DNA from: Streptomyces sp. NBC_00670
GTDB lineage: Bacteria; Actinomycetota; Actinomycetes; Streptomycetales; Streptomycetaceae
Length of the DNA: 64,000 bases
Assembly: GCF_036226765.1 (NCBI RefSeq)
Contig: NZ_CP109017.1
Location: forward strand, 186,001 to 250,000
Direction of reading: 5' to 3'
Shown here in pieces: positions 1 through 64,000 of the stretch (positions are counted from its first letter, which is position 1; every line of letters begins with the position of its first letter). A program made the position numbers and the translations under genes. The notes beneath the pieces are model-generated. The model had not been told where the DNA came from. It saw nothing but the letters and a program-made list of their open reading frames with translations, and searched no databases.

Positions 1-1089
1 GACCATGAAGCCGTGGCTGTAGAGGATGAAGCCCAGATCGTCGGAGGGGATGTCACGGTGCCGGAAGGTGACGATGCCGTGCCGCCGCTGGGCCGTGGGC
101 AGCGCGCTGTCCGCGGTGAGGCTCGCGGGGCAGCCGAGGACGTCGTACGGCTCGAGGCGTCCCAGACGGTCGGTCAGGCGGGTGGCCAGCCGGGTGACAT
201 GGCGGGCGATACGGGCGGGGCCGGCCTCCGTGAGCCAGTCGAGCGCCGCCAGGAGCGAGACGATGCCCACCGTGTTGGGGGTGCCCTGCCACCCACCGGG
301 CCGTAACGCCGGCCCCCTGGTGTTGCGCGCCCACACCGCTCCGGTGCCGGGCAGGGCCAGCGCCTTGTGCCCGGAGAAGACGACGAAGTCGACGTCGAGG
401 TCCGGGTCGTCGACCTGGACGGGGAGGTGGCCGACGCTCTGCGCGGCGTCCAGGCAGATCGGCACGTCCGGGCCGACGGCGGCGCGCAGCCGGTGCACGT
501 TCATGTCGCCGCCGTAGACGTGATGGACGTGCGTCGCCGCGACGAACCGGGTGCGGGAGCCGACCATTCCGGCAACGGCGCGGTGGTCGTAGTCGCCGGA
601 GGACTCCTGGACGGGCAGCGCCCGTACCGTCACCTCGACTCCGCGCGCGGCCAGCAGCCGCTGGGCTTCGAGCCAGGGGTCCAGGTTGGCCCGGTGGTCG
701 GTGAAGGGCACGAGGATCTCGTCGCCGTCCTTCAGGTACGGCACGAGCCAGTCGCGGGCGACGGTGCGCAGTCCCTCGGTGGTGCCGCTGGTGAAGTGGA
801 CCGCGGAGCGCCCCGGCCGGGGGTCTCCCAGGAACTCCTTGACCCGCTCCCGGGTCCGCTCCACCAGCTCCGTGGTGCGGTTGGCCCAGGGGTAGGTGCC
901 GCGGCCCGCGTTGGCGTTGGTGGTGGTGAGGTAGGTCTGCACGGCGTCCAGGACCGCCCGCGGTTTCTGCGAGGTGGCCGCGCTGTCCAGATACGCCAGG
1001 TCCGGGTGCGCGGTGACGATGGGGAACTGTGTCCGCACCTTCTCCTGCCAGGAACGCACTTCGGCGGTCGTCTCCCCTGCCACGCTCAC
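1..1089 (-). CDS. Class V aminotransferase / cysteine desulfurase-like protein, 3' end cut by window
   Basis: 363 codons are visible with no stop before the left edge, so the C-terminus is missing. Fold-type I PLP enzyme of the SufS/class V family: SGTTEG cofactor loop near residue 101, LDAAQS (Asp214, pairs with the PLP ring nitrogen) and FSGHKALALPGTG with Lys242 as the Schiff-base lysine. SufS-type enzymes take sulfur from cysteine as a persulfide, but their catalytic Cys lies near the C-terminus, beyond the window, so desulfurase activity cannot be confirmed; a lyase or epimerase role is possible. I chose the GTG at 1089 because it overlaps the TGA of the upstream gene (GTGA coupling). 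It is third in an operon with a decarboxylase and a CysK-rhodanese fusion, which hints at sulfur transfer. Confidence 0.85.
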   Translation of the reverse strand, partial: MSVAGETTAEVRSWQEKVRTQFPIVTAHPDLAYLDSAATSQKPRAVLDAVQTYLTTTNANAGRGTYPWANRTTELVERTRERVKEFLGDPRPGRSAVHFTSGTTEGLRTVARDWLVPYLKDGDEILVPFTDHRANLDPWLEAQRLLAARGVEVTVRALPVQESSGDYDHRAVAGMVGSRTRFVAATHVHHVYGGDMNVHRLRAAVGPDVPICLDAAQSVGHLPVQVDDPDLDVDFVVFSGHKALALPGTGAVWARNTRGPALRPGGWQGTPNTVGIVSLLAALDWLTEAGPARIARHVTRLATRLTDRLGRLEPYDVLGCPASLTADSALPTAQRRHGIVTFRHRDIPSDDLGFILYSHGFMV

Positions 1090-2423
1090 TCCCTCACCAG
1101 CGGTGCGCCGGCGTCCCGCCAGGCGACGATCCCGCCCGCCAGGCTCCTGACGTCCGGGTGTCCCATGCGGGTCAGCAGCGCCGCGTAGCGCAGCGACCTC
1201 TCCCCCACCGGACACGCGAGCAGTACCGGGGTGCGCTTGCTGAACGGCAGTCCGCCGCGCACGAGTTCATCGAAGAGTTCGTCGACGATGTTGACCGAGC
1301 CCTCGATGTGCAGGGCGGCGTAGGCGTGCGGGCCGCGCAGATCGACGACCATCGGGCGGGGTTCGCCCTCCGCGATCCAGCGCCGTGCGCCCTCGACGTC
1401 GACCGCGCGGGCCGCCGCCCTGACGTCCTCGTCGCCGAGCGAGGCCAGGGAGTGCCCGCGCCGGGCCCTGCCGAGCAGTTCCGGACGGCGCTGCCGTACG
1501 TAGCTGAGGTAGCTCTCGGCCCGGTCGCAGACGATGAACACGGCGGTCTGGCGGCGGCCGGTGCCCTCCAGTTCGGCGTCGGCGGCGGCCAGTTCGCGTA
1601 CGGCCCCGTGGTAGGCGGCGCCGCCGGTGGGTCCGGAGAGCAGTCCGCAACGGCGGATCAGGGTGATCATGCCGTCGATGGCCTGCTGCGAGGTGACCGG
1701 GGCGAGCCGGTCGTAGGTGGCGGGGTCGAACAGGCCGACCTGGTGGACCTCGTCGATGGTGCGGATGCCGGGGATGAAGTCGGACTTGTCGGCGACCAGT
1801 CCGAGCACCCGTACGCCGGCGTCGTGTTCGCGCAGGACGCGGGCGACGCCCGTGGAGGAGCCGGCCGTGCCGACGCAGGCCACGAACCAGTCCGGTGCCC
1901 GTCCGTCGAGGTCCTTGACGATCTCCGGCCCGGTGCCGGCCGCGTGCGCCTCGACGTTGCGCGGATTGAAGTACTGGTCGGTGTGCAGATAGGAGCTGCC
2001 GGGCTCGGAGAGCGCCTGGTGGAAGCGGGTGAGCGGGTCGTCGGTGTCGGTGGGGTCCAGACACTCGCTCTGGCCGGGCAGTTCCTCGATCTCGGCGCCG
2101 AGCAGCAGGAGCAGTTCCTTGATCTCGGGGACGCGCATCCGGTTGGTGACGCTCTTGAACCTCAGCCCGTGCATGCCGGCCAGCAGGGCGAGCGCCTTGG
2201 CCGTGTTGCCGCTGGAGAGCTCCACGACCGTGCCGTCGCCGCCCGCCGCCTCCTCAAGGTGGGGCCGGGCCATGTGCCAGGCCGGGCGGTCCTTGACGGA
2301 GCCGAAGGGGTTGAGCATCTCCAGCTTGGCGTAGAGGTCGATGTGGCGCAGACCGTGCACCGCCGGGTCGATGCGGACGAGCGGTGTGTTGCCGATGGCT
2401 TCGGTGATGCTGTCGTACCTCAT
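1086..2423 (-). CDS. CysK-family PLP enzyme fused to a rhodanese domain
   Basis: 445 aa. Residues 1-320 are a fold-type II PLP enzyme of the cysteine synthase family: NPFGSVKDR with Lys44 for PLP, SSGNTAK at 70-76 (substrate loop) and a GTAGSSTG phosphate-binding loop. Residues about 335-445 are a rhodanese domain with an intact active-site loop CPVGER (Cys404), so it can probably carry a persulfide. CysK-like enzymes perform beta-replacement on activated serine; SbnA-type relatives make siderophore building blocks. The fused rhodanese and the desulfurase-like neighbour suggest sulfur is delivered to the beta-replacement site, but this is inference. The ATG start overlaps the decarboxylase stop (ATGA). 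Similar fusions exist in actinobacteria; the substrate here is unknown. Confidence 0.88.
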   Translation of the reverse strand: MRYDSITEAIGNTPLVRIDPAVHGLRHIDLYAKLEMLNPFGSVKDRPAWHMARPHLEEAAGGDGTVVELSSGNTAKALALLAGMHGLRFKSVTNRMRVPEIKELLLLLGAEIEELPGQSECLDPTDTDDPLTRFHQALSEPGSSYLHTDQYFNPRNVEAHAAGTGPEIVKDLDGRAPDWFVACVGTAGSSTGVARVLREHDAGVRVLGLVADKSDFIPGIRTIDEVHQVGLFDPATYDRLAPVTSQQAIDGMITLIRRCGLLSGPTGGAAYHGAVRELAAADAELEGTGRRQTAVFIVCDRAESYLSYVRQRRPELLGRARRGHSLASLGDEDVRAAARAVDVEGARRWIAEGEPRPMVVDLRGPHAYAALHIEGSVNIVDELFDELVRGGLPFSKRTPVLLACPVGERSLRYAALLTRMGHPDVRSLAGGIVAWRDAGAPLVRE

Positions 2424-3925
2424 GACGGCACTCCCTGCGGGTGTGTGAGCGGCCAGTAGTTCTCGTCCGGGCACCAGCGCCAGGCGCCGTCCTCCTCCGT
2501 GACCGCCACCGTCCGTGCCGACGGCTGCCGTTGTGCGTGGTGGGCGTGGAAGTCCATGACGTATCCGGCGGTGTTGACGAAGGCCAGCAGGTCCCCCGGC
2601 CGGGGCAGCCGGGGCAGGAACACCAGACGGCGGGTGATCAGATCGGCCTCCAGGCAGAGGTTGCCCACCAGGTGGACCCCGACCGGTGTCCCGTCCGCCG
2701 CCCCTTCGGGCGGGCCGCCGCGCGGCAGCAGGACGGGGTCGACGAGGACCCCGTGCTCCTCCAGGCTGACGTCCCCCGCGTTCATGCCGAGCCGCACGAG
2801 ATACCGGTCGGGATCGCCGTCCAGGGACCGCACCTCCTGCACCCGCGCCAGCGACAGTCCGCACTGGTCGACGAGGGCGCGGCCGGGTTCGACGTACAGG
2901 TCGTGCAGGTGCTCCAGGAGCAGGGTGGCCGGGGACCGGCCGAGGACGGGGGCCGGGCGGGTCAGGAGTGCGTCGAGGTAGCCGGGGCCCGCGGTGGGCC
3001 GGTGGGCGGGGTAGAGGGCGGCGGCGCCGCGGACCGTGCCGGCCTCGTTGCGCAGGCCGTAGCCGTGGCCGCGCCAGGTCAGCGGCGGGCGGGTGCCGAG
3101 GACGGCCTCGCTGAGCGCGGTCGTCCAGCGTTCCCACTCGCCGGCGTCCTCGACGTAGCCGACGCCGAAGCCGCCGCCGATGTCCACCGCGCGGGGCGTG
3201 AGGCCCCGGGCGCGGCAGTCGTCCATGAGGAGCACGCAGCGCTCCAGGGCGCGGCCCTTCTCCTCCAGGCCGGTGGTGTCCAAGTGGTAGGCGAGGCCGA
3301 CGAGTTCGACGCAGTCCGCGTGCCGTTCCAGCGCCGTCCAGAGCCTGTCGGCCTCGGCGACCGGGGTGCCGAACCGGCTGCGGCGCGAAAGCAGCCGGGT
3401 GCCGGCGCCGCCGGGTACGGGGTCCGACTCGAAGCCGGACAGCCGTACCAGCACCTGCGTTCTGGCCAGTGCGTACTTCCGTACGAGAACGGCCAGTTGG
3501 TCCAGCTCGCCGACCGAGTCGGCGTTCACCGTCGCGCCCACCCGGGCGGCCAGCCACAGGAACTCGGGGTCCTTGGGGCCGGTCGCCATCACCCGGTCCC
3601 CGGTGAAGCCGCAGCTCAGTGCGTGGCGGAGTTCCTCCAGGGAGGCCACGTCGATGCCGACGGCCGCCGGATCGCAGGCCGCGAGTCTGCGCACCAGGGC
3701 GCTGGAACGATTCGCCTTGTGAGCGAAGTACACCCTCCCGGCCAGGTGGTGGCGCCGGTAGACGGAGCGGAACCGCTCCGCGTTCGCGGCGACGGCCTCC
3801 GGGATCAGCACGTTCAGCGGCGATCCCAGGGCGTCGGCCAGGGAGTGCAACAACGGCGCGTTCCCGAGCAATGAGGCGAGCGGTGGGTCGACCCGCGGCC
3901 TCAGATACAAGGGCGCGTCCTTCAC
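2420..3925 (-). CDS. Fold-type III PLP-dependent amino acid decarboxylase
   Basis: 501 aa, of the alanine racemase-like barrel decarboxylase family (LysA diaminopimelate, ornithine and SbnH-type siderophore decarboxylases). Visible: YFAHKANRS with Lys70 (PLP lysine), DIGGGFG (phosphate loop, middle of the protein) and NLCLEAD with Cys424, equivalent to the catalytic cysteine loop of LysA. It is longer than typical LysA (about 420-460 aa). It would decarboxylate an amino acid or an amino-acid conjugate; the substrate cannot be read from sequence. First gene of a three-gene operon with its own promoter region carrying a Zur-like box at 3983-3999. SbnH with SbnA in staphyloferrin B is the closest functional analogy, a decarboxylase beside a CysK-like enzyme. 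Confidence 0.87.
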   Translation of the reverse strand: MKDAPLYLRPRVDPPLASLLGNAPLLHSLADALGSPLNVLIPEAVAANAERFRSVYRRHHLAGRVYFAHKANRSSALVRRLAACDPAAVGIDVASLEELRHALSCGFTGDRVMATGPKDPEFLWLAARVGATVNADSVGELDQLAVLVRKYALARTQVLVRLSGFESDPVPGGAGTRLLSRRSRFGTPVAEADRLWTALERHADCVELVGLAYHLDTTGLEEKGRALERCVLLMDDCRARGLTPRAVDIGGGFGVGYVEDAGEWERWTTALSEAVLGTRPPLTWRGHGYGLRNEAGTVRGAAALYPAHRPTAGPGYLDALLTRPAPVLGRSPATLLLEHLHDLYVEPGRALVDQCGLSLARVQEVRSLDGDPDRYLVRLGMNAGDVSLEEHGVLVDPVLLPRGGPPEGAADGTPVGVHLVGNLCLEADLITRRLVFLPRLPRPGDLLAFVNTAGYVMDFHAHHAQRQPSARTVAVTEEDGAWRWCPDENYWPLTHPQGVPS

Positions 3926-3982
3926 GAAATACCTCCCGTGCTCAGGCGTCAGTCGATCATCGCGGCATCACCCCGATGATCA

Positions 3983-3999
3983 GTCGTGATAATCGTTTC
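3983..3999 (-). promoter_or_regulatory. Zur-like box upstream of the decarboxylase operon
   Basis: Read on the minus strand the 17-mer is GAAACGATTATCACGAC. It shares GAAA-GATTATCA with the perfect palindrome at 27266-27282 but is itself an imperfect inverted repeat. It sits about 58 bp before the decarboxylase start in the 128-bp gap after the salicylate synthase gene. This suggests the PLP operon has its own zinc-responsive promoter rather than depending on read-through. Confidence 0.55.
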
Positions 4000-4053
4000 C
4001 AACTACACACGCCGTTAAGCCTCCTTCTCGTACGGTGGTCCGGGCCGTTCCCG

Positions 4054-5487
4054 TCAGCGCTCGAAATCGGCCGTGTCGGACGGGTTTCGGGTGAACCGGA
4101 GGTGCGGGGCGACACTGCGGAGCTTCTCGCAGGTCTCCTCGATCTCGCGTGCGGGGCTGGACTGGGCGGTGACCCCGGCGCCCGCCCGCAGCCACTCCTC
4201 CCCGCCCGCGCCGATGAGGGTGCGCAGCACGAGGGCGGCGTCCAGGGCGCCGTCGGTGCCGCCCCGGAACACCGCGCCGCCGTACAGGCCCCGGGGCCCG
4301 TCCTCATGGCGGGCCAGGGCCTGGAGCGCGGACCGTTTGGAGACGCCGGTGGCGGTGATCGCCGGGAAGAGCGAGGCGAACGCGTCCCACGGCCCCGCCC
4401 CGTCCCGCAGCCGCCCCGTCAGCCGGGAGGCCAGGTGCTGCACCGAGCCGCGCGGCCGCACCGCCATGAACTCCTCGACGGCCACGGAACCGGGCCGGCA
4501 CACGGCGGCCATCTCCTCGAAGGCCAGCCGTACGGAGACGGCGTGCTCGTGGATCTCCTTGGGGTCCGTGAGCAGTTCGACGCGTCTGCGCTCGTTCTCC
4601 GCCGGGTCGGCCCCGTACGCGCGGGTGCCCGCGAGCGGCTGCGTGCTCACCCGCCCGTCCCCGCCGACCTCCAGTACGGTCTCGGGGCTGAACCCCGCCG
4701 CCCGGTACTCACCGAGGTCCAACAGGTAGGAGCGCGCGGGGGTGTTGGCTCGGCGGCCCGCGAGGTACGTCGCCGGGAAGTCCGCGCGGGGCCCGGCGGG
4801 CAGGGGCACCTTCCGGGACACCACGGCCTTTTCCAGGAGCCCCGCCCGGATGTCGGCGACCGTGCGGGCCACCGCGCGGCCGTAGGCGGCGGAGCCCGCG
4901 GCGACGACCGCCTCGGTGCTCCCCGGCGCCGGCTCCCCGGCGGCCGGCTCTCGCTGCCCGGGGCGTTCCGCGAGCAGGTCGGTGATCTTGCGCAGCCATG
5001 CCTCGTCCACCGCGCGGACCACCGTCCGGTCGCCGGCGAGGGTCACCTCGACGGACGGGACCAGCACGTGCAGCAGGGGCCGGTCCCCGGCCGCCGCGGG
5101 GTCCGCGTGCAGGAGGTGGGCGAGTTCGAAGGCCGCCCAGCCGTAGAAGTGGCGTGCGCTGCCGTCCTCTTCCGCCGCGCGGAGTGCGTCCAGGGCCGCG
5201 GCGAACGCCGTCAGGGGCTGCCCGTCGGTGCGCGAGGTCCAGCTCCGTCCGGCGGCACGCGCGGTGATGCCGGTGGCGGTCGCGGTGACGTCGACGGCGG
5301 AACCCGCCGCGAAGTGCCAGACGCCGCCCTCCGTCTCGTACGCCATGTACTGGTCCGCCGGCCGCGTCCGGGCGAGGCGGGTGGCGGTGGCCGCGGGGTC
5401 GGGGCAGGGCTCCCGGGTGCTCGTACGGGCGAGCGGGGGGACGGACTTCGCCCATGCCTCCCACAGGGGCCGGGGACCGGTGCTCAT
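4054..5487 (-). CDS. Salicylate synthase (MbtI/Irp9/YbtS family)
   Basis: 477 aa, the usual length for chorismate-using MST enzymes. It converts chorismate through isochorismate to salicylate plus pyruvate with Mg2+, in the cytoplasm. Signature blocks are visible: KAVVSRKVPL (catalytic lysine region), ERRRVELLTDPKEIHEH, RGSVQHLASRLTGRL, LFPAITATGVSK and GLYGGAV. The single-protein form (no separate pyruvate lyase nearby) and the salicyl-type ligase at 27358 identify the starter unit as salicylate rather than dihydroxybenzoate. It lies 65 bp after the ABC gene at 5553-7298, on the same strand, last gene of the main biosynthetic operon. No separate promoter is visible in that 65-bp gap. Confidence 0.94.
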   Translation of the reverse strand: MSTGPRPLWEAWAKSVPPLARTSTREPCPDPAATATRLARTRPADQYMAYETEGGVWHFAAGSAVDVTATATGITARAAGRSWTSRTDGQPLTAFAAALDALRAAEEDGSARHFYGWAAFELAHLLHADPAAAGDRPLLHVLVPSVEVTLAGDRTVVRAVDEAWLRKITDLLAERPGQREPAAGEPAPGSTEAVVAAGSAAYGRAVARTVADIRAGLLEKAVVSRKVPLPAGPRADFPATYLAGRRANTPARSYLLDLGEYRAAGFSPETVLEVGGDGRVSTQPLAGTRAYGADPAENERRRVELLTDPKEIHEHAVSVRLAFEEMAAVCRPGSVAVEEFMAVRPRGSVQHLASRLTGRLRDGAGPWDAFASLFPAITATGVSKRSALQALARHEDGPRGLYGGAVFRGGTDGALDAALVLRTLIGAGGEEWLRAGAGVTAQSSPAREIEETCEKLRSVAPHLRFTRNPSDTADFER

Positions 5488-5552
5488 CGTGTGGTGTCCT
5501 TCTCTCTCGTGCCGGGTCGGGCGGGGCGGGTTCGTGGATGTGGGGTGCCGGG

Positions 5553-7298
5553 TCATGAGGGGGCCGCCGCCAGCCGCCAGCCGTGGGCCCGGGCGCGTCG
5601 CTCCCAGAAGGAGGCGTAGGTGCCGCCGGCGGCGAGGAGTTCGTCGTGCGTGCCCCGTTCGGTGATCTCGCCGTCCTCCAGGACGAGGATGCGGTCGGCG
5701 TCGACGACGGTGCTCAGCCGGTGTGCGACGACCAGGACGGTCCTGTGGCCTGCCAGGGCGCGCACGGTCTCGGCGAACAGTGCCTCGCTCTGCTGGTCGA
5801 GGGCGGCGGTGGCCTCGTCGAGGACGAGGATCGGGGCGTCCTTGAGCAGGGCGCGGGCCAGGGACACGCGCTGGCGCTGGCCGCCGGACAGCCGGGTGCC
5901 GCCCTCCCCCACCGTGGTGGCCCATCCGTCGGGCAGTTCGTCGATCACCCGGTCGAGACCGGACAGGGCGGCGGCCTCGGCCAGTTCGCCGGGCCCGGCG
6001 TCCGGTGCGGCGATCCGGACGTTCTCCTCGATGGTGCCGTCGAAGAGGTAGACGTCCTGGAAGACCAGGGAGACGCGGGCGGCCAGTTCCTCCGCGTCGA
6101 TCTCCCGGACGTCGACGCCGCCGATACGGACGGTGCCCTCGGTGGTGTCGTGGAAGCGGGCGAGCAGCGCGGCGATCGTGGTCTTCCCCGCGCCGGAGGG
6201 TCCCACCAGCGCCGTCATGCCGCGCTCGGGCAGGCGGAAGGTGACGTCGTTCAGGGCCGGGCGTGCGGCCGGGTCGCCCTCGTGGCGGAAGCCGACCCCG
6301 GTGAACTCCACGCTCGCGTCGCGGGGTGTTCTCGGCTCGGCGGGCTGCGGGAACGGCGGCGCGTCGAGGAACGCGCCGAGCCGGTCCAGGGTGTTGCGGG
6401 CCAGCCGCATGCCCGCGCCGGCCTCGGCGGCGGACGACACGCCGTCGATGAGCCGGACCAGGAGCACCAGGAGTGCCAGCAGTGTGGGCACGTCGAGCGA
6501 TCCGTCGAGCCGCCAGGACACGCCCAGTGCGAGCAGCAGGGCGAAGACGAGCCGGGTGGCGAACGAGAAGGAGACCAGGCCGGGCAGGCCCCGTGCGATG
6601 AGCCGCCGGTCCGCGCGCGCCTCGGCCACCAGGGCGTCGTCCAGCGCCCCGTACCCCTCGGCCGTCCGGCCGAACGCCCGCAGGACGGGCTGGTTCCGGG
6701 CGAACTCCAGCACCCGGTCGGCGGATTCGCCGATCGCCGCGTCCCGGCCGAGGTCGAGCCGCCGCATCACCGCCGTGCTCGCCCATTGCACGGCGAAGAG
6801 CACGGGCGCGCACGCCAGCAGCACCAGAGCGGTGCGGACGTCGAAGAAGAAGGTGGCGGCCACCAGTGTCGCCGGGGTGAGGAAGGAGGTGAGGAACGGG
6901 CGGAGCAGATGGGCCGGGGTGCTCATCACCTGGAGGACGTTCTGTCCGGCGAGCCTGCTGAACTCGGCGGTGCGGCCGGCGGTGAACCAGCCCAGCGGCA
7001 GCCGCAGGGCCTGGTCCGCCATGCGGCGGTGCAGCACCCGGGAGAGCCGGGAGCCGGCCGAGAACCCGCCGCCGAGGGCGGCGCCCTGGAGCACGGCGTA
7101 CGCGAGTACGCAGCCGGCGAACGCGGTCAGCCAGGGCCACGCCTCGTCGGGGTCGGGGCCGAGGAGGGCGCGCAGGACGGGCACGAGTAGGGCGAAGGCG
7201 ATGCCCTGGAGGACGGCCGCGCCCGACTGGAGGACGAGCAGCCGGTTCAGCGGCCGGGAGCCCTCCGGGCCGAGGACGCGGTAGAGCTGTCGGATCAT
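5553..7298 (-). CDS. ABC half-transporter, permease plus ATPase (YbtQ/IrtB-like)
   Basis: 581 aa. An N-terminal six-helix type IV (exporter-fold) membrane domain occupies about residues 15-310; the nucleotide-binding domain is C-terminal, with GPSGAGKTT (Walker A), LSGGQRQR (signature), ILVLDEATAALD (Walker B) and AHRLS (switch His). Its ATG overlaps the stop of the preceding half-transporter (ATGA), so the two very likely form a heterodimer. In yersiniabactin (YbtPQ) and mycobactin (IrtAB) systems such exporter-fold pairs actually import the loaded siderophore. Import is therefore the best guess, with export of the free ligand the alternative. No extra siderophore-interacting reductase domain, as in IrtA, is present. 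Confidence 0.88.
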   Translation of the reverse strand: MIRQLYRVLGPEGSRPLNRLLVLQSGAAVLQGIAFALLVPVLRALLGPDPDEAWPWLTAFAGCVLAYAVLQGAALGGGFSAGSRLSRVLHRRMADQALRLPLGWFTAGRTAEFSRLAGQNVLQVMSTPAHLLRPFLTSFLTPATLVAATFFFDVRTALVLLACAPVLFAVQWASTAVMRRLDLGRDAAIGESADRVLEFARNQPVLRAFGRTAEGYGALDDALVAEARADRRLIARGLPGLVSFSFATRLVFALLLALGVSWRLDGSLDVPTLLALLVLLVRLIDGVSSAAEAGAGMRLARNTLDRLGAFLDAPPFPQPAEPRTPRDASVEFTGVGFRHEGDPAARPALNDVTFRLPERGMTALVGPSGAGKTTIAALLARFHDTTEGTVRIGGVDVREIDAEELAARVSLVFQDVYLFDGTIEENVRIAAPDAGPGELAEAAALSGLDRVIDELPDGWATTVGEGGTRLSGGQRQRVSLARALLKDAPILVLDEATAALDQQSEALFAETVRALAGHRTVLVVAHRLSTVVDADRILVLEDGEITERGTHDELLAAGGTYASFWERRARAHGWRLAAAPS

Positions 7299-9091
7299 CG
7301 GGTGCTTCCCTCCGGGATGTCGTCCGGGTTTCGCTGGGCGTTCCACAGCGACGCGTAGCGGCCCCCGGCGGCCAGCAGGTCGTCGTGGCGGCCCTGTGCG
7401 GTGACGCGGCCGTCCTCCAGGACCACGATCCGGTCGGCCGAGCGGATGGTGGACAGCCGGTGGGCGATGACGAGCAGGGTGCGGCCGGCCGCGAGCGCGG
7501 ACAGCGCGTCCTGGATCAGCGCCTCGGAGTGCGGGTCGGCGTACGCGGTCGCCTCGTCGAGGACGAGGACGGGCGCGTCGGCGAGCAACGCCCGCGCGAT
7601 GGACAGGCGTTGGGCCTCGCCGCCGGACAGGGCGAGGCCCGAGCCGAGTTGGGTGGCGTAGCCGTCGGGCAGGGCCAGGACGCGGTCGTGGAGGCGGGCG
7701 GCGCGGGCGCACCGTTCAACCTCCTCGTCGGTGGCGTCGGGACGGCCCAGGCGGATGTTGTCGGCGACGCTCGCCCGCAGCAGCCGTACGTCCTGGAGGA
7801 CGAAGCCGACCCGGCGGTACAGCTCGGTCGCGGGGATGTCCCGCACGTCGGCGCCGCCGAGGGTGACGGTGCCGGCGGTGACGTCGTGGAAGCGGGGCAG
7901 CAGCGAGGCCAGGGTGGACTTGCCCGAACCGGAGGGTCCGACGAGCGCGGTCACGGTGCCGGGCACGAGGTCGAGGTCGACGCCGCTGAGGACGTCGGTG
8001 CGCCCGTCGTAGGAGAAGGACACGCCGCGCATCGAGACGTGGTGGCCGTCGGGCAGGACGGGGGCCGCGGGTTCGGGGAGCGTGGGGGCGCGCAGCAGTT
8101 CGGTGAGGCGTACGGCGGCGGCCTGGCCGGCCCGGATCTGCTGGACGCGGGGGCCGACGACGCCCATGGGCGCGGCGACGGCGGGTCCGAGCAGCAGGAA
8201 GGGGACGAGCCGCGCGGCGGGCATCCCGTCCCGGGTCACGAGGAGCGCGCCCGCCAGGGACAGGAGCAGCAGTACGACGGCCGGGGTGACGACCAGGACG
8301 GCGGCGGTGGAGCTGACCAGGGTGGCCCGCACCCAGCCGGAGAAGAAGTCGGCGAACCCCTCGGTCGCGCGGACGAACCGCTCGTGCGCCCTGCGGCCGC
8401 GTCCGAAGCTCTTGAACACGGCGATGCCGGCCGCGAACTCCACGGCGGCGGCGGAGATCCGTCCGATCGCGGCGCCGAACTCGGCCATCTGTGCCGCCGC
8501 GCCGGACATGGCCCGCCGGAAGAGGAGCAGGCCGAGCAGCAGCGGCACGACGGCGAGCAGGGCGAGGCGCCAGTCGACGGTGAACAGGTAGGCCAGGGCG
8601 AGGACCGGGGCAGTGAGCACGGCGACCACGTCGAGCAGGGTGTGCGCGAACAGCGTGTGCAGGGCGCCGACGTCGTCGTGCACCGCCTGTTCGATCTCGC
8701 CGGTGCCCTTCTCGGTCAACCGGCCCAGGGGCAGCCGGCCGATGTGCCGGGCGAGCCGGCGGCGGAGGGCGAGCTGAAGGTCGTTGTCGGCGAGGTGGGC
8801 GAGGGCGCCGGCCGCCGTTCCGCACACCAGGGCGAACAGACCGGCCGCGCACGCCAGCGCGACCAGCGGCCACAGGGCGTCGGCGGAGGCTCCGTCGGTG
8901 AGGCGGTCGGCGAGGAGCGAGACGGCGATGAACGGGACCACTCCGGCGAGGGCGGCGACGGCCTGGAGGCCGGCGGCGAGAGCCAGCCGGCCCCGGACGG
9001 GTGCGGCGAGCGTGCGCAGCGGCGGGGGCGCCCCGGTGTCCGGGGCGGGGGCGGCCGGCTGCGGGCCGGGGCGGGAGGTGGGTGACGTCAC
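7295..9091 (-). CDS. ABC half-transporter, permease plus ATPase (YbtP/IrtA-type partner)
   Basis: 598 aa. After a Pro-rich N-terminal tail of about 35 residues come six predicted transmembrane helices (about 45-330) and an NBD with GPSGSGKST, LSGGEAQRLS, VLVLDEATAYADP and IAHRLS. The Walker B extension DEATAYADP resembles the DEATAFADP form I associate with YbtP/IrtB-type siderophore importers. The GTG start at 9091 overlaps the methyltransferase TGA (GTGA). Pairs with the product of 5553-7298. Zinc-ligand or iron-ligand uptake cannot be told apart from sequence; the Fur-family box upstream of the operon favours zinc. Confidence 0.88.
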   Translation of the reverse strand: MTSPTSRPGPQPAAPAPDTGAPPPLRTLAAPVRGRLALAAGLQAVAALAGVVPFIAVSLLADRLTDGASADALWPLVALACAAGLFALVCGTAAGALAHLADNDLQLALRRRLARHIGRLPLGRLTEKGTGEIEQAVHDDVGALHTLFAHTLLDVVAVLTAPVLALAYLFTVDWRLALLAVVPLLLGLLLFRRAMSGAAAQMAEFGAAIGRISAAAVEFAAGIAVFKSFGRGRRAHERFVRATEGFADFFSGWVRATLVSSTAAVLVVTPAVVLLLLSLAGALLVTRDGMPAARLVPFLLLGPAVAAPMGVVGPRVQQIRAGQAAAVRLTELLRAPTLPEPAAPVLPDGHHVSMRGVSFSYDGRTDVLSGVDLDLVPGTVTALVGPSGSGKSTLASLLPRFHDVTAGTVTLGGADVRDIPATELYRRVGFVLQDVRLLRASVADNIRLGRPDATDEEVERCARAARLHDRVLALPDGYATQLGSGLALSGGEAQRLSIARALLADAPVLVLDEATAYADPHSEALIQDALSALAAGRTLLVIAHRLSTIRSADRIVVLEDGRVTAQGRHDDLLAAGGRYASLWNAQRNPDDIPEGSTR

Positions 9092-9816
9092 TTGAGGAGT
9101 ACTCCGATTTCGGGGATGGGCCTGCCGCCCGCCTCGGTGATGCGGCGGCTGGTCATGCCGGCCTCCCGGGCCAGCCGGGCGACGTCGAAGGTGTGCCAGT
9201 CGTAGCTGTCGGCGACCTCGCGCACGGTGCGGCCCTCGCGCAGCACCTTCCAGGTGGTGGTGAACCGCATGGCGTCGCCCCCGGCGGGTTCGCCGCCGAT
9301 CCACCATTCGTAGGTCTGGCGGCCGATGGTCTCCCGCAGGGACATCACCGGCGGGATGACACGGGGCGCGGAGACCCCCATCAGCTCCACGACGATGGGG
9401 GCCCCGTCGGGCAGGCGGGCCGCGAGCCGCTTCCACAGCGCCACGCGTTCGGGGACGGTGAGGTGACCGGCGACCCCGAAGATCACCACAGCGGAGAGCC
9501 GTTCGGGCAGGACGAGGTCCTGGGCCGCGCCGTCGACCACCGTGACCCGGCGCCGCAGGTCCGGGTCGCGGGCGACCCGGGAGGTGAGCATGGCGCGCAT
9601 GGTGGCCGACGGTTCGGCGGCGAGGACCTCCGCCCCGGGCAGCGCGGAGGCGATGACCTCCGTCACGCGTCCGGTGCCGGCGCCGATCTCCAGGACGGGG
9701 CCGTGGGAGACGTCCAGGCCGCTGAGGACGCGGGTGAGCGGGGGGCCGCTGCTGGCGGTGTGCCGGGTGGCGACCAGTTCGTAGAACTCGGCCGACGGCG
9801 AGTAGTAGTCGATCAC
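9088..9816 (-). CDS. Stand-alone class I SAM-dependent methyltransferase
   Basis: 242 aa, single Rossmann-type methyltransferase with motif I VLEIGAGTG (about 41-49) and acidic post-II region LAAEPS. It is clearly paralogous to the methyltransferase half of the fusion protein at 11907-13820: both open with Y(S/T)PSAEF(Y/F)(E/D)LVA and share VVELMG, YEW and DSY(D/R)W blocks. Likely methylates the NRPS product or an intermediate; site unknown. The GTG start at 9816 is the only good start in the 49-bp gap after the thioesterase gene. Confidence 0.85.
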   Translation of the reverse strand: MIDYYSPSAEFYELVATRHTASSGPPLTRVLSGLDVSHGPVLEIGAGTGRVTEVIASALPGAEVLAAEPSATMRAMLTSRVARDPDLRRRVTVVDGAAQDLVLPERLSAVVIFGVAGHLTVPERVALWKRLAARLPDGAPIVVELMGVSAPRVIPPVMSLRETIGRQTYEWWIGGEPAGGDAMRFTTTWKVLREGRTVREVADSYDWHTFDVARLAREAGMTSRRITEAGGRPIPEIGVLLK

Positions 9817-9865
9817 GACGGTCTCCGGGGACGGGGGGCCGGGCGGGTCTGCCGGTCCGGGCGGT

Positions 9866-10708
9866 TCACGGGGTGCTCGGCCAGGTGCGGGCGCCCGTGG
9901 CCAGCGAGGGGTCCATCCGGCGCAGGACGGTGGCCACCACCTCGCGGCGGTGCGGGGTGAGGTAGAAGTGGTCGCCGGGGAAGACCCGCACCTCGGTACG
10001 GGCGGTGGTGAGGTCCGCCCAGCCGCCGGCCCGGTCGCGGCCGCGTGCCGCGCCGAGCTCGGGGTCGTCGGCGCCGGTCAGCACATGGACCGGGCAGCTC
10101 AGCGGTGGCCGGTCGGCCGGGCGGTGGGTCTCGATGATCCGGTAGTCGTGGCGTACGGCGGCAAGGACCAGGGCGCGCAGTCCGGGGTCGTCGAGGATCT
10201 CGCCGCTCGTGCCGCCGAGCCGGGTGAGTTCGGCGCCGAGCACGTCGTCGCTCTGGCGGTGCAGTTGTCCGGTGACGGCCGTGCCGGGGGCGGCGCGGCC
10301 GGAGGCGAAGAGCCGGCGCGGGGCGGGGGCGCCGCGGCGCCGGAGCTCGTGGGCCAGTTCCCAGGCCACGGCGGAGCCCATGCTGTGCCCGAAGAGGGCG
10401 TACGGCCGGTCGAGCAGCGGCAGCAGGGCGTCGGCCACCGCGGTCACCAGCTCGCCCATGCCGGTGATCCCCGGGTCCTCGACGCGCTCCTCGCGGGCCG
10501 GGTACTGAAGGGCGAGGAGTTCCACCTCGGGCGGCAGCAGCGCGGCCCAGGGCCGGTAGAAGGTCGCGCTGCCGCCCGCGTGCGGCAGACAGACCAGGGT
10601 GGCCCGGGACGTGGCGCCACCGCCGCTCCACCGTCTGATCCACGGGCTGTCCCCGCGGGCGGTGCGGACGGGGGCGGCCGGCGGGAGATGCGGGACGGCG
10701 GCGCTCAC
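9866..10708 (-). CDS. Type II thioesterase
   Basis: 280 aa alpha/beta hydrolase of the GrsT/YbtT type. LVCLPHAGGSATFY is the oxyanion block, FGHSMGSAVAWELA carries the nucleophilic Ser, and GDHFYLTPHR the catalytic His. Such enzymes clear misprimed or stalled carrier proteins, so it is an editing enzyme for the two NRPS proteins rather than the release domain (the terminal module has its own TE). GTG at 10708 overlaps the P450 stop (GTGA). Confidence 0.92.
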   Translation of the reverse strand: MSAAVPHLPPAAPVRTARGDSPWIRRWSGGGATSRATLVCLPHAGGSATFYRPWAALLPPEVELLALQYPAREERVEDPGITGMGELVTAVADALLPLLDRPYALFGHSMGSAVAWELAHELRRRGAPAPRRLFASGRAAPGTAVTGQLHRQSDDVLGAELTRLGGTSGEILDDPGLRALVLAAVRHDYRIIETHRPADRPPLSCPVHVLTGADDPELGAARGRDRAGGWADLTTARTEVRVFPGDHFYLTPHRREVVATVLRRMDPSLATGARTWPSTP

Positions 10709-11910
10709 CAGGTCACCCTCAGTTCTTCCAGGCCGAAGGTGGCCGAGTCGTGCTTGACGACGACCTGGTCCCGCTCCCCCGCGAGGCGCAGCGTCGGGAC
10801 GCGGCGCAGGAGCGTCTCCAGCGCGATCTCCAGTTCCAGCCGCGCCAGGTGCTGCCCGACGCACTGGTGCACGCCGAAGCCGAACGCCACGTGGTGGTTG
10901 TCCGTGCGGCGGAAGTCGACCCGCTCGGGGTGGTCGAACTGTTCGGGGTCGTGGTTGGCCCCGGCGAGGAGGGCGATGACCCCGTCGTCGGCGGGCACGG
11001 TCCGGCCGGACAGCTCGATGTCCTCGGCGGCGACGCGCAACGGGATGGAGTCGGCGACGGAGAGCACGCGCAGGAGTTCGTCGACGGCGGCCGGCATCAG
11101 GGAGGGGTCGCGGCGCAGTTCCTCCCGCAGGTCCGGGCGGTCCAGGAGGAGCAGGGTGCTCAGGGCGATCATGCTGGTGGTGGTCTCGCGGCCGGCGTTG
11201 ATCGTGATGCCGAGTGTGGAGAGCAGTTGCTCCATCGTGACGTGGCCGGGGGCCAGTTGCTCGGTGACGAGCCTGGAGATCAGGTCGTCGCGGGGTTCGT
11301 CCCGCCGCTGGGCGACCAGTTCCGCGAGCAGTCCGAAGAGACCCCCGAGCGCCTCGGAGACCTGTGCGGCGGTGCTGTGGCGGGACCCGGAGATCCGGGT
11401 GACGTCCCGGAAGAACTCCAGGTTCTCCCGGGGGACGCCGAGCAGTTCGCAGATCACCGAGGTGGACACGGCGTTGGCGTACGCGGCGACGAAGTCCGTG
11501 GGGCCGCCGCCGGCGAGCATGGCGTCCAGGATCTCGTCCACGCGCGCCTGTACGGCGGGACGCATCGCCCGCACCCGGCGCACGGTGAACACCGGCAGCA
11601 GCATCCGCCGGTATCGGGTGTGCTCGGGCGCGTCGGTGCGGATGAAGGGCCTGAATTTCGCCCCGGCCTCCTGCTCCCCCTCGCCGAGGGCGGGGAAGTT
11701 GGGCCGGGTGATGTCCGCGCTGACGCGCGGGTCCGAGAGCAGTTCGCGCACGTCGTCGTACCGGCTCACCACCCAGGCCTCCCGCCCCGTGGGCAGGGTG
11801 ACGCGGGCGACCGGGTCCTCGGTGCGCAGGGCGGCGTACTCCTCGGGCGCGGCGAAGGGGCAGCCGCGCCGCATCGGGAAGTCGCGGGGCGTGGGCGGGG
11901 GTGTGCTCAT
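10705..11910 (-). CDS. Cytochrome P450
   Basis: 401 aa, typical actinobacterial soluble P450. Heme loop FGFGVHQCVGQHLAR carries the axial Cys; K-helix DELLRV is the ExxR motif; the I-helix reads INAGRETTTS, retaining the acid-alcohol pair (Glu-Thr). It probably hydroxylates or oxidises the assembly-line product, for instance aromatising a thiazoline, but substrate is unknown. No ferredoxin or reductase gene lies in the cluster. ATG overlaps the fusion gene stop. A P450 occupies an equivalent place in the coelibactin cluster as I remember it. Confidence 0.93.
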   Translation of the reverse strand: MSTPPPTPRDFPMRRGCPFAAPEEYAALRTEDPVARVTLPTGREAWVVSRYDDVRELLSDPRVSADITRPNFPALGEGEQEAGAKFRPFIRTDAPEHTRYRRMLLPVFTVRRVRAMRPAVQARVDEILDAMLAGGGPTDFVAAYANAVSTSVICELLGVPRENLEFFRDVTRISGSRHSTAAQVSEALGGLFGLLAELVAQRRDEPRDDLISRLVTEQLAPGHVTMEQLLSTLGITINAGRETTTSMIALSTLLLLDRPDLREELRRDPSLMPAAVDELLRVLSVADSIPLRVAAEDIELSGRTVPADDGVIALLAGANHDPEQFDHPERVDFRRTDNHHVAFGFGVHQCVGQHLARLELEIALETLLRRVPTLRLAGERDQVVVKHDSATFGLEELRVTW

Positions 11911-13820
11911 CGGTGGTCCTCGGTCTGAGTGGGGTGGGCAACGGGGGAAACGGGAGGAAGGGTGAGCGCGGCCAGTGGGGGTGCGCCGGGGCGGGTCGGC
12001 AGGGGGCGGGCGGTCAGGCCGGACTCGGCCTCCACGTCCTTCAGGCCGAAGGGGATCCAGCGGTAGGAGTCGTGCACCTCGCGCACCGGCTCCGTGGCGT
12101 CGTCGGCGTAGACGCGCCAGGTGGAGTGCAGGCGCATCGCGCCGTCCGCGTCGTCGGGGACGCCGCCGAACGACCACTCGTAGCGCTGCCTGCCCGCCGT
12201 GGCGGTCGCGAGCCGGGTCTCGGGGAGGACCAACGGCTCGTCGAAGCCCATGAGTTCGACGACCACGAGCCCGCCGGGGGCCAGCCGCCGGGTCAGCCGT
12301 CGCCACAGCAGGGCCCGGCCGTCGGCGTCGAGGTGGCCGAGGACCCCGCAGAGCAGGACAGCACTGACCCGGTCGGGAAGGTCCAGGTCAGGGGCCGCGT
12401 CCGCCGTGACCGTGACCCGGGAGCGCAGGTCCGGATCGCTGAACACCCGGCTGGTGAGCACGGCCCGCATGCCGACCGCCGGTTCGCAGGCGAGGATCTC
12501 CGCGTCCGGCCGGGCCCGGGCGACGGCCTCGGTCACCAGCCCGGTTCCGGCGCCGACGTCGACCACCGGCCCGCCGCTCAGGTCGGCGTCGGCGAGGAGC
12601 GCGGCGATCGCGGGGGCGCTCGCGGTCGCGGTGTGCTCGGCCGCGACGAGGTCGAAGAACTCCGCCGACGGCGTGTAGGACGCGGTGTCGGCGGGGGCGG
12701 GGGCGGGCCCGGTGGATGTGGGGACGGGAGACGGTTCCGGCACCGGGAACATGTCGCTGACCGCCAGGGGCCGCGGTGTGTCCGGCCGGACGATCTCCGG
12801 CGGTCCCAGCCGTGCCGCGAGGTCGGTCCAGACGCGGCACACGGCGAGGTCGTACTGGCCCGTGCGCAGCGCGTCCCCGCCCTGCTCGACGGCGTCACGC
12901 AATCCGTCCAGTGCCCTGCCGACGGCCTCGGGCCACAGGTCGGAGAAGACGGTGCGGAAGGGCACCGTGTCGCCGACGACGGACGTGGTCGCCAGCCCCA
13001 GGCGTCCGGTGCCCGGCCCGTCGAGGACGAGGCGCCGGCCGGCGTCCCGCCCGACGTGCAGCCGCGGGCTCCACAGGACGGGCCCGTGGGTGTCGGCCAG
13101 GGTGAGGACGCCGCCCTCGGTGCCGAGGGAGATCCGGTGCCAGTGCAGGGCGTGGTTGTCCCGGTCGGACGGGTCGAGCTGGTGGTGCACCCGCAGGGTG
13201 AGGGGCACGCCCGCGAACACGCCCTGGAGGGACCGGAAGGGCTGCGGCCCGATGTCGGCGGGCAGCGGCGCGGGGTCCGCGAACCGCCAGGGCCGCAGGG
13301 TGCCCAGTGTCCGTCCGAGGATGTCCACCAGGGGGTGCATCAGGTGCACCGGTGTGGCGGCGTCCACGAAGAGCGGCCGCTGCCGTGCGCGGAGCCTGCG
13401 GGCCGCGTCGGTGAAGGCGCGGACGGGGGTGACGTGCGGGTAGTGGGTGTTGAGGCGGTACCGCACTCCCCGGCGGCGGGCGTGCCGGTAGTTCTCCGTC
13501 AGCTCCGTGAGGTGGACGGGGTGTTCCTGGAGGACGTGGATGCCCCGGTCCATGAGCGCCCGGGCCAGGTCGGTGCCCTGCCCGCCCGATATGGACGAAC
13601 TGACCGCCACGCAGGCGGCGTCGATGCCGTCCGGGAGGTCGTCGACGTCCGTGTAGTGCGGGACGCCCAGACGGCGGGCGTACGCACGGGAGGCGGCCGA
13701 GCCCCGGCTGAGGAGGCCGGCGAGCGTGTAACCGGGGCGCCCGCGGGCCGCCTCGGCGTAGAAGCGGCCGAAGTTGGTGCCGCAGACCAGAACGCGGAAG
13801 GGCGTCGGAGCAGCGCTCAC
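11907..13820 (-). CDS. Thiazolinyl imide reductase - methyltransferase fusion
   Basis: 637 aa in two parts. Residues 1-350 are a Gfo/Idh-like thiazolinyl imide reductase (Irp3/PchG family): VLVCGTNFGRFYAEA (NADPH fold), VLQEHPVH and NTHYPH. This family reduces one enzyme-bound thiazoline to thiazolidine using NADPH. A Pro-rich linker (about 355-379) joins residues 380-637, a class I SAM methyltransferase with VVDVGAGTG (419-427), paralogous to the product of 9088-9816. In characterised yersiniabactin and pyochelin systems the reductase stands alone. The reading frame is continuous and both halves keep cofactor motifs, so this is a real fusion and not an artefact of the start. GTG at 13820 overlaps the upstream TGA. 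Confidence 0.9.
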   Translation of the reverse strand: MSAAPTPFRVLVCGTNFGRFYAEAARGRPGYTLAGLLSRGSAASRAYARRLGVPHYTDVDDLPDGIDAACVAVSSSISGGQGTDLARALMDRGIHVLQEHPVHLTELTENYRHARRRGVRYRLNTHYPHVTPVRAFTDAARRLRARQRPLFVDAATPVHLMHPLVDILGRTLGTLRPWRFADPAPLPADIGPQPFRSLQGVFAGVPLTLRVHHQLDPSDRDNHALHWHRISLGTEGGVLTLADTHGPVLWSPRLHVGRDAGRRLVLDGPGTGRLGLATTSVVGDTVPFRTVFSDLWPEAVGRALDGLRDAVEQGGDALRTGQYDLAVCRVWTDLAARLGPPEIVRPDTPRPLAVSDMFPVPEPSPVPTSTGPAPAPADTASYTPSAEFFDLVAAEHTATASAPAIAALLADADLSGGPVVDVGAGTGLVTEAVARARPDAEILACEPAVGMRAVLTSRVFSDPDLRSRVTVTADAAPDLDLPDRVSAVLLCGVLGHLDADGRALLWRRLTRRLAPGGLVVVELMGFDEPLVLPETRLATATAGRQRYEWSFGGVPDDADGAMRLHSTWRVYADDATEPVREVHDSYRWIPFGLKDVEAESGLTARPLPTRPGAPPLAALTLPPVSPVAHPTQTEDHR

Positions 13821-14964
13821 AGCACACCCTCTTCCACCGGTGCGGCCTCGGCCGCCGTCCCCGTGAGCCGCAGCCCGGCGATCCCGTGGGAGCGCAGGTG
13901 CCGCACCACCGTGTCCGGGTCCAGTACGTCGCAGGCGAAGTGCACGCCGGGCGGTACGGCCCCGCGGAGCACGGCGTCCACCGCGAGCGCCCCCACGGCG
14001 GCGGTGAGCCGGTAGCTGCTGGCCGTGCGCAGCGTCAGTCCGGCCGTGGCCGGCCGTCCGGAGGCGGTGCCCGACAGGAGGAAGTCCATGACGTAGTAGG
14101 GGGTACGTCCGGCCAGGTCGAGGTCGGCGGCGAGGAGCAGCCGGTCCGCCAGTGCGGCCGGGTCCTCCCCGGCGGCCAGGCTCGCCGGCAGCCGGCCGAG
14201 CAGCGCCCGTACCGCGGGGCCGGGGTGGACGTTGTACCAGTCGAGCCGGTCCAGGCCCAGGGCGTGGGCGAGGCGTTCGCTCTCGCCGCTGAGGTAGGGC
14301 TGCACGGCCACCCGGCCGGGGAAGACGGCGTGTTCGGTGTCCTCGGCGGTGCGCAGGGCGCGGGGTACGCGCCGGCCGTCGCGGACGGCGGCGAGCGCCT
14401 CGCCGTAGGCCGCGCCGTCCGCGCCGCCGGAGGTGAGGGAGAGCATGAGGTCGCGGGCGACGGTCGGTGTGCAGCTCTCCAGGCCGCCGCAGTGCGCGGT
14501 CAGCGCGGAGACGGTGTCCAGGCCCTGCCCGGCGAGCCAGCGGGGCAGGAGGCTGGACAGGCCGGGCAGGGCGCCCGCCGACAGCACGACGGTGCGGCCG
14601 TCGCGGGCCGGGTCGCCGTCCTTCGACAGGTCCTCGGCGGCCGGGTCGTCCCCGGCCACGTCGACGCAGTGCGCGCCGGCGGCCAGTGCGGCCGAGGCGA
14701 CGGTGGCGCGGAGCCGGTAGGTGGGGCCGGCGCAGTTGAGGACGATGTCGCAGCCCTCGGTGAAGGCGCGCAGGCCCTGCGGTGCGTCGGCGTCCGCCCA
14801 GACGGTCTCGTCGTGGCTGCCGGGTTCCTCCTGGGCCACCGCGCACAGGGCCGACGGGGTCCGCCCGCCGAGGCGGAGCCCGGTGTGCCCGAGTGCGCGC
14901 AGGGCGTGTACGGCGGCCCGGCCGACGGCCCCGGAGGCCCCCAGGACCCCGATCACGGGTGTGC

Positions 14965-14968
<4 letters not shown>
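13817..14968 (-). CDS. Saccharopine dehydrogenase-like NAD(P)-dependent oxidoreductase
   Basis: 383 aa. The N-terminal Rossmann domain shows IGVLGASGAVGRAAV, and the region DIVLNCAGPTYRL resembles the saccharopine dehydrogenase family. The family includes carbon-nitrogen bond-forming or bond-breaking reductases; opine-type metallophore dehydrogenases are more distant. Its role here is not known; it could reduce an imine or carbonyl in the metallophore or its release product. It sits directly after the terminal NRPS gene with an ATGA overlap and before the imide reductase fusion. Confidence 0.82.
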
Positions 14969-20483
<5,515 letters not shown>

Positions 20484-20487
<4 letters not shown>

Positions 20488-23400
20488 AGCTCTCCGGTCT
20501 CGTAGGCGGTCTCGTGGGCCGCGAGCGTTCGGGTGATGTCCGCGGCGAGCGCGGCGATGGTCGGTGCGGCGAAGAAGCGGCGGACGGGCACGGTGGCGCC
20601 GAGGCGGCGTTCGATCGCCGTGAGCAGGCGCAGCGCGGAGAGGCTGTCGCCGCCGAGGGTGAAGAAGTTGGCGTGGCGGTCGGACACGGGTTCCGGCAGG
20701 TGCTCCCGCCAGAGCGCGGCGAGATCCGTCTCGGTGCCCTCGCGCGGGGGTTCGGCGCCGGCGGGCGCGGGGTCGGGGCCCGCCGTGTCCGTCAGGGCGT
20801 TGCGGTCGACCTTGCCGTTGGCGGTGAGCGGCAGGGCGGGCAGCAGCAGGACGCGGGACGGGACGGCGTAGGCGGGGACGCGGTCCGCGAGGTGGCCCAG
20901 GAGGTCCTCGACTGCCGGGGGTTCGGCGGCGTTGAGGGGTACGGCGAAGGCGGCCAGGCGCTTCGCGGTGCGCTCCCCCACGGCCACGACGGCGGCCCGG
21001 GCGAGGGCCGGGTGGGACTCCAGGGCGGCCTCGATCTCCCCCGCCTCGACACGGTGGCCGGCGATCTTGAGCTGGGTGTCGAGGCGGCCGAGGAACTCCA
21101 GCAGCCCGTCGCCGCGGAACCGGCCCAGGTCGCCCGTCCGGTACCAGCGCCGCCCGTCCCGTACGAGGAACTTCTCGGCGGTGCGGGCGGGATCGCCCAG
21201 ATAGCCGCGGGCCAGTCCCGCGCCGCCGATCCACAGTTCGCCCGGGACCCAGTCGGGGCAGTCCCGCCCGGCCGGATCGACCACCCGGTAGTGCTGCCCG
21301 GTCAGGGGGCGGCCGTAGGGCACGGACGCCCACCGCGGGTCCACCTCGGTGACGGTGAGGGTGTTGGACCAGATGGCGGCCTCGGTCGCGCCGCCCATGG
21401 CGACGAACGCGCAGGGCCGTGCGGTGCGGGCGCGCAGTCGGCCGGGGAGGTCGAGGCCGATCCAGTCGCCGGAGACCAGCGCGGTGCGCAGCCCCCGCAC
21501 GTGGGGAGCGCCCTGTTCATCGGCGTCGAGCAGGAGGTCGAGCAGGGCGGGGACGGTGTTCCACACGGTGACGCCGTACCGCTCCACCAGACCGGGCCAG
21601 CGGGCCGGTTCGCGGCGCTGGTCCTCGGTGGGGACGAGGAGGGAACCGCCCGCGGAGAGCAGGCCGAAGACGTCGTACACGGAGAGGTCGAAGTCCAGCG
21701 CGGACAGGGCGAGGACCCGGTCGTCCGGGCCGATGCCGTGCCGGGCGTTGATGTCCGCGACCGTGTTCCAGACGGCGGCGTGCGGGATCTCGACGCCCTT
21801 GGGCTCGCCCGTCGACCCGGAGGTGAAGATCACGTACGCGAGGGCCGAGGGGGACGTTCCGAGCGGCGCCGGCAGCGGCTCGTGGGTCTGCGTGGTGGGG
21901 AAGGGGAGGGCGCGGGGGCCCGTACCGTCCTGGTCGGGCCATTGTCCGACGACGATGCGGAACCGTGCCGTGGCGTGGACCCGCGCGAGCCGGGCGGCGG
22001 GCTGTCCGTGGCCGAGGGGGACGTAGGCGGCGCCCGCCGCGAGGACGCCCAGGACCGCCGCGATCTGCTCCGGGCCCTTGGGCAGGGTGACCGCGACCGG
22101 CTCGCCCGGCGCCACGCCCGCGTCGACGAGCGCGGCGGCGGTGCGCAGTGCCTGTGCGGCGAGGGTTCCGTAGCTCGTCTCCTCCCCCGCCGTCGTGACC
22201 AGGGCGGTGCGGTCGGGGCGGTCGGCCGCGCGGGCGAAGAAGGTCTCGTGCAGCGGGCGCGGGTCGGCCGGCTCCAGGGCGGCCTCCCGTGCGGCGGCGG
22301 CACGCCGGGCGCCCTGGGCGGCGGGCAACAGGTCGGGCAGCGGTGCCTCCCAGTCGCCGGTGACGAGGTGGCTCAGCAGGGCCGCGTGGGCGTCGAACAT
22401 GGCGTCCACCACGCCCTCGGGGAACAGCTCCTCCACCGCGTCCCAGGTGACGACGAGGTTCCCGGACTCCTCGGTGACCTGGTTGTCCAGGCAGACCTGC
22501 GGGGACTGGGAGATGCCCCAGACCTTCTCGGGGAAGCCGGTGCCCGGGCCGGCCAGCGTGGCGTCGCCCACGCCGATGGCGCTGGTGAACACCACGGGCG
22601 CGGCGGCGTCCACGGTGCCCGTGCGGCGGCCGAACTCCCGCAGCAGCCAGTCGACCGGCACGTCGGTGTGGTCCAGGTCCGCCGCCTGACGGCGTTGCAG
22701 GGCGAGGGCCGCCGGGAGCCAGGCCGCGCCCTCGCGCCGGTGCCCGGCGAGGGAGAGGGTGGTGAAGTCGCCCAGTACCCGGTGGATGTGGGGGTGCGTG
22801 TCGCGCCGGTTGAAGAGGGTGAGCGTGACGGTGACGGCGTCGGTTCCGCTCCAGGCCTCCAGGACTTCCGCGTACAGGGCCAGCAGCACGGTGGAGGGTG
22901 TCAGGCCGTACCGGACCGCGCGCCGTTTCACCGCCCGCCAGTCCTCGGCGGGCAGGGTCAGCCGGCGGCGGGTGAAGACGGGCGCCTGGAGCGTGGCCGG
23001 ATCCCGGTCGTGGGGCAGGGCGGGCGGGGGCGGCAGTTCGGCGAGCCGGTCCTGCCAGTGGGCGCGGGCCCGGGCCACCGACCCGGGGTCCGCGGGGAGA
23101 CCGGTCAGGCAGTCGCGGAAGGTGATGTCGACGGGCGGCAGCCGGTGGTCCGGGTCGGCGTAGAGGGCGTTCAGTTCGGCGTAGAGGGTGGTGAGGGAGA
23201 GGGCGTCGAGGACGAGGTAGTCCAGGCCGATGCCGAGGCGGGTGCGCACCTCGCCGTCGTCGCCGTGGTGGCGTACGGCCCCGAGGGCGAACAGCGGCCA
23301 CCGCGCGGGGTCGCGGACCTGCTGGGACAGGCGGGCGCGGAGGCCCGCCAGGGCCTCGGCCTCCGCTCCGGCGGGCGCGTCCTCCACCGGGACGCGCACC

Positions 23401-26400
23401 CGCGGGACCTCGGGCAGGACCCGCTGGTGCCCGTCCTCGACGACGGCCCGGAGCATGCCGTGCCGTCGCACGAGGGTGTTCCAGGCGTGCTCCAGCCGGT
23501 CCAGGTCGACGCCGGTGCCGTCGAACTCGGTGTAGTGCCAGGTGCCGACGCCACCGAGGGTGAAGCGGGGGTCGCGGCCGGTGTGGTAGGCGGCCTGGAC
23601 GTCCGTCAGCGGGAAGGGCTCGTGGGCGCGGTCCGGGTCGGGGACGAGGACGGGCGGGGCGGGCTCCCGGTCGTCGGACGGGCGGGGGCGCAGCGTCGCG
23701 CAGAAGTCCTGGAGCACAGGGTGGGCGAACAGGTCGGCCACGCGGGCGTCCGGGAAGCCGGCGGCGCGCAGCCGGCCGATCAGGCGGGTCGCGATCAGGG
23801 AGTCCCCGCCCAGCAGGAAGAAGCCGCTCTCGCGCCCCACTTCGGCCCCGCCCAGCAGATCGGCCCACTCGGCCGCGACGGCGCTCTCCACCGGGCCGGC
23901 CGGGGCGGAGATGCGGGGCGCGGCACGGCCCGCGGCCTCGGTGAGTGTCCGGTGGACCGCCGCCCGGTCGAGCTTGCCGTTGGCGGTCAGCGGCAGCTCG
24001 TCGAGGACGAGGACGCGCTCGGGCACCATGTAGGCGGGCAGCCGCTCCGCCGCCCGGGCGCGTACGGCGTCGGGGTCGGGTGCCGCACCACGGGCGCGCA
24101 CGGCGTCCGGGCCGGGTGTCTCTCCACGGGCGGGCGCGGTGTCCGGGCCCGGCGCGCGACCGCGCGCGGACACGGCCGCGGCCAGGTGCCGTACCGGGGT
24201 GTCGAGGACCGTGGCGACCGCGTGCAGCACGGCGGGGTCGTCCTCCAGCGCGGACTCGACCTCGCCGAGTTCGATGCGGTGGCCGCCGATCTTCACCTGG
24301 TGGTCGGCGCGGCCGAGGAACTCCAGCACGCCGTCGGGCCGATAGCGCGCCAGGTCGCCGCTGCGGTACCAGCGCTCGCCGTCGTGCTCCACGAAGCGTT
24401 CGGCGGTACGCCCGGGATCGGCCCGGTAGCCGTTGGCCACGCCGGGGCCGCCGATCCACAGCTCCCCGGGGACGAGGTCGGGGCAGTCGCGCCCGCGTCC
24501 GTCCACGACGCGGGCCCGCATGTTGCGCAGCGGCACCCCGTACGGCACGGACGTCCAGGCCGGGTCGGTCTCGGCCACCTCGAAGACCGTCGAGTGGACG
24601 GCCGCCTCCGTCATGCCGCCGAGTGCGACGAACCGGCAGCCGGGTACGAGGGCCCGGAGCCTGGCGGGCTGGTCGAGCCCGATCCAGTCCCCGCCGAGCA
24701 GGACCATGCGCAGGGAGTCCCCGAGCCCCGCGCCGTCCCGGGCGTCCTCGCCCGCGGCCATCAGCAGGTCGAGGAGCGCGGGCACGCACTGCACCAGCGT
24801 CACGCCGTGGGTGCGCACCAGTCGCGCCCAGTGGTGGGCGTCGCGGCGGTGCTCCTGCCCGACGGTGACGACCTGGCCGCCCAGGGAGAGCGGGGTGAAG
24901 ATGTCCCAGGTGGCGAGGTCGAAGTCCAGGGCGGAGAGGGCGAGGGTACGGTCCTGGGGGCCGAGCCCGAGCTGCTCGGCCATCGCCTCGACGGTGTTGA
25001 CGACCGCGCGGTGGGACACCTCGACGCCCTTGGGCAGCCCCGTCGAGCCGGACGTGAACAGGACGTAGGCGGGCAGGCCGGGGTCGGGCAGGACGACCGG
25101 GGCGGGCGCGGCCGTCGTCGCGTCCTCGACGAGGAGTACTGGGGCTGGGGCGGCGGTGTCCGCGCAGAGGTGGGCGTGCGCCCGGTCGGTGAGGACGGCG
25201 GAGGCGCCGGCCACGGAGTGGATGCGCGCCCGGCGCACGGCGGGCTGTTCCACGCCGACGGGGGCGTAGGCCGCGCCGGCCGCCAGGACGCCGAGGACCG
25301 CGGCGATCTGGCCGACGCCCTTGGGCAGGGTCACCGCGACGGTGTCGCCCTCGCGGACCCCGTGGTCGCGCAGCAGCGCGGCGATCCGCCGTGCCGCGCG
25401 GGCGAGTGCGCCGTAGGTGAGCGGGGTGCCGGTGGCGGGGAGGACCGCGGTGCGGTCCGGGTCGGTCTCGGCGCGCGCGAAGAAGCGGGTGTGCAGGGCG
25501 CGTTCCGGCACCGGGGCGGAGGGCGGGGCCGCCACCGCGCGCCGGGCGAGGACGCCGGGGGCGAGGAGGCCGTCCACCGGGCGGGACCAGGCGCCGGGGT
25601 CCGTGAGGAGGCGGCCGACGAGGCGCCGGTAGGCGTCGAACGCCGCGTCGGGCACCCCGGCCTCGAACACCCCCTCGCGCACGTCCCAGTTGAGGAGCAG
25701 TCCGCCGTCGAGCTCGGTGACCTGGGCGTCCAGGTACACCTGGGGGCCCTGCGAGATGATCCAGGAGGGTCGTCCGAAGGACTTCTGCACGTCCTGCTCG
25801 AAGATCTCGCCCAGCCCGATGGCGCTGGTGTAGACGATGGGCGCCAGTACCGGGCCGCCCTCGGCACGAGCGAGGTCGCGCAGCACCTCGACGCCCCCGT
25901 ACGCGCCGTGGGAGATGCCCTCCTGGAGGCGTTCCTGGAGCCGGCGGGCCTGCTGATGGAAGGGCAGGGGTGCGTCCAGGTCCGCGTCGAGCAGCACCGA
26001 GCTGCTGAAGTCCCCCACCAAGTGGGCGACTTCGGGGCTGAACGGCTCCCGGTCGAACAGCGGCAGGTTGAGGAGGAACCGCCGGGTGTCACTCCAGGCG
26101 GCGACGACCTCGGCGAAGGCGGTGGCGAGGGCCGCGGCGGGGGTGAGTCCGTGCCGGCGGGCGGCCGTGAGCAGTGCCGCCTTGTCGTCGGGGCCGAGCC
26201 AGTGGTGGAGGCGGCGGGAGCGGGTGAGCGCGGTGTCGTCGGCGCCGACGGGGGTGAGCGGGTCGACGGTCGTCGGCAGCCGGGGGGCGCGCGGCAGCCG
26301 GTGCAGGCGCTCGCGCCACCAGGCGGCGTGCCGTTCGCGTTCGGCCGCGCGCCGGGCGTCGTGCTCCGCGAGGTAGTGGCGGTAGTCGAGGGTGAGCGCG

Positions 26401-27224
26401 GGCGGCGGGTCGTCGGGGCTCTCGTAGAAGCGTCGCAGGTCGGAGAGGAGGACGCGCAGGCTCAACGCGTCGCCGGCCATCATGTCCAGGCCGATCCGGA
26501 GCCGGGTGCGGCCGTCCGGGAGCAGGCACAGGGCGGCGCGGAAGACCTCGCCGGTGGCGAGGTCGGTGCGCGCGTGGGTGCCGCGTTCGCGCAGCGACTC
26601 CAGTACGGCGTCGGCCTCTTCGGGCGTGTGGGCGCGCAGGTCGTGGAGGATCAGCGGCGTGCCCGGCTCGCCGTGGCGCTGGCGTCCCTCGTCGTCGAAG
26701 ACGGCCCGCAGCATGCCGTGCCGCCGCACCAGTTCGCGCAGGGCGGTGTCGAGCCGGGCCGGGTCGACGTCGTGGCCGTCGAGTTCGACGTAGAAGTGCG
26801 CGTCGACGCCGCCGAGCGGCTGCCCGTCCTGGCGTCCGATCCAGTAGGCGTGCTGCATCGTCGCCAGGGGGAAGGGGCCCGTCTCCGCCCGCGCCGAGGG
26901 GACGGGCCGCGCCGCGGCGGGCCCGGGGCCGCGCGGGGCGCGGGCGAGCAGGGCCGTCCATGCCGTGAGGGTCGGGACCCGGGCGAGGTCCTGGAAGGTG
27001 ACCGTGCTGCCGGCGCGCCGCCAGGTGCCCGCCAGGGTCATCAGCACCAGTGAGTCGAGGCCGAGTTCGAAGAGGTCGCGGTCGCCGTCCAGGTCGCGCG
27101 GCGCCATGTCCAGCGCGTGTGCGACCGCCTCGCGCACCGCCGGCGCCGTGAGGGCCGGGCTGTCGCGGCTGCCGGGGTCACCTTCCGTCGCTGTCCGCGC
27201 CTTGACGACTGCTTCATCGCTCAC
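20484..27224 (-). CDS. NRPS: ArCP-Cy-A-PCP-Cy-A-PCP, loading and two extension modules
   Basis: 2246 aa. Aryl carrier protein with LGLDS (Ser58) accepts salicylate. Cy1 about 115-545 (D247/D252); A1 about 580-1100 (A3 at 720-734, Lys1084); PCP1 Ser1142; Cy2 about 1203-1635 (D1335/D1340); A2 about 1660-2150 (Lys2138); PCP2 Ser2194. A2 reads D-L-Y-N-L-S-M-I-W, cysteine-like. A1 reads D-L-W-Q-L-G-L-V-H, closer to the threonine code (W239, G301, V330, H331), so module 1 may make a methyloxazoline. A low-complexity (A)RG-x-PGPD repeat runs at about 1018-1055 in A1. The GTG start has an AGGAAGGG ribosome site upstream. The gene faces the ligase across the palindrome at 27266-27282. Confidence 0.95.
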
Positions 27225-27265
27225 TGCTGGGTGCCCTTCCTGGGATGCCGCACACGGCCTAGATA

Positions 27266-27282
27266 GAAATGATTATCATTTC
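27266..27282. promoter_or_regulatory. Perfect 17-bp Fur-family (Zur-type) operator in the divergent promoter
   Basis: GAAATGATTATCATTTC is a perfect 8-1-8 inverted repeat midway between the NRPS start (27224) and the ligase start (27358). In Streptomyces, iron uptake is governed by DtxR-type regulators with a different box, while Fur-family repressors include Zur. The coelibactin NRPS/ligase intergenic region is a known Zur target. One operator can therefore shut both directions when zinc is plentiful. Confidence 0.82.
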
Positions 27283-27357
27283 CATGCGACACATCGTAGA
27301 CACACGACGCGGCCCGGCGCCAGAGCCGGAAGCCGGGCAGATGAGAGGCGGAGACCC

Positions 27358-29007
27358 ATGACGGACGCTCAACCGACCTGGCCGGAGGCGGAATCGGCGC
27401 GCTACCGGGCCGCCGGACACTGGCAGGGCGTGACCTTCGGCGCCCGTCTGCGGCAGGCGGGCACCGAGCACGCGGAGCGCGTCGCGGTGGTCGACGGCGA
27501 CCGGCGCTGGACCTACACGGAGCTCGACGCGGAGGCCGACCGCGTCGCCGCCGGACTGCGCGGACTGGGCATCGGGCGGGGCGACCGGGTGGTGGTCCAG
27601 CTCCCCAACCGCGCCGAGTTCGTGCTCGTCTGGTTCGGGCTGCAACGGCTCGGCGCGGTGCCGGTGCACGCCATGCCCGGGCACCGGCGCCGGGAGATCG
27701 GCCACCTGGTACGGCTGTCGGGCGCCGTGGCCTGCGTGGTGCCCGACCGGCACGCCCGGTTCGACCACCGGGAACTGATGCGCGAGGTACGCGCGGAGCT
27801 GGGTCCGGACGGCTCGCTGCGCCACGTCGTCGTGGTCGGCGACCCGGGCCCGTACGAGGACGTCGTCGCCTTCGACGCGCTGCGGGCGAGCGGTGCGGAC
27901 CCGGCCGGCCTCGACACCGGCTCCCCCGGTGTCGAGGCCGCCGACCCGGACCCCGGCACCCTCGCCCTCCTGCTGCTCTCCGGCGGCACCACGGGCCTGC
28001 CCAAGCTCATCCCGCGCACGCACGACGACTACGCCTACAACGCCCGCGCCTGCGCCGACGTCTGCGCACTCGGCACACACACCGTCTACCTGGCGGTCCT
28101 GCCCCTGGGCTTCAACTTCACCTTCGCCTGCCCCGGCGTGCTGGGCACCCTCATGGCCGGCGGAACCGTGGTGATCGCGCCGGACCCGAGCCCGCAGACG
28201 GCCTTCGCCCTCGTCGAGCGGGAGGGCGTGACCCTGACCTCCCTGACCCCGCCGCTCGTCCCGCACTGGACGGAGGAGGCGGCGTCCGGCTCCTGGGACC
28301 TCGGGAGCCTCGCGGTGGTGCAGGTCGGCGGGGCACGGCTGCCGGAGGACCACGCCCGCAGGCTCGGACCGGCGCTCGGCGCGCGCGTGCAACAGGTCTT
28401 CGGCATGGCGGAGGGGCTGATCAACCTCACCCGCCTCGACGACCCCGACGACCTCGTCCGCACCACCCAGGGCAGGCCCGCCTCACCGGACGACGAGGTA
28501 CTCGTGGTGGACGCGGACGGCCGGCCGGTCCCGGACGGCACCCCGGGCGAGCTGCTCACCCGGGGCCCGTACACCCTGCGCGGCTACTACCGCGCCGAGG
28601 CGCACAACCGCACGGCCTTCACCCCGGACGGGTACTACCGCTCCGGCGACGTCGTGCGGCGGCTGCCGAGCGGGCACCTCGTCGTGGTGGGGCGGATCAA
28701 GGACCAGATCAACCGCGGCGGCGAGAAGATCCCCGCGGCAGAGGTGGAGGAGCAGTTGCTGACCCATCCGGCGATCACCGCGGCGGCCCTGGTCGGGGTG
28801 GAGGACGAACGGTGGGGCGAGCGGTCCGTGGCCTTCGTGGTCTGCCCGGGGGCGGCCCCCGGAACGCGGGAGGTCGCCGCCCACATCAGGGCGTGCGGAC
28901 TGGCCGGACACAAGGCGCCGGACGAGGTCGTCCAGGTCCCCGCGCTTCCGCTCACCGCGGTGGGGAAGGTCGACAAGGCCGCGCTGGCCCGCACTCTCGA
29001 GCGGTGA
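27358..29007 (+). CDS. Salicyl-AMP ligase (aryl-adenylating enzyme, YbtE/MbtA family)
   Basis: 549 aa ANL-superfamily enzyme that activates salicylate with ATP and loads it on the aryl carrier domain of the divergent NRPS. Motifs: LLLLSGGTTGLPKLIPRTH (A3), YYRSGDVVRRLPSG (A7), QINRGGEKIPAAEVEE (A8) and LTAVGKVDK (A10 lysine). The substrate pocket reads GFNFTFACPG; the Cys before Pro-Gly is the residue that distinguishes salicylate enzymes (YbtE, MbtA, PchD) from dihydroxybenzoate enzymes such as DhbE, which carry Ser there. This agrees with the salicylate synthase at 4054. The ATG follows a GAGGCGGAG ribosome site. Transcribed from the Fur-family operator region. Confidence 0.94.
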   Translation: MTDAQPTWPEAESARYRAAGHWQGVTFGARLRQAGTEHAERVAVVDGDRRWTYTELDAEADRVAAGLRGLGIGRGDRVVVQLPNRAEFVLVWFGLQRLGAVPVHAMPGHRRREIGHLVRLSGAVACVVPDRHARFDHRELMREVRAELGPDGSLRHVVVVGDPGPYEDVVAFDALRASGADPAGLDTGSPGVEAADPDPGTLALLLLSGGTTGLPKLIPRTHDDYAYNARACADVCALGTHTVYLAVLPLGFNFTFACPGVLGTLMAGGTVVIAPDPSPQTAFALVEREGVTLTSLTPPLVPHWTEEAASGSWDLGSLAVVQVGGARLPEDHARRLGPALGARVQQVFGMAEGLINLTRLDDPDDLVRTTQGRPASPDDEVLVVDADGRPVPDGTPGELLTRGPYTLRGYYRAEAHNRTAFTPDGYYRSGDVVRRLPSGHLVVVGRIKDQINRGGEKIPAAEVEEQLLTHPAITAAALVGVEDERWGERSVAFVVCPGAAPGTREVAAHIRACGLAGHKAPDEVVQVPALPLTAVGKVDKAALARTLER

Positions 29008-29162
29008 GAGTCGGCCGCCGGCACATCGACGCGCCTTCGGCGACGGTCGGGGCCCGCGCCTGCCGCCGCTCGGCCCGGACCGCGCAAGTTCCCCCGCTGA
29101 CGTCGAACCTGCGTGCCGCATCACGCATGCGGGGCCCCACGAGGTGAAGAGGAACGCCGACT

Positions 29163-29180
29163 TAAGAACACCTGTTCTTA
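29163..29180. promoter_or_regulatory. Perfect inverted-repeat operator before the TetR gene
   Basis: TAAGAACACCTGTTCTTA is an exact 8-2-8 inverted repeat ending 20 bp before the TetR start at 29201. Position and symmetry fit an autoregulatory TetR operator. The rest of the gap from 29008 to 29162 shows nothing I can name. Confidence 0.75.
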
Positions 29181-29200
29181 TGTAGTGTACTTTTGTTCCC

Positions 29201-29809
29201 ATGGGCCCCGAGGAAGTGAACGAAGGACGAGAGGCGGCGGCCGGCGAGGGGCGGCGCACCCGTCGCCACGATCCGCGACGCAGGGATCGCGTGCTCGACG
29301 CCGCGCTGGACGTGCTCGTCGAGGACGGGGTCGCCGGAATCACGCACCGCAAGGTCGCCGCCCGGGCGGACGTGCCGCTGGGCTCGGTCACGTACCACTT
29401 CGCGAGCCTGACCGAGCTGTGCGCGCAGGCGTTCGCCCGGTACGTCGAACAGCGGAGCGCCGAGTACGAGGCGCTGTTCACCGGTGTCACCTCGCGCGAG
29501 GAACTGGTCGACGTCCTCGTGGAGCTGGTCACGGGTGTGCCGTCCCGCAGCCGCAGCGCGGTCCTCGGTTTCGAACTGCACCTGGCCGCGCTGCGCGATC
29601 CCGCGCTGCGCACACTGACCCAGGAGTGGACCAGGGCGAGCCGGGCCGTGCTGGCCCGCATCACCGGGCCCGGGACCGCCGCCCGCCTCGACGCCCTCCT
29701 GGAGGGAATGATCCTGCACACGCTGCTGTCCACGGAGGCGGAACCGCGTGCGCGGACCCGGGCAGCCATCGCGCAGACGCTCGGCCCCGCCCCCGGACCG
29801 GGTGCGTGA
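29201..29809 (+). CDS. TetR/AcrR family transcriptional regulator
   Basis: 202 aa. N-terminal helix-turn-helix with the TetR pattern VLDAALDVLVEDGVAGITHRKVAARADVPLGSVTYHF at about residues 31-66 (given here in parts: VLDAALDVLVEDG, HRKVAARADVP, GSVTYHF). The ligand-binding C-terminal half is generic. There is no ribosome site before ATG 29201, so the message may be leaderless; GTG 29216 is an alternative start. The perfect inverted repeat just upstream suggests it represses itself and possibly the epoxide hydrolase gene that follows on the same strand, 119 bp downstream. Ligand unknown. Confidence 0.88.
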   Translation: MGPEEVNEGREAAAGEGRRTRRHDPRRRDRVLDAALDVLVEDGVAGITHRKVAARADVPLGSVTYHFASLTELCAQAFARYVEQRSAEYEALFTGVTSREELVDVLVELVTGVPSRSRSAVLGFELHLAALRDPALRTLTQEWTRASRAVLARITGPGTAARLDALLEGMILHTLLSTEAEPRARTRAAIAQTLGPAPGPGA

Positions 29810-29928
29810 ACGCCTCCGCCGGAGGCGCTCGCGCCCATGGGACGACGCACCCCGTCCGGTCGGCCCGGCCGGCACCCCGTCCGCCACACCCACTGCCGTC
29901 CGCGAGAACCAGTCCCAAGGAGCACACC

Positions 29929-31068
29929 GTGTCGGCCACCGTCCCCGTCCTCAGGATCAGCGACGACGACCTGGAGGCTCTCCGCGCCTGGCTACGGGCC
30001 ACCCGCTGGGCCGAGCCCTGGCCCGTGGCCGGCTGGGAGGCGGGTACCGACGCGGCCGAACTCCGCCGCCTCGTCACGTACTGGGCCTCGGACTACGACT
30101 GGCGGGCTCACGAAGCCTCCGTCAACGCGCTGCCGTCCCACTTCGCCGACCTCGACGGCACACCGGTGCACTACCTCCGCTACGACGGCGAGCATCCCGA
30201 CGCCCTGCCGATCGTGCTCACCCACGGCTGGCCGAGCACCGTCCTGGAGCTCACGGCCCTCGCCGAACGACTGGCCGCACCCTCCCGCCACGGAGGCGAC
30301 GCCCAGGACGCGTTCACCGTGATCGTCCCTTCCCTGCCCGGCTTCGCCTTCTCCCCCCAGCGGCCCGCCCTCACCGGCACCGAGCAGACGCACGACCTCT
30401 GGCACCGGCTGATGCACGACCATCTCGGCTTCCGGCACTACGCGGCCCACGGCGGAGACCTCGGCGCCGGCATCACCTCACGGCTCGCCGAAGCGCACCC
30501 CGGCTCCGTCGTCGGCATCCACCTGCTCGCCGCCGCGGCCCCCGCCGACCACGACCCGGCCTCGCTGACGCCCGAGGAGCAGCGGCACCTCACGTCCACC
30601 GCGGCCTGGCAGGCGGAGGAGGGCGGCTACCTGCACCAGCAGAGCACCCGCCCCCTCACCCTCGCCCCCGCGCTGAACGACTCACCCGCCGGACTGCTCT
30701 CCTGGCTCCTGGAGAAGTACCGCGCGTGGAGCGACTGCGGAGGGGACCTGTCCACCCGCTTCAGCGATGACTTCCTCCTCACCCAGGTGTCCCTCTACTG
30801 GTTCACCGGCACGATCTCCACGTCCTTCCGGCCGTACTACGAGTACGCGCACCACCTCACCCGGCGGGTCCGGCGGGTGGACGTCCCCACCGCCCTCGCC
30901 CTGTTCCCCGCGGACCTCTCCCAACCGCCACGGAGCTGGGCCGAGCGCACCCACCACCTCACGCGCTACACGCACATGCCACGCGGCGGCCACTTCGCCG
31001 CCCACGAGGAACCCGCCCTGCTCGCCGACGACATCACCGCGTTCTTCCGCGCACTCCGGCCCGCCTGA
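29929..31068 (+). CDS. Epoxide hydrolase (EHN-domain, microsomal type)
   Basis: 379 aa. An N-terminal EHN domain (ISDDDLEALRAWLRATRW onward) is followed by an alpha/beta hydrolase core. HGWPST is the oxyanion HGxP motif, HGGDLGAG carries the nucleophilic Asp, and PRGGHFAAHEEP the catalytic His. The family opens epoxides to diols through an ester intermediate. The GTG at 29929 has AAGGAG eight bases upstream; the frame is open further upstream but without a better start. Probably controlled by the preceding TetR regulator, with no visible link to the metallophore cluster. Confidence 0.9.
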   Translation: MSATVPVLRISDDDLEALRAWLRATRWAEPWPVAGWEAGTDAAELRRLVTYWASDYDWRAHEASVNALPSHFADLDGTPVHYLRYDGEHPDALPIVLTHGWPSTVLELTALAERLAAPSRHGGDAQDAFTVIVPSLPGFAFSPQRPALTGTEQTHDLWHRLMHDHLGFRHYAAHGGDLGAGITSRLAEAHPGSVVGIHLLAAAAPADHDPASLTPEEQRHLTSTAAWQAEEGGYLHQQSTRPLTLAPALNDSPAGLLSWLLEKYRAWSDCGGDLSTRFSDDFLLTQVSLYWFTGTISTSFRPYYEYAHHLTRRVRRVDVPTALALFPADLSQPPRSWAERTHHLTRYTHMPRGGHFAAHEEPALLADDITAFFRALRPA

Positions 31069-31261
31069 CACCACCCGGCCCGCCTGCGGCGCACCGGGAA
31101 GAGGAATATCCGCCATGCCGTCCTGTTCGTCGTGGCGCGACCGGCGGGCTCCGGGAACCGCGGGACGCTCCGCCGGTCCACCGGGCCGAGGACGCACGGG
31201 GGTCACTCGGCGGTGAGCCGTACCGTCCCTGTCGTGGGGGCGGCACGGCGGGTGTGTCCGC

Positions 31262-33238
31262 TCACGCCGGGTCCTTGGTGGGCCGGGGCCAGGCGGCTTC
31301 GCGCAGCAGGCGCAGGCCGTTGAGGCCGACGACGACGGTGGAGCCCTCGTGGCCCGCGACACCGAGCGGGAGGGGAAGCGTGCCGATCAGGTCCCAGGCG
31401 ACCAGAACGGTGAGGAACACTCCGGCGATGGCCAGGTTCTGGGTGACGAGGCGGCGGGCGGCGCGCGAGAGCCGCACGACGGCGGGGACGGCGGCGAGTT
31501 CGTCGCGGACCACGATGGCGTCGGCGGTGTCCAGCGCGAGGTCGGAGCCCACCCGTCCCATGGCGATCCCGGAGTGCGCGGCGGCCAGGGCGGGGGCGTC
31601 GTTGACACCGTCGCCGACCACCAGCACCTTGTGGCCGGCCCGCTCCATCTCGCGGACCACGCTCACCTTGTCCTGCGGGAGCAGGTCGGCGCGGACCTCG
31701 GTGAGGCCGGCCTCGGCGGCGAGCAGGGCCGCCGCACGGAGGTTGTCACCGGTGACCAGGAGGGGGGCGGTCACCGTGAGTCCGCCCAGCGCGGCGACCA
31801 CCGTACCGGCCTCCTCGCGCAGCCGGTCGGCGACGCCGAGCACACCGACCGGCCTGCCGTCGACAGTGACCAGGACGGCGGTGCGGCCCTTCTCCTCCAG
31901 GCTCACCGCCGCGGCGGCGCAGGGGTGGCCGAGGAGGGTGCCGAGGAGACGGGCAGGGCTGCCGACCGCCACCGTGCGGCCCTCCACCTTCGCGCTGACC
32001 CCGGTGCCGGGCGTGGACAGGAAACCCTCTGCCGGCGGGAGGCCGAGGCCCTTGGCGCGGGCGGCGTCCACGAGCGCGCGGGCCAGTGGGTGCTCGCTGG
32101 GATGTTCGGCCGCCGCAGCCAGCCGCAGCAATTCGTCCTCGCTCAGCCCGGAGGCGGTCGCCGGACGGACATCGGTCACGCGCGGGGTGCCTTCGGTGAG
32201 GGTGCCGGTCTTGTCCAGGGCGACGGCATCGATCTGCCCGAGGCGCTCCATGACCACGGCGGACTTCACCAGGACACCGTGACGGCCGGCGTTGGCGATC
32301 GCGGACAGCAGCGGCGGCATGGTGGACAGCACCACTGCGCACGGTGAGGCCACGATCATGAAGGTCATCGCCCGCAGCAGCGCCGAATCGAGTGTGTCAC
32401 CGAAGGTCAGGGGGACGCCGAAAACTGCCAGGGTCACGACGACCATGCCGACCGAGTAGCGCTGCTCGATCCTCTCGATGAACAACTGCGTGGGGGCTTT
32501 GGTCCCGGAGGCATCCGCGACCATCTTCACGATCCGGGCGATCACCGAGTCCGACGGGTCGCGATCGACCCGTACGCGCAGGGCTCCGGCACCGTTCACC
32601 GTGCCGGCGAACACCTCGTCCCCCACCTGTTTCGCGACCGGCAGCGGCTCGCCGGTGATGGTGGCCTGGTCCACGTCACTGGCCCCGTCCACCACCCGGC
32701 CGTCGGCGCCGATCCGCTCCCCCGGCCGGACCAGGACCGTGTCCCCGACCGCGAGGGTCCCGGTGTCCACCGACTCCTCGGTGCCGTCGGGCAGCAGCCG
32801 GACGGCGGTGGCCGGAGCGAGGTCGAGCAGACCGCGCACGGAGTCCGCGGTCCGCGCGGTGGCGACGGCCTCCAGGGCGCCGGAGGTGGCGAAGATGACG
32901 ATCAGCAGGGCGCCGTCGAGGACCTGACCGATCGCGGCGGCCCCGAGCGCGGCCACCACCATCAGCAGGTCCACGTCCAGTGTCCTGTCCTTGAGGGCCT
33001 TCAGCCCTGCCCACCCCGGCTCCCAGCCACCCGTGACGTAGGTGGCGGCGAAGAGCGCCGCTCCCAGCAGTCCGGGGCCGTGCAGCAGGTGGACGGGCAG
33101 GGCGAGCAGGAACAGCACCAGTGCCGCGAGTGCCCACCGGGTCTCCGGCAGGGACAGCAGACGGGTGCGGCGCGGGGGCGGGGCCGGGCGCGGTCCGTCG
33201 GCGGGCGGTGCGGACCGCTGGTCCAGGACAGAAGACAT
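31262..33238 (-). CDS. P1B-4-type heavy-metal efflux ATPase
   Basis: 658 aa. No N-terminal metal-binding domain. The membrane metal motif is SPC ([10 protein letters not shown]) and the last helix pair has HEGST, the two signatures of the P1B-4 class (CtpD, CtpJ, CoaT), which move Co2+, Fe2+ or Zn2+ out of the cytoplasm. Catalytic motifs are intact: TGEPLP (actuator), [11 protein letters not shown] (phosphorylated Asp), SEHPLARA (HP motif) and [13 protein letters not shown] 33238 is preferred to an upstream ATG near 33310 because the longer form would read across the ArsR operator. It is divergent from the SmtB-like gene at 33334. Next to zinc-uptake genes it could be a zinc safety valve, but cobalt or iron export is equally possible. 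Confidence 0.93.
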
Positions 33239-33295
33239 GACACGACGACCCTTCACGGTCGGGACGAGGCAGCGGTCCCACCGTACAGGAACATA

Positions 33296-33309
33296 TGAAC
33301 AGTCGTTCA
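33296..33309. promoter_or_regulatory. ArsR/SmtB operator between ATPase and sensor genes
   Basis: TGAACAGTCGTTCA is a 5-4-5 inverted repeat inside an ATATGAAC-type context, in the 95-bp divergent gap. It overlaps the expected -35 region of the sensor gene, so metal-free sensor bound here would block both promoters. Confidence 0.72.
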
Positions 33310-33320
33310 AGTGTCGTCGG

Positions 33321-33326
33321 TATGAT
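33321..33326 (+). promoter_or_regulatory. -10 box of the SmtB-like gene
   Basis: TATGAT lies 7 bp before ATG 33334, which would place transcription start at or next to that ATG and make the message leaderless. This, and the operator position, is why I reject the earlier in-frame ATG at 33295. Confidence 0.5.
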
Positions 33327-33333
33327 GGGACGC

Positions 33334-33723
33334 ATGGGCCATGGACGCGACACCCCCGGCAGCGCCGGCACCCGCCAACGTCTCGACGCGGTGGGCACCG
33401 CCGATGTCGCCGCCACCCTCCAGGCCCTCGCCACCCCCTCCCGGCTCTACATCCTGGCCCGCCTTCAGGAAGGACCCTGCTCGGTCGGCGAGCTCGCCGA
33501 GGCCGTCGGCATGGAGAACTCGGCGTGCTCCCACCAGCTCCGCCTGCTGCGCAACCTCGGTCTGGTCACCGGCGAACGTCAGGGCCGCAGCATCGTGTAC
33601 TCCCTCTACGACAACCACGTCTCCGAACTCCTCGACCAGGCCCTCTACCACGTCGAGCACCTGCGTCTGGGCCTGCACGACGTTCCGGCCCGCGAGCCCG
33701 CCCCGGCCGCCACCGACCGCTGA
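33334..33723 (+). CDS. ArsR/SmtB-family metal-sensing repressor
   Basis: 129 aa winged-helix protein. The DNA-reading helix is in [17 protein letters not shown]. The C-terminal helix has DNH, then His at +11 and His at +14 ([17 protein letters not shown]), which reproduces the Asp-x-His...His-x-x-His alpha-5 site of CzrA, SmtB and NmtR, sensors of Zn2+, Co2+ or Ni2+. There is no alpha-3 Cys motif (ELCVCDL), so it is not an arsenic or cadmium type. It is predicted to repress itself and the divergent P1B-4 ATPase until metal is in excess. Confidence 0.9.
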
Positions 33724-33903
33724 GCGGGACGGCCGCGCGCGCATTCGTCCGCCTCGTTCCCGGAGTGCGGCGAGGACGAGGGGCGGCGCGCAGCCCGGCG
33801 TTCCCTTCTGCCGACGGGCGGGGCACTGCCGCTCAGTCCCGCGCCGATGAGTTCCGGTGAGCCGGGCGGTCCAAGCCTGCACACCCGACAGCGGGAGGAT
33901 CCC

Positions 33904-34755
33904 GTGGACAAGACGTCCTCGCACCCGACGGCCCACCTCGCCCGGCGTATGTTCGAGCTCTTGGAGCCGATCTGCCTGGTCACCTACCTCGCCGACGAGT
34001 GCAACGAGGAACTGGCCGCACTTGGACACCGCACCTACTGGGACGGCTACTTCGCCGCCCGGGCCGCACCACTGGGGCGGGTGCCGGCCCACGTCGTGCA
34101 CGCGGCCTTCTACAACTTCGCCGACGGGGAAGCCGCACGGCACATCCCCAGCGCCTGGGAGACCATCCCGCCCGAGGCCTCCGTCGCCGCGCGGCAGCGG
34201 GGCAGCGCGGCCTCCCTGCGGCGCATCCTCGGCGAGGAACTGGCCGATTCCCCGGGCCTGGTGCGCGCCGCGGACCTGACCACCAAGGCCGCGACGAGCG
34301 CACCGACCGAAGGCCGCGCGATGTACGCCGGCATGCGCGGTCTCGAGGTACCCGGCGACCCCGTCGCCCGACTGTGGCATTCCGCGACGATGCTCCGCGA
34401 GCACCGCGGCGACGGACACATCGCCGCACTCCTCGTCGCGCACATCGGCGGCACCGAGGCCCACGTGCTCTCCGCCCTGGACCAGGGCATCGATCCCCCG
34501 GAGTCGTTCGGACGCATCCACCACCTGCCGAAGGAGCGGCTGGCCGCGGTCATGGACGGCTTGCGCACACGCGGGCTCGTCGACGCCGACGGCCACTTCA
34601 CCGACGCCGGCCGCGCGGCCAAACAACGCATCGAAACCCTCACCGACGAACTCGCCGCCCCGCCCTACGACGCCCTGTCCCCCGCCCAACGCGACGAACT
34701 GATCATCCAACTCGAACCCATCACCGCGACCCTGGTGGCCACAGGCTCCCGGTGA
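33904..34755 (+). CDS. SCO6745-family protein (helix-turn-helix-like)
   Basis: 283 aa. It resembles an actinobacterial family named after SCO6745: an N-terminal part beginning ARRMFELLEPICLVTYLADE and a C-terminal winged-helix-like part ending in ITATLVATG. Function is not established; members are sometimes annotated as MarR-like regulators. GTG 33904 has a strong GGGAGGAT site just upstream, so I prefer it to the ATG at 33847. It stands alone, with degraded genes on its 3' side. Confidence 0.78.
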   Translation: MDKTSSHPTAHLARRMFELLEPICLVTYLADECNEELAALGHRTYWDGYFAARAAPLGRVPAHVVHAAFYNFADGEAARHIPSAWETIPPEASVAARQRGSAASLRRILGEELADSPGLVRAADLTTKAATSAPTEGRAMYAGMRGLEVPGDPVARLWHSATMLREHRGDGHIAALLVAHIGGTEAHVLSALDQGIDPPESFGRIHHLPKERLAAVMDGLRTRGLVDADGHFTDAGRAAKQRIETLTDELAAPPYDALSPAQRDELIIQLEPITATLVATGSR

Positions 34756-34791
34756 TACCCAGGAATCGGTACGGACCTTGTCGGCGCGGCA

Positions 34792-34911
34792 GTGGGGCGC
34801 ATCGCCAAGGCGGACCCCTTGCCCGCGGCCACCCGCCGGGTCGTCGACGTCGACGGCCAGCGGTGGAACGATGCGACGCCGTGTACCGGCTGGACGATTG
34901 GCCGTCAGCGG
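34792..34911 (+). pseudogene. Remnant of a TIGR03086/DinB-type (mycothiol-dependent) protein
   Basis: About 38 residues survive: VGRIAKADPLPAATRRV then RWNDATPCTGWTI, which matches the N-terminal TPCTGWT signature of mycothiol-dependent maleylpyruvate isomerase-like proteins. The rest of the usual 200-aa protein is absent, replaced by the end of the opposite-strand NmrA-like remnant. Part of a decayed segment. Confidence 0.6.
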
Positions 34912-35281
34912 GGGGCCGGGGCGAAGACGTCGGGGCTCCAGGCGCCCGCGGTGCGCTGTAGCAGGACCCTGCTGCCGGACAGGAGGAGAGGGTCTTGCCC
35001 GTCCCGGCCAGCGCGCGCGTCAGTTCGCGCACGGTGGAGGTCTCCTGCTCGGGCGTCGTCTGGGCGGCATAGAGGACGGCGTCGGCCGCCCGCGCCGCGG
35101 CGAGCACGGCGGGACGTCCGGTGTCCAGGTCCGCTCGCACCGCGGTGATGCCCTGTCCCCGCAGTCGGGCGGCGGCGTCCTGGCTGCGGGCCGGGCCGGA
35201 GACGGTGTGCCCGCTCGCCCCCAGGTGCCGGGCGACGGCACCGCCGACGGACCCGGTGGCTCCGATGACGAAGAGGCGCAT
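34905..35281 (-). pseudogene. Truncated, frameshifted NmrA-like NAD(P)-binding reductase
   Basis: The ATG at 35281 begins MRLFVIGATGSVGGAVARHL, a clean atypical SDR/NmrA dinucleotide fold, and reads well for about 100 aa to LAGTGKTLS. The frame then becomes nonsensical; a one-base shift near 34985 restores GSRVLLQRTAGAWSPDVFAP before a stop at 34905. A complete family member would be 210-300 aa, so the gene is both frameshifted and truncated. A single sequencing error could explain the shift but not the missing C-terminal half. Confidence 0.7.
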
Positions 35282-35297
35282 GCCGAAAGCGCCCCCT

Positions 35298-35766
35298 TCA
35301 GGCGGGCAGGGCGCTGCGTTCGCCGCCGTCCGCGAACAGTACGGCGCCGTTGAGGTAGGAGCTGGCGGGGCCGGCCAGGAAGGAGACGATCTCGGCGATC
35401 TCATCGGGGGCACCGGCGCGCCCGCGGGCGTTGGTCCGGTCGGGCATCGCGATGTGTTCTCCGAGCATCGCCCGGGTGCCCTCGGTGTGGACCGGGCCCG
35501 GGGAGACGGTGTTGACCCGTACACCCGCGGGGCCGTACTCGGTGGTCCAAGTAGCGGGTCGGGATCTCCACGCCGGCCTTGGAGGCGCCGTACGCGGCGC
35601 CGACGGGGGCCGGCATGCGGGCCGCGCTGGAGCCGACGAGCACGATCACCCCGTCGCCGCGTTCGGTCATCCCGGGTGCCAGCGCGCCGACCAGCAGGAA
35701 CGGGGCGCGGGTGTTGACCGCGACGTGCCGGTCGCCGGTGGAGCGGGCGCTGTGGCCGCGCTGCAC
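35298..35766 (-). pseudogene. Short-chain dehydrogenase (SDR) remnant with frameshift
   Basis: The middle and C-terminal parts of a classical SDR are recognisable: VNTRAPFLLVGALAPGM, VLVGSSAARMP, AAYGASKAGVE (catalytic Tyr-x3-Lys), then after an extra base near 35550 the other frame continues VRVNTVSPGPVHTEGT and ends SSYLNGAVLFADGG. The N-terminal cofactor half (about 100 aa) is missing and its place is taken by sequence leading into the MarR gene. Inactive. Confidence 0.8.
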
Positions 35767-35861
35767 CGACCAGCCCGACGGCGCCTGGGAAGAAGCCGCC
35801 CCGAGCCGAGAGGGCCGCCGACCTCACTCTGGACGGCGACCTCGGCTGGGCGATCCGTCTG

Positions 35862-36278
35862 GTGTCCTCGGCGTTCGCGCGGGTCGCGACCGACTCCGTG
35901 GCCGGACTGCCCGGCGGGGTCCGCGGCTACCTCGTCCTGGTCGCGCTGGCCGGCGCGGTCGAGCCGCCCTCACAACTCGCCCTGGCCAAGGAGGTCAGCC
36001 TGGACCGCACCGTGACGACCTACCTCCTGGACGACCTCGAAGCGCACCGGCTGGTGACCCGTCAGCCCGACCCGCGCGACCGCCGTGTGCGCCAGGTCCT
36101 CCTCACCGACACCGGCCGCGCACGCCTCGCCGAGGTCCGCACCACCCTCGGTTCCGCGGAGGCGCGCCTGCTCGCGGACCTCGGCCCCGAAGAGGCCCGG
36201 CAGCTGCGGGACCTGCTCTCGCGCGTCGCGCGGACCGCTCAGCGAGACGCACTCGCGGCCGCCGAACAGGACTGCTGA
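35862..36278 (+). CDS. MarR-family transcriptional regulator, start doubtful
   Basis: 138 aa from GTG 35862. Winged helix: LALAKEVSLDRTVTTYLLDDLEAHRLVTRQPDPRDRR, given here as two landmarks, the recognition helix SLDRTVTTYLLDDLE and the wing RQPDPRDRR. The protein sequence runs on sensibly upstream of GTG 35862 (DLTLDGDLGWAIRLV), so the natural N-terminus is probably longer, but no good start codon or ribosome site exists there; the frame runs into the SDR remnant. The gene may have lost its own start when that segment decayed. Ligand and targets unknown. Confidence 0.72.
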   Translation: MSSAFARVATDSVAGLPGGVRGYLVLVALAGAVEPPSQLALAKEVSLDRTVTTYLLDDLEAHRLVTRQPDPRDRRVRQVLLTDTGRARLAEVRTTLGSAEARLLADLGPEEARQLRDLLSRVARTAQRDALAAAEQDC

Positions 36279-36537
36279 AGAGTCACGTACACGTTCCCCC
36301 GGAAAAGGGCCGGGCCGGACGTCCGTGGTCACACCTCAGCGTCGGGAACCGCGAACCGAACCGTCAGGGGATGGTGACCGAGGATCGTGATGCCCTTGAT
36401 CGGGCGCCCTCCTGCACCGGTGAGACGCACGACCGTCGCCGCGACGCACGGGGGCGCTCCACAGCGGGGCGGGTAGGCGCACCAGCACGGAGAACATGGT
36501 CGGCCGGCTCTTCGGTTCGTCCTGGTTCGGCCACCCG
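36279..36537. other. Gap with possible decayed minus-strand reading frame
   Basis: Between the MarR stop and the ABC gene end there is no convincing gene. A minus-strand frame ends VRLTGAGGRPIKGITILGHH near 36350, which reads like real protein, but upstream it dissolves into Cys/Pro-rich shadow sequence and no family is recognised. Treat as unassigned. Confidence 0.3.
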
Positions 36538-38139
36538 TCACCGCTCCGGTACGGAGGCCGCGGGACGGTGGGCGCAGGCGAGCAGTTGCCTGGTGACGGG
36601 GTGTTCCGGGGTCGCCAGCACCCGCTCGACCGGGCCGGACTCGACCATCCGTCCCGCGTCGAGCACGACGACGTGCTCCGCGTGGCGGGCGGCGGCCGCG
36701 AGGTCGTGCGTCACCATCACCACCGTCAGTCCCAGCTCCCGCCGCAGTGAGTCCAGCAGCGCGAGGACCGCGTCCGCCGTCTCACCGTCCAGCGCGGAGG
36801 TGATCTCGTCGCAGACCAGGACCCGTGGCCGGGCGGCCAGTGTCCGTGCCAGCGCGACCCGTTGGCGCTGGCCTCCCGACAACTCCCCCGGCCGACGTGG
36901 CATGACGTCCGGGTCCAGCCCGACCAGGCCGAGCAGTCGTACGGCCTCGTGCGTCGGATCCCGGTCCGGCCGGCGTCCCACTCCCGCGAGGGGCCGCAGG
37001 AGTGACGTACGCACGGATTCGCGCGGGTTGAGGGCACCGCGCGCGTCCTGCGCGACGAGTTGCACCGGAGCGCCGCCCCCGTGCCTCGCGCCGTGCTCCC
37101 GCCACTCGACGCTGCCCCGTACGGGCCGGTGGAGCCCGGCGAGGCACCGGGCCAGGGTGGTCTTCCCGGACCCCGAGGGGCCGACCACGGCGGTGCAGCC
37201 GCCCGCCGGGACGGTGAGGGAGAAGTCACTCAGGACGACGTCGCGGCCGTGCCGGGCATCGAGCCCACGGACGGACAGTTCCCCCCTGGGCAACTCCCCC
37301 CTGGGCAGTTCTCCGGCCGCGGGCCGTCCGGCAAGGGATCGTCCGGCGGCGGCACCGGTGGCGCCGCCGTACGGTGGCACCGCCATGGGCGAGGCTGTCG
37401 GCGCAGCACCCTCCACGATCCGGCCCGCCTCCAGACGGATCACGTCGTCCGTCACGGATGCGAGCCAGCCCGGGTCGTGGCTGATCAGGAGTGCGGAGCG
37501 GTCGCCGTCGGCAAGGATCTCGGCCAGCAGCGTCCGCATCCGGGCCGCCAGCACCGTGTCGAGGCCGCTGGTGGGCTCGTCCAGGACCAGCAGGCGCGGC
37601 GATCCCGCCAACGCGAGGGCCAGCGCGACGCGTTGGGCCTGGCCGCCCGAGAGCTCGCCCGGCAGCCGCCGTCGGAACGCCCGGTCGGCCGGCAGCCGCA
37701 CGGACAGCAGCAGCTCCCCCACCCGCGCCCGGACGTCTTCCCTCCGTCCGGCGGACGTGCGCAGGCGCACCGCCTCGGCGAGCTGCGTGCCGATCCGGAG
37801 CGCGGGATTGAGCGCCGAGGCAGGGTCCTGGCCCAGGTAGGACACCACCCTGCCCCGCAGTCGGCGCGCCCCCGCGCGGTCGAAGGGGTCGAGGCCCGCC
37901 ACCCGGACGGCGCCGGCACGGACCTCCAGCCCCGGACGCACGTGTCCCAGCAGGCCGTACGCCAGGCTGCTCTTGCCGGAGCCGGACCTGCCCACCACCC
38001 CCACCACCTGTCCGCGCCGCACCCGCAGCCGCGCGTCCGCCAGGACGGGCGGGCCGCCCCCGAGTGGACCGAGCGTCAGCCCGGCGACCTCGGCGACCGG
38101 ATCCGTCGCGGTGGGCGCCTCGTGCGCCCGGCCGGTCAT
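36538..38139 (-). CDS. Fused double ATPase of a nickel/peptide-type ABC importer
   Basis: 533 aa with two ABC ATPase domains in one chain (NikD-NikE or DppD-DppF order). Domain 1, about 15-255: GRSGSGKSS, LSGGQAQR, LLVLDEPTSGLD, ISHD. Linker with an ELPRGELPRGEL repeat about 285-300. Domain 2, about 300-520: GPSGSGKTT, LSGGQRQR, VLVCDEITSALD, VTHD. It energises the two permeases encoded upstream. ATG 38139 overlaps the permease stop (ATGA). The substrate class (nickel, peptide, metal-opine or metal-ligand complex) is not fixed by the ATPase; the divergent zur gene and Zur-like boxes favour zinc-related uptake. Confidence 0.92.
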   Translation of the reverse strand: MTGRAHEAPTATDPVAEVAGLTLGPLGGGPPVLADARLRVRRGQVVGVVGRSGSGKSSLAYGLLGHVRPGLEVRAGAVRVAGLDPFDRAGARRLRGRVVSYLGQDPASALNPALRIGTQLAEAVRLRTSAGRREDVRARVGELLLSVRLPADRAFRRRLPGELSGGQAQRVALALALAGSPRLLVLDEPTSGLDTVLAARMRTLLAEILADGDRSALLISHDPGWLASVTDDVIRLEAGRIVEGAAPTASPMAVPPYGGATGAAAGRSLAGRPAAGELPRGELPRGELSVRGLDARHGRDVVLSDFSLTVPAGGCTAVVGPSGSGKTTLARCLAGLHRPVRGSVEWREHGARHGGGAPVQLVAQDARGALNPRESVRTSLLRPLAGVGRRPDRDPTHEAVRLLGLVGLDPDVMPRRPGELSGGQRQRVALARTLAARPRVLVCDEITSALDGETADAVLALLDSLRRELGLTVVMVTHDLAAAARHAEHVVVLDAGRMVESGPVERVLATPEHPVTRQLLACAHRPAASVPER

Positions 38140-38981
38140 GCGGTCCCCCGTCCCACCACGTCCGCCAGCAGTCCGGCGCAGACGGACAGCAGTACCAGCG
38201 GGAGGACCGGGGCGAGGAACGGCAGGACGGCGAGCGTCGCCCCGGGGGCGTTCTCGCTCACCATGCGCCCCCAGTCCGGCGTCCCGCCGCCCCGGCCCAG
38301 CCCGAGGAAGCCCGCGGTGGCGGTGAGGTGGAGGGAGGCGACCAGGCGCAGCGCGCAATCCGTGAGGGCCGGCCCGGCGATGTTGGGCAGGACGTCGTGG
38401 CGCAGCACGGCCCGCCGGGTGTCGCCCCGGGCCCGGGCGGCCTCGACGTAGCCGCTGGTCAGGACGGTGTCCGCGGCGGCGCGGAGCACGCGGGTGGAGA
38501 ACGGGGCGGTGGCCAGGGCCACGGCGGCCACGACGGCCGTGGTGCTGCCGGGGAAGCCGACGGCGAGGACGAGGACGACGAGGAACGGCGGGAGCACGGC
38601 GAGGGCGTCCACGCAGCGGACCAGCAGGTCGCCGAGCCGGCGAGAGGCCATGGCCGCCAGGACGCCGGCGGTCAGCCCGACGGCACCGGCGGCCGCCGTG
38701 CCCGCGAGCGCGGTGAGCACCAGGGTGCGTCCGCCGGCGAGCACCCGGCTCGCCACGTCCCGGCCGAGGACGTCGGTGCCGAGGAGGAAGTCCGCGTCCG
38801 GCCGCTGGAAGGGCGCGCCCAGCCGCGCGGTGGGGCTGTGCGGCACGGCGAGCGGACCCAGCAGGGCGGGCAGGACGACCACGAGCGTGCCCGTGCCGAG
38901 GAGCACCAGCGGCAGCCGGCCGCGCGGTGCGCGGCGGCCGGCCGGACGGGCCCGCCGCGTCGGCGTGGAACCGGACGTCAT
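38136..38981 (-). CDS. ABC importer permease (NikC/DppC type)
   Basis: 281 aa, about six transmembrane helices. N-terminal DppC-type signature FLLGTDVLGRDVASRVLAGG and the cytoplasmic EAA loop YVEAARARGDTRRAVLRHDV are both present, so it contacts the fused ATPase. Pairs with the permease encoded at 38978-39931; the ATG overlaps that gene's stop. Inner-membrane subunit. Confidence 0.92.
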   Translation of the reverse strand: MTSGSTPTRRARPAGRRAPRGRLPLVLLGTGTLVVVLPALLGPLAVPHSPTARLGAPFQRPDADFLLGTDVLGRDVASRVLAGGRTLVLTALAGTAAAGAVGLTAGVLAAMASRRLGDLLVRCVDALAVLPPFLVVLVLAVGFPGSTTAVVAAVALATAPFSTRVLRAAADTVLTSGYVEAARARGDTRRAVLRHDVLPNIAGPALTDCALRLVASLHLTATAGFLGLGRGGGTPDWGRMVSENAPGATLAVLPFLAPVLPLVLLSVCAGLLADVVGRGTA

Positions 38982-39931
38982 CGGCCGTTCGCCTCCCGCC
39001 TGCCGAGCAGCCGTGCGCAGAGGTCGCCCAGGAGGAGCACGGCGAGCATCACGGCGACGAGGGCGGTGGCGATGCCCTGCACCATCGGCACGTCCCGGGC
39101 GGCGACGGCCAGTTGCAGTTCCCGGCCGATGCCCGGGTAGTCGAAGACGTTCTCCACCACCACCGAGGAGCCGACCAGCGCCCCCGTGGTGAGGGTGAGC
39201 GCCTGCACGGCGGGCCCGGCGGCGTTGGGCAGCAGGTGACGCACCGCCAGCCGCACCCCGCGCACTCCGCTCAGCCGCGCGGCCTCGCAGTACGGTGCGG
39301 CCGCGGCGTCCGCGACGCAGACGCGCAGCAGTCGGGTGGCGACGGCGAGCCCGACCGGGCCGAGCGTGAGGACGGGCAGGACCAGGGCGTGCGGCGCGTC
39401 GAGCGGGGTGCCGCCCAGGGGGACGACGGAGACCCGCGGAAGGACTCCCAGCCATACCGCCAGTACCGCGGTGAGCAGTGCGGCGACGACGAACTCGGGG
39501 ACGGCCGCGAGGACTTGGGCGCCGGTGGAGACCAGGCGGTCGGCGGTGCCGCCGGCGCGCAGCCCGGTCCACAGGCCGAGCAGCAGGGCGAGCGGCGCGG
39601 TGACCGCGAGGGTCAGCCCGGCGAGCAGCAGGCTGTTGGGCAGGCGGGTGGCCAGGACCTCGGTGACCGGGCGCTCCCCCACGAACCCGCGGCCCAGATC
39701 GCCCCGGAGGGCCCCGGCCGCCCAGGACGCGTACCGCTCGGCGGCGGGCCGGTCGAGACCGAGTTCCGCGCGGACCCGGGCGCGCTGTCCGGTGGAGGCG
39801 TCCACACCGGCGACCGCGCTGACGGCGTCTCCCGGGAGGACGGCCGTGGCCGCGAAGACCGCGGCCGACAGCAGTACCAGCAGGGCGGCCGCCCCGGCGA
39901 GGCGGCGGCCGGCGAACGCGAGGACGTTCAC
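38978..39931 (-). CDS. ABC importer permease (NikB/DppB type)
   Basis: 317 aa. DppB-type layout: one N-terminal helix, the GDLGRGFVGERPVTEVLATR segment, then the core helices and an EAA loop around YCEAARLSGVRGVRLAVRHL. The GTG at 39931 overlaps the binding-protein stop, so translation is coupled through the operon. The helix FDYPGIGRELQLAVAARD near the C-terminus is typical for the family. Confidence 0.92.
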   Translation of the reverse strand: MNVLAFAGRRLAGAAALLVLLSAAVFAATAVLPGDAVSAVAGVDASTGQRARVRAELGLDRPAAERYASWAAGALRGDLGRGFVGERPVTEVLATRLPNSLLLAGLTLAVTAPLALLLGLWTGLRAGGTADRLVSTGAQVLAAVPEFVVAALLTAVLAVWLGVLPRVSVVPLGGTPLDAPHALVLPVLTLGPVGLAVATRLLRVCVADAAAAPYCEAARLSGVRGVRLAVRHLLPNAAGPAVQALTLTTGALVGSSVVVENVFDYPGIGRELQLAVAARDVPMVQGIATALVAVMLAVLLLGDLCARLLGRREANGR

Positions 39932-41511
39932 GCGAGGGACGCCCGCGAGAAGCCGGGGAACTGTTCGAAGAGGTCGTCGCGTATCCCGGCGACCCCCTTG
40001 GCCTGGGCGTTCAGGTTCGGCTTGAAGACCGGCAGCACCTGGTTGCCCTTCTCCCAGCGGGTGCGCTGGGCCCGGGTGCCGAGCCGCTTCGCCTCGGCCG
40101 GGTCGCTCTCGGCGCGGGCCTTGGCCACGAGGGCGTCGGTCGCGGACTCCTTCCAGCCGAACGCCGAGGGCGAGCCGCCCGCGGTGCTCATCTGGTACGT
40201 CGACAGCGCGGGGATGGGCATCTGGTACGAGCCCGCCAGCGGCAGCGCCGCGTACGTGGCGAAGTCGGCGTAGAGCTGCCCGGCGGGCAGTTCGCGGAGT
40301 GACGCCTGGACGCCGGCCTTCTTCAGGTCCTCCACGTAGAGGGTGGCCATCTCCACCATGCCCGGCGTCTCGGGACCGGTCGTCAGCCGGACCTTCATGC
40401 CGTCGGCGCCGGCCTCCTTGAGGAGCCGGCGGGCCCGCCCGGGGTCGTGGGCGCGCCGGGGGATGCCGTCGGCGTAGTCGGGGAAGCCCATGGACGGCAG
40501 GTCGTTGCCGATCTCGGCGTTGCCGTGGAACACCGTCTTCACCATGGCTTCCCGGTCGACCGCGAGCTTGAAGGCCTCCCGCACCCGCGGGTCGTCGAAC
40601 GGTTTCACGCCCATGTTCATCTGAAAGGAGAGCCCGATCAGGTAGGGGCTCTTCGTGGGGACGAGTTCGACCTTTCCGTTGTCGGCGAGGGTGCGCGCCG
40701 TGACGGGCGAGAGGTCGTGGGCGAAGTCGACCTCACCGCCGGTGAGCGCTCCGGCCCGGGCGGTCGAGTCGGCGATCGATCGCAGCTCCAGACCGTCCAG
40801 ATGGGGTACGTGGCCGTAGTGGTCGTCGTAGCGCGTGAACGCCGCACCCTGGCCGGGCGTGAATTCGGTGAGCCGGAAGGGGCCGCAACTGGGCATGCCC
40901 GTACGGAACTTCTTCGTGCCGTCCTTGACGACGAGGAAGTTGCCCTGGCAGAGGATCAGGCGGCCGTCCGCGATGGGCCGCAGGGTGGGCAGGACGACCT
41001 TCAGGTCACCCTCGGCCCTGGCGTGGGCGAGGTCGAAGTTGGCGGCGGCCAGCCGGTACACGGGCAGGGTGCTCTTGGCCGCGAGGGCGCCGAGCGAGTG
41101 CAGGATGTCGGCGGCGGTCAGCTCGGAGCCGTCGGTGAAGCGGACGCCGGGGCGCACGTGCAGCGTGTAGGCCGACAGGTCGTCGGAGATGTCGATGCCC
41201 TTGAGCACGCCGTAGCGCACCCCGTCGGGGGCGGTGGGATCGAGGTTGCCCAGGGTGCCGTGCCAGGCCCGGGCGCGCACCAGGTCCAGTGCGGAGGGGC
41301 CGTTGAAGAAGTCGAGGGTTTCGGAGGCGCCGCCCCCGACGAACGCGGCGCGCAGGGTGCCGCCCGAGCGGGGCGAGGAGCCCGCGGCCCCGCGGCCGTT
41401 GGCGGGCTCGTCGGTGGAGCACGCCGCCAGCAGGCCGGGCCCCGCGGCCAGGGCCAGCGCTCCCGCTGCGCCACGGCGCAGGAGGGCCCGGCGGTCGAAG
41501 TGTCTGGACAT
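39928..41511 (-). CDS. Family 5 (NikA/DppA-like) solute-binding lipoprotein
   Basis: 527 aa. The signal region MSRHFDRRALLRRGAAGA has paired arginines compatible with Tat export and a lipobox LLAAC, so a membrane-anchored lipoprotein. The mature part follows the SBP family 5 plan, with YTLHVRPGVRFTDGSELTAADI and VREAFKLAVDREAMVKTVF as typical blocks. Family members bind peptides, nickel, metal-opine complexes or heme. No His-rich metal loop is evident, so a chelate rather than a bare ion is likely. ATG 41511 has a good AGGAG site. Divergent from zur across a region with two Zur-like boxes, so probably zinc-regulated. Confidence 0.9.
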   Translation of the reverse strand: MSRHFDRRALLRRGAAGALALAAGPGLLAACSTDEPANGRGAAGSSPRSGGTLRAAFVGGGASETLDFFNGPSALDLVRARAWHGTLGNLDPTAPDGVRYGVLKGIDISDDLSAYTLHVRPGVRFTDGSELTAADILHSLGALAAKSTLPVYRLAAANFDLAHARAEGDLKVVLPTLRPIADGRLILCQGNFLVVKDGTKKFRTGMPSCGPFRLTEFTPGQGAAFTRYDDHYGHVPHLDGLELRSIADSTARAGALTGGEVDFAHDLSPVTARTLADNGKVELVPTKSPYLIGLSFQMNMGVKPFDDPRVREAFKLAVDREAMVKTVFHGNAEIGNDLPSMGFPDYADGIPRRAHDPGRARRLLKEAGADGMKVRLTTGPETPGMVEMATLYVEDLKKAGVQASLRELPAGQLYADFATYAALPLAGSYQMPIPALSTYQMSTAGGSPSAFGWKESATDALVAKARAESDPAEAKRLGTRAQRTRWEKGNQVLPVFKPNLNAQAKGVAGIRDDLFEQFPGFSRASLA

Positions 41512-41644
41512 GCTTCTCCTTGACGTTCTGCTGGGTGGGGCGACGTTCCGCCGAGTTGAACGGAGTTGACCCGGGCGCCGGGGGAACCGCGGCGCAGGCG
41601 GCTGACAGTGCGGCGGTTCGGACGGCACGGACAGTAATCGATAA

Positions 41645-41659
41645 CGACAACCATATTCA
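41645..41659 (-). promoter_or_regulatory. Second Zur-like box, nearer the importer operon
   Basis: On the minus strand the 15-mer is TGAATATGGTTGTCG, which keeps TGAA-AT-NN-TT-TC of the TGAAAATCATTTTCA type. It lies 134 bp before the binding-protein start. Weaker than the box at 41693; real occupancy uncertain. Confidence 0.45.
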
Positions 41660-41692
41660 ATAGCACCCCGGGTGCCCACTCAGCGCTGGTCA

Positions 41693-41707
41693 TGGAAATC
41701 ATGTTCA
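41693..41707. promoter_or_regulatory. Strong Zur-type box upstream of zur
   Basis: TGGAAATCATGTTCA matches 13 of 15 positions of the mycobacterial/Streptomyces Zur palindrome TGAAAATCATTTTCA, written from memory. It overlaps the ATG at 41692 that would otherwise give a longer Zur protein, which argues that this ATG is not the start. Position between zur and the divergent importer operon allows control of both. Confidence 0.78.
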
Positions 41708-41754
41708 ACTACCCTGACGCGACAGCAGATCCCACACTGCGGGAGGCAGACATC

Positions 41755-42222
41755 GTGCATGGCTCGTCGGCCGGGGAGCAGCGGCCGGACTGGCGTTCCA
41801 CGCGGCAGCGGAACGCCGTACTGCGCGTACTGCGCGACGCCCCCGACTTCGTCTCCGCCCGGGTGCTGCACGAGGTGCTGACGGCCGGAGGAACCGCGAT
41901 CGGCCTCACCACGGTCTACCGGACCCTCGCGACGCTCGAGCGTGACGGACACGTCGACGTCGTCCGGGACAGGGCCGGCGAGCGCCTCTACCGCCCCCGC
42001 CCCGCCGACGGGCACCGGCACTATCTGGTCTGCCGTCACTGCGGTCTGAGCCGGGCCGTGGAGTCGGAGGACGTCGAGCGCTGGGCGGATGCCGTGGCGG
42101 CGGACACCGGTTTCGCCGACGTCGAGCACACCGTGGAACTCACCGGCGTCTGCGCGCACTGCCAGCAGAAGTCAACAATTGGCAACGATTTTCATATCAA
42201 CCCACCGCGCGCTTGGTTCTGA
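41755..42222 (+). CDS. zur: Fur-family zinc uptake regulator Zur
   Basis: 155 aa. Winged helix about 12-70 (FVSARVLHEVLTAGGTAIGL, TTVYRTLATLERDGHVD is the Fur-family recognition helix). The dimerisation half has two CxxC pairs, CRHC and CAHC, forming the structural zinc site, and GHRHYLVC as the regulatory site region. In the presence of zinc it would repress uptake genes. GTG 41755 is chosen because GGGAGG lies at the right distance and the Zur box covers the alternative ATG 41692. The last codons overlap the boxes that precede znuA. Fur-family siblings (Nur, FurA) are alternatives, but the znuACB context makes Zur by far the best call. Confidence 0.92.
   Translation: MHGSSAGEQRPDWRSTRQRNAVLRVLRDAPDFVSARVLHEVLTAGGTAIGLTTVYRTLATLERDGHVDVVRDRAGERLYRPRPADGHRHYLVCRHCGLSRAVESEDVERWADAVAADTGFADVEHTVELTGVCAHCQQKSTIGNDFHINPPRAWF
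42180..42194. promoter_or_regulatory. Zur-like box 1 before znuA, inside the 3' end of zur
   Basis: TGGCAACGATTTTCA keeps TG--AA--ATTTTCA of the Zur palindrome. It lies in the final codons of zur and about 87 bp before the znuA start. Confidence 0.62.
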
Positions 42223-42234
42223 CATTCGTTTTCA
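42220..42234. promoter_or_regulatory. Zur-like box 2 before znuA
   Basis: TGACATTCGTTTTCA matches 12 of 15 positions of TGAAAATCATTTTCA and starts on the stop codon region of zur. It is 40 bp from box 1 (centre to centre), giving a tandem operator 47 bp before znuA. Confidence 0.65.
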
Positions 42235-42280
42235 TCTAGCGTGGCCGCGACATCACCACCCCCGTCGTCGTGGAGGAACC

Positions 42281-43225
42281 ATGCTCATGTCCCCGACCCG
42301 CCGCGTGGCAGCGCTGCTGTCCTGCGCCGGACTGGCCGCCCTGCTCGCCGGCTGCGGCAGTTCGTCGGACTCCAAGGACGACGACAACGCCTCGGCGAGC
42401 CCGGCCTCCGGATCCGCCGTCCCGGTCGTCGCCTCCACCAACGTCTACGGCGACATCGCCGAGCAGATAGGCGGCGACCGGGTCGCCGTCACCTCGATCA
42501 TCAGCGACCCCGATCAGGACCCGCACTCCTACGAGGCCAACACCCGCAACCAGCTCGCGCTGTCCAAGGCCAAGGTCGTCGTCGAGAACGGCGGCGGCTA
42601 CGACGACTTCATCGACCGCATGCTCAAGAGCAGCGACAACTCCTCCGCCGAGCTGATCAACGCGGTGAAGGTGTCCGGCAGGACCGCGCCGAAGGGCGGC
42701 GAGCTCAACGAGCACATCTGGTACGACTTCCCCGGTGTCGCCAAGGTCGCCGACCGGATCGCCGCCGCCCTCGGCAAGGCCGACCCGGCGAACGCCGAGA
42801 CCTTCACCAAGAACGCCGAGACGTTCAAGGGGAAGCTGACACCGCTACAGACCAAGGAAGCGGACATCAAGAAGAAGCACGGCGGCGAGGCCATCGGCAT
42901 CACCGAGCCCGTACCGCTGTACCTGACCGAGGCGAGCGGCCTGGTGAACAGGACGCCCGAGGACTTCAGCGAGGCGATCGAGGAGGGCGACGACGTCTCC
43001 GCCAAGGTGCTGCAGGAGACCTTGGCGCTGTACAGCGACAAGCAGGTCAAGGCCCTCGTCTACAACGAGCAGACCTCCGGACCGCAGACCGAGAAGGTCG
43101 AGGACGCGGCGAAGAAGGCCGCCATCCCTGTCGTCCCCGTCACCGAGACCCTGCCCGAGGGCAAGGACTATCTCGGCTGGATGACGGACAACGTCGACGC
43201 GCTCGCGAGCGCACTGGACAAGTGA
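42281..43225 (+). CDS. znuA: Zinc ABC transporter solute-binding lipoprotein ZnuA
   Basis: 314 aa, cluster A-I (TroA/ZnuA) binding protein. Signal peptide ending in lipobox LLAGC (Cys25), then an acidic DSKDDDN linker. Ligand candidates are His82 (DQDPHSYE) and His145 (NEHIWYDF), both at family positions. At the third position, where ZnuA of proteobacteria has His in an HDAF-type block, this protein reads ITEPVPLYLTEASGL, so Glu209 or no side chain takes that place. The long His-rich loop of ZnuA is also absent. ATG 42281 has a GGAGG site. First gene of znuA-znuC-znuB, behind tandem Zur-like boxes. Confidence 0.93.
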   Translation: MLMSPTRRVAALLSCAGLAALLAGCGSSSDSKDDDNASASPASGSAVPVVASTNVYGDIAEQIGGDRVAVTSIISDPDQDPHSYEANTRNQLALSKAKVVVENGGGYDDFIDRMLKSSDNSSAELINAVKVSGRTAPKGGELNEHIWYDFPGVAKVADRIAAALGKADPANAETFTKNAETFKGKLTPLQTKEADIKKKHGGEAIGITEPVPLYLTEASGLVNRTPEDFSEAIEEGDDVSAKVLQETLALYSDKQVKALVYNEQTSGPQTEKVEDAAKKAAIPVVPVTETLPEGKDYLGWMTDNVDALASALDK

Positions 43226-44136
43226 GGCGGCCGGACGTGGCCTCCGTACCGCACGCCCGCGAGGGCGACGCCGGCACCGGGGCGGGCGGTGCCGACGACG
43301 GCACCGCCCCGGTGATCGCCCTGCGCGGCGCGGCGCTGTCCTACGGCACGCGCACGGTGTGGCGGGGACTCGAACTCGACGTACGCCCGGGCGAGTTCGT
43401 CGCCGTCCTCGGACCGAACGGATCGGGCAAGACCAGCCTCGTCAAGGCCCTGCTCGGCCGGGAACAGCTTTCCGCGGGCACGCTGACGGTCCTGGGACGC
43501 CCGCCCCGTGCGGCGAGCCGGCATGTCGGCTATGTGCCGCAACAGGCCACGCTCTCCACACAGGCGATGCTGCGCGCCCGTGACCTGGTGCGCTTCGGGA
43601 TCGACGGACACCGTTTCGGACCCGGACTGGGCAAGCGGGCCGTACGCGCCCGGGTGGACGAGATCCTGCGGGAGGTCGGAGCCGCGTCCTACGCCGACGT
43701 CCCCCTGGGCCTGCTGTCCGGTGGTGAGCGGCAACGCGTGCGCATCGGGCAGGCGTTGGCCACCGACCCCCGGATCCTGCTGTGCGACGAGCCGCTGCTC
43801 TCCCTCGACCTGAACCACCAACGGGCCGTGACGGAACTGATCGACGCCCGGCGCCGGTGCCACGACACCGCGGTGGTCTTCGTCACCCATGAGATCAACC
43901 CGGTGCTCACCCTGGTGGACCGGGTCCTCTACCTGGCGCCGAACGGCCACCGCGTCGGCACCCCGGACGCGGTGCTGACCTCGAAGTCCCTGTCGCGGCT
44001 CTACGGCACCCGGGTCGACGTGGTCCGCGTCCACGGCCGAGTCGTGGTCGTCGGCGCTCCGGACGGCCCGGGCGCCCCGGAGGGCACGCCCCACCACCCG
44101 CAGGAGCTCCACGAAAGGGACGGAGTGCGCCCATGA
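43222..44136 (+). CDS. znuC: Zinc ABC transporter ATPase ZnuC
   Basis: 304 aa. Single ABC domain with GPNGSGKTS (Walker A), LLSGGERQRVRIGQAL (signature), ILLCDEPLLSLD (Walker B) and FVTHE (switch). GTG 43222 overlaps the znuA TGA; a second GTG at 43237 is possible, and the first 30 residues are a low-complexity tail. C-terminal extension of about 60 residues after the ATPase core is typical of Mn/Zn ABC ATPases in size but not recognisable. Confidence 0.92.
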   Translation: MRRPDVASVPHAREGDAGTGAGGADDGTAPVIALRGAALSYGTRTVWRGLELDVRPGEFVAVLGPNGSGKTSLVKALLGREQLSAGTLTVLGRPPRAASRHVGYVPQQATLSTQAMLRARDLVRFGIDGHRFGPGLGKRAVRARVDEILREVGAASYADVPLGLLSGGERQRVRIGQALATDPRILLCDEPLLSLDLNHQRAVTELIDARRRCHDTAVVFVTHEINPVLTLVDRVLYLAPNGHRVGTPDAVLTSKSLSRLYGTRVDVVRVHGRVVVVGAPDGPGAPEGTPHHPQELHERDGVRP

Positions 44137-45023
44137 CACTCGCCGACGGCATCTGGCAGCAGATCTTCGCCTACGACGACTACGGCGACCTTCTCCTCCT
44201 GGTCCGCAACTCCCTGGTCGCGGGCGCCGCGCTCGGGCTCATCGGCGGCCTGGCCGGGGTGTTCGTCGTCATGCGCGACCTGCCCTTCGCGGTGCACGGG
44301 ATCAGTGAGCTGTCCTTCGCGGGGGCGTCGGCGGCCCTGCTGATGGGGATGAACGTCGTGGCGGGTTCGATCATCGGCTCGCTGGTCGCGGCCGGCGTGA
44401 TCGGTGTGCTGGGCGCGCGGGCGCGGGACCGCAACTCGGCCATCGGCATCATCATGCCGTTCGGCCTGGGCCTCGGGGTGCTCTTCCTCGCCCTCTACAA
44501 GGGCCGGGCCGCGAACAAGTTCGGCCTGCTCACCGGGCAGATCGTCGCGGTGGACACACCACAGATGACATGGCTGCTCGTCACCTCCGCCGTGGTCCTG
44601 GTAGCGCTGGCGGTCATGTGGCGGCCACTGAGCTTCGCGAGCGCGGACCCCGATGTCGCCGAGGCCCGCGGGGTGCCGGTACAGGGGCTGTCCTTCGCGT
44701 TCATGCTCGTGCTGGGCCTCGCCGTCGCCCTGTCGGTGCAGGTCGTCGGGGCACTGCTGGTCCTCACCCTGGTGGTGACCCCGGCGGCGGCCGCCGCCCG
44801 CGTCACGGCGTCGCCGGTACTGCTGCCCGTGCTCAGCGTGGTCTTCGCGATCGTCTCGATCGAGGGCGGCATTCTGCTCGCACTGGGCAGCACCATCCCC
44901 ATCAGCCCCTACGTCACGACGATCTCGTTCGCCCTCTACGCCGTCTGCCGACTCGTGGGCGCCCGCAGGAGGCGGCGATGGGGGTCCCGGCGGGCGGCGA
45001 CGGCACCCGAACCCGCGTTCTGA
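44133..45023 (+). CDS. znuB: Zinc ABC transporter permease ZnuB
   Basis: 296 aa, seven to nine hydrophobic helices, ABC-3 family permease for Mn/Zn. Blocks HGISELSFAGASAALLMGMN and the conserved FGLGLGVLFLALYKGRAANK region are visible. The ATG overlaps the znuC stop (ATGA), so all three subunits are coupled. Completes the high-affinity zinc importer. Confidence 0.93.
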   Translation: MTLADGIWQQIFAYDDYGDLLLLVRNSLVAGAALGLIGGLAGVFVVMRDLPFAVHGISELSFAGASAALLMGMNVVAGSIIGSLVAAGVIGVLGARARDRNSAIGIIMPFGLGLGVLFLALYKGRAANKFGLLTGQIVAVDTPQMTWLLVTSAVVLVALAVMWRPLSFASADPDVAEARGVPVQGLSFAFMLVLGLAVALSVQVVGALLVLTLVVTPAAAAARVTASPVLLPVLSVVFAIVSIEGGILLALGSTIPISPYVTTISFALYAVCRLVGARRRRRWGSRRAATAPEPAF

Positions 45024-45049
45024 CAGGTCGCTTCGGCCGAGAACTGGGC

Positions 45050-45067
45050 GGGCCCACAGGTGGGCCC
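45050..45067 (+). terminator. GC-rich hairpin after znuB
   Basis: GGGCCCACAGGTGGGCCC is a perfect 8-2-8 inverted repeat 27 bp after the znuB stop. There is no T-run, as is usual for Streptomyces hairpin terminators. It could end or attenuate the znu message before the permease pair. Confidence 0.5.
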
Positions 45068-45113
45068 CCTACGGTGGACCCGTTATCGGGGGCGTACGAC
45101 GTGAGCGAGTGGT

Positions 45114-46139
45114 GTGAGCGAGCAGGAAGACATGGGGAGCCGGTACGGGCCCTCCGACGTGGTGTGGCTCGCCGTCCGGACGCTCGTCGGGATGGCGGTC
45201 GGCGGTGCCGCGCTCCTCACCGTCGTCCTGGTCGCGCAGTTCCTCGGCCCGCTGGTCGTGCTCGAGGTCTACACCCCGCCGGTCGCCGCCTGGTGGACGG
45301 TGTTCACGGCGGTCGTGGTCCAGGGCGTGCCCTTCCTGCTGCTCGGCACGCTCGTCTCGGCGGCCATCGGTGCCTTCGTGCCCGAGCGTGTGTTCAGCCG
45401 GCTGCTGCCGCGCAACCCCGCGCTCGCCGTGCCCGTCGCGGGGGCGGCCGGGGTCGTGCTGCCGGGCTGCGAGTGCGCGTCCGTGCCCGTGGCGGGGAGT
45501 CTGATGCGGCGCGGGGTGGCGCCGGCCGCCGCGCTGGCGTTCCTGCTGTCCGCCCCCGCGATCAACCCCGTCGTCCTCGTCGCCACCTCCCTGGCCTTCC
45601 CGGGGCAGCCGCTGATGGTGGCGGCCCGGTTCGCCGCCTCGCTCCTCACGGCCGTCGTCATGGGCTGGCTGTGGGCCCGCTTCGGGCGCGAGGAGTGGCT
45701 GCGGCTGCCGACGGCACGCCCGGCCGGGGCGGACGGCTCGCGCGGGCACGCCTTCGCGGCCGGGTTGCAGCACGACTTCCTGCACGCCGGCGGCTTCCTC
45801 GTCCTGGGCTCGGCGGCGGCCGCGACCTTCAACATGGCGGTGCCGCGCTCGCTTCTGGACGTGTTCACCGGCTCCGCCTGGCTGGCGGTGCCACTGCTGG
45901 CACTGCTCGCCGTGGTGCTGTGCGTGTGCAGTGAGGCCGACGCGTTCGTGGCCGCGTCGCTGAGCGGGTTCCCGCCGACCGCGCGGCTGGCGTTCATGGT
46001 GGTCGGGCCGATGGTCGACCTGAAGCTGGTCGCGCTCCAGGCCGGCACCTTCGGCCGGGGGTTCGCCGTCCGGTTCTCGTCGGTCACCTGGGTGGTCGCG
46101 CTGGTGAGCAGTGTGCTCGTGGGGTGGTGGCTGCTGTGA
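45114..46139 (+). CDS. DUF318/UPF0718 permease (YcgR-like)
   Basis: 341 aa, about eight transmembrane helices in two half-repeats. The first half has PGCECASVPVAGSLMRRGVAPAAALAF and the second CSEADAFVAASLSG, motifs shared with the SO_0444/YcgR permease family. Members are linked to metal or nucleoside transport; function is not settled, and in several bacteria they travel with Zur-regulated genes. The start is GTG 45114 or ATG 45132 (the latter has a better AGGA site). It is followed without gap by a His-rich partner protein. Confidence 0.85.
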   Translation: MSEQEDMGSRYGPSDVVWLAVRTLVGMAVGGAALLTVVLVAQFLGPLVVLEVYTPPVAAWWTVFTAVVVQGVPFLLLGTLVSAAIGAFVPERVFSRLLPRNPALAVPVAGAAGVVLPGCECASVPVAGSLMRRGVAPAAALAFLLSAPAINPVVLVATSLAFPGQPLMVAARFAASLLTAVVMGWLWARFGREEWLRLPTARPAGADGSRGHAFAAGLQHDFLHAGGFLVLGSAAAATFNMAVPRSLLDVFTGSAWLAVPLLALLAVVLCVCSEADAFVAASLSGFPPTARLAFMVVGPMVDLKLVALQAGTFGRGFAVRFSSVTWVVALVSSVLVGWWLL

Positions 46140-46882
46140 GGCGGTACGGGCCGGCCGTGCTGTTGCTGCTGGTGGGCGCCGCGGTGCTGCGGATCTCCCT
46201 GTTCAGCACCCTGTATCTGCGGTACGTACAGGCGGGACTGCGGCCGTACCTCGTCGCGTCCGGAGTGCTGCTGGTGCTGCTGGCACTCGTGGGAATCTCC
46301 CGATCGGCGCGGGCGGGTGCCGTGCCCGCGAACGGAGGTGCACACGTGCACGAGCACGGGAGCGCGCACGGGCACGCGCACTCCGCGGCCGGACCGCGTC
46401 TCGCCTGGCTGCTCGCACCTCCCGCGCTCGCCCTGCTCCTCTTCCCGCCGCCCGCGCTCGGCTCCTACAGCGCGGCCCGCGAGGACGCCCAGCGCGCGGC
46501 CCGGGGTGTCGGCACGTTCCCGGCGCTGCCCGCGGGCGAGCCGGTGGACCTGAGTGTCGCGGCCTTCACCTCCCGCGCGGTCTACGACAGCGGGCACTCA
46601 CTGCGCGGCCGCACGGTCCGCCTGACCGGCTTCGTCACCCGCGGCGAGGGCGGCACCTGGTACGTGACCCGGCTCCTGGTCTCCTGCTGCGCGGCCGACG
46701 CCACCACGAGCAAGGTGGAGATCCGCGGCGCACGGGCACCGCGGACGGACACCTGGGTGACGGTGACGGGGATCTGGCGACCGAAGGGCGCGCTGGGCTC
46801 GTCGGCCGCCTGGCCCCCGCTGCTGGACGCCGCGACGGTCAAGCACGTCGCTCAGCCGTCGGACCCGTACGAGAAGCGCTGA
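46136..46882 (+). CDS. TIGR03943 family protein (YcgQ-like) with His-rich loop
   Basis: 248 aa. Two N-terminal transmembrane helices (about 4-22 and 35-53), a loop HVHEHGSAHGHAH (about 72-84) with six His, a third helix, then a soluble domain with LTGFVTRGEGGTWYVTR and a SCC motif. This family is the regular partner of DUF318 permeases. The His-rich loop is a likely zinc-binding segment. GTG 46136 overlaps the permease TGA (GTGA). Possibly a chaperone or gate for the permease; activity unproven. Confidence 0.85.
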   Translation: MRRYGPAVLLLLVGAAVLRISLFSTLYLRYVQAGLRPYLVASGVLLVLLALVGISRSARAGAVPANGGAHVHEHGSAHGHAHSAAGPRLAWLLAPPALALLLFPPPALGSYSAAREDAQRAARGVGTFPALPAGEPVDLSVAAFTSRAVYDSGHSLRGRTVRLTGFVTRGEGGTWYVTRLLVSCCAADATTSKVEIRGARAPRTDTWVTVTGIWRPKGALGSSAAWPPLLDAATVKHVAQPSDPYEKR

Positions 46883-46936
46883 CGGCACGCTCGCCACCGC
46901 GTTCCCGCCGCCCGCGGACCGGAGGCCCCGGCTGAG

Positions 46937-46948
46937 CGAACGCGTTCG
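46937..46948. promoter_or_regulatory. TetR operator, autoregulatory copy
   Basis: CGAACGCGTTCG is a perfect 12-bp palindrome 14 bp before the TetR start, followed by TTACG. The same half-sites flank the downstream monooxygenase promoter (47711-47737). Confidence 0.72.
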
Positions 46949-46962
46949 TTACGATCGCCGTC

Positions 46963-47658
46963 ATGACTGCGAGACGAGAGCCGATCAGCCGCCGGGAGCG
47001 TCCGGCGAAGCCCGCCCTGTCGCGGCCCGCGATCGTGGACGCCGCCGTGCGGATCATGCGGGCGGAGGGGCTCCACAAGGTCACCATGCGCCGGCTGGCG
47101 CAGGAGCTGGACACCGGTCCGGCCTCGCTGTACGTCTACGTCGCCAACACCGCCGAGCTGCACGCGGCCGTGCTGGACGCCCTGCTCGGCGAGGTCGACC
47201 TGACCGGACGGGAGGGCGGTGACGACTGGCGCGAGCAGCTCCGCGCGGTCATGACGTCGTACACCCTGGTGCTGTTCGCGCAGCCGCAGCTCGCCCGGTC
47301 CGCGCTCATCGCCCGGCCGAGCGGCGAGAACTATCTGCGCCTCGTGGAGCGCATCCTCGACCTTCTCTCGCGCAGCGGTGCCGCCCGCGCCCAGGTCGCC
47401 TGGGGGGTGGACGTACTGCTCCAGGCCGCGACGGCCGGCGCCGCCGAGCACGGGGCGCACGAGGACGACCCCGCCTTCGAGGAGGACTGGAACGCGACCG
47501 TGCGCGCGTTCCGTGCCGCGGGCGAGGCCACGTATCCGTCGATCGCCGCGCACATGCCCGCGCTGATCGACGGCCCCGCGCAGGACCGGATGCGCTGGAG
47601 CTTCGACGTCCTCGTCAACGGCATCACGCACACGCCGGTGCCGGGCGCGGAGGGCTGA
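46963..47658 (+). CDS. TetR-family regulator of the TetX-like monooxygenase
   Basis: 231 aa. N-terminal HTH with AIVDAAVRIMRAEGLHKVTM and RRLAQELDTGPASLYVYV, the TetR/AcrR pattern, in which the S-L-Y-x-Y block ends the recognition helix. The C-terminal ligand domain resembles TetR_C (tetracycline repressor-type) members. Palindromes of the same design before this gene and before the following flavin monooxygenase gene suggest it represses both. Ligand is unknown, plausibly a substrate of the monooxygenase. Confidence 0.9.
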   Translation: MTARREPISRRERPAKPALSRPAIVDAAVRIMRAEGLHKVTMRRLAQELDTGPASLYVYVANTAELHAAVLDALLGEVDLTGREGGDDWREQLRAVMTSYTLVLFAQPQLARSALIARPSGENYLRLVERILDLLSRSGAARAQVAWGVDVLLQAATAGAAEHGAHEDDPAFEEDWNATVRAFRAAGEATYPSIAAHMPALIDGPAQDRMRWSFDVLVNGITHTPVPGAEG

Positions 47659-47710
47659 ACCCGGGCGCCCCTCCCTCCAGAGGTCCGCCCGGGATCGGCG
47701 ATAGCCATGA

Positions 47711-47737
47711 CGAACTTGTTCGTCACGAACATGTTCG
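47711..47737. promoter_or_regulatory. Tandem TetR operators before the FAD monooxygenase
   Basis: Two copies, CGAACTTGTTCG (47711-47722) and CGAACATGTTCG (47726-47737), are each perfect at the outer CGAAC/GTTCG arms, 15 bp apart. The second is followed by TTACG exactly as at the regulator's own site. Confidence 0.78.
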
Positions 47738-47807
47738 TTACGCTCGAAGGGAGCCGGAGCCCACGGGCACTCCCCCGGCGTTTCCCCCTTCCCGTCCGGA
47801 GGTTCCG

Positions 47808-48944
47808 ATGAGCACCCCGCACTTCCCCGTCGCGATCATCGGCGGCGGCCTCGGCGGCCTGACCGCCGCCCGCGTCCTGCACGTCCACGGCATCGAGTCG
47901 GCGATCTTCGAACTGGAGGCGTCGGCCGCGGCCCGTACGCAGGGCGGCATGCTCGACATCCACGCGGAGAACGGGCAGAAGGCGCTGCACGCGGCCGGTC
48001 TGTACGACGGTTTCCGCGCGCTCGTCCACGAGGGCGGTCAGGCCATGCGGCTGCTCGGCCCCGACGGCACGGTGCACGTGGCGGCGGAGGACGACGAGTC
48101 CGGCGACCGTCCGGAGGTGGACCGCGGCGACCTGCGCGATCTGCTGCTCGGCTCGCTGCCCGAGGGCACCGTCCACTGGGGCCGCAAGGTCACCGCGGCC
48201 CGGCCGCTGGGCGGCGGGCGCCACGAGGTGACGTTCGCCGACGGCTCGGCCCTCACCACCGACCTCCTGATCGGCGCGGACGGCGCCTGGTCCCGGATCC
48301 GGCCGCTCCTCTCGGACGCCCGGCCCGCCTACACCGGCATCTCCTTCGTCGAGACCGACCTGTTCGAGGCCGACACCCGGCATCCGCGCGGCGCCGACAT
48401 CGTCGGCGGCGGGTTCTTCTTCGCCCTGGGAGACGCGCGCGGTCTCCTCGCGCACCGGGAGACCGACGGCAGCCTCCACGTCTACGCGGCACTCAGGGCC
48501 GACGAAGGCTGGCTGGACACGGTCGACTTCGCCGACCCGGCCGCCGCCAAGGCCGCCGTCCTCACCCACTTCGAGGGCTGGGACGAGGGGCTGCGCGGCC
48601 TGGTCGCCGACGCGGACACGATCACCCCGCGCCGTATCCACGCCCTGCCCGCCGGGCACCGCTGGCAGCGCGTCCCGGGCGTGACGCTGCTCGGCGACGC
48701 CGCCCACCTGATGTCGCCGTTCGCGGGCGAGGGCGCCAACCTCGCCCTGTTCGACGGCGCCGAACTCGCCCTGGCCCTCGCCGCCCGCCCCGGCGACACC
48801 GAGGCCGCCCTGACCGCGTACGAGGAGGCGATGTTCCCGCGCAGCGAGGCGTCCGCCGCCGAGTCCGCCGCGAGCCTGGAGATGATGTTCGGCGAGCGGA
48901 GCCTGGAGCGGATGGCCGAGTTCTTCACGTCGGCGGCGTCCTGA
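47808..48944 (+). CDS. FAD-dependent monooxygenase (TetX-like)
   Basis: 378 aa, class A flavoprotein monooxygenase. IIGGGLGGLTAARVL is the FAD Rossmann motif (about residues 8-22), GGMLDIHAENGQKAL resembles the substrate-side loop of TetX, LIGADGAWSR is the DG motif and LLGDAAHLMSPFAGEGAN the second FAD motif. TetX inactivates tetracyclines by hydroxylation; relatives act on many aromatics, so the substrate is not assigned. ATG 47808 has CCGGAGG upstream. Predicted to be controlled by the adjacent TetR protein. Confidence 0.9.
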   Translation: MSTPHFPVAIIGGGLGGLTAARVLHVHGIESAIFELEASAAARTQGGMLDIHAENGQKALHAAGLYDGFRALVHEGGQAMRLLGPDGTVHVAAEDDESGDRPEVDRGDLRDLLLGSLPEGTVHWGRKVTAARPLGGGRHEVTFADGSALTTDLLIGADGAWSRIRPLLSDARPAYTGISFVETDLFEADTRHPRGADIVGGGFFFALGDARGLLAHRETDGSLHVYAALRADEGWLDTVDFADPAAAKAAVLTHFEGWDEGLRGLVADADTITPRRIHALPAGHRWQRVPGVTLLGDAAHLMSPFAGEGANLALFDGAELALALAARPGDTEAALTAYEEAMFPRSEASAAESAASLEMMFGERSLERMAEFFTSAAS

Positions 48945-48959
48945 AGGATCCGGGTACGG

Positions 48960-49487
48960 TCACGGCGGCGCGGCGTAGCAGTGCACGGTCACCGGCTGCG
49001 ACGGGCCCCATCGTTGCTCGACGGTGGCCAGCAGCTCCCAGCCCAGCCGTGTGTACAGGGCCACCGCGGCGGTGTCGGAGGCCACGACGTCCAGCACCGG
49101 GTGCAGGCCACGGCGGCGCGCCTCCCGCACGGCCCGGCCGAGGAGCAGTGCGCCGATGCCGTGTCCCCTGGCCCAGGGGGCGACGAAGAGCCGGCCGACC
49201 ACTGCCGTCCGGGCCTCGTCCGTGCCGTTCCGCCCGCTCCACAGACCGGGAGCCAGGTCCCCCGCACCGCTCCGGGACAGGCCGACATGGCCGGCGAGGC
49301 GCCCGTCGCGTTCGGCGACCCAGGCACCCAGCGGGGCGGTGCCCGCCAGCCAGGCGGCGGGCTTCTCGGGCCAGTTCACCGGATAGCCGTCGGAATGATG
49401 GACGCGCTCCAGCACCCGTACGCATGTCTCGACGTCGTCCTCGGTCCGCATCCGCAGCCGGACCCCCGCCTCGTTCGCCTCGTTCAC
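48960..49487 (-). CDS. GNAT family N-acetyltransferase
   Basis: 175 aa. Acetyl-CoA loop GRLFVAPWARGHGIGALLL (the RxxGxG/A motif of GNAT enzymes) and a C-terminal VALYTRLGWELL block are clear. Substrate unknown. GTG 49487 is preferred; ATG 49451 inside would remove the first strand. It lies tail-to-tail with the TetX-like gene. Confidence 0.88.
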   Translation of the reverse strand: MNEANEAGVRLRMRTEDDVETCVRVLERVHHSDGYPVNWPEKPAAWLAGTAPLGAWVAERDGRLAGHVGLSRSGAGDLAPGLWSGRNGTDEARTAVVGRLFVAPWARGHGIGALLLGRAVREARRRGLHPVLDVVASDTAAVALYTRLGWELLATVEQRWGPSQPVTVHCYAAPP

Positions 49488-49516
49488 CGCGCCATGGAAA
49501 CACGGGGGACCGGGGC

Positions 49517-51076
49517 TCAGCCCTTCACCACCAGGTGGTCCCACACCGTGGAGACGTCGCCGGCGTCGGAGATCACGCCGATGTGGCCGTCGGGCCGGAT
49601 CAGTACAAGGGTGCGGTCGGTCGCGGCGTACGCGTCGGCGAGACGGCCCTTGGTGTCGGCGACGTCGTCGGGGCCGGCCGGGTCCTCGACGACGTGCAGG
49701 GTCCTGAGCTCGTACGGGAGGGCCGCCGTGGCGGGGCCGTCCGGTGAAGTCCCGGGCGCCGGGCCCGTGCCGAAGTCCAGCAGGGTGAAATGGCCGCCGC
49801 GGGTGAGGTCGAACAGCCGGCGTTCGCCGTCCGTCGTCGTCAGTCCGGTCGCGTCGGGGGCGCGGTCGCCGGCGCGGAGCGGGGCGGCCCCGTCGCGGTC
49901 GTCGTGTGCGAGGGCGGAGCCGCGGTAGCCCACGGCGAGCTGTGTCGTGCGCGCGTCGCGGCGGGTGGGCAGGTCCTTCTGCTCGATCGCCTGCCTGAGG
50001 CGGTCGTTCGAGAGCGCGAGGACGCCGGCGGCGACCGGCCGTCGCTCGGCCTCGTAGGTGTCGAGCAGCGCCGCCGGGGCGCCCTTCGCGACCGCCGCGA
50101 GCTTCCAGCCGAGGTTGTGCGCGTCCTGGATGCCGGTGTTCATGCCCTGGCCGCCGGCGGGCGAGTGGATGTGCGCCGCGTCGCCGGCGAGGAGGACGCG
50201 GCCCTGCCGGTAACGGTCGGCGAGGCGGATGTTGGCGCGCCAAAGCGAGGACCACTCCGGCTCGTGGAGACGGATGTCGGTGCGGCCGCTGCGCCGCTCC
50301 AGGATCGCCTGGAGGTGGGCGAGGCCCAGCCCCGGGTCCTCTCCCGGCGCGAGGGCGGCCTGGTACTGGAAGACGCCGGTCGAGGGCAGCGGGCAGAGGC
50401 CGAGGAGGCCCTCCTCGTGCCGCCAGGTGTGCCAGGCGTCGCGGTCGAGGCCGTCGGCCGCGACGTCGGCGACGATCATCCGCACCTCCTCACGGGTCTC
50501 GCCCACGAAGGGGATGCCGGCCTGTTTGCGGACGGTGCTGTGGCCGCCGTCGCAGCCGACCAGCCAGTGCGCGGTGACCGTCTCGGTCTCGCCGCCCCTG
50601 GCCAGCACCGCCGTGACGCCCGTGTCCGACTGGTCGAAGCCGGTGAGTGCGGTGCCGAACTCGACGGCGCCGCCGAGTTCGGCCAGCCGCAGGCGGAGCG
50701 TCTCCTCGATGCGCCACTGGGGCGTGATCAGGGTCGTCGGGTAGGGGATGTCGGAGCGGGCCTCCGGGGTGCCGCCGCCGGCCACCGTCACCCGGCCGTC
50801 GGGGGCCGTCGAGCGGAACGGCATGCCCGTACGGCCGCGCGCGAGCACGCGGTCGACGATGCCGAGGTCGTCGAACACCTCGAGGGAACGCGGCTGGATG
50901 CCCTTGCCGCGGGATTCGCGCTGCGGGCCGGGGGATGCCTCGATCAGCCGGAACGGGACGCCGCGGCGGGCGAGTTCGCAGGCCAGCGTCAGGCCCGTCG
51001 GGCCCGCGCCGACGATCAGCGCCTCCGGCGCGCCGCGCCCCCGCGCCGGCGGTGTCGTGCTCGTCGTCCCGGTCAT
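49517..51076 (-). CDS. FAD-binding aromatic monooxygenase (PHBH fold, Rox/PgaE-like)
   Basis: 519 aa. LIVGAGPTGLTLACELARRG (FAD), VGCDGGHSTVRK (DG motif), LLAGDAAHIHSPAGGQGMN (second FAD motif) and a C-terminal thioredoxin-like domain (about 400-519) place it with rifampicin monooxygenase and polyketide hydroxylases. NADPH-dependent hydroxylation of an aromatic compound is expected; the target is unknown. ATG 51076 is divergent from the TetR gene at 51182, so the pair is likely a regulator with its target. Confidence 0.9.
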   Translation of the reverse strand: MTGTTSTTPPARGRGAPEALIVGAGPTGLTLACELARRGVPFRLIEASPGPQRESRGKGIQPRSLEVFDDLGIVDRVLARGRTGMPFRSTAPDGRVTVAGGGTPEARSDIPYPTTLITPQWRIEETLRLRLAELGGAVEFGTALTGFDQSDTGVTAVLARGGETETVTAHWLVGCDGGHSTVRKQAGIPFVGETREEVRMIVADVAADGLDRDAWHTWRHEEGLLGLCPLPSTGVFQYQAALAPGEDPGLGLAHLQAILERRSGRTDIRLHEPEWSSLWRANIRLADRYRQGRVLLAGDAAHIHSPAGGQGMNTGIQDAHNLGWKLAAVAKGAPAALLDTYEAERRPVAAGVLALSNDRLRQAIEQKDLPTRRDARTTQLAVGYRGSALAHDDRDGAAPLRAGDRAPDATGLTTTDGERRLFDLTRGGHFTLLDFGTGPAPGTSPDGPATAALPYELRTLHVVEDPAGPDDVADTKGRLADAYAATDRTLVLIRPDGHIGVISDAGDVSTVWDHLVVKG

Positions 51077-51106
51077 CTCGCCTCCGCGTGCCACGCTCGT
51101 AAGGAA

Positions 51107-51170
51107 GGAATTGCTTTCTAAGCAGCCTAGGGGCAGGCGGCGACGATTGCCAAGACAGGAGAGCCTTTCT
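51107..51170. promoter_or_regulatory. Two operator-like sites between monooxygenase and TetR genes
   Basis: GGAATTGCTTTCT (51107-51119) and GGAGAGCCTTTCT (51158-51170) lie in the divergent 105-bp promoter. They match 10 and 9 of 13 positions of GGAAAAGCTTTCC, the unit of the large inverted repeat at 52917-52967. Confidence 0.5.
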
Positions 51171-51181
51171 ATCGTTGGACC

Positions 51182-51823
51182 ATGAGCACAGAGGCGTCCG
51201 CACCCGTCCGCCGCCGCCGGCACGGCAAGCAGCTGGAGGCCGCGCTGCTCGCCGCCGCGTGGGAGGAGCTGGTCGAGACGGGGTACGCCCGGCTGACGAT
51301 GGAGTCCATCGCCGTCCGCGCGCGTACCAGCGAGGCCGTGCTCTACCGGCGCTGGGCCAACAAGGACCAGCTCGTACTGGCCGCGATGGAGCACTACCGC
51401 GAGACCCATCCGGTCGCGGTCCCCGACACCGGCGAGCTGCGCGGCGACCTGCTCGCGTATCTGACGGGCCTCGGCGAGGCACGCGCCGCCTTCTTCGCCG
51501 TCGCCGCGGCCACCGCCTTCTCGGGGCTGCTGACCGACACCGGTCTCACCGTGGCGCAGGCCCGCGAAAAGGTCACGGGAAGCCAGTCGCTGCCGACCGT
51601 CCGGGTCCTCTACCAACGCGCTCACGACCGCGGGGAGATCGACCTCGCACGCGTCCCCGCGGCCGTGCTCGCCATGCCGTTCGACCTGGTACGGCACGAT
51701 CTTCTGATGCACGCCCGGCCGCCGGAGCCCGCCCGCGTCGAGGCCATCGTCGACGACGTCTTCCTGCCCCTCGTCCGCGGCGGGCGGACGCCTCCTCCCC
51801 CGGCTCCCCGGCGCCGGGGCTGA
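51182..51823 (+). CDS. TetR-family transcriptional regulator
   Basis: 213 aa. HTH at about 20-65: LLAAAWEELVETGYARLTME and SIAVRARTSEAVLYRRWANK, with the YRRW ending of TetR_C11/16-type members. Pro-rich C-terminal tail. It is divergent from a flavin monooxygenase gene and convergent (3 bp apart) with an aldo/keto reductase gene. Similar operator-like units before both neighbours suggest it may control both. Ligand unknown. Confidence 0.9.
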   Translation: MSTEASAPVRRRRHGKQLEAALLAAAWEELVETGYARLTMESIAVRARTSEAVLYRRWANKDQLVLAAMEHYRETHPVAVPDTGELRGDLLAYLTGLGEARAAFFAVAAATAFSGLLTDTGLTVAQAREKVTGSQSLPTVRVLYQRAHDRGEIDLARVPAAVLAMPFDLVRHDLLMHARPPEPARVEAIVDDVFLPLVRGGRTPPPPAPRRRG

Positions 51824-51826
51824 CCG

Positions 51827-52849
51827 TCAGGCGGCCGAGCGCTCGTCGAGCGGGCGGCGGCGCAGGCGGGGGGTGCCCAGCGCGGGCGGGTCGTACGCCT
51901 GGTCGAGGGTGCCGACGTCGGTGCCGGGCGGGACGATCTCGTCGATGCGGTCGAGGACGTCGTCGCCGAGGGTGACGTCCAGCCCGGCGAGGAGGTCGTC
52001 GAGGTGGGCCATGGTGCGGGGGCCGATGAGGGCGCTGGTGACGCCGGGGTGGGCGAGGGTGAAGGCCAGGGCGAGGTGGGTCATCGGCAGGCCCGCCTCC
52101 TCGGCGACCGGCAGCAGCCGTTCGACGACGTCGATGCGGCGCTCGTCGTTGAGGTGGCTGAACAGGTGGGCGCGGCGCAGGTCGTTGGGCCGGCCCTTGC
52201 GGACGCGGCCGGTGAGCATCCCCTGGCCGAACGGCCCCCACACCAGGGTGCCCATTCCGAAGCGTTCCGCCAGGGGCAGCACCTCGCGCTCGACGCCCCG
52301 GTTGAGGATCGAGTACGGCGGCTGTTCGGTGCGGAAGCGCATCAGGCCGCGGCGTTCGGCGGTCCACTGGGCGGCGACGATGTCCGAGGGCGGGGTGTTC
52401 GAGGCCCCGAAGGCGCGTATCTTCCCGGCGCGGACCAGGTCGGTGAGGACCGCGAGGGTCTCCTCGACGTCCGTGTCCGGGTCGGGCCGGTGGATCTGGT
52501 AGAGGTCGATGCGGTCGGTGTCCAGGCGGCGCAGCGAGTTCTCGACGGCGGTGGTGATCCAACGGCGGGAGGTGCCCTGCTGGTTGGGGTCGCCGCCCAT
52601 GGGCCGGCCGGCCTTGGTGGCGAGGACGACGTCGTCACGGCGGCCCTTGAGCGCCTTGCCGACGACCTCTTCCGCGTCGCCGTAGGCGTCGGCGGTGTCG
52701 ATGACGTTGATGCCCGCGTCGAGGGCCTTGTGAATGATGCGCACGGAGTCCGCGGGGTCGGGGTTGCCGATCCGGGTGGCGAACATCAGCGTGCCCAGGG
52801 CGTAGGGGCTGACCTTGATCCCGGTCCGGCCGAGGGGGCGGTATCGCAT
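51827..52849 (-). CDS. Aldo/keto reductase
   Basis: 340 aa TIM-barrel NADPH oxidoreductase. DTADAYGDAEEVVGKAL contains catalytic Asp/Tyr, VVLATKAG the catalytic Lys, and DLYQIHRPDPDTD the catalytic His. It is near the YccK/IolS-like group of AKRs. ATG 52849 is preferred over the ATG at 52900 because the first 17 residues of the longer form do not resemble the family. Its promoter carries a perfect inverted repeat at 52917-52967. Confidence 0.92.
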   Translation of the reverse strand: MRYRPLGRTGIKVSPYALGTLMFATRIGNPDPADSVRIIHKALDAGINVIDTADAYGDAEEVVGKALKGRRDDVVLATKAGRPMGGDPNQQGTSRRWITTAVENSLRRLDTDRIDLYQIHRPDPDTDVEETLAVLTDLVRAGKIRAFGASNTPPSDIVAAQWTAERRGLMRFRTEQPPYSILNRGVEREVLPLAERFGMGTLVWGPFGQGMLTGRVRKGRPNDLRRAHLFSHLNDERRIDVVERLLPVAEEAGLPMTHLALAFTLAHPGVTSALIGPRTMAHLDDLLAGLDVTLGDDVLDRIDEIVPPGTDVGTLDQAYDPPALGTPRLRRRPLDERSAA

Positions 52850-52916
52850 GGTGTGACTCCCGGTGGGTGTCGGAAACGCCGCACGGCGGTGCCCGGGCAT
52901 GGGCAGGCACGCACGG

Positions 52917-52967
52917 CGAAGCGGAAAAGCTTTCCGTTTCGACTATACGGAAAGCTTTTCCGCTTCG
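52917..52967. repeat. Perfect 21-bp inverted repeat with 9-nt spacer, probable double operator
   Basis: Arms 52917-52937 and 52947-52967 are exact reverse complements around the spacer TTCGACTAT. Each arm contains GGAAAAGCTTTCC (or its complement GGAAAGCTTTTCC), itself close to a palindrome. AT content of the arms is above the local average. It lies 68 bp before the aldo/keto reductase start and 47 bp after the cupin stop. It lacks a T-run; its place in a promoter and its internal symmetry favour a double repressor site over a terminator. Confidence 0.85.
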
Positions 52968-53014
52968 CTATCGGGAGCCCCGGCGCGGTGTCTTCGCGCG
53001 GACCGGGTGCACAG

Positions 53015-53533
53015 TCACCGCCGCGTGGCGTCACCCTCCTGTCCCAGCGCGTAGAGGTGCGGGAGGTTGACCACGATCGCCTCCTGGGTGCTGCGGGCGA
53101 TGACGACCACGGCTTCCTCCGTGGGGTCGGGGTTCTCCTCGCGGTGCGGGACGAACGGCGGGACGAAGATGTAGTCCCCGGGCGCGGTGCGCAGCCGCAC
53201 CTCTTCCGGCCGCGGGCCGGAGTCGTCGACGAAGACGAACTCGGGGTGACCGCTGACGATGTGGATGGCGGTCTCGGACTCGCCGTGATGGTGATCGGAG
53301 GAGGAGGTCGAGGGGGCGACATGGGTCTGGCCCATCCACAGCTTCTCGGAGCCGACCGTCTTCCCGCTGATGGCGGCGAACCTGCGCATGCCCGAGGTCT
53401 GGGCGGTCCCGCCGTCGAGGGCGTCGGCGCGGACGTGGTGAAGTCGCGTGCGCAGGGGGGCCGGTGGCTCTCCCGCCGCGTCACCGAGGTGGGGGTGGAA
53501 ACCTTCGCCGGGGGTGGTCAACGGCTCGCTCAT
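53015..53533 (-). CDS. Cupin-domain protein
   Basis: 172 aa, single small beta-barrel. The metal motif DHHHGESETAIHIVSGHPEF gives the cupin 1 block with His ligands; GDYIFVPPFVPHREENP gives cupin 2 with a further His. Such proteins are dioxygenases, isomerases or sensors; which one is not clear. ATG 53533 is divergent from the Rrf2 gene; the shared gap of 138 bp holds an operator-like site. Confidence 0.88.
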   Translation of the reverse strand: MSEPLTTPGEGFHPHLGDAAGEPPAPLRTRLHHVRADALDGGTAQTSGMRRFAAISGKTVGSEKLWMGQTHVAPSTSSSDHHHGESETAIHIVSGHPEFVFVDDSGPRPEEVRLRTAPGDYIFVPPFVPHREENPDPTEEAVVVIARSTQEAIVVNLPHLYALGQEGDATRR

Positions 53534-53561
53534 GGCTTGGACGCTAGGGCTGTCCGAAAAA

Positions 53562-53578
53562 GGATGTCAAGAGGTGTC
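53562..53578. promoter_or_regulatory. Rrf2-type operator candidate, regulator copy
   Basis: GGATGTCAAGAGGTGTC; on the other strand GACACCTCTTGACATCC. It matches 12 of 17 positions of GACACCTTTTAGTGTCC at 55154-55170, in the promoter of the ABC locus. Located between cupin and Rrf2 genes, so it could serve both. Confidence 0.55.
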
Positions 53579-53671
53579 CATTACGTTTCACCTGCGGCAA
53601 TGTTCCCGCAATAAAGCAGTGGAGGCCTCAGTAGCCCCCGTGCCGGCCGCCTCGTCGGGCATCATGAGCGC

Positions 53672-54100
53672 ATGCATATCTCCGCGAAGGCGGACTACGC
53701 CACGCGGGCCCTGCTGGAGCTCGCCCGCGAACCTTCCCGCCCCCTGACGTGCGAGGCCATCGCCTCCTCGCAGCAGATCCCGTTCCGCTTCCTGAAGTCC
53801 GTCGTGGGCGAGTTGCGCAGGGCCGGTCTGGTCCGCAGCCAGCGCGGCTGCGAGGGCGGGTACTGGCTCGGCCGGCCCGCCGGCGACATCACGCTCCTCG
53901 ACGTCACGCACGCCGTGGACGGGGAGTTGCTCACCCTCCGGGGCGAGCCGCTGACCGGGCTCGACTACCCGGGACCCGCCGCCGGGCTGCCCGGGGTGTG
54001 GCGCCGGATCGAGGACGAGGCCGCCGCCCTGCTGCGCGCCACGACGCTCACCTCGCTGCTGCCCGAAAGCGGCGGCGCCACCGAGAAGGGAGCCGCATGA
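53672..54100 (+). CDS. Rrf2-family transcriptional regulator (CymR-like)
   Basis: 142 aa. N-terminal winged helix: MHISAKADYATRALLELARE, LTCEAIASSQQIPFRFLKSV, then GCEGGYWLGRPAGDITLLDV, which is the Rrf2 wing. Only one Cys lies in the region where iron-sulfur Rrf2 proteins (IscR, NsrR) carry three, so it is unlikely to hold a cluster and is more like CymR, the cysteine-metabolism regulator. The downstream sulfur-type ABC locus and the leader peptide agree with this. ATG 53672; coupled to the DsbA-like gene by ATGA. Confidence 0.88.
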   Translation: MHISAKADYATRALLELAREPSRPLTCEAIASSQQIPFRFLKSVVGELRRAGLVRSQRGCEGGYWLGRPAGDITLLDVTHAVDGELLTLRGEPLTGLDYPGPAAGLPGVWRRIEDEAAALLRATTLTSLLPESGGATEKGAA

Positions 54101-55110
54101 CCGAAGCGGCGGGCCGCGCACCGGCCGAGGGGAGGGGCCGCGCGCCGGCCGAGGGCGCGGGCCGTACACCGGCCGATGCGGTGAGCCGTACGACACCGGC
54201 CGAGACGGTCGAAGTCGTCGAGTACACCGACCCGTTGTGTCCGTGGGCCTGGGGTTCGGAGCCCGTGCTGCGCAGGCTGCGCGCGGCACTCGACGGCCGG
54301 GTCCGCTGGCGTCGCGTGTACTGCATCCTGTTCGACCACGACGACGACCCCGCCCCCGACCCGGCCGCGGAGACCCGCTGGTACGCGCGCTACGTCGAGG
54401 ACATCGCCCGGCACACCCACGCGCCCCGGCCGTTCCGGCTGCGCCGGGTGGCGGCGAGCTCCTGGCCCGCCTCGCTCGTCGCCAAGGCGGCCGAGGCGCA
54501 GGGCCACGAGGTCGCCGACCGGGTGCTGCGGCGGCTGCGCGAGACCGTCTTCGTCCTCGGCGAGCCCGCCGACTCCCCCGCCCTGGCCCTCGCGGCGGTG
54601 CGGGGCGTGCCGGGCCTGGACCCGGAGCGGCTCGCCGCCGACGCGGCCTCCGACGCCGTACGGGACGGGGTGCGCGCCGACCACGCGGAGGCCCGCCGGC
54701 CGGTACCCCAGGTACTGTCCGCCGACGGCGGCTCCCCGCACCCCGGCGCCGCCAAGGAGACCCCGGACGGCGGGCACCGCTACGCGCTGCCCACACTGCT
54801 CGTCCGTTCCGCGGGCACCCTGCGAGCGGTGCCCGGTTGGCGGCCGTACGAGGAGTACGCCCGCGCCGTCGAGGCAGTGCGGCCGGGGCTCCCGGCGGAC
54901 CCCGCGCCCCTGCCGGCCGAAGCCGCCCTCGCCCGGTACCGCAGTCTGACCGGACCGGAGCGCGCGCTGCTGACGAGCGGGGCGTGGCCGCCTGCGGGGG
55001 CCGTGCGGATCGACACCGCCGGGGGACCGCTGTGGCTCCATCCGGACGAGGCGGCGACCCACCAGGCCACCCACCCGGCCACCCGCCCCGCTCCCCCGCC
55101 GGGCCCCTGA
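54097..55110 (+). CDS. DsbA-family (FrnE-like) thioredoxin-fold protein
   Basis: 337 aa. An N-terminal low-complexity stretch repeats GRAPAEG-type units (about 6-29). The thioredoxin-fold domain begins VEVVEYTDPLCPWAWGSEPV; the active-site position reads CPWA, so the second Cys of CxxC is missing and it is not a normal oxidase. A cis-Pro block ALPTLLVRS appears near residue 230. A C-terminal part of about 80 residues is unassigned. Translationally coupled to the Rrf2 gene (ATGA). It may be a thiol-dependent isomerase or chaperone; function unclear. Confidence 0.8.
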   Translation: MTEAAGRAPAEGRGRAPAEGAGRTPADAVSRTTPAETVEVVEYTDPLCPWAWGSEPVLRRLRAALDGRVRWRRVYCILFDHDDDPAPDPAAETRWYARYVEDIARHTHAPRPFRLRRVAASSWPASLVAKAAEAQGHEVADRVLRRLRETVFVLGEPADSPALALAAVRGVPGLDPERLAADAASDAVRDGVRADHAEARRPVPQVLSADGGSPHPGAAKETPDGGHRYALPTLLVRSAGTLRAVPGWRPYEEYARAVEAVRPGLPADPAPLPAEAALARYRSLTGPERALLTSGAWPPAGAVRIDTAGGPLWLHPDEAATHQATHPATRPAPPPGP

Positions 55111-55153
55111 CCAGCCTGTCGGCCCCCGGCGGCGGCCCGTCCCGCCCAATGAG

Positions 55154-55170
55154 ACACCTTTTAGTGTCCA
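55154..55170. promoter_or_regulatory. Rrf2-type operator candidate before the leader peptide
   Basis: GACACCTTTTAGTGTCC has GACAC/GTGTC arms around six bases and lies 38 bp before the leader ATG. The same pattern is found upstream of the Rrf2 gene (53562-53578), so that regulator is the likely binder. Confidence 0.6.
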
Positions 55171-55207
55171 TTGACAGCCGGTCACGGCTCACCGCAGGAT
55201 GAGCACC

Positions 55208-55282
55208 ATGCTTACGACGCACCCCGGTGTGGTGTGCCGCTACGTGGACCTGCGGCGCACCTGTAGCGCCCTCTGTCGCTGA
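55208..55282 (+). CDS. 24-aa Cys-containing leader peptide
   Basis: MLTTHPGVVCRYVDLRRTCS then ALCR; an in-frame ATG three codons upstream (55199) is an alternative start. The form R-x-V-D-L-x-R-x-x-S-A-L-C matches a family of actinobacterial short leaders found before sulfur and oligopeptide ABC operons. The three Cys codons suggest ribosome stalling when cysteine is scarce, changing folding of the downstream leader RNA and so expression of the transporter. It is too short for ordinary gene finders. AGGATGAG upstream could serve as ribosome site. Confidence 0.75.
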   Translation: MLTTHPGVVCRYVDLRRTCSALCR

Positions 55283-55597
55283 CCGCCCGCCGCCCACGGC
55301 TCCCCGGCGCCCGCCACTCCCCCCGCCGGCACCGGCCTTCGCGCCGCTCCGCCGCACGGCGCCCGTTCTCGAACACCGTGTCCCCGGCCCGGCCGTTCTC
55401 CTCGTTCTCCCCGTCCGCCGGCTCCCGCCCGCGTGACGTCAACCTCCTCATGCCCTGAGCGCTTCCGAGTGCCCCCTCGGTGCGGTGTGCCCCCGTGCGC
55501 ACCACACCCACCGGGCATGCCCCGCCCTGCCCGCCCCGGCGTACGACGACGCCGCCGTGGCGCGCTGCGGCCCGCGCCCCCGAAAAAGGATTCCGCG
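55283..55597 (+). promoter_or_regulatory. Leader RNA between leader peptide and ABC operon, possible attenuator
   Basis: 315 bp without a credible gene. It holds competing stems: GGTGCG (55479-55484) with CGCACC (55498-55503), and GGTGTG (55484-55489) with CACACC (55503-55508), which share bases and cannot form together; also ATGCCC (55450-55455) with GGGCAT (55513-55518). GC-rich DNA gives many such pairs, so this is weak evidence. The ribosome site AAAAAGGA for the binding-protein gene is at 55583-55590. Confidence 0.4.
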
Positions 55598-57169
55598 ATG
55601 TTCGCACGCCTCGCACACCTCACCCGCCGCGGTCCCGGCCCGCGCCCCACCCGACGGAACCGGGTGCGCGCCGCCGCCCTGGGCACCGTCCTCGTCACCG
55701 TGGCCACTCCTGCCCTGAGCGCCTGCGGCGGCGACACCGCCGCCGCGAGCGGTACGGCCACGCTGAAGTGGGCTTCCTCCTACTTCCCCGCCCACTGGGA
55801 CCCGGTGGTCGGCGGCAGTGGCGCCCAGTTCCGCGAACTGGCCCTGGTCTACGCCTCGTTGACCCGCACCGACGAGAAGGGCAACGCCGTCCCCGACCTG
55901 GCCAAGAGCTGGAAGTACAACGCCAGGGGCGACGAGATCACCTTCCATCTGCGGCCCGGGCTGACATTCAGCGACGGCGAACCGGTGAACGGCGCCGCCG
56001 TGAAGGCCGCCGTCGAACGCGCCAAGAAGCAGAAGAACTCCGCGCTCTTCGGCGACCTGACGTCCATCACGTCGGTGGACGCGAAGGGACTCGACGCGGT
56101 CATCCATCTCAGTCAGGTCGACTACCAGATCCCGCAGTTGCTCGGCGAGCGCGTGCTGCAGATCGCCAGCCCCAAGGCGGCGAAGAACGCGAGCGCGCTG
56201 GATCAGAAGCCGGTCGGCGCGGGCCCGTTCGTCGTCACGCAGATCGTCCCGGGCACCAAGGCGGTGCTGAAGAAGAACCCCGACTACTGGGACGCGAAGA
56301 ACATCCACATCGACAACGTCGAACTCACCTCCGCGCCCGACGTCTCCACCGTCGTCTCCGGGCTGCGGACCGGCGTCTACAACTTCGCCGACATCGACCC
56401 CAGTCAGGCGGGGGCCGCCAAGAAGGCCGGACTCGACGTCTTCGTGCAGCCGGGCTTCAACGCCTCCAACATCAGCCTGAACGTCAACAAGGCGCCGTTC
56501 ACCAACGACAAGGTCGTCGACGCCGTCCGGTACGCGATCAACCGCGAGGAGTTCGTCGACAAGCTGACCTTCGGCTACGGCGAGGCCACCGACCAGCCCT
56601 TCCCGAAGGGCTACGTCGCCTACGACCCGGCGTCGGCCGACGCCTACCCCTACGACCCGGCGAAGTCCAGGAAGCTGCTCGCCGAGGCCGGTTACCAGGC
56701 CGGTGACATCAAGCTCAACCTGGTCATCCCGGCCGAGGACCCGCAGGCGGAGATCGTCCAGTCGCAGCTCGCCAAGGTCGGCATCAAGGTCACCATCAAG
56801 ATCGACAAAAACTGGGCGACGCCGTTCTTCGCCAAGGACCTGACGTTCTCGCTGTACGGGACGACCGGCCGCGACTCGGCGTTGCAGACGCTCACCGCCC
56901 ACTTCGGCCCCGACGGTCCGCTCAACCTCAGTTCCCCCTACGAGCCGGCCGGCTTCGAGGCGGCCGCGGCCAAGGTGCGCGAGACGCCGCTGAACTCGCC
57001 GGACTACGCCGAGGTGCTGCGCGCGGCGACCCGGGCCGGGCTGGAGAGCAAGGCGCTGGTCTTCACCTACTCCCAGCCCAACCTCATCGCCAAGAGCACT
57101 GCCGTCTCCGACCTGCCGAAGAACCCGGCCCACATCGACTGGACCGGCGTGACCATCGGCGGCAACTGA
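55598..57169 (+). CDS. Family 5 solute-binding lipoprotein of a sulfur/peptide-type ABC importer
   Basis: 523 aa. Arg-rich N-terminus, hydrophobic stretch and lipobox ALSAC (about 39-43). The mature protein is SBP family 5 (DppA/OppA class): ITFHLRPGLTFSDGEPVNGA and VVDAVRYAINREEFVDKL are typical blocks. Likely ligand is a small organosulfur compound or a modified peptide, inferred from the linked flavin monooxygenases and Cys leader. ATG 55598 has a clear AAAGGA site. First structural gene of an operon that runs to the right edge. Confidence 0.9.
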   Translation: MFARLAHLTRRGPGPRPTRRNRVRAAALGTVLVTVATPALSACGGDTAAASGTATLKWASSYFPAHWDPVVGGSGAQFRELALVYASLTRTDEKGNAVPDLAKSWKYNARGDEITFHLRPGLTFSDGEPVNGAAVKAAVERAKKQKNSALFGDLTSITSVDAKGLDAVIHLSQVDYQIPQLLGERVLQIASPKAAKNASALDQKPVGAGPFVVTQIVPGTKAVLKKNPDYWDAKNIHIDNVELTSAPDVSTVVSGLRTGVYNFADIDPSQAGAAKKAGLDVFVQPGFNASNISLNVNKAPFTNDKVVDAVRYAINREEFVDKLTFGYGEATDQPFPKGYVAYDPASADAYPYDPAKSRKLLAEAGYQAGDIKLNLVIPAEDPQAEIVQSQLAKVGIKVTIKIDKNWATPFFAKDLTFSLYGTTGRDSALQTLTAHFGPDGPLNLSSPYEPAGFEAAAAKVRETPLNSPDYAEVLRAATRAGLESKALVFTYSQPNLIAKSTAVSDLPKNPAHIDWTGVTIGGN

Positions 57170-57203
57170 CTCCCCGCACAGCCCACCCACGAGAGGAGGC
57201 ATC

Positions 57204-58232
57204 ATGACGGCGACAGCGTCACCGTCCCCGCCCACCGGCCGTCGTACGGCCGCCGCGGCCCGGGCGCGGCACGCCCTGGGCCGCGTCCTGGCCACCGTCG
57301 CCCGGTCGGTCGCGATCTTCGTGCCCGTCTTCCTGGTCGCGACCTTCGTGACGTTCGCGCTGCGCTCGCTCAGCGGGCTCAGCCCGGCGCGCATCCAGCT
57401 GGGCGAGGAGGCCACGCCCGAGGCGATCGCCCGGGTCGAGTCCCAGTGGGGCCTCGACCGCCCGTTCCTGGTGCAGTACGGCGACTGGATCGGCGGCGTG
57501 CTGCACGGCCGGCTCGGCGCGAGCTGGACCAACGGCGCCGACATCTCCACCCTCATCGGACTCGGCCTCGGCGTCAGCCTGTCGGTGGCCACGTTCGCCC
57601 TGCTCATCGGCGTCGTCGCGGGCTTCGCCCTGGGCACGCTCGCGGCGCTGCGCCGCACCACCTGGATCGACCGCGCGGTCACCGGCTTCGTCACGGTGAT
57701 CTCCGTGATGCCGGCCTTCGTGGTCGGGATCGTCCTGGTGGCGGTCTTCGCGGTCGGTCTCGGGCTGTTCCCCTCCGCCGGGTACGTCGAGCCGGAGCAG
57801 GGCATCGGCCCGTGGCTCGCCCACATCACGCTGCCCGCCGTCGCCCTGAGCTTCGACGTCGTCGCCGACGTGGCCCGCCAGCTGCGCACCAGTCTCATCG
57901 CGGCCTACCGCGAGAACTACGTGACCGGCGCGCTGGTGCGGGGGCTGAGTCCGCGCCGGATCTTCTTCACCCATGTCCTGCGCAACGGTCTCGGCCCGGC
58001 GCTGGCGACGCTGGGCCTGAAGTTCCCCTCGCTCGTGGGTGCCTCCGTCGTCACGGAGTGGATCTTCGGTCTCCAGGGGTTCGGCCGGTTCGCCAACGAC
58101 TCCGCGCAGGCCGGTGACGTGCCCGCCGTCCAGGGGGTGCTGGTCGTGTCGATCGTGCTCGTCGTGGCGTTCAACCTCGTCGTCAACCTGGTGCTGGCGC
58201 GTGTGACGCCGGCCTCGCAGAGGGGGGTGTGA
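57204..58232 (+). CDS. ABC importer permease (DppB type)
   Basis: 342 aa, six helices. WGLDRPFLVQYGDWIGGVLHG and the EAA loop YRENYVTGALVRGLSPRRIF are the family landmarks; the N-terminal 30 residues are a basic tail. AGAGGAGG precedes the ATG. Inner-membrane half of the importer. Confidence 0.92.
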   Translation: MTATASPSPPTGRRTAAAARARHALGRVLATVARSVAIFVPVFLVATFVTFALRSLSGLSPARIQLGEEATPEAIARVESQWGLDRPFLVQYGDWIGGVLHGRLGASWTNGADISTLIGLGLGVSLSVATFALLIGVVAGFALGTLAALRRTTWIDRAVTGFVTVISVMPAFVVGIVLVAVFAVGLGLFPSAGYVEPEQGIGPWLAHITLPAVALSFDVVADVARQLRTSLIAAYRENYVTGALVRGLSPRRIFFTHVLRNGLGPALATLGLKFPSLVGASVVTEWIFGLQGFGRFANDSAQAGDVPAVQGVLVVSIVLVVAFNLVVNLVLARVTPASQRGV

Positions 58233-58235
58233 GCC

Positions 58236-59126
58236 GTGGTGCGCCGTGTGCTCTCCCTGCCGTCCGGCCGTATCGCCGTCGCCGTGCTCGCGGTGATCGC
58301 CCTGCTCGCGGTGTTCGGCCCGCTGCTCGCCCCGCAGGACCCGCTGGCCGCGGGCGACCACACCCTGGCCCCCGCGTCCGCCGCCCACTGGCTGGGCACC
58401 GACTATCTGGGCCGGGACGTGCTGAGCCGGTTGCTCCACGGCTCCCGGGTCAGCGTGCTGGGCTCGCTGGAGGTGGCGCTGACCGCGCTCGTGGTCGGGG
58501 TGGTTCCCGGGATCCTGTCGGTGTATCTCGGCCGGACCTTCGAGTGGATCACCCTGCGGCTGGCCGACACCCTGGTCGCCCTGCCCTTCCTGCTGTTCGC
58601 GGTCGCCGTCGTCGCCCTGCTCGGCAACGGCATCACCCAGGCGATGCTGGTGACCGGGGCGCTGGTCTCGCCGTTGTTCTACCGGGTCTCCCGCGCCGCC
58701 ACGCTGGCGGTGGCCCGCTCGCCGTACGTCGAGGCCGCGCTCATCGCCGGTGCCGGCGTCGGCCGGGTCGTCCGCCGGCACGTCTGGGCCAAGGTGCTGC
58801 CGCCGATCGCGGTGGCGCTCGCGCAGACCATCGGCGTCGGCTTCGTGATCGTCTCGAGCCTGACGTTCCTCGGCATCGGTGTGCAGCCGCCCGCACCCAC
58901 CTGGGGCGGACTGCTCGCCTCCGACCTGGGCTATCTCAGCCAGCGGCCGTGGGCGCCGCTCGCCCCCGCACTCCTGATCATGGTCACCGTCTGGGCCTGC
59001 AACGTCCTCGCCGACGCCCTGCGGGACGTCTCCGGCGAGGCCGGGCGCGCGCTGCTCCTCAGCCGCCGGGCTCGCGCGCACCGGTTCGACGGGGCCGACC
59101 CCGCTCCCGCCGGAGGCGCACGATGA
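58236..59126 (+). CDS. ABC importer permease (DppC type)
   Basis: 296 aa. AHWLGTDYLGRDVLSRLLHG is the DppC signature and YVEAALIAGAGVGRVVRRHV the EAA loop. GTG 58236 lies three bases after the preceding stop; an overlapping GTG at 58229 is in another frame. Pairs with the product of 57204-58232. Confidence 0.92.
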   Translation: MVRRVLSLPSGRIAVAVLAVIALLAVFGPLLAPQDPLAAGDHTLAPASAAHWLGTDYLGRDVLSRLLHGSRVSVLGSLEVALTALVVGVVPGILSVYLGRTFEWITLRLADTLVALPFLLFAVAVVALLGNGITQAMLVTGALVSPLFYRVSRAATLAVARSPYVEAALIAGAGVGRVVRRHVWAKVLPPIAVALAQTIGVGFVIVSSLTFLGIGVQPPAPTWGGLLASDLGYLSQRPWAPLAPALLIMVTVWACNVLADALRDVSGEAGRALLLSRRARAHRFDGADPAPAGGAR

Positions 59127-60010
59127 GCACCCTGTCCCAGAACCCGCGCGCCGGCCGCCGCGCCCCGGCACGGTCCGGTCCCACGATGCCGGCAACGGCT
59201 CCCGCGCTGTCCGTGCGGGATGTGCGCATCAGCGACCGGGCCGGCGGCCGCGAGATCGTCCACGGGGTGAGTTTCACCCTCGCCCCCGGCCGGACGGTCG
59301 GCATCGTCGGCGAGTCCGGCAGCGGCAAGACCCTCACCTGCCGGGCCACGCTGGGCATCCTGCCCCCGCACTTCGAGATCACCGGCGGCTCGGTCGAGAT
59401 CGAGGGCCGCGACATCGGCGGACTGACGCCCGGCGAGTGGACGGCCCTGCGGGGCAGCACGATCAGCGCCGTCTTCCAGGACCCCTCCTCCTACCTCAAC
59501 CCCTCGATCCCCGTCGGCAGACAGGTCGCCGAGGTGATCCGGGTCAAAAAGGGCGCGGGGCGGCGCGAGGCCCGGCACCGGGCACTGGAACTGCTGCGGG
59601 CCGTGCACCTGCGGGAGCCCGAACTGGTCTACTCCCAGTACGCGTTCGAGCTCTCCGGCGGCATGCTGCAGCGGGTCCTCATCGCGGCGGCCGTCGCCGC
59701 CGGCCCGCGCATCCTGATCGCCGACGAGGCCACCACCGCGCTCGACGTCACCGTCCAGGCGGAGATCCTCGACCTGCTGGCTGATCTGCGCGCGGACACC
59801 GGCCTCGCTCTCGTGGTGGTCTCCCACGACCTCGCCGTCGTCGCCCAGCTGTGCGACGAGGTGCTCGTCATGCGGCAGGGCGAGGTGGTCGAGCAGGGGC
59901 CCACCGAGGAGGTGCTGCACCGTCCGCGCCACGCGTACACCCGGCTGCTGATCGCCGAGCACCAGCAGTACGGCCTGGAGAAGTTCCTCACCACCGAGGA
60001 GGACGCATGA
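59123..60010 (+). CDS. ABC importer ATPase (DppD type)
   Basis: 295 aa. GESGSGKTL (Walker A), LSGGMLQRVLIA (signature with Met in place of the usual Gln), ILIADEATTALD (Walker B), VSHDL (switch). About 30 N-terminal residues precede the core. ATG overlaps the permease stop. No sign of the C-terminal Cys cluster that holds an iron-sulfur centre in some DppD proteins. Confidence 0.92.
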   Translation: MSTLSQNPRAGRRAPARSGPTMPATAPALSVRDVRISDRAGGREIVHGVSFTLAPGRTVGIVGESGSGKTLTCRATLGILPPHFEITGGSVEIEGRDIGGLTPGEWTALRGSTISAVFQDPSSYLNPSIPVGRQVAEVIRVKKGAGRREARHRALELLRAVHLREPELVYSQYAFELSGGMLQRVLIAAAVAAGPRILIADEATTALDVTVQAEILDLLADLRADTGLALVVVSHDLAVVAQLCDEVLVMRQGEVVEQGPTEEVLHRPRHAYTRLLIAEHQQYGLEKFLTTEEDA

Positions 60011-60852
60011 GCGGCGACACCACACCTCCGGCCGGGCCGGTCCTCGAGATCGAGGGACTTCAGGTGCACTACGGGCCGCGCCGCCGGCGCCGACGTGCCC
60101 TGCACGGCGTCTCGTTGAGCGTCGCCCCGGGCGAGACCGTCGGCCTCATCGGCGAGACCGGCTCGGGCAAGTCCACCCTCGCACGGGCCGCCCTCGGCCT
60201 CGTCCGCGCCTCGGCCGGGACCCTCACCGTCGACGGCGAGGACGTCACCTCGTACGGCACCCGCCAGTGGCGCGCCCTGCGCCGCCGGGGCGTGATCCAG
60301 TACGTCTTCCAGGACCCGCTGCGCAGTCTCGACCCGGACCTGAGCATCGAGGACTCCCTCACCGAGCCGCTGCTCATCGGCGGCGCGGGCCGCGAGGAGG
60401 CGGCGGCCCGGGTGCGTGCCTTCCTGCCCCGCGTCCACCTCGACGAGGAGCTCCTCGTCCGGCTGCCGGGCGAACTGTCCGGCGGACAGCGCCAGCGGGT
60501 CGCGGTGGCCCGCGCCCTGGTCACCGGGCCGCGGCTGGTCATCCTCGACGAGCCGGTCAGCGCGCTGGACTCGGCCAATCGCGTCCAGGTCCTGCGGATC
60601 CTCGAGGAACTGCGCGCCGACGGCGTGGCCCTGGTGTTCATCTCCCACGACCTGGGCTCCGTCGCCGGCGTCGCCGACCGCGTCGCGGTGCTGTACCGGG
60701 GCGAGCTGGTCGAGACGGGCCCCACCCGGGACGTCGTAGGCGCCCCGCGACACCCCTACACGCGGCTGCTCCTCGGCTCCGCGCCCACCCTGCACGACGC
60801 ACCGGCGGACCGCGCCGAACGCGACGCCCTGCGCGCGCTGTTGCACGCCTGA
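60007..60852 (+). CDS. ABC importer ATPase (DppF type)
   Basis: 281 aa. GETGSGKST, YVFQDPLRSLDPDLSIEDSL, LSGGQRQRVAVARAL, LVILDEPVSALD and ISHDL form a complete ABC domain of the DppF/OppF class. Coupled to the first ATPase gene by ATGA. Completes a five-part importer. Confidence 0.93.
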   Translation: MSGDTTPPAGPVLEIEGLQVHYGPRRRRRRALHGVSLSVAPGETVGLIGETGSGKSTLARAALGLVRASAGTLTVDGEDVTSYGTRQWRALRRRGVIQYVFQDPLRSLDPDLSIEDSLTEPLLIGGAGREEAAARVRAFLPRVHLDEELLVRLPGELSGGQRQRVAVARALVTGPRLVILDEPVSALDSANRVQVLRILEELRADGVALVFISHDLGSVAGVADRVAVLYRGELVETGPTRDVVGAPRHPYTRLLLGSAPTLHDAPADRAERDALRALLHA

Positions 60853-60876
60853 ACCCACGACGAAAGGACGGCAGTC

Positions 60877-62217
60877 ATGCCCCGCACCCTCCACCTCGCC
60901 CTCCACCCCTACGGCGTCGGCGGCCCCGGCCAGCACGGCCTGTGGAAGGACCCGCGCGTCGCGAAGAACGCCAGCATCGACATCGACTACTACATCCGGC
61001 AGGCCCAGGCGGCCGAACACGCCCTGTTCGACGCCCTGTTCATCGTCGACAGCCAGTTCATCAACGCGACCTACCCCGCGCACTACCTCAACCGCCTCGA
61101 ACCGCTGACGCTGCTGTCGGCGGTGGCCACCCACACCCGGCACATCGGCCTGGTGGGCACGGCGAGTTCGACGTACAACTCGCCGTTCAACCTCGCCCGC
61201 CGGTTCGCCTCCCTGGACCACATCAGCGGCGGCCGGGCCGGCTGGAACGTGGTGACCAGCTTCGACACCGGCACCTCCCGCAACTTCGGCCTCGACGAAC
61301 ACCTCGACTACGCCACCCGCTACGGCCGCGCCCTGGAGTTCGTCAAGGTCGCCCGGGGGCTGTGGGACTCCTACGAGGACGACGCCTTCCCCGCCGACGT
61401 CGAGCGGGGCGTGTTCCTGGACCCGGACAAGCTGCACGAACTGAACCACGTGGGCGAGCACTTCTCGGTGGCCGGGCCGCTGAACCTGTCCCGTTCCCCG
61501 CAGGGCCAGCCGGTGATCTTCCAGGCCGGGGTCTCCGAGGAGGGCCGCGACCTGGCCGCCCAGGTCGCCGAGGGCATCTACGCGCCCGGCGGAACCCTGG
61601 AGCAGGCGCGGGAGTACTACGCCGACATCAAGAGGCGCACCGCCGCCTACGGCCGGGACCCCGACCACATCAAGATCTTCATTCACGGCAGTCCGGTCGT
61701 CGCCGCCACCGACGAGGCCGCCCGGCGCCGCGAGCGGGAGATCTTCGAGGAGGACAACGACTTCGCACGCAACCTCGCGCTGCTCGGCCGCTCCTTCGGG
61801 GCCTACGACTTCAGCGTGCACGACCTGGACGCGCCCTTCCCGGACGTCGCCCACCTGGCCGAGAAGGGCGGCCGCACGGGAGCCGCGAAGCTCATCGAGC
61901 GGGCCCGGACGGAGAACCTGACGCTGCGTCAGGTCACGGAGTCGGTCAACCAGTTCCGGAAGTCGCCGTTCGTCGGGGACCCGCGCACCGTCGCCGACGC
62001 CATCGAGCGGTGGTTCGACGCCGGCACCTTCGACGGCATCAACCTCGCCTTCCGCACCGAGGAGGAACTGAACCTCTTCGTCGACGGCGTGGTCCCGCTG
62101 CTGCAGAAGCGCGGCCTGTTCCGCACCGAGTACACCGCCGACACCCTGCGCGGCAACCTCGGCCTGCCCGTCCCCGCCAACCGGCACAGCCGCGCGCACG
62201 CGGTCGCGGCCCGCTGA
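60877..62217 (+). CDS. NtaA/SnaA/DszA-family flavin-dependent monooxygenase
   Basis: 446 aa, luciferase-like TIM barrel using reduced FMN from a partner reductase. HPYGVGGPGQHGLWKDPRVA, DALFIVDSQFINATYPAHYL, THTRHIGLVGTASSTY and GGRAGWNVVTSFDTGTSRNF are the group landmarks. Relatives oxidise nitrilotriacetate, sulfones, alkyl sulfides or N-acyl cysteine derivatives; Bacillus homologs in CymR-controlled operons help recover sulfur. That parallel, the Cys leader and the ABC importer suggest S- or C-S bond oxidation here. No FMN reductase is visible in the window. Confidence 0.88.
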   Translation: MPRTLHLALHPYGVGGPGQHGLWKDPRVAKNASIDIDYYIRQAQAAEHALFDALFIVDSQFINATYPAHYLNRLEPLTLLSAVATHTRHIGLVGTASSTYNSPFNLARRFASLDHISGGRAGWNVVTSFDTGTSRNFGLDEHLDYATRYGRALEFVKVARGLWDSYEDDAFPADVERGVFLDPDKLHELNHVGEHFSVAGPLNLSRSPQGQPVIFQAGVSEEGRDLAAQVAEGIYAPGGTLEQAREYYADIKRRTAAYGRDPDHIKIFIHGSPVVAATDEAARRREREIFEEDNDFARNLALLGRSFGAYDFSVHDLDAPFPDVAHLAEKGGRTGAAKLIERARTENLTLRQVTESVNQFRKSPFVGDPRTVADAIERWFDAGTFDGINLAFRTEEELNLFVDGVVPLLQKRGLFRTEYTADTLRGNLGLPVPANRHSRAHAVAAR

Positions 62218-62249
62218 GGTCCGGCCTTCCGCAGGAGAGAGGCACGCCC

Positions 62250-63284
62250 ATGACCAGTGACAGACCCCGTTTCCGGCTCGGCTTCCTCACCCATGTCCAG
62301 GGCCGGGACGACGACTTCGCCCGCACCTACCGCAACGCGCAGGAACTGTTCACCGCCGCCGACGAACTCGGCTTCGACATCGGCTGGGTGGCGCAGCACC
62401 ATGTCGCCCTCCACGGCGGCGGGCTGTCCTCGCCGTGGACCTTCCTCGCCCACGCGGCCGCCCGCACCTCCCGCATCCGGCTCGGCACCGCGATCACCGT
62501 CCTCCCGCTGGAGGACCCGCTCCGGCTCGCCGAGGACGTCGCCACCGTCGACACCCTCAGCGGCGGCCGGGTGGAGATCGGGGTGGGCAGCGGGTCCAGC
62601 GCCGTCGAGTACGCGGCCTTCGGCCGGGACGTCGCCCGCAAACGCGAACTGACCAGCGACCACCTGGACATCCTGCGCCGGGCCCTGGCGGGCCAGGAGG
62701 TCGGCACGCCCGGGTTCCGCATCCAGCCGCCGCCCGGCGACTTCGAGGGGCGGATCTGGCAGGGCGTGTTCAGCGCCGAGGGCGCCGGGCACGCGGCCGC
62801 GGGCGGCTCCCAACTGCTGCTGAACCGGGCGGCCTACGGCTTCGACGCCCCCACCGACGAGGTGCAGCGGCCCTGGGCCGACGCCTACCTCGCGGCCTGG
62901 GACCGGCCGGCCCGCCCCCGCATCGGCCTGTCCCGCTTCGTCTTCCCGGCCAAGGACCGGCGCACCGCGCTGCGCCACATCGGCGAGGACGTCCACCGGG
63001 CGGCGCTGCGCATGGCCGAGTCCGGCGCGTTCCCCAAGGGGCTGTCCGCCGAGGAGGCGCTGCGGCGCTTCCACGCCTTCCATGGCCATCCCGAGGAGAT
63101 CGTCGCGGCGCTGCGGCAGGAGAAGGTGCTGCCCGTCGCGACGGATCTGATCGCCCAGTTCAACCCCGCCGTCGTCGACCACGACGCGGCCGTGCGCGCC
63201 CTGGAACTCATCGCCACCGAGGTGGCGCCCGCCCTGGGCTGGGCGCCCGCGCACACCGCCGATCCCGCACCCGCAGGAGTCTGA
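62250..63284 (+). CDS. LLM-class flavin-dependent oxidoreductase
   Basis: 344 aa, second luciferase-like protein in the operon, about 100 residues shorter than the neighbour and of the bacterial luciferase alpha-like group: FDIGWVAQHHVALHGGGLSS, RIRLGTAITVLPLEDPLRLA and GGRVEIGVGSGSS. Preceded by AGGAGAGAGG. It may act on the product of the first monooxygenase or on a different imported compound. Confidence 0.87.
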   Translation: MTSDRPRFRLGFLTHVQGRDDDFARTYRNAQELFTAADELGFDIGWVAQHHVALHGGGLSSPWTFLAHAAARTSRIRLGTAITVLPLEDPLRLAEDVATVDTLSGGRVEIGVGSGSSAVEYAAFGRDVARKRELTSDHLDILRRALAGQEVGTPGFRIQPPPGDFEGRIWQGVFSAEGAGHAAAGGSQLLLNRAAYGFDAPTDEVQRPWADAYLAAWDRPARPRIGLSRFVFPAKDRRTALRHIGEDVHRAALRMAESGAFPKGLSAEEALRRFHAFHGHPEEIVAALRQEKVLPVATDLIAQFNPAVVDHDAAVRALELIATEVAPALGWAPAHTADPAPAGV

Positions 63285-63285
63285 C

Positions 63286-64000
63286 ATGACCGAGTACAGC
63301 GACTACTTCGCACCGCGGGGCCTGCGGGTGCGCGGCACGGTCGTGGTGGTCCCCGGCCGCGGCGAGACCCGGGCGACGTACGGCCGCCTCGGCAGGCGGC
63401 TGGCCGTGGACGCCTACCGCGTCCGCGTCCTGGACGCGCCGGTCCTCGACGCGGACGACACCGCCGCGCTGACGGAGTCCGGCGTACGGATCGCCGCCGC
63501 CGTCGAGGACACCGCCCCGGACGACGCCGCCGGGGACGACGGTGTCGTACGGCCGCTCGTGGTCGTCGGCGCGGACTCGGGGGCCGTCGCCGTGGCCGCG
63601 CTGTTCGGCACGGCGGGGACCGCGCCCGCCGTACGGCCGGACGCGCTGGTCCTGGCCGGCCTGCCGGGGCAGGGCGCGGGCGCCACCGGGAGCTGGGAGG
63701 ACGAGCTCGACGTGCGCACCTCCTGCCCCACCCACCGGGGCACGCTCACCGACGACCCGGACGTGCGGCGCGGCTCGCTCGGCGACGCCCTGCCGGACGC
63801 CCTGCTGGCGGCGGTCCAGGACGTGTCCACCGACCTGCCGGTCCTGCTCCTCGCCGGTGACGCCGACCCCCTGGCCGACCACGAGGGCCTGCGCCGCACG
63901 GCCAAGTCCCTGCCGCGGGCCCGCCTCGCGGTCGTCCACGGCGCCCACCACGACGTCCTCAACGACCTCCAGCACCGCTCGGTGGCCGCCGAGCTCGTCG
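63286..64000 (+). CDS. Alpha/beta hydrolase, 3' end cut by window
   Basis: 238 codons visible, no stop before the right edge. TVVVVPGRGETRATYGRLGR is the oxyanion-side block, VVGADSGAVAV the nucleophile elbow (Ser in A-D-S-G-A rather than strict G-x-S-x-G), LLLAGDADPLADHEGLR the acid and VHGAHHDVLND the His. Likely hydrolyses an ester, thioester or amide in the same scavenging pathway. ATG 63286 follows the LLM gene stop at once. Confidence 0.85.
   Translation, partial: MTEYSDYFAPRGLRVRGTVVVVPGRGETRATYGRLGRRLAVDAYRVRVLDAPVLDADDTAALTESGVRIAAAVEDTAPDDAAGDDGVVRPLVVVGADSGAVAVAALFGTAGTAPAVRPDALVLAGLPGQGAGATGSWEDELDVRTSCPTHRGTLTDDPDVRRGSLGDALPDALLAAVQDVSTDLPVLLLAGDADPLADHEGLRRTAKSLPRARLAVVHGAHHDVLNDLQHRSVAAELV

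Follow-up and report, generated by a model that had tools for sequence, protein, structure and literature searches.

The 64,000-nt stretch of Streptomyces sp. NBC_00670 analysed here (contig NZ_CP109017.1; referred to below as the window) carries at 55208-55282 a short open reading frame that encodes a true leader peptide of the cysteine type, divergent but related to a known actinobacterial kind, and that very probably acts in cis as a cysteine-linked element. Cysteine-responsive stalling of the ribosome at a UGU codon, with Rho-dependent rather than intrinsic termination as the effector, is the best fit for its mode of action, and the chances of this reading are judged to be about even. Cysteine-responsive leader control is supported indirectly, by the likeness of the peptide to cysteine leader families, its conservation, the sulfur and cysteine genes behind sister leaders and the sulfur-type operon downstream. 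To this extent the proposal of a first-pass annotation, that the operon is under cysteine-responsive attenuation, stands, whereas the classical stems and terminator that it implied were not found. The probable leaderless start, the near-invariant UGU codon, the hairpin within the ORF and the palindrome/Rrf2 layer described below were not part of that annotation.

Leader peptide features and conservation

55208-55282, + strand: leader peptide ORF MLTTHPGVVCRYVDLRRTCSALCR, from ORF reading and conservation
55274-55276, + strand: codon 23, UGU (Cys), proposed sensing codon, UGU in 41/41 distinct ORFs

The ORF starts with an ATG at 55208 and comprises 24 codons followed by a TGA that ends at 55282. 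Cys codons occupy positions 10, 19 and 23, and the peptide is an exact match to the form R-x-V-D-L-x-R-x-x-S-A-L-C; codon count, Cys codons and motif had all been read in this way by the first-pass annotation, as had the 315 nt between the stop at 55282 and the start of the substrate-binding protein (SBP) gene at 55598. The start was placed at 55208 and not at the in-frame ATG at 55199 because in 15/59 aligned leaders the 10 codons upstream contain no in-frame ATG.

Relatives of the SBP were collected and the best 80 of 223 encoding stretches were kept, which yielded 59 leaders including that of the window. A near-invariant peptide, MLTTHPGVVCRYVDLRRT[C/S]SALCR, was found with a peptide regular expression before the orthologous operon at 58/80 of these loci (best 80 of 223), and beyond these matches a leader with one extra codon is present at L069 and a partial copy, whose frame continues past the site of the missing usual stop, at a contig edge in L072. 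This recurrence before the orthologous SBP gene is far above chance, and the ORF is real. One of the 58 leaders (L108) is frameshifted and was excluded from the codon table, the duplex scan and the spacer, blocked-fold and leader-conservation sets, and the leader call was left out for L088, L102 and L105, where the sequence ends near the gene, and for L120, where the upstream sequence is masked. The 16 loci without a leader among the best 80 of 223 all lie outside the Streptomycetaceae (Amycolatopsis, Actinokineospora, Frankia, Janibacter, Actinoplanes and Hamadaea). Cys10 and Cys23 are invariant in all 41 distinct intact leader ORFs; the middle Cys is not conserved, 20 of them having Cys and 21 having Ser at residue 19.

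The Janibacter locus L129 carries a different short ORF, ending in CLCCCR and lying about 220-310 nt before the SBP match of the same operon; it looks unrelated and may be a cysteine leader that arose or was replaced independently.

Leader families, sister leaders and downstream operon

Against the family NF042934 (cis_reg_atten, "putative leader peptide") the 24-aa form of the window peptide scored 15.9 bits (E 0.0077), below the cut-off of 27, and its Ser19 relatives scored 23.2 bits (E 3.9e-5); against NF042936 (leader_Ms4527A) the window peptide scored 17.3 bits (E 0.0026), below the cut-off of 45 bits. The core RxVDLxRxxSxxC closing in a UGU Cys codon, which is our own description of NF042934 and not that of NCBI, is present in the window leader, which shares with the family this core motif and the place before sulfur-type genes and differs from it in the N-terminus MLTTHPGVVC, found only before this operon. 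Matches to NF042934 over the cut-off were obtained in 96/148 sampled Actinomycetes genomes and, at that E-value, in 0/14 control genomes.

Elsewhere in the genome (7.58 Mb, single contig) four sister leaders exceed the NF042934 cut-off, and the genes behind them encode a cysteine dioxygenase (L001), a ThiS-family protein followed by a PALP protein (L002), a sulfite reductase (L003) and a rhodanese (L004). The ThiS-family and PALP pair we take to be cysO-cysM. L001, the sister leader whose downstream cysteine dioxygenase gene was identified with Pfam, has the variant MDLVRYAGCVC, and the same peptide type occurs in L210, L213, L214, L216, L217 and L218. Induction by cysteine shortage would be odd for a cysteine-consuming enzyme, and the output of L001 may therefore be reversed.

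The operon behind the window leader consists of:

55598-57169, + strand: family-5 substrate-binding protein, first gene of the operon (PF00496, 1.2e-70)
57204-58232, + strand: permease 1 (PF00528)
58236-59126, + strand: permease 2 (PF00528)
59123-60010, + strand: ABC ATPase 1, start approximate (PF00005)
59950-60852, + strand: ABC ATPase 2, start approximate (PF00005)
60877-62217, + strand: NtaA/DmoA-family FMN monooxygenase (TIGR03860, 6.6e-149, above cut-off)
62211-63284, + strand: luciferase-like monooxygenase, LLM_KPN_01858-like, start approximate (TIGR04027, 1.7e-83, below its cut-off)

From these protein families we infer that the operon serves sulfur use. An Rfam scan of 53500-56000 returned no match at E up to 1. 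A literature search covering mainly open-access papers found none that names these motifs or this leader.

Constraint on the UGU codon

The Cys that closes the core motif is encoded by UGU in 143/144 family leaders, comprising 114/114 first-pass leaders and 29/30 in a held-out set of lower-scoring leaders fetched afterwards; the profile search was made at the protein level, and so introduced no bias towards UGU. Of the 114 first-pass leaders 112 were parsed, and with the mis-parsed L243 excluded 111 were used in the later family statistics; L242, L243 and L253 were checked separately and all have UGU. The normal Cys codon is UGC: the 80 SBP genes (best 80 of 223) contain 71 UGC codons, with TGT in 0/71, and the remaining Cys positions within the family leader ORFs are mostly UGC. 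Since neighbouring third positions vary among the family leaders despite their common descent, the constraint falls on the UGU codon itself. It lies close to the end of the ORF, with 0-4 codons between UGU and stop in 100/111 leaders. The sole exception of the 144 is L281, which uses TGC at this position and carries TGT at another place in the ORF.

Spacer RNA and proposed mode of action

55283-55597, + strand: spacer rich in C and poor in G (52% and 28% in the window), where Rho is proposed to load
55586-55590, + strand: weak Shine-Dalgarno (SD) sequence AAGGA, upstream of the SBP gene

The orthologous spacers average 49% C and 29% G, with C exceeding G in 57/57, and are 210-571 nt long (57 sequences) with little conservation except in the first bases and the stretch just before the gene. 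Throughout the family the excess of C over G is 0.155 in the 120 nt after the stop versus -0.009 upstream, and it is higher after the stop in 101/110 leaders (Wilcoxon p 8e-18; 110 of the 111 leaders were paired, one being without enough flank); among the held-out leaders C exceeds G after the stop in 28/30. Base composition speaks to Rho loading only indirectly, and it counts as support and not as proof because ortholog loci without a leader also have more C than G upstream of the gene, more weakly. No terminator-like site was found on the + strand between leader and gene, and a run of five T occurs in 0/57 spacers. The RNA 55208-55597 has a folding z of -1.48, with 7/100 shuffles folding at least as well. 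Mutually exclusive stems, which the first-pass annotation had placed in the spacer, were not recovered; the spacer folds little better than its shuffles and has neither a U-tract nor a conserved structure. Rho is favoured as the effector because the spacer is C-rich and G-poor and contains no intrinsic terminator or conserved fold.

When Cys-tRNA is ample, the ribosome would complete the leader ORF and depart, and Rho would then load on the exposed C-rich RNA, so that transcription would end short of the transporter/monooxygenase operon. With Cys-tRNA in short supply, the ribosome would stall with UGU codon 23 in its A site and cover the start of the C-rich RNA, so that the operon would be transcribed. 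Initiation may be set by a repressor that binds the palindrome, for which the linked Rrf2 protein is the probable candidate. A stalled ribosome shields only about 15 nt beyond the A site, which counts against this model because the whole C-rich stretch is longer than the covered part; the sister leader before a cysteine dioxygenase gene and the score of the window peptide, under both family cut-offs, also count against it.

Stalling at the Cys codons could instead act on translation, the leader RNA folding so as to cover the first gene's ribosome-binding site until the stalled ribosome opens it, with transcription reading through in both states; this alternative is considered unlikely. Canestrari and colleagues reportedly found in 2020 that mycobacterial polycysteine leaders act by translation attenuation. 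The mycobacterial relatives are so described in PMC13236596, and the SD sequences of the SBP genes are weak, with some of them complementary to the invariant CTCTGT leader end (e.g., CACAGAGAG in L090). The best duplex with the leader end, however, lies inside the SD window in 3/57 sequences only, and complementarity to the leader end downstream is barely above that of swapped probes (0.036 vs 0.006 at k=7, about 4/111). In blocked-fold simulations of 52/57 sequences (those longer than 520 nt were left out), stalling lifted SD accessibility by 0.029 versus 0.014 for control blocks and beat the control in 28/52, and the SD of the window is predicted to be 0.74 unpaired already, such folding predictions being rough on GC-rich RNA of this length. 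As a general feature, masking of the SD by the leader end found no general support in the duplex scan, the swapped-probe complement test or the blocked folding.

Probable selection on the peptide

Family-wide, the residues R, V, D and L are kept while their codons change, including CGN/AGG and CTN/TTG exchanges, a pattern that points to selection on the peptide. Conservation of the peptide extends past the Cys residues, and synonymous variation of the Arg and Leu codons in the wider family reaches even the first positions; both would suit a leader encoding a small trans-acting protein, or a nascent chain that senses a metabolite other than Cys-tRNA shortage. This explanation is nevertheless held to be decidedly improbable: the checked sister leaders sit before cysteine or sulfur genes, and a near-invariant synonymous codon points to action in cis. 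Stalling at UGU with Rho-dependent termination would leave room for an effect of the nascent chain.

A bolder and rather doubtful reading is that actinobacterial cysteine leaders are arrest peptides and do more than count Cys codons. The nascent RxVDLxRxxSxL would lie in the upper exit tunnel as the fixed UGU enters the A site, the ribosome would be unusually prone to stall there when too little Cys-tRNA, or too little of its correctly modified form, is available, and the stalled ribosome would keep Rho off the C-rich RNA behind the stop; UGU would be part of the sensor through its weaker G-U wobble decoding. In TnaC of E. coli, which senses free tryptophan through the nascent chain, Rho is kept from the adjacent RNA by a ribosome that is held close to the stop of the leader. 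TnaC serves only as a works-like analogy, with no membership claimed, and differs from the window leader, for which Cys-tRNA shortage at a codon is proposed. If true, the arrest-peptide reading would make these leaders a class-wide TnaC-like device tuned to sulfur.

Promoter, probable leaderless start and palindrome

53672-54100, + strand: Rrf2-family regulator gene (TIGR00738, E 6e-30; Pfam Rrf2, 2.6e-30)
54103-55110, + strand: DsbA/Thioredoxin_5-like gene, start codon uncertain (Pfam PF13743, 3.5e-12; PF01323, 6e-8), in synteny with the Rrf2 gene
55153-55168, no strand assigned: palindrome GACACC-N4-GGTGTC, operator-like and immediately 5' of the -35 box, with one mismatch in the window copy
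55171-55176, + strand: -35 box TTGACA
55195-55200, + strand: -10 box CAGGAT, 7 nt before the leader ATG

The spacing between the two promoter boxes is 18 bp in 56/59 loci and 17 bp in 2/59, and the gap from the -10 hexamer to the ATG is 7 nt in 46/59 and 6 nt in 12/59, L077 being unassigned in both cases. Because the conserved promoter ends 6-7 nt before the leader ATG (58/59), the mRNA is probably leaderless, with the leader ORF probably as its first cistron. Family-wide, TANNNT occurs shortly 5' of an in-frame start in 69/111 leaders versus 12/2210 control starts.

Across 60 loci the palindrome is exact in 51, has one mismatch in 8 (including the window) and three mismatches in 1. The Rrf2 gene is present in 56/58 leader loci with enough upstream sequence versus 0/16 non-Streptomycetaceae loci without a leader, a linkage that is confounded with lineage. 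It is also present at L120, where the upstream sequence was masked for the leader call, and L096 has kept the leader and the palindrome with no Rrf2 gene nearby. The palindrome and the linked regulator suggest a second layer of control, in which the Rrf2 protein may bind the palindrome. The Rrf2 regulator, the DsbA-like gene and the promoter palindrome co-occur with the leader across Streptomycetaceae loci.

A scheme in which the palindrome and a repressor, for example the linked Rrf2 protein, do most of the regulating and the leader is a minor element would account for a site with at most one mismatch in 59/60 loci and for the linkage of the Rrf2 gene, but it leaves the conservation of the ORF, the UGU codon and the family-wide pattern unexplained; given also the lineage confounding and L096, it is thought very unlikely.

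As a genome-wide regulon marker the palindrome was rejected, with 18 sites at up to one mismatch versus 21 for a reversed-pattern control; the site closest to, but outside, the window (L144) looks intragenic when read by eye.

Hairpin within the leader ORF

55232-55260, + strand: in-ORF hairpin, arms 55232-55240 and 55252-55260, with the VDL codons in or beside the loop

The 9-bp hairpin is more stable than synonymous recodings of the ORF (rank 0.004 over 1000 in the window; mean z -2.5 over 41 ORFs). Covariation amounts to one C-G pair changed to A-U through two synonymous changes in 2/41 sequences and is slim, a control slid by +3 scoring 0.037 versus 0.026 for the true hairpin among the SBP leaders. 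Comparison with recoded ORFs thus supports a predicted hairpin within the leader ORF. Also very improbable is classical transcription attenuation by competing terminator and antiterminator hairpins in the 315-nt spacer, as the first-pass annotation had it, for which trp leaders known in Streptomyces (PMC1262725) and the conserved hairpin inside the ORF may be cited, and against which stand the lack of a + strand terminator-like site or T5 run, the unconserved sequence and length of the spacer and the weak folding z.

As a family-wide RNA motif the in-ORF hairpin was rejected, the shift being only moderate (mean z -0.58 to -1.17, with about 9-32/111 at rank <0.05, depending on the codon range).

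Comparison with known cysteine leaders

Mycobacterial polycysteine leaderless short ORFs (Ms4527A, Ms5788A; NF042936, NF042933; Shell 2015, Canestrari 2020; PMC4633059) resemble the window leader in being short and probably leaderless with Cys codons near the end. They also come first in a sulfur/cysteine operon and have a related R-x-V-D-L-x-R core. The window leader differs in having no Cys run, its Cys codons being isolated at 10, 19 and 23 with two of them conserved, and also in the palindrome beside its promoter, its different operon and its lack of predicted masking of the ribosome-binding site.

Candidate cys leaders without an obvious terminator were reported from Mycobacterium, Propionibacterium and Bifidobacterium (Seliverstov 2005), and Rho was weakly proposed for the mycobacterial ones, as set out in PMC1262725. 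Cys codons near the stop and the absence of an obvious terminator are shared with the window leader, and the operon and motif differ; the first part of that text does not describe cys leaders of Streptomyces.

If stalling at UGU with Rho-dependent termination is right, ribosome-directed cysteine sensing would extend from mycobacteria to an organosulfur-scavenging operon of Streptomyces, and a testable rule for actinobacterial cysteine leaders would be one near-invariant UGU with C-rich RNA after the stop. It would also bear on the terminator-free candidate cys leaders of 2005, for which PMC1262725 offers only the weak Rho proposal.

The metNIQ leader of S. lividans, MSTTSDRTPATEATTTPGARCMCRRMCAF, is labelled methionine-dependent in PMC8079986 (Table 4), but with three Cys close to its C-terminus it could belong to the cysteine leaders.
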